Shown: piece by piece, positions 1 through 9,814 of the stretch
Position numbering within the stretch: the stretch's first letter is position 1
Layout of the letters: every line of letters starts with the position of its first letter
DNA from: Streptosporangiaceae bacterium
GTDB taxonomy: Bacteria > Actinomycetota > Actinomycetes > Streptosporangiales > Streptosporangiaceae
Length of the DNA: 9,814 bases
NCBI GenBank assembly: GCA_030043395.1
Contig: JASHXW010000029.1
Location: forward strand, 1-9,814
Direction: 5' to 3'
Program-made: the position numbers and the translations under genes
Notes under the pieces: model-generated
Database searches by the model: none
The model's input: the letters and a program-made list of their open reading frames with translations, nothing else
What the model was told of the DNA's origin: nothing

Positions 1-1098
1 TTCGGCTTCGACGGTGACACCAGCGGCGACACCGGCTACAACGATGCCGGAAACCTGTACAAGGCGGTCAGCTTCGACGCCACGGCAGACGCCAACGCGC
101 GGGCCGCATACCTGAACAACAGCACCGATGCCAACCTGCTGCCACTGGACCCGACCGTTGTGCTGCGCGGAGGGACCTACCCGGTGCAACGGCCCAACGG
201 CAGCGGCGCGGGTATCAGTGCCCTGCTCGCGGACACCGCCGTCAGCGACCCGACCATTAACTTCGTCCGCATGTCCAGCGCGCCGACGTCGACCGAGGCC
301 GCCCAGGCGGTGACGAACGGCTGGGGTGGCCTGCAGGTCTTCGTGCTCGGCACCGAGCACTTGGAGATGGCCGCCGACCAGACGTCGACCAACGCTCCGG
401 CCGGGCTCTCGGCCCAGCAGCTGGTGCAGATCTATGAGTGCAATGACACGACCTGGAACCAGGTGGGCGGTACCTCGACCGACACCATCATCCCGGTCAT
501 CCCGCAGTCGGGATCGGGCACCCGTAACACCTTCCTGTCTGATCTTCAGGCGGCGAACGGCGGCACGGCGATCAACCTGGGCAGCTGCGTGACCACGGGT
601 GAGGAGAACGACCCAACCGCGATCACCAGCCTGTCTTCGGTGACGAAGTCACCTATTTCCGGTACCACCTGCACCCCGAACTGCGCGGCCGACGCCATCG
701 AGCCATTCTCCGGCAGCCGGCTCAACCTGTGGTCGGGCAAGAGCGGGAACACAACCTACGGCTCGAATCCGCCCGGCGGCTACTTCCACAACCCCGCCAC
801 TGCCTACCCAGGCGGCACGGTGCTAACCCCAGGGATCGTGCTGCTGACTGGCACGCCGTCGGATGGCAACCCGGTCTACGACGACACGCGCAACCTGAAC
901 GTCGTCTACCGGTGGTCTGACCAGGTCTCGACCACTCCGTGGCAGCCGGGCGGAACGCTGAACTGGGCCGAGACCCTGTTCTGCAATCCGGGCGGCAGCG
1001 TCACGCCGTTCTTCCAGACCCCGGCAGGAAAGACCCTGATCGCCGAGGCCGGGGCCAACCCCGCGACTCAATCCTGCCTGAGCTCGCCGATGACCTGA
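1..1098 (+). CDS. PstS-like substrate-binding (periplasmic-binding-protein fold) secreted protein, 5' truncated
   Basis: The frame is open from base 1 to TGA at 1096-1098, giving 365 visible residues; the start and any signal peptide lie outside the window. Motifs match the PstS-like/PBP type II solute-binding family: a segment reading RPNGSGAGISALL near residues 62-74, an INFVRMSS strand equivalent to the usual DFARSS, and an IPQSGSGTR motif (near residue 167) like the phosphate-loop SGSGT of PstS. In that family the protein captures a ligand outside the membrane and passes it to an ABC permease. Six cysteines (an even number) fit an exported, disulfide-bonded protein. No permease or ATPase gene follows. 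Instead a hairpin and a WxL-like surface-protein gene come next, so a role as surface receptor or complex member is as likely as transport. The ligand cannot be assigned. The family call is fairly confident; phosphate as ligand is not. Confidence 0.8.
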   Translation, partial: FGFDGDTSGDTGYNDAGNLYKAVSFDATADANARAAYLNNSTDANLLPLDPTVVLRGGTYPVQRPNGSGAGISALLADTAVSDPTINFVRMSSAPTSTEAAQAVTNGWGGLQVFVLGTEHLEMAADQTSTNAPAGLSAQQLVQIYECNDTTWNQVGGTSTDTIIPVIPQSGSGTRNTFLSDLQAANGGTAINLGSCVTTGEENDPTAITSLSSVTKSPISGTTCTPNCAADAIEPFSGSRLNLWSGKSGNTTYGSNPPGGYFHNPATAYPGGTVLTPGIVLLTGTPSDGNPVYDDTRNLNVVYRWSDQVSTTPWQPGGTLNWAETLFCNPGGSVTPFFQTPAGKTLIAEAGANPATQSCLSSPMT

Positions 1099-1109
1099 CC
1101 CAGTGACCA

Positions 1110-1141
1110 TGGGGGGCTGCCGGCCGTCCGGTGGCCCCCCA
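1110..1141 (+). terminator. GC-rich hairpin downstream of the substrate-binding gene
   Basis: Arms 1110-1123 and 1128-1141 pair over 14 positions, including two G-U pairs, around a CCGT tetraloop. The stem begins 12 nt after the stop codon. There is no T-tract, as is usual for actinobacterial intrinsic-like terminators. It probably separates this gene from the next, although partial read-through cannot be excluded. Confidence 0.7.
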
Positions 1142-1215
1142 GCCTACGGGTGAGGTCAAGACGCGAACAGCGGTCCGGTTCCGGCCAAGCCGTACCGGAT
1201 CCCAATTCCACCATG

Positions 1216-1222
1216 AAAGGGG
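1216..1222 (+). promoter_or_regulatory. Ribosome binding site that fixes the start of the WxL-like gene
   Basis: AAAGGGG lies 4 nt before ATG 1227. The frame is open further upstream (from 1131), but only ATG 1227 has this site and is followed at once by a signal peptide. A matching AAGGGAATC sequence precedes the paralogue at 5365, which supports both start choices. Confidence 0.75.
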
Positions 1223-1226
1223 AATC

Positions 1227-3044
1227 ATGAAAGGAAAGTTCCGCTCACTGGCGGTAGGTGCGGCCGCGGCCGTCACCATCGCCGGTGTCAGCGTGCTGGC
1301 GGGAGGTGGTGCAGCTCTTGCCGCCGGCGGGGGCGGCGCGACGCCGCCGTGGGAATCGTCGATCAGCCCGGCTCCTTACGGGTCGATCACGTTCTACAAC
1401 GCCGAGGGCCAGGTCATTACCGGCGGCAGCATTACCGCTAATGGCCTCGGGGCGTACGCGGTGGCTTCGACGGCAGCGCCTTCCGGCTACACCAAGGCAA
1501 CGCTGTTCATCAAGACGCCGGTGAGCGGCGAGAACCCGGGACTGTGGTCAGGCGAGCAGATCAGCAGCTCGACTAACTTCCCGAACAGTTCGGCTCCGTC
1601 GGAGATCGCAGACACAGCGAATCCGGTGGAGACCAACCCGGGAACCGACTCCACGGTCTCCAGCTACATAGCAGCATTCCCGAACACCCAGACTGCCTCC
1701 GGCTATGTCGGCTTGTACGACGTCCGGCTTGAGGCTACTGGCGCAGGCCTGCCTGCGCTCTCCTCGTACTGGGACACCGTAATCTCGGTCGACACCACCA
1801 ACAACACCTGGTCGGTGGACTACCCGGACTACACCCAGCTCACCACTACCGCGGTGAGTGCCTCCCCGGCCGGCCCGCAGACCGCTCCGGCTACTCCGAT
1901 CACGCTGAACGCGACCGTGACTCCGGCCACGGACGCTGTCGGAACGGTGAGCTTCTGGGACGGCTCCACGCAGGTTGGCGCTACTCAGACGGTCACCGGC
2001 ACAGGTGGCAACACCGCATCAGTATCGACGACTCCACCGACGGGCACGACGCCATACCAGGCCGTCTTCACCCCGGCGATCGGATCCTCGGACATCGGCT
2101 CTTCCGCCACGCTGAACTACGTGGTGAACGTGCCGCTGGACGCCACAACCACGACGCTTGCCGAGTCCGGCGGCGGCGGTGCAGCGGGTCCGGTCACCTT
2201 CACCGGTACCGTCACCGACATCACCACCAGCGCGAACAACCCGGTGAACGCCGGAACGGTCAGCCTGTTCGACAACGGCTCGACGACCGCGTTCGCGAAC
2301 GGAGCGGTCAGCTCGACTGGCACCTTCTCCATCACCTACAACTACACGTCGGCCGGGAGCCACTCGGTCGTCGCGACGTACTCGGGCAACTCCACCGAGT
2401 GGGCTGGCTCCTCGTCATCTTCCGTGACGTTCACTGAGTCGGCGCCCGCGTGCTCCACGTGTAACGACACCCAGACGATCGAGGGCACGGTTCCGGCCGG
2501 AACCATCTCGATCTCGACTCCTTACACGGCCTCGAACCCGCTGAACCTGGGGACCCTGGCATTGAACTCGGCTGGCACGTTCTTCACCGCGTCCGCCCCG
2601 CTCGATCCAAACTCCAGTAACGTCCCGACCGCTGGCGCTTACCCTGACCCGACGTTCAACGGCATCACGGTGGTGGACACCCAGTCCGGAAACCTGCCGT
2701 GGACGGTCACCGCGACGTCCAGCAACCTCTCCGATGGCTCCGGTGACGCCAACGGCGTCATCAGCGGGGAGAACGTCGGCCTGACCAACCTGGCCGCGGT
2801 ACTCGTGCCTGGTAACGCCATCGTCGCCGGCGATGTAAACCTGTTCAACCAGCCCGCCGCTAGCCCGCCGGTCGCACCGACCGACACGGGCTCGCTAGGT
2901 CTGATTGCCGGTCCTACCATCGCCACCGACACGGCCCAGCCTGACGGCACCGTCGGGATCAACGGCACTGTCACCCTGAACGCGCCCACCTCGACCGAGG
3001 CAGGCCTGTTCGTCGGCACCATCACCTTCACGATCACGGGCTAG
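1227..3044 (+). CDS. Secreted surface protein: N-terminal module, two Ig-like domains, C-terminal WxL-like domain
   Basis: Encodes 605 residues. A Sec signal peptide (basic MKGKFR, Ala/Val-rich core, ALAA near 30-33) is followed by a Gly linker. Residues 39-204 form a module shared with the protein at 5365. Residues about 207-301 resemble bacterial Ig-like group 3 domains (GTVSFWDGSTQVG), and about 304-403 a second Ig-like domain. The last 197 residues start with a CSTC pair (C409, C412). They contain DTQSGNLPWTVTAT (W492), like the first WxL motif (DxR...GWxL), and end in a VTLNAP...GLFVGTITFTIT strand like the WxL C-terminus, though the second Trp motif is absent. In Firmicutes WxL domains bind peptidoglycan noncovalently and associate with DUF916-type proteins. 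A DUF916-like gene lies just downstream, which supports the call. There is no transmembrane segment or sortase signal. Secretion and Ig-like domains are confident; the WxL assignment is an inference from motif shape and context. Confidence 0.82.
   Translation: MKGKFRSLAVGAAAAVTIAGVSVLAGGGAALAAGGGGATPPWESSISPAPYGSITFYNAEGQVITGGSITANGLGAYAVASTAAPSGYTKATLFIKTPVSGENPGLWSGEQISSSTNFPNSSAPSEIADTANPVETNPGTDSTVSSYIAAFPNTQTASGYVGLYDVRLEATGAGLPALSSYWDTVISVDTTNNTWSVDYPDYTQLTTTAVSASPAGPQTAPATPITLNATVTPATDAVGTVSFWDGSTQVGATQTVTGTGGNTASVSTTPPTGTTPYQAVFTPAIGSSDIGSSATLNYVVNVPLDATTTTLAESGGGGAAGPVTFTGTVTDITTSANNPVNAGTVSLFDNGSTTAFANGAVSSTGTFSITYNYTSAGSHSVVATYSGNSTEWAGSSSSSVTFTESAPACSTCNDTQTIEGTVPAGTISISTPYTASNPLNLGTLALNSAGTFFTASAPLDPNSSNVPTAGAYPDPTFNGITVVDTQSGNLPWTVTATSSNLSDGSGDANGVISGENVGLTNLAAVLVPGNAIVAGDVNLFNQPAASPPVAPTDTGSLGLIAGPTIATDTAQPDGTVGINGTVTLNAPTSTEAGLFVGTITFTITG
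1341..2124 (+). repeat. Paralogous segment, copy 1 (shared module plus first Ig-like domain)
   Basis: This coding segment is repeated in diverged form at 5476-6246. By hand alignment the first 166 residues of both copies align without gaps, with about 130 identities (roughly 78%). The longest identical DNA run I noticed is 32 nt (1542-1573 against 5677-5708). Similarity falls off after the GSSDIGSSA strand, where the two proteins continue with unrelated domains. Confidence 0.9.
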
Positions 3045-3066
3045 CAGCCAGCTCAGCTCGCAGGAA

Positions 3067-3082
3067 ACCGGCTTTTGCCGGT
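3067..3082 (+). terminator. Short perfect hairpin after the WxL-like gene
   Basis: ACCGGC (3067-3072) and GCCGGT (3077-3082) pair perfectly around a TTTT loop, 22 nt after the stop codon. It is a short stem and probably acts together with the larger hairpin at 3108-3138. Confidence 0.5.
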
Positions 3083-3107
3083 CACCGCATGACAGCATGT
3101 AGAGGAC

Positions 3108-3138
3108 GGGGCGGGCCCATCGCAAGTGAGCCCGCCCC
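3108..3138 (+). terminator. GC-rich terminator-like hairpin after the WxL-like gene
   Basis: GGGGCGGGC (3108-3116) and GCCCGCCCC (3130-3138) pair perfectly over 9 bp with a 13-nt loop. A pyrimidine-rich run (TCCCTCC) follows, but no T-tract. With the stem at 3067-3082 it probably ends the transcript of the WxL-like gene before the AT-rich promoter region. Confidence 0.7.
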
Positions 3139-3199
3139 TCCCTCCACAGTACCCGGCCCCTGTCCGCTTGCCAGCTATTCGCCATTGGTATCACGGTAA

Positions 3200-3230
3200 T
3201 TTACTTTTTGTTCAACTAATTCCTTATAAT
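3200..3230 (+). promoter_or_regulatory. Probable promoter of the three-gene unit at 3351-7110
   Basis: A perfect TATAAT lies at 3225-3230 inside the only clearly AT-rich stretch of the window (about 3181-3260). The best -35 candidate is TTTACT at 3200-3205 (4 of 6 matches to TTGACA), with a long 19-nt spacer. TTGTTC at 3208-3213 is too close. Initiation would be expected near 3238-3239. The -10 box is convincing; the -35 is weak, so an alternative or activator-dependent sigma arrangement is possible. Confidence 0.6.
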
Positions 3231-3237
3231 GAAACCT

Positions 3238-3350
3238 GAGCGATGATACGATTTATTCGAGTGGTAGCGCCTACCTCGATGCCTCCGAGAAGAGCGTCGC
3301 AGTCGCACCGGGAAAATCAGATAGCCACGACCAGAATGCGGATAACTGCG
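3238..3350 (+). promoter_or_regulatory. Presumed 5' leader with bulged hairpin, upstream of the WxLIP-like gene
   Basis: If transcription begins near 3238 and translation at ATG 3351, the leader is about 113 nt. It holds a dyad at 3257-3279: TCGA, a 2-nt bulge, GGTAG, loop CGC, CTACC, TCGA. The reading frame is open through the leader from ATG 3243 (other in-frame ATGs at 3279 and 3336), but none of these has a recognisable ribosome binding site. The residues they would add, rich in Arg, Ser and Gln, would precede a complete signal peptide. The whole gap 3045-3350 thus holds two hairpins, the promoter and this leader, and no separate gene that I can support. Confidence 0.45.
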
Positions 3351-4448
3351 ATGCGCGGGAATCGTGCCTCCTCAAGGAGAGCCAGGCTGGCAATAGCTCT
3401 CCTCTTGGTGCCCGCGCTGGCTGCGGCCGTTGCGGTCAGTACCGGTTCTGCGGCGCTCGCGGCGGACTCCGGCAGGCTGGTAAGTGCTAAGTCGGTGCCA
3501 CGCGCATTCTTCGGCCTCGGCCCGGCTAGTGCCACGAAGATCGACGGCCGCGCTTACTTCAACTGGAGCGCAACCCCCGGGGCATCGCTCACCGACCACG
3601 TAGCTGTCGTCAATTTTGGAAGTACCACGCTCAGCCTGCATATCTATGTGACTAATGCGGTCAGCACCATTAACGGCGGAACAACTTTCGTGCCTCAGGC
3701 GAAGGCCGTCGGCGGACCTGCAAACTGGGTGACATTGCATTTTCCCGGCCATTCGTCAGTCCTGAAGCTCGCGCCGCACAGCAAAGTGATCCTGCCCATC
3801 GAAGTGACCATTCCGAAGAACGCTCCTCCGGGGGACCACGTAGGCGCCATAATCGCGGCCCTGACGTCGGTTATCCAGAGCAAGAATCACGCCAAGGTGC
3901 ACTTTGTCCAGCAGGTCGCCGATCGCATCATCACCCGCGTTTCCGGCAAGCTGCGCCCCGGATTGAGCGTCGAGAACTTGCACGTGCAATACAGCGACCC
4001 GCTGAGCCCGCTTGCGACCAGCCCGGCGACGCTCACGTTCACCGTCCGCAACACCGGCAATGAACTGCTGGGCGGCAACGTCACCGTATCGGTGCACGGG
4101 CTGCTCGGATCGACCGAGACACGGTCTGACGTGGTCAAGGTTCCTGTCCTGCTGCCAGGTGGCTCTGATTCCGAGCGAGTGCAAGTCAAGGGCGTGTACC
4201 CGGAGATCCACCTGCAGGGCAAGGTCTCCATCGCGCCTCTCGTGGTACAGGGCCAGTTCGACCAGGGTCTGTCGACCTATTCAGCACAGGTCGGATTCTG
4301 GGCGATCCCCTGGATCGCGCTCGCGATACTAATCTTGCTCATCGCGTTGTTTGTCGGCATCTGGCTGCGCCGCCGCCGCTGGAGCCGAGCCGCGCTTGCC
4401 GAGCCGGAGGAGTCGGCACGCGGAGATCAGAAGGTGGAGGCCAAATGA
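3351..4448 (+). CDS. WxL-interacting-protein-like (DUF916-type) membrane-anchored surface protein
   Basis: Encodes 365 residues from ATG 3351. A signal peptide follows a basic N-region (RASSRRAR) with a leucine/alanine core and cleavage near 37-38 (ALAA/D). The first ectodomain (about 50-165) has the order typical of the DUF916 peptidoglycan-binding domain of WxL-interacting proteins: YFNWSATPGASL, a VAVVNFGS strand, TNAVSTINGG, a VTIPKNAPPGDHVGAI strand. A second beta-rich domain (about 195-310; LTFTVRNTGN) may stand where DUF3324 lies in Firmicutes. One transmembrane helix (WIALAILILLIALFVGIW) ends in an RRRR stop-transfer signal and a short charged cytoplasmic tail. The family's role is to bind WxL-domain proteins and peptidoglycan at the cell surface. 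A WxL-like gene lies upstream and an overlapping surface-protein gene downstream. The start is uncertain: 3243, 3279 and 3336 are in-frame alternatives, and no start has a good ribosome site. Confidence 0.85.
   Translation: MRGNRASSRRARLAIALLLVPALAAAVAVSTGSAALAADSGRLVSAKSVPRAFFGLGPASATKIDGRAYFNWSATPGASLTDHVAVVNFGSTTLSLHIYVTNAVSTINGGTTFVPQAKAVGGPANWVTLHFPGHSSVLKLAPHSKVILPIEVTIPKNAPPGDHVGAIIAALTSVIQSKNHAKVHFVQQVADRIITRVSGKLRPGLSVENLHVQYSDPLSPLATSPATLTFTVRNTGNELLGGNVTVSVHGLLGSTETRSDVVKVPVLLPGGSDSERVQVKGVYPEIHLQGKVSIAPLVVQGQFDQGLSTYSAQVGFWAIPWIALAILILLIALFVGIWLRRRRWSRAALAEPEESARGDQKVEAK
4436..4440 (+). promoter_or_regulatory. Ribosome binding site within the end of the WxLIP-like gene
   Basis: GGAGG lies 4 nt before ATG 4445, inside the last codons of the preceding gene. 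The ATGA overlap (4445-4448) indicates translational coupling of the two genes. Confidence 0.8.
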
Positions 4449-5326
4449 AGATCGTCCGCGCAACGGCGGGCGCCGCGCTGATCCTGGCGCTGGCCGCCGG
4501 GCCTGCCCAGGTAGCCACGGCCGCGGTGACGCACCCGAGCAGCCCGGCTCTGACCAGCGTCAAGCTGCCGTACAGCGACCCGGACCAGGCCGGGCTGCTG
4601 ACGCTCTGCGGCGTGAACCTGAAGCCCATCACGCACGGCAGCATCTACGCCAAGCCCTTCGTCTGGCGCGTGGTGTCCAGCCTCCCGACGCCGAAGGGCT
4701 ATTTCATCAAGGGTGCCAAGACCCAGATGTTCGCCTACCAGCCAAGGCCGTACACGCCGGCCGGTGCCTGGAGCGGCACGGTCATGGCCGCTGCCTCGTT
4801 GTACAGCAACCCGAAGCACCCGATGGCGCAGTTCACGCCGATCGACGAGCCACTCACGTACATGATCGACCAGTTCCCGCCGATCTGGGATCACCTGATC
4901 GAGCTGCGCCTGTATTACGGAGCACCCGGCCTGGCCGAGATCACCCGCCCGTACGCTGCGGCCGACATCCAGGTACATGGCGACACCTGGTCGCTGGTGG
5001 AAGGGGGGCATGCCTCCTGCACAGACGGCAAGGTCGAGTCCGTGGAAGTACTCGACCACCTACCCGGTGCGACCGGCACTCCGGCGCCATCCGCGACCGA
5101 CGCGCCTAAGCACACGTTGCCGCCGGCCCGGACGGCGGCCAAGGACGGTCCGACCCCCGTGTCGTCCACTGGGACAGCGGCACCGCAGGCAGGCGGCTCT
5201 TCGTCGGACGGTTCGTCGTCTGGCGGGACCGGAGTCCTGGTCACGCTGGGGATCGTCGTCTTGGCGCTGGCCGTGGGAGCGTCGGGCGGTGCGCTGTGGC
5301 GCCGCAGGCGCAGGGCGACAGGATGA
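4445..5326 (+). CDS. Secreted, C-terminally membrane-anchored protein; divergent copy of the locus-specific extracellular module
   Basis: Encodes 293 residues. A Sec signal peptide (1 to about 27, ATAA) leads to an ectodomain at about 41-187, a Pro/Thr/Ser/Gly-rich linker (210-261), one transmembrane helix (263-285) and a WRRRRR cytoplasmic end. There is no LPXTG motif before the helix, so it is anchored by the membrane rather than by sortase. I know no named family for it. By eye the ectodomain follows the same order as the N-terminal module of the proteins at 1227 and 5365: PITHGSI against VITGGSI; GAWSGT (W109) against GLWSGE; SLYSNPKHP against TNFPNSSAP; LIELRLYYGAPG against VGLYDVRL; and DTWSLV against NTWSVD. 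C55 and C192 could form a disulfide. The ATGA overlap with the WxLIP-like gene points to a joint complex, with this protein probably in the place of the small anchored protein of Firmicute WxL loci. Confidence 0.8.
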   Translation: MKIVRATAGAALILALAAGPAQVATAAVTHPSSPALTSVKLPYSDPDQAGLLTLCGVNLKPITHGSIYAKPFVWRVVSSLPTPKGYFIKGAKTQMFAYQPRPYTPAGAWSGTVMAAASLYSNPKHPMAQFTPIDEPLTYMIDQFPPIWDHLIELRLYYGAPGLAEITRPYAAADIQVHGDTWSLVEGGHASCTDGKVESVEVLDHLPGATGTPAPSATDAPKHTLPPARTAAKDGPTPVSSTGTAAPQAGGSSSDGSSSGGTGVLVTLGIVVLALAVGASGGALWRRRRRATG

Positions 5327-5349
5327 CTCCTCCACCAATCAGTAACGCG

Positions 5350-5355
5350 AAGGGA
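5350..5355 (+). promoter_or_regulatory. Ribosome binding site that fixes the start of the paralogue
   Basis: AAGGGA lies 9 nt before ATG 5365. In-frame ATGs at 5296 (inside the previous gene) and 5323 (overlapping its stop) have weaker sites, and their products would carry extra residues before the signal peptide. Confidence 0.7.
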
Positions 5356-5364
5356 ATCGCATTG

Positions 5365-7110
5365 ATGAAGCGCAAGATACGTGCGCTGACAGCCGGAGCT
5401 GCGGTTGCGGCCGCCGTCGGTTTCAGCATGGTCGCGGCGGGCAGCGCCGCCATCGCAAGCGGCGGTGGCGGTCCGACTCCGCCGTGGGAATCGTCGATAA
5501 GCCCGGCTCCGAACGGGTCCATCACCTTCTACAACGCCGAAGGCCAGGTCGTGACGGGCGGCAGCATCAACGCCGGTGGCCTCGGAGCGTACGCGGTGGC
5601 GTCCACCGCCGCCGAGGACGGCTACACCAAGGCGACTTTGTTCATGTACACGCCAGTGTCCGGCGAGAACCCAGGCCTGTGGTCAGGCGAGCAGATCAGC
5701 AGCTCGACCACGTTCCCGAACGCCTCGGCTCCGGCGCCAGTCGGGACTACGTCGAACCCAGTCGAGACCAATCCGGGCACCGAAACGACGATTGCCAGCT
5801 ACATATCGGCCTTCCCCAACACGCAGACCGCCACGGGATACGTCGGCCTGTACGACGTCCGGATGAAGGTCTCCGGGGATGGGATTCCGCCGTCGACGAC
5901 TTACTGGGATGCCGTTATATCGGTGAACACTACGAACGGCACGTGGTCGGTGGACTACCCGGACTGGACACAGGACACGACCACGTCGCTTTCGGCGAAC
6001 CCGCCGAGTCCGCAGACACCGCCGGCCAGCCTGACGACGCTGACCGCGACTGTCTCACCGGCCACGGACGGGACAGTGAGCTTCTGGAATGGCGCCACTC
6101 AGGTGGGCACGACCCAGACGGTCAGCACTAGCAGCGCTAGCGCGTCGGTAACGACGACTCCCGTCGGAGTCACCACGTACACGGCGATCTTTACACCTGA
6201 CGTCGGCTCGTCCGATATCGGATCATCAGCCTCCCTCACCTATGTTGCCTCGGCGCCAGCCGGCAACCCGGTGCTTTATGGCACCAGCAAGGTGAACTCC
6301 AGCGATCACTGCCTCGCGGCTTTCAGTGGCGCGACGACGGTGAGCTATGCGTGGCAGGTGGACGGCACCGATATCCCAGGGGCTACGACCAGCAAGTACA
6401 CGGTCCCAGCGTCGCAGCTTGGCGAGGTTCTGACGTGCTCGGTTACGGCGTCTAACACATCGGGATCGGTATCAGGTACGAGCAGCGCGGCGACCGTGGT
6501 TCCCGCCGCCCCGGACAGCAGCACCGCAGCGTCGCAAGTGCTGCAGGCGAGCCCGGTAATTGCGCAGGCTCCCGACTCGGGTGTACCGACCTGGCAACCG
6601 GTGCTTTACCCGACCGTCAAGTCTGGTGCCACCGTTACCTGCGAGATCGCGTTCAAGGGCGCTAACACGGTCACGTACGCCTGGCAGTCGAACGGGACAA
6701 CCATCTCCGGCGTCACGACAAGCACCTATCAGATCCCCGGCTCGGAGTACGGCAAGACACTGACGTGCTCGGCCAAGGCCACCAACACAATCGGGTCGGT
6801 ATCCGGCACCAGCGCGGGCGTCAAGGTGGCTCTGGGTGCGGCGCTCAAGGTGGTTACCAAGCCCGTGGTCAGCGGGCCGCACGAGCCAGGTAAGGCCGAG
6901 AAGGTGACTGCGGGCAAGTGGTCACCGGCGGCTTCCAAGGTGACCTATCAGTGGTATGTCGGCTCGAGCAAGGTCAAGGGCGCTACCAAGTCCTCCTTCA
7001 CCGTGCCGAAGTCCACGAAGAAGGGCGCCGAGGTGCACTGCGTGGTGACGGCATCGGCGACCGGCTACGCCAACGGCACCTACACGACGCCGTCGGTGAA
7101 GATCACCTGA
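5365..7110 (+). CDS. Secreted Ig-like repeat protein, paralogue of the WxL-like protein but without the WxL-like domain
   Basis: Encodes 581 residues. The signal peptide is MKRKIR plus an Ala/Val core, with cleavage near residue 32 (AIAS). Residues 38-203 are the module shared with the protein at 1227 (about 78% identical by hand count); about 204-296 is the matching Ig-like group 3 domain. The proteins then diverge. Here follow three Ig-like repeats at about 301-380, 411-490 and 494-581, each with a YAW or YQW core tryptophan and a late cysteine strand (LTCSV, LTCSA, VHCVV). The first two also have the early cysteine (DHC, VTC), giving the classical Cys-Trp-Cys pattern. The third lacks it, so the five cysteines leave one unpaired. 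There is no transmembrane helix or sorting signal, so it is presumably released or held by other surface partners. It follows the anchored-protein gene by 38 nt with no hairpin, so it is probably in the same operon. The ligand is unknown. Confidence 0.85.
   Translation: MKRKIRALTAGAAVAAAVGFSMVAAGSAAIASGGGGPTPPWESSISPAPNGSITFYNAEGQVVTGGSINAGGLGAYAVASTAAEDGYTKATLFMYTPVSGENPGLWSGEQISSSTTFPNASAPAPVGTTSNPVETNPGTETTIASYISAFPNTQTATGYVGLYDVRMKVSGDGIPPSTTYWDAVISVNTTNGTWSVDYPDWTQDTTTSLSANPPSPQTPPASLTTLTATVSPATDGTVSFWNGATQVGTTQTVSTSSASASVTTTPVGVTTYTAIFTPDVGSSDIGSSASLTYVASAPAGNPVLYGTSKVNSSDHCLAAFSGATTVSYAWQVDGTDIPGATTSKYTVPASQLGEVLTCSVTASNTSGSVSGTSSAATVVPAAPDSSTAASQVLQASPVIAQAPDSGVPTWQPVLYPTVKSGATVTCEIAFKGANTVTYAWQSNGTTISGVTTSTYQIPGSEYGKTLTCSAKATNTIGSVSGTSAGVKVALGAALKVVTKPVVSGPHEPGKAEKVTAGKWSPAASKVTYQWYVGSSKVKGATKSSFTVPKSTKKGAEVHCVVTASATGYANGTYTTPSVKIT
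5476..6246 (+). repeat. Paralogous segment, copy 2
   Basis: This is the counterpart of 1341-2124 in direct orientation, about 4.1 kb away. Similarity covers the shared N-terminal module and the first Ig-like domain and stops before the three C-terminal Ig-like repeats. Confidence 0.9.
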
Positions 7111-7119
7111 TCTGGCAGT

Positions 7120-7163
7120 CCTCGTCCGGCCGGTCGCGGCAGTTCGCGAACGGCCGGACGAGG
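7120..7163 (+). terminator. Long perfect hairpin ending the three-gene unit
   Basis: CCTCGTCCGGCCG (7120-7132) and its exact reverse complement (7151-7163) form a 13-bp stem. After one mismatch (G7133/A7150), TCGCG (7134-7138) pairs with CGCGA (7145-7149) to close a 6-nt loop. It starts 9 nt after the stop codon. No T-tract follows. Confidence 0.8.
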
Positions 7164-7186
7164 AGCCCGGCACGTTACGACTGTCT

Positions 7187-7220
7187 GGGCTGCCGGCCTG
7201 CCTAGAGCGGCCGGCAGCCC
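7187..7220 (+). terminator. Second perfect hairpin before the membrane-protein gene
   Basis: GGGCTGCCGGCC (7187-7198) and GGCCGGCAGCCC (7209-7220) form a perfect 12-bp stem with a 10-nt loop, followed by GCTTTGG. It lies 23 nt after the first hairpin. It could be a backup terminator or a leader structure for the gene at 7269. Confidence 0.65.
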
Positions 7221-7253
7221 GCTTTGGATAGAACGCCTTGCACTCAGGGCCGT

Positions 7254-7259
7254 GAGGAG
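7254..7259 (+). promoter_or_regulatory. Ribosome binding site that fixes the start of the membrane-protein gene
   Basis: GAGGAG lies 9 nt before ATG 7269. The longer in-frame TTG start at 7224 sits directly beside the 7187-7220 stem and has no usable site. I see no clear promoter between that stem and this site. Confidence 0.7.
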
Positions 7260-7268
7260 CTCACGCGG

Positions 7269-9731
7269 ATGGCCGCAGGTCGCGAACGCCCGGCCGTACT
7301 CCAAGCGCTGCACCGGCATCAGGACCTGGTCATCGAGCTCGGGCTGCTGCTGGCCGTGGAAGTGCTCATCCTGGCTGCGCTAGCTCCGGCATCGGCGCTG
7401 CGCAATGTGCTGCCGTACGGCTCGGACCACACAGGCCATCCTTATAACGTCAGTGAACTGGCCGCGAACCTGCGGCATTTCCGGCTGACCGGCTGGAGCC
7501 AGGGCTGGTTCGACGGCTTCCCGACCGGCGTGCTGTACCCGGTGCTCGCGCCCGTGGTGGCGGCGATCGGCAGCCTGGTCATTCCGCTTGCCGTGGCATA
7601 CAAGCTGACCGTGCTGGCCGGACCACTGCTGCTGCCGGTCTGCGCGTACCTAGCGGGGCGGCTGGCCGGGTTGCCGCGGGCGTATCCAGTGCTGCTGGCC
7701 GTGTTCTCGGCGCCGTTCCTGTTCGACGTCTCCTGCAATATCTGCGGCGGGCCGATCGAGTCCACCATGCTCGGCGAGTACGCCTATTCCTGGGGCCTGG
7801 CGCTCGGCGTGCTGTCTCTCGGGGCGACAGCGCGACTATGCGATGGCCGGGGTTCACGGTGGTGGCCGGCGCTGCTGCTCGGCCTGACCATGCTCGCCCA
7901 TCCGGTCACGGCGCTGTGGACGGCCGCGGGGATTGCACTGATCTTCGGTTACACATGGCTGATCAAGCGCCGGCCGCCAGGCTCCTCGCTGGTTCCCCTG
8001 GCACTTGCGGCGCTGCTGGCCGCGGTCTGGTGGCTGCCATTCCTGGCTGACCGGCAGTACATGCCCGAGCCGCTGCAGGGCAAGCTGACCCAGTACCTGT
8101 CGCTGCTCTTCCCGGCCAGCGGGCCATGGGAGGTCGTCCTGACCGCGCTCGCCGCAGGCGGAGCGTACTGGGCGATCAGGAACCGGCAGCCATTTCTAGT
8201 GGCGCTAACTGGCATCACCGTCCTTGCCGCTCTCGGCACCCGGTTCCTGCCGGTAAACCAGCTTCCCAACTGGCGGGTCCTTGAGTTGTGGCTGGCCGGC
8301 TGCTGGCTGCTTGCGGCGGTCGGGTGCGTGGAAGGCGTGCGGTGGCTAGTCAGCCGGATGCCGTCGAAGCTGCGCGAGCGGCAGTGGGTATCGGATGGCA
8401 GGGTCAGGTACGCGGTGGCGGGCGGCGCGCTTCTCGCGGTCGCGCTGGCGCAGGGCGTTCCCTGGGGCCTGTGGCCGGGCGAGCAGTTCCGCAGCGGCAA
8501 GCCCGCGCACGAGCGATGGCTCGGCCTGGATTTCCCGGCTGTGCCGCAGGCGAGGTTCGCCGGCCACGTCTTCGGCGGGGCGCTGGCGAACCCCGGAGGC
8601 AAGAAGTACGAAGCCATGGTCGCGATGCTCAAGGGCGTCGCCCGAACGCACGGTTGCGGCCGGGTGGCCCTGGACGAGAACTACTACGGCGGGACGCCCC
8701 GCTTCTATGACGAGCTCGACTCGCTTCCGCTGATCACCAGCGGCTGCCTCAGCACGCTGATGGGCACATTGGCGGACTCTGGCGACAACGTGCCGGCGAT
8801 CCTGTTCGCCGAGTCGGAGGCATCGAGCTATCCGCTCATGTACATGCCGCATATCCCGTATCCCAAGTTCGACCTCTCGGCAGCGGTCGCCGACCTGCGG
8901 TTGCTTGGAGCGAAGTACTACCTCACTCATGGCGGCGAGGCCGAGGCTGCCGCGCGGCTCCAGCCCGATCTCTCGCTGGCCGGATCCACTGCGGCCGTGC
9001 AAGTCTGGGAAATCAGTGATGCCACGCTGGTCACGGCGCTTTCCTACAAGCCAGTGGTCGTCCGCGATCTGGCGGGCAAGGCGACCTGGGTGCAGTACTA
9101 CCTGGACTATGAGCTGAGTACTGAGTGGGGCCATGTGCTCGAGGCGCAGAGCGGGCCGCCGAGCTGGCCCACCGCGCTGGCCGGTCATATCCCGCCGGCG
9201 ATCGCGCAGCCGCCGGTGAAGGTCAGTGACGTGTCCGTGAACGGCTCGGTCATCAGCTTCACCGTGAGCCGCGTCGGCGTTCCCGTCGAGGTCCGGGATA
9301 CTTATTTTCCGGGCTGGCAGGTGCACGGCGGGACTGGCCCGTACCGGGCAATGCCGGACTTCATGGTGGTCGTGCCGACGAGCCATCACGTGACGCTCAC
9401 CTACACGACCACGGCGATCATCACGACGGCCGATGTCCTCGGCGGCCTGGGTCTCGCCGGAATCCTGGTGCTGGGCATCACCGACAGGCGCCGCCGCCGG
9501 GTCACGCCTGCGCCAGCTACTGTGCCGTCGGCTAAGGGAGGCAAGCCACCGCGCGATCCGGTGGCCAAGGTAGCCGAGCCCATGAGGAGCGGGGCAAAGA
9601 CGGGCTCTGCGCGTGCGCCTGTGCAGGGCAGCGCGCGGTCTCGGTCAGGTGCCCCGTCCCGTTCAAGCTCCGGAACTGCAACCGGTGCGAAGAAGAAGAC
9701 TCCTTCTCGCCCGGGCGGCGCCAAGAAATAG
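7269..9731 (+). CDS. Polytopic membrane protein, PTPS-related / GT-C glycosyltransferase-like
   Basis: Encodes 820 residues from ATG 7269. After a cytoplasmic start, the first membrane helix (about 20-42) leads to an extracytoplasmic loop with GSDHTGH (D53, H54, H57) and DGFPTGVLYP. This is the Asp/His-bearing first-loop pattern of GT-C enzymes and of the 'PTPS-related' membrane family (PF10131 type). Roughly ten further hydrophobic segments run to about residue 400. A large extracytoplasmic domain (about 400-715) ends in YFPGWQVHGG, a feature shared with YfhO-like proteins. A final helix (about 717-740) is followed by RRRRR and a Lys/Arg/Ser/Pro-rich cytoplasmic tail of about 75 residues. 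GT-C proteins transfer sugars from lipid-linked donors outside the membrane; the donor and acceptor here are unknown. Despite the family's name, nothing suggests pterin synthesis. Two hairpins separate it from the surface-protein genes, so functional coupling with them is only a possibility. Confidence 0.75.
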   Translation: MAAGRERPAVLQALHRHQDLVIELGLLLAVEVLILAALAPASALRNVLPYGSDHTGHPYNVSELAANLRHFRLTGWSQGWFDGFPTGVLYPVLAPVVAAIGSLVIPLAVAYKLTVLAGPLLLPVCAYLAGRLAGLPRAYPVLLAVFSAPFLFDVSCNICGGPIESTMLGEYAYSWGLALGVLSLGATARLCDGRGSRWWPALLLGLTMLAHPVTALWTAAGIALIFGYTWLIKRRPPGSSLVPLALAALLAAVWWLPFLADRQYMPEPLQGKLTQYLSLLFPASGPWEVVLTALAAGGAYWAIRNRQPFLVALTGITVLAALGTRFLPVNQLPNWRVLELWLAGCWLLAAVGCVEGVRWLVSRMPSKLRERQWVSDGRVRYAVAGGALLAVALAQGVPWGLWPGEQFRSGKPAHERWLGLDFPAVPQARFAGHVFGGALANPGGKKYEAMVAMLKGVARTHGCGRVALDENYYGGTPRFYDELDSLPLITSGCLSTLMGTLADSGDNVPAILFAESEASSYPLMYMPHIPYPKFDLSAAVADLRLLGAKYYLTHGGEAEAAARLQPDLSLAGSTAAVQVWEISDATLVTALSYKPVVVRDLAGKATWVQYYLDYELSTEWGHVLEAQSGPPSWPTALAGHIPPAIAQPPVKVSDVSVNGSVISFTVSRVGVPVEVRDTYFPGWQVHGGTGPYRAMPDFMVVVPTSHHVTLTYTTTAIITTADVLGGLGLAGILVLGITDRRRRRVTPAPATVPSAKGGKPPRDPVAKVAEPMRSGAKTGSARAPVQGSARSRSGAPSRSSSGTATGAKKKTPSRPGGAKK

Positions 9732-9739
9732 CTGCTGCG

Positions 9740-9756
9740 CTGCCTCAGCCAGGCAG
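9740..9756. terminator. Hairpin between convergent genes
   Basis: CTGCCT (9740-9745) and AGGCAG (9751-9756) pair around a 5-nt loop. It fits in the 27-nt gap between the stop at 9731 and the presumed - strand stop at 9759, so it could serve both directions. The stem is short and has no T-tract. Confidence 0.45.
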
Positions 9757-9758
9757 GC

Positions 9759-9814
9759 TCAGTATGCCCGGCCGAAGATCACCCGCGTGCCGTAGGCCGA
9801 AGGCTTGCCGCAGC
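9759..9814 (-). CDS. Possible 3' end of a convergent gene, partial
   Basis: Read on the - strand, the last 56 bases give 17 codons (CGKPSAYGTRVIFGRAY) and then TGA at 9761-9759. The frame is open to the window edge. Codon third positions are mostly G or C, and the hairpin between the two stops suits a convergent pair. The fragment is too short to identify or to exclude chance, so this is tentative. Confidence 0.35.
   Translation of the reverse strand, partial: CGKPSAYGTRVIFGRAY

Follow-up and report, generated by a model that had tools for sequence, protein, structure and literature searches.

Sequence analysis of an actinobacterial locus encoding a diverged WxL-domain protein next to a WxL-interacting protein

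Organization of the locus

We analyzed a 9,814-nucleotide stretch of DNA (the window) from a Streptosporangiaceae bacterium, in which all features described below lie on the forward strand. The gene at 1227..3044 encodes a large secreted protein of 605 amino acids composed of a signal peptide, a head formed by a domain without a prior name (here WSG), Ig-like modules (Big_3_5), and a C-terminal WxL-like domain. A WxL-interacting protein (WxLIP) of 365 amino acids is encoded at 3351..4448; its signal peptide and C-terminal transmembrane segment were read from the sequence and flank a DUF916/PGBD domain and a second Ig-like region. The open reading frame of a small membrane-anchored WSG protein of 293 amino acids (4445..5326), devoid of LPXTG, overlaps that of the WxLIP by 4 nucleotides (ATGA), and a secreted WSG paralogue at 5365..7110 (5' limit approximate) combines a WSG head with its own tail of Ig-like repeats. 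An earlier note on this DNA had described a secreted 1227 product with a Trp-492 motif and a terminal strand, and a small membrane-anchored protein whose gene overlaps that of the WxLIP. Both descriptions hold: the 1227 product has a signal-peptide-like start at ATG 1227, Trp at residue 492, Phe at residue 601 in the distal motif, and the terminal GLFVGTITFTIT strand, and the small protein has a hydrophobic C-terminal segment besides the 4-nucleotide overlap.

The window contains one WxL protein and one WxLIP; a WxL profile search of its open reading frames revealed no second WxL protein. The C-terminal domain of the 1227 product has 178 homologues at E ≤ 1e-3, of which the best 120 are listed, whereas 82 homologues were found for the WxLIP and 118, including itself, for the small protein. 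These numbers, together with the recurrence of the WxL-WxLIP gene pair across Actinomycetota, indicate that the locus is more than a chance arrangement.

Between the WxL and WxLIP genes lies a strong G+C stem-loop (3098..3148) that is not followed or accompanied by a T run and is a candidate terminator or attenuator. Its folding energy is −33.5 kcal/mol for 3095–3150 (z −4.78), and none of 200 shuffled sequences folded equally well. The same intergenic region carries an A+T-rich stretch, so the two genes could have separate transcripts. A scan of 900–7300 found neither sigma-70-type promoters nor T-run terminators.

The WxL domain and its WxLIP neighbor

The C-terminal domain of the 1227 product comprises about 200 residues (2439..3038) and was modeled with a mean pLDDT of 87.5. 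The window's own domain and 13 of 78 relatives go unmatched by the PF13731 profile; the other 65 of these 78 homologous domains match it at E ≤ 0.1, the best at 1.4e-10, and within a 16-genome set four matches in four genomes exceed the cut-off, each directly upstream of a WxLIP. When the profile of the window's subfamily was compared with the domains of 73 relatives (locus L006 onward), hhalign returned 99.7%, against 0.1% for both the reversed profile and an Ig-module control. Judged by this chain of homology through relatives, and not by a direct PF13731 match, the C-terminal domain of the 1227 product is a diverged WxL domain. The WxL resemblance proposed in the earlier note thus stands by profile homology, at the level of the family. 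PDB matches of the WxL profiles (PsaK, a glycoside hydrolase, and weaker ones) had E values of 0.01 and above and were judged to be chance.

The first motif, Trp-x-Leu after Asp-x-Arg, reads WTV after DTQ in the window, with the codon of Trp-492 at 2700..2702. The Trp is kept in 77 of 78 domains, and the residue two positions after it is Val in 28, Leu in 27, Ala in 17, Ile in 5, and Met in 1. PMC5817068 gives the second motif as Y...(L/I/V)TW.L near the C terminus. At its place the window has Phe-601 (TITFTIT; codon at 3027..3029), and Trp is replaced in all 78 domains (Leu in 53, Phe in 15, Ile in 6, and Val in 4) with the spacing kept, the published Firmicutes motifs being the sole standard of comparison. 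Among the 120 subfamily matches listed, none has a second-motif Trp, in agreement with the earlier note, which had remarked on the absence of this motif from the window's domain.

The neighboring 3351–4448 product had been described as a membrane-anchored protein of the DUF916 type. PF06030 (WxLIP_PGBD) matches it at 3549..3851 (residues 69–169 of the product read from 3345), scoring 34.4 bits (cut-off 27.3; E 2.5e-8), and a hydrophobic segment near its C terminus, read by eye, places the putative membrane helix at approximately 4305..4370. By these sequence features the product is a WxL-interacting protein. Its relatives are alike: PF06030 was detected in 79 of 81, and a hydropathy test found a hydrophobic segment within the last 80 amino acids of all 73 full-length homologues. 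The WxLIP profile matches the EfmWxLIP1 chains in the PDB (9i25 and 9i1y) at 7e-6, and the conserved WxLIP strand QIDK..YFDL pairs with KIDGR.YFNW. The homology spans about 140 residues of the PGBD, including this conserved N-terminal strand, and ends there, leaving the second domain of EfmWxLIP1 unmatched. Similarly, no DUF3324/HBD (PF11797) was detected after the PGBD in any of the 81 WxLIPs at E ≤ 0.01, a result that a diverged form below profile sensitivity could also give, and PF11797 was found in 0 of 22 genomes, with L. lactis as the positive control. A scan of viral contigs revealed no WxLIP relatives.

WSG carriers and conservation of the gene pair

In the window's relatives, the WSG domain occurs on three carriers that differ in their anchoring. 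The head of the WxL protein matches at 1314..2030 (6.8e-71; residues 62–300 of the open reading frame from 1131), a match that may extend into the first Ig module. That of the small protein lies at 4553..5080 (2.3e-76; residues 37–212) and was modeled confidently as a block of residues 41–210 with pLDDT 96–98. hhalign related these two with 98.4% (control, 0.3%), and the 5365–7110 paralogue, which lies beyond the coordinates of the earlier note, has the same head as the 1227 product (67% identity over 304 amino acids) and lacks both the WxL domain and a C-terminal membrane segment. A natural fusion (P0085) joins a WxLIP and its transmembrane segment to a WSG domain. At E ≤ 1 the WSG profile retrieved nothing from the PDB, and the 4445 product matched nothing in Pfam at E ≤ 1 or in NCBIfam at E ≤ 0.1.

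The small protein ends in a hydrophobic segment followed by RRRRR, and a hydrophobic tail is present in all 109 of its homologues of at least 260 amino acids. Because a sortase gene lies near one related locus (L002), we considered sortase anchoring. None of the 118 homologues has an LPXTG-like motif in its last 70 amino acids, including one (P0318) whose source name says LPXTG. We therefore rejected sortase anchoring; the hydrophobic tails agree with the transmembrane anchoring suggested earlier.

We assessed conservation in 81 loci gathered by the WxLIP alone, regardless of WxL. The WxL gene is directly upstream of the WxLIP gene in 66, near it in 8, on the opposite strand in 1, and missing in 6, five of which are contigs cut at that place. 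In the window's clade (L002–L005) a WxL domain is always beside the WxLIP. The two families also co-occur in an even sample of 148 other Actinomycetota genomes (P 2e-7): five of the six WxL genomes have both, and in the sixth (G052) the next gene matches WxLIP weakly (E 0.0019). Two genomes of this sample (G060 and G147) have a WxLIP without a WxL match. Of 39 WxL matches across 16 genomes, 28 have a WxLIP at a distance of 5 kb or less and 11 are far from any. Of the 31 WxLIP matches entered, 7 lack a WxL in that range, and a Kribbella genome (G015) encodes a WxLIP but yielded no WxL match whatever. These data bear out the proposal that the pair co-occurs in other actinobacteria. WxL and WxLIP protein distances correlate (r 0.85; 0 of 2000 permutations) over 72 of the 75 loci with WxL, with L030, L063, and L070 left out. 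This correlation is no evidence of binding, because linked genes share descent; likewise, conserved adjacency is not binding.

A possible actinobacterial surface-display unit

The Csc clusters of Lactobacillales and Bacillales (PMC1534035, PMC9772566, and PMC10599100) resemble the window in that adjacent genes encode a WxLIP with a signal peptide, PF06030, and a C-terminal transmembrane segment; a larger secreted protein whose head varies and whose C-terminal domain belongs to the WxL family; and a small anchored surface protein nearby. The actinobacterial family differs in lacking the second Trp (0 of 78 domains) and a detectable DUF3324, and the window has no separate small WxL protein, a transmembrane segment in place of the LPXTG anchor of the small protein CscD, and a WSG head on three proteins. 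The actinobacterial pair is a version of the docking pair that has been known chiefly from lactic acid bacteria and related organisms. It is distinct, as had been surmised, in three tested respects (no second Trp, no detectable DUF3324, and no LPXTG on the small protein), and is spread over the phylum rather than peculiar to this genome. The cited papers treat WxL systems as a Firmicutes device, found largely in gut commensals, and propose a role in host binding. According to PMC9772566, Firmicutes account for over 91%, and hence not all, of 938 WxL sequences, so some other members are already in databases, and PMC12537917 places DUF916 genes next to genes of Ang-2, which is restricted to Actinomycetota. 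The open literature, searched mostly at search-result level and outside supplementary tables (e.g., the species table of PMC10599100), yielded no account of a WxL-WxLIP pair from actinobacteria, nor did the available portions of PMC10599100, PMC9772566, PMC12537917, PMC1534035, PMC4449606, and PMC5817068.

We consider it likely, with a probability of roughly three in four, that the locus encodes an actinobacterial version of the WxL-WxLIP surface-display unit. Anchored in the membrane through its C-terminal helix, the WxLIP would expose its DUF916 domain within the wall. There the 1227 protein, once secreted, would dock via its C-terminal WxL domain, so that its head points outward; in line with the prediction for the enterococcal pair, a β-strand of the WxLIP would probably complete the WxL sandwich. 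An interface built on the second Trp and DUF3324 would be lost here, since the former is missing throughout and the latter undetectable. In this clade the membrane-anchored partner and the unanchored paralogue have the WSG head as well; with this domain in common, the three proteins probably bind one ligand or assemble together.

The C-terminal domain could instead be merely WxL-like, a generic β-sandwich of secreted proteins with a convergent motif match, as the lack of a direct PF13731 match and of the second Trp might suggest; 5 of 78 relatives also match DUF4402 and 7 of 78 NPCBM_assoc, weakly. The hhalign result with its controls, the PF13731 matches across the family, four genomes being over the cut-off, and the constant adjacency to WxLIP in this clade make convergence highly improbable. 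Alternatively, the domain itself might bind peptidoglycan or a wall polymer, with the WxLIP a co-inherited neighbor of separate or merely assisting role. Firmicutes WxL domains bind peptidoglycan, also in trans, according to PMC5817068; 11 of the 39 WxL matches are remote from any WxLIP, and one genome (G007) has seven WxL matches and three WxLIPs. The pair nevertheless recurs both in loci gathered by WxLIP and in the unselected genome sample, and the protein distances correlate, although shared descent alone could yield that; we regard this explanation as rather unlikely.

It appears quite unlikely that the locus is a solute-uptake or phosphate-related module in which the upstream PBP_like_2 protein does the work, held in position by the WxL, WSG, and WxLIP proteins. 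In favor of this reading, the PBP_like_2 gene lies directly upstream in the window, and homologues with 45% identity (L002) and with 31% over 126 amino acids (L005, near a second PBP_like_2 gene) precede the WxL gene of related loci. In addition, HtaA, purple acid phosphatase, and a transporter-associated surface family are among the heads of WxL proteins elsewhere in actinobacteria. However, a PBP_like_2 gene or homologue is present in only three of the six loci read gene by gene (L003 is without one, and the sequences of L001 and L004 end short of that position), the L005 homologue has no Pfam match of its own, and the TIGR02136 score is 27.6, below the cut-off of 206.6.

Returning to the surface-display unit, the actinobacterial relatives seem to use one dock to display very different proteins. 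We tentatively suggest that the pair may serve as a general plug and socket, one membrane-tethered socket taking WxL-tailed proteins whose heads are unrelated, among them plugs whose genes lie at other genomic sites, and that in the window's clade the WSG heads of socket-docked, membrane-tethered, and free proteins might assemble head-to-head. The actinobacterial spread and heads such as HtaA, phosphatase, and GH92 suggest that what these systems have in common is not host binding but a general function in surface display. The pair offers a means of naming anchors for actinobacterial surface proteins now annotated as hypothetical, and the role of the second Trp is directly testable, as it is replaced clade-wide while the WxLIP partner is retained. 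The heads of the WxL proteins are mutually unrelated (Ig-like, HtaA, choice-of-anchor M, phosphatase, and GH92): beside the WxLIP in other actinobacterial loci, 19 of 78 are of the NCBIfam choice-of-anchor M/TIGR03773 type and 16 of 78 match Pfam HtaA, unlike the window's head, which consists of the WSG domain and Big_3_5.

Organization of the gene cluster

On the forward strand of the window, a 5'-truncated PBP_like_2 (PstS-like) gene (1-1098, Pfam E = 1.7e-12) lies directly 5' of the gene for a secreted protein of 605 residues, the WxL protein (1227-3044). Downstream, on the same strand, are genes for a DUF916 protein (WxLIP, 3351-4448) and a small protein (4445-5326), both of which have a hydrophobic C-terminal tail, for a secreted paralogue of the WxL protein (about 5365 to 7110), and a long hydrophobic protein (7224-9731). 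The last has PTPS_related (E = 0.1) as its only Pfam match and is probably a multi-pass membrane protein, perhaps an enzyme. The 1227 and 5365 genes begin with duplicated sequence and differ in their tails; a 300-nt direct repeat (1263-1562 versus 5398-5697) has 78% DNA identity.

As the earlier note had described, the small surface protein gene overlaps the DUF916 gene, by 4 nt (ATGA), and W492 and GLFVGTITFTIT of the 1227 product are both at the positions reported there. The two genes share this 4-nt overlap in the collected loci L002 and L004; they are separate in L001, the closest named genome locus (a Streptosporangiaceae MAG, WxLIP identity 63%).

Between the WxL and WxLIP genes, we found a strong G+C-rich stem-loop without a T run (-33.5 kcal/mol for 3095-3150, z = -4.78), with 39% G+C on its 3' side (3160-3260) versus about 66% for the window. 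A terminator and a promoter preceding WxLIP are possible within 3098-3260. By eye, the A+T-rich stretch 3' of the stem-loop (to 3260) contains a perfect TATAAT.

Family assignment of the pair

The assignment of the 3351-4448 product to the DUF916 type was borne out, PF06030 scoring 34.4 bits against a cut-off of 27.3. The same family was matched by 29 of 31 chosen relatives (E ≤ 0.1) and 79 of the 81 WxLIPs from the collected loci, window included (E ≤ 0.01). Searched against the PDB, the WxLIP family profile recovered the EfmWxLIP1 chains 9i25_C (7e-6) and 9i1y_A (8e-6), aligning the EfmWxLIP1 strand QIDK..YFDL, which PMC10599100 describes as highly conserved, to KIDGR.YFNW of the family. This match was confined to the PGBD and stopped at its end. 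DUF3324 (PF11797), the second WxLIP half, was detected in 0/81 collected WxLIPs at E ≤ 0.01 and in 0/22 genomes at E ≤ 0.001 (positive control, Lactococcus lactis). PF06030 also exceeded its cut-off in the Thermotoga maritima control genome, indicating that DUF916 also occurs outside the Gram-positives.

At its C-terminus, the 1227 product has a domain without a Pfam name, to which PF13731 gave no match. A WxL profile built from 120 listed homologues of 178 found, the window's protein among them, detected the domain in 51/81 loci after one round and in 75/81 (78 domains) after iteration. PF13731 matched 65 of these 78 domains at E ≤ 0.1 (best 1.4e-10), leaving 13 without a match. In 16 whole genomes it gave nine matches at E ≤ 0.001, spread over seven genomes; four, in G008, G010, G014, and G016, exceeded the cut-off, all directly upstream of WxLIP. 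Profile comparison of the window subfamily with 73 domains (L006 onward) gave 99.7% (E = 3e-26), versus 0.1% for both the reversed alignment and the Ig-module profile. The AlphaFold2 model of the domain is all-beta (mean pLDDT 87.5, pTM 0.79), with both WxL motif positions predicted on strands. These data support the proposed WxL membership of the 1227 C-terminus, and by homology we assign the gene pair to the WxL/WxLIP families.

The suggestion that the domain lacks the second Trp holds well beyond the window. Of the 78 aligned domains, 77 have W at the first position and one has F; at the second position W never occurs, the residues there being L (53), F (15), I (6), and V (4). The distal motif, given as Y...(L/I/V)TW.L in PMC5817068, retains its spacing with W substituted in 78/78. 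The second Trp is likewise absent from all 120 listed subfamily matches (of 178 found), 105 of which have the replaced motif while 15 fall outside the pattern used, and, by eye, from the domains of four sampled genomes (L093-L096).

The window pair departs from published definitions in the second Trp, DUF3324, two-WxL, and LPXTG features. On sequence grounds, the actinobacterial pair is a variant of the known families; we found no description of it in the literature searched.

Pairing across genomes

Loci L001-L080 were gathered with the WxLIP family as the sole query: 566 pattern matches yielded 472 relatives, of which the best 80 were kept. Their titles are actinobacterial save L004, a MAG labelled Acidobacteriota. 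With the window, WxL is directly upstream of WxLIP on the same strand in 66 of 81 loci, near it in 8, on the opposite strand in 1, and absent in 6. Five of these six (L001, L019, L021, L039, and L043) have a contig start at or just 5' of the WxLIP gene, L001 retaining a 34-residue WxL tail; in L075 (Kribbella), the WxL profile had no match anywhere in the whole genome. At L070:2093-6301 (-), a GH92-type protein ending in a WxL domain is encoded on the strand opposite to WxLIP.

Of 149 evenly sampled Actinomycetota genomes, the centre G001 among them, 7 matched the WxL profile, 8 matched PF06030, and 6 matched both. With G001 left out, WxL was found in 6 of 148 genomes, PF06030 in 7, and both in 5 (P = 2.3e-7), with gaps of 152-620 bp, in agreement with the predicted co-occurrence in other genomes. 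In the WxL-only genome, G052, the adjoining gene is a weak WxLIP match (E = 0.0019); G060 and G147 are WxLIP-only. Among 16 genomes chosen for having WxLIP, 28/39 WxL matches lay ≤5 kb from WxLIP; of the 36 listed WxLIP matches, 31 were entered, and 24 of these lay ≤5 kb from WxL. G007 has seven WxL versus three WxLIP matches, suggesting that a single WxLIP may serve several WxL proteins. In two plasmid records (Cellulosimicrobium and Clavibacter), where a GH43 gene lies close to the pair, its annotations are 'hypothetical protein' and 'DUF916 domain-containing protein'. Locus L093 (genome G121, a 1.4-Mb Actinomycetota) encodes two small WxL proteins, then WxLIP, a layout like that of Firmicutes clusters.

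Shared domain, variable heads, and a possible mechanism

The small 4445 protein shares a domain with the heads of both the 1227 product and the 5365 product; we named this domain WSG, after its W-S-G motif (profile searches gave E = 9e-10 and 1.7e-10 for the two heads; reverse search 3e-15; hhalign 98.4%, control 0.3%, the query side counted as one sequence). For the small protein, the domain was modelled with high confidence, the block pLDDT being 96-98 over residues 41-210. The combined profile matched 13/4823 ORFs of the 81 loci, confined to five loci (window and L001-L004) and all within the WxL/WxLIP cluster. Anchoring differs among the carriers (WxL tail, membrane segment, or none); all three carriers are present in the window, L002, and L003, and the contig ends within the WxL gene in L001 and L004. 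The homologous protein P0085 (622 aa) combines WxLIP and its TM with a WSG domain in one polypeptide; this fusion supports a predicted association of WxLIP with a membrane-anchored WSG partner. P0084 and P0086 (Kitasatospora) have other sequence beyond the WxLIP TM.

The N-terminal parts of 78 WxL proteins fell into groups of 27, 20, 15, 6, and 5 plus five singles; at the threshold used, no group resembled another. Head families were Big_3_5 (29), HtaA (16), Big_7 (5), and GH92 (1); purple acid phosphatase N-domain plus Metallophos heads occurred in 5/78, and choice-of-anchor M/TIGR03773 in 19/78. HtaA is heme-binding. Large Firmicutes WxL proteins are modular in like manner, according to PMC9772566, with other heads.

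PMC10599100 presents a predicted E. faecium complex in which the WxL sandwich is completed by a WxLIP hairpin. Modelled on that complex, WxLIP would most likely be a membrane-tethered socket and the WxL tail the plug docking into it, with the head as the working part outside; docking, wall binding, and the ligand are what we infer. The Ig-like modules suggest adhesion. LPXTG is absent from the small proteins, despite a sortase gene in L002 (L002:3-899, PF04203, 47.1 bits), which lies upstream of the PBP, WxL, and WxLIP genes. In L002 and L005, as in the window, a PBP_like_2 homologue precedes the WxL gene, whereas L003 has none there; the PBP_like_2 gene at this position hints at a solute.
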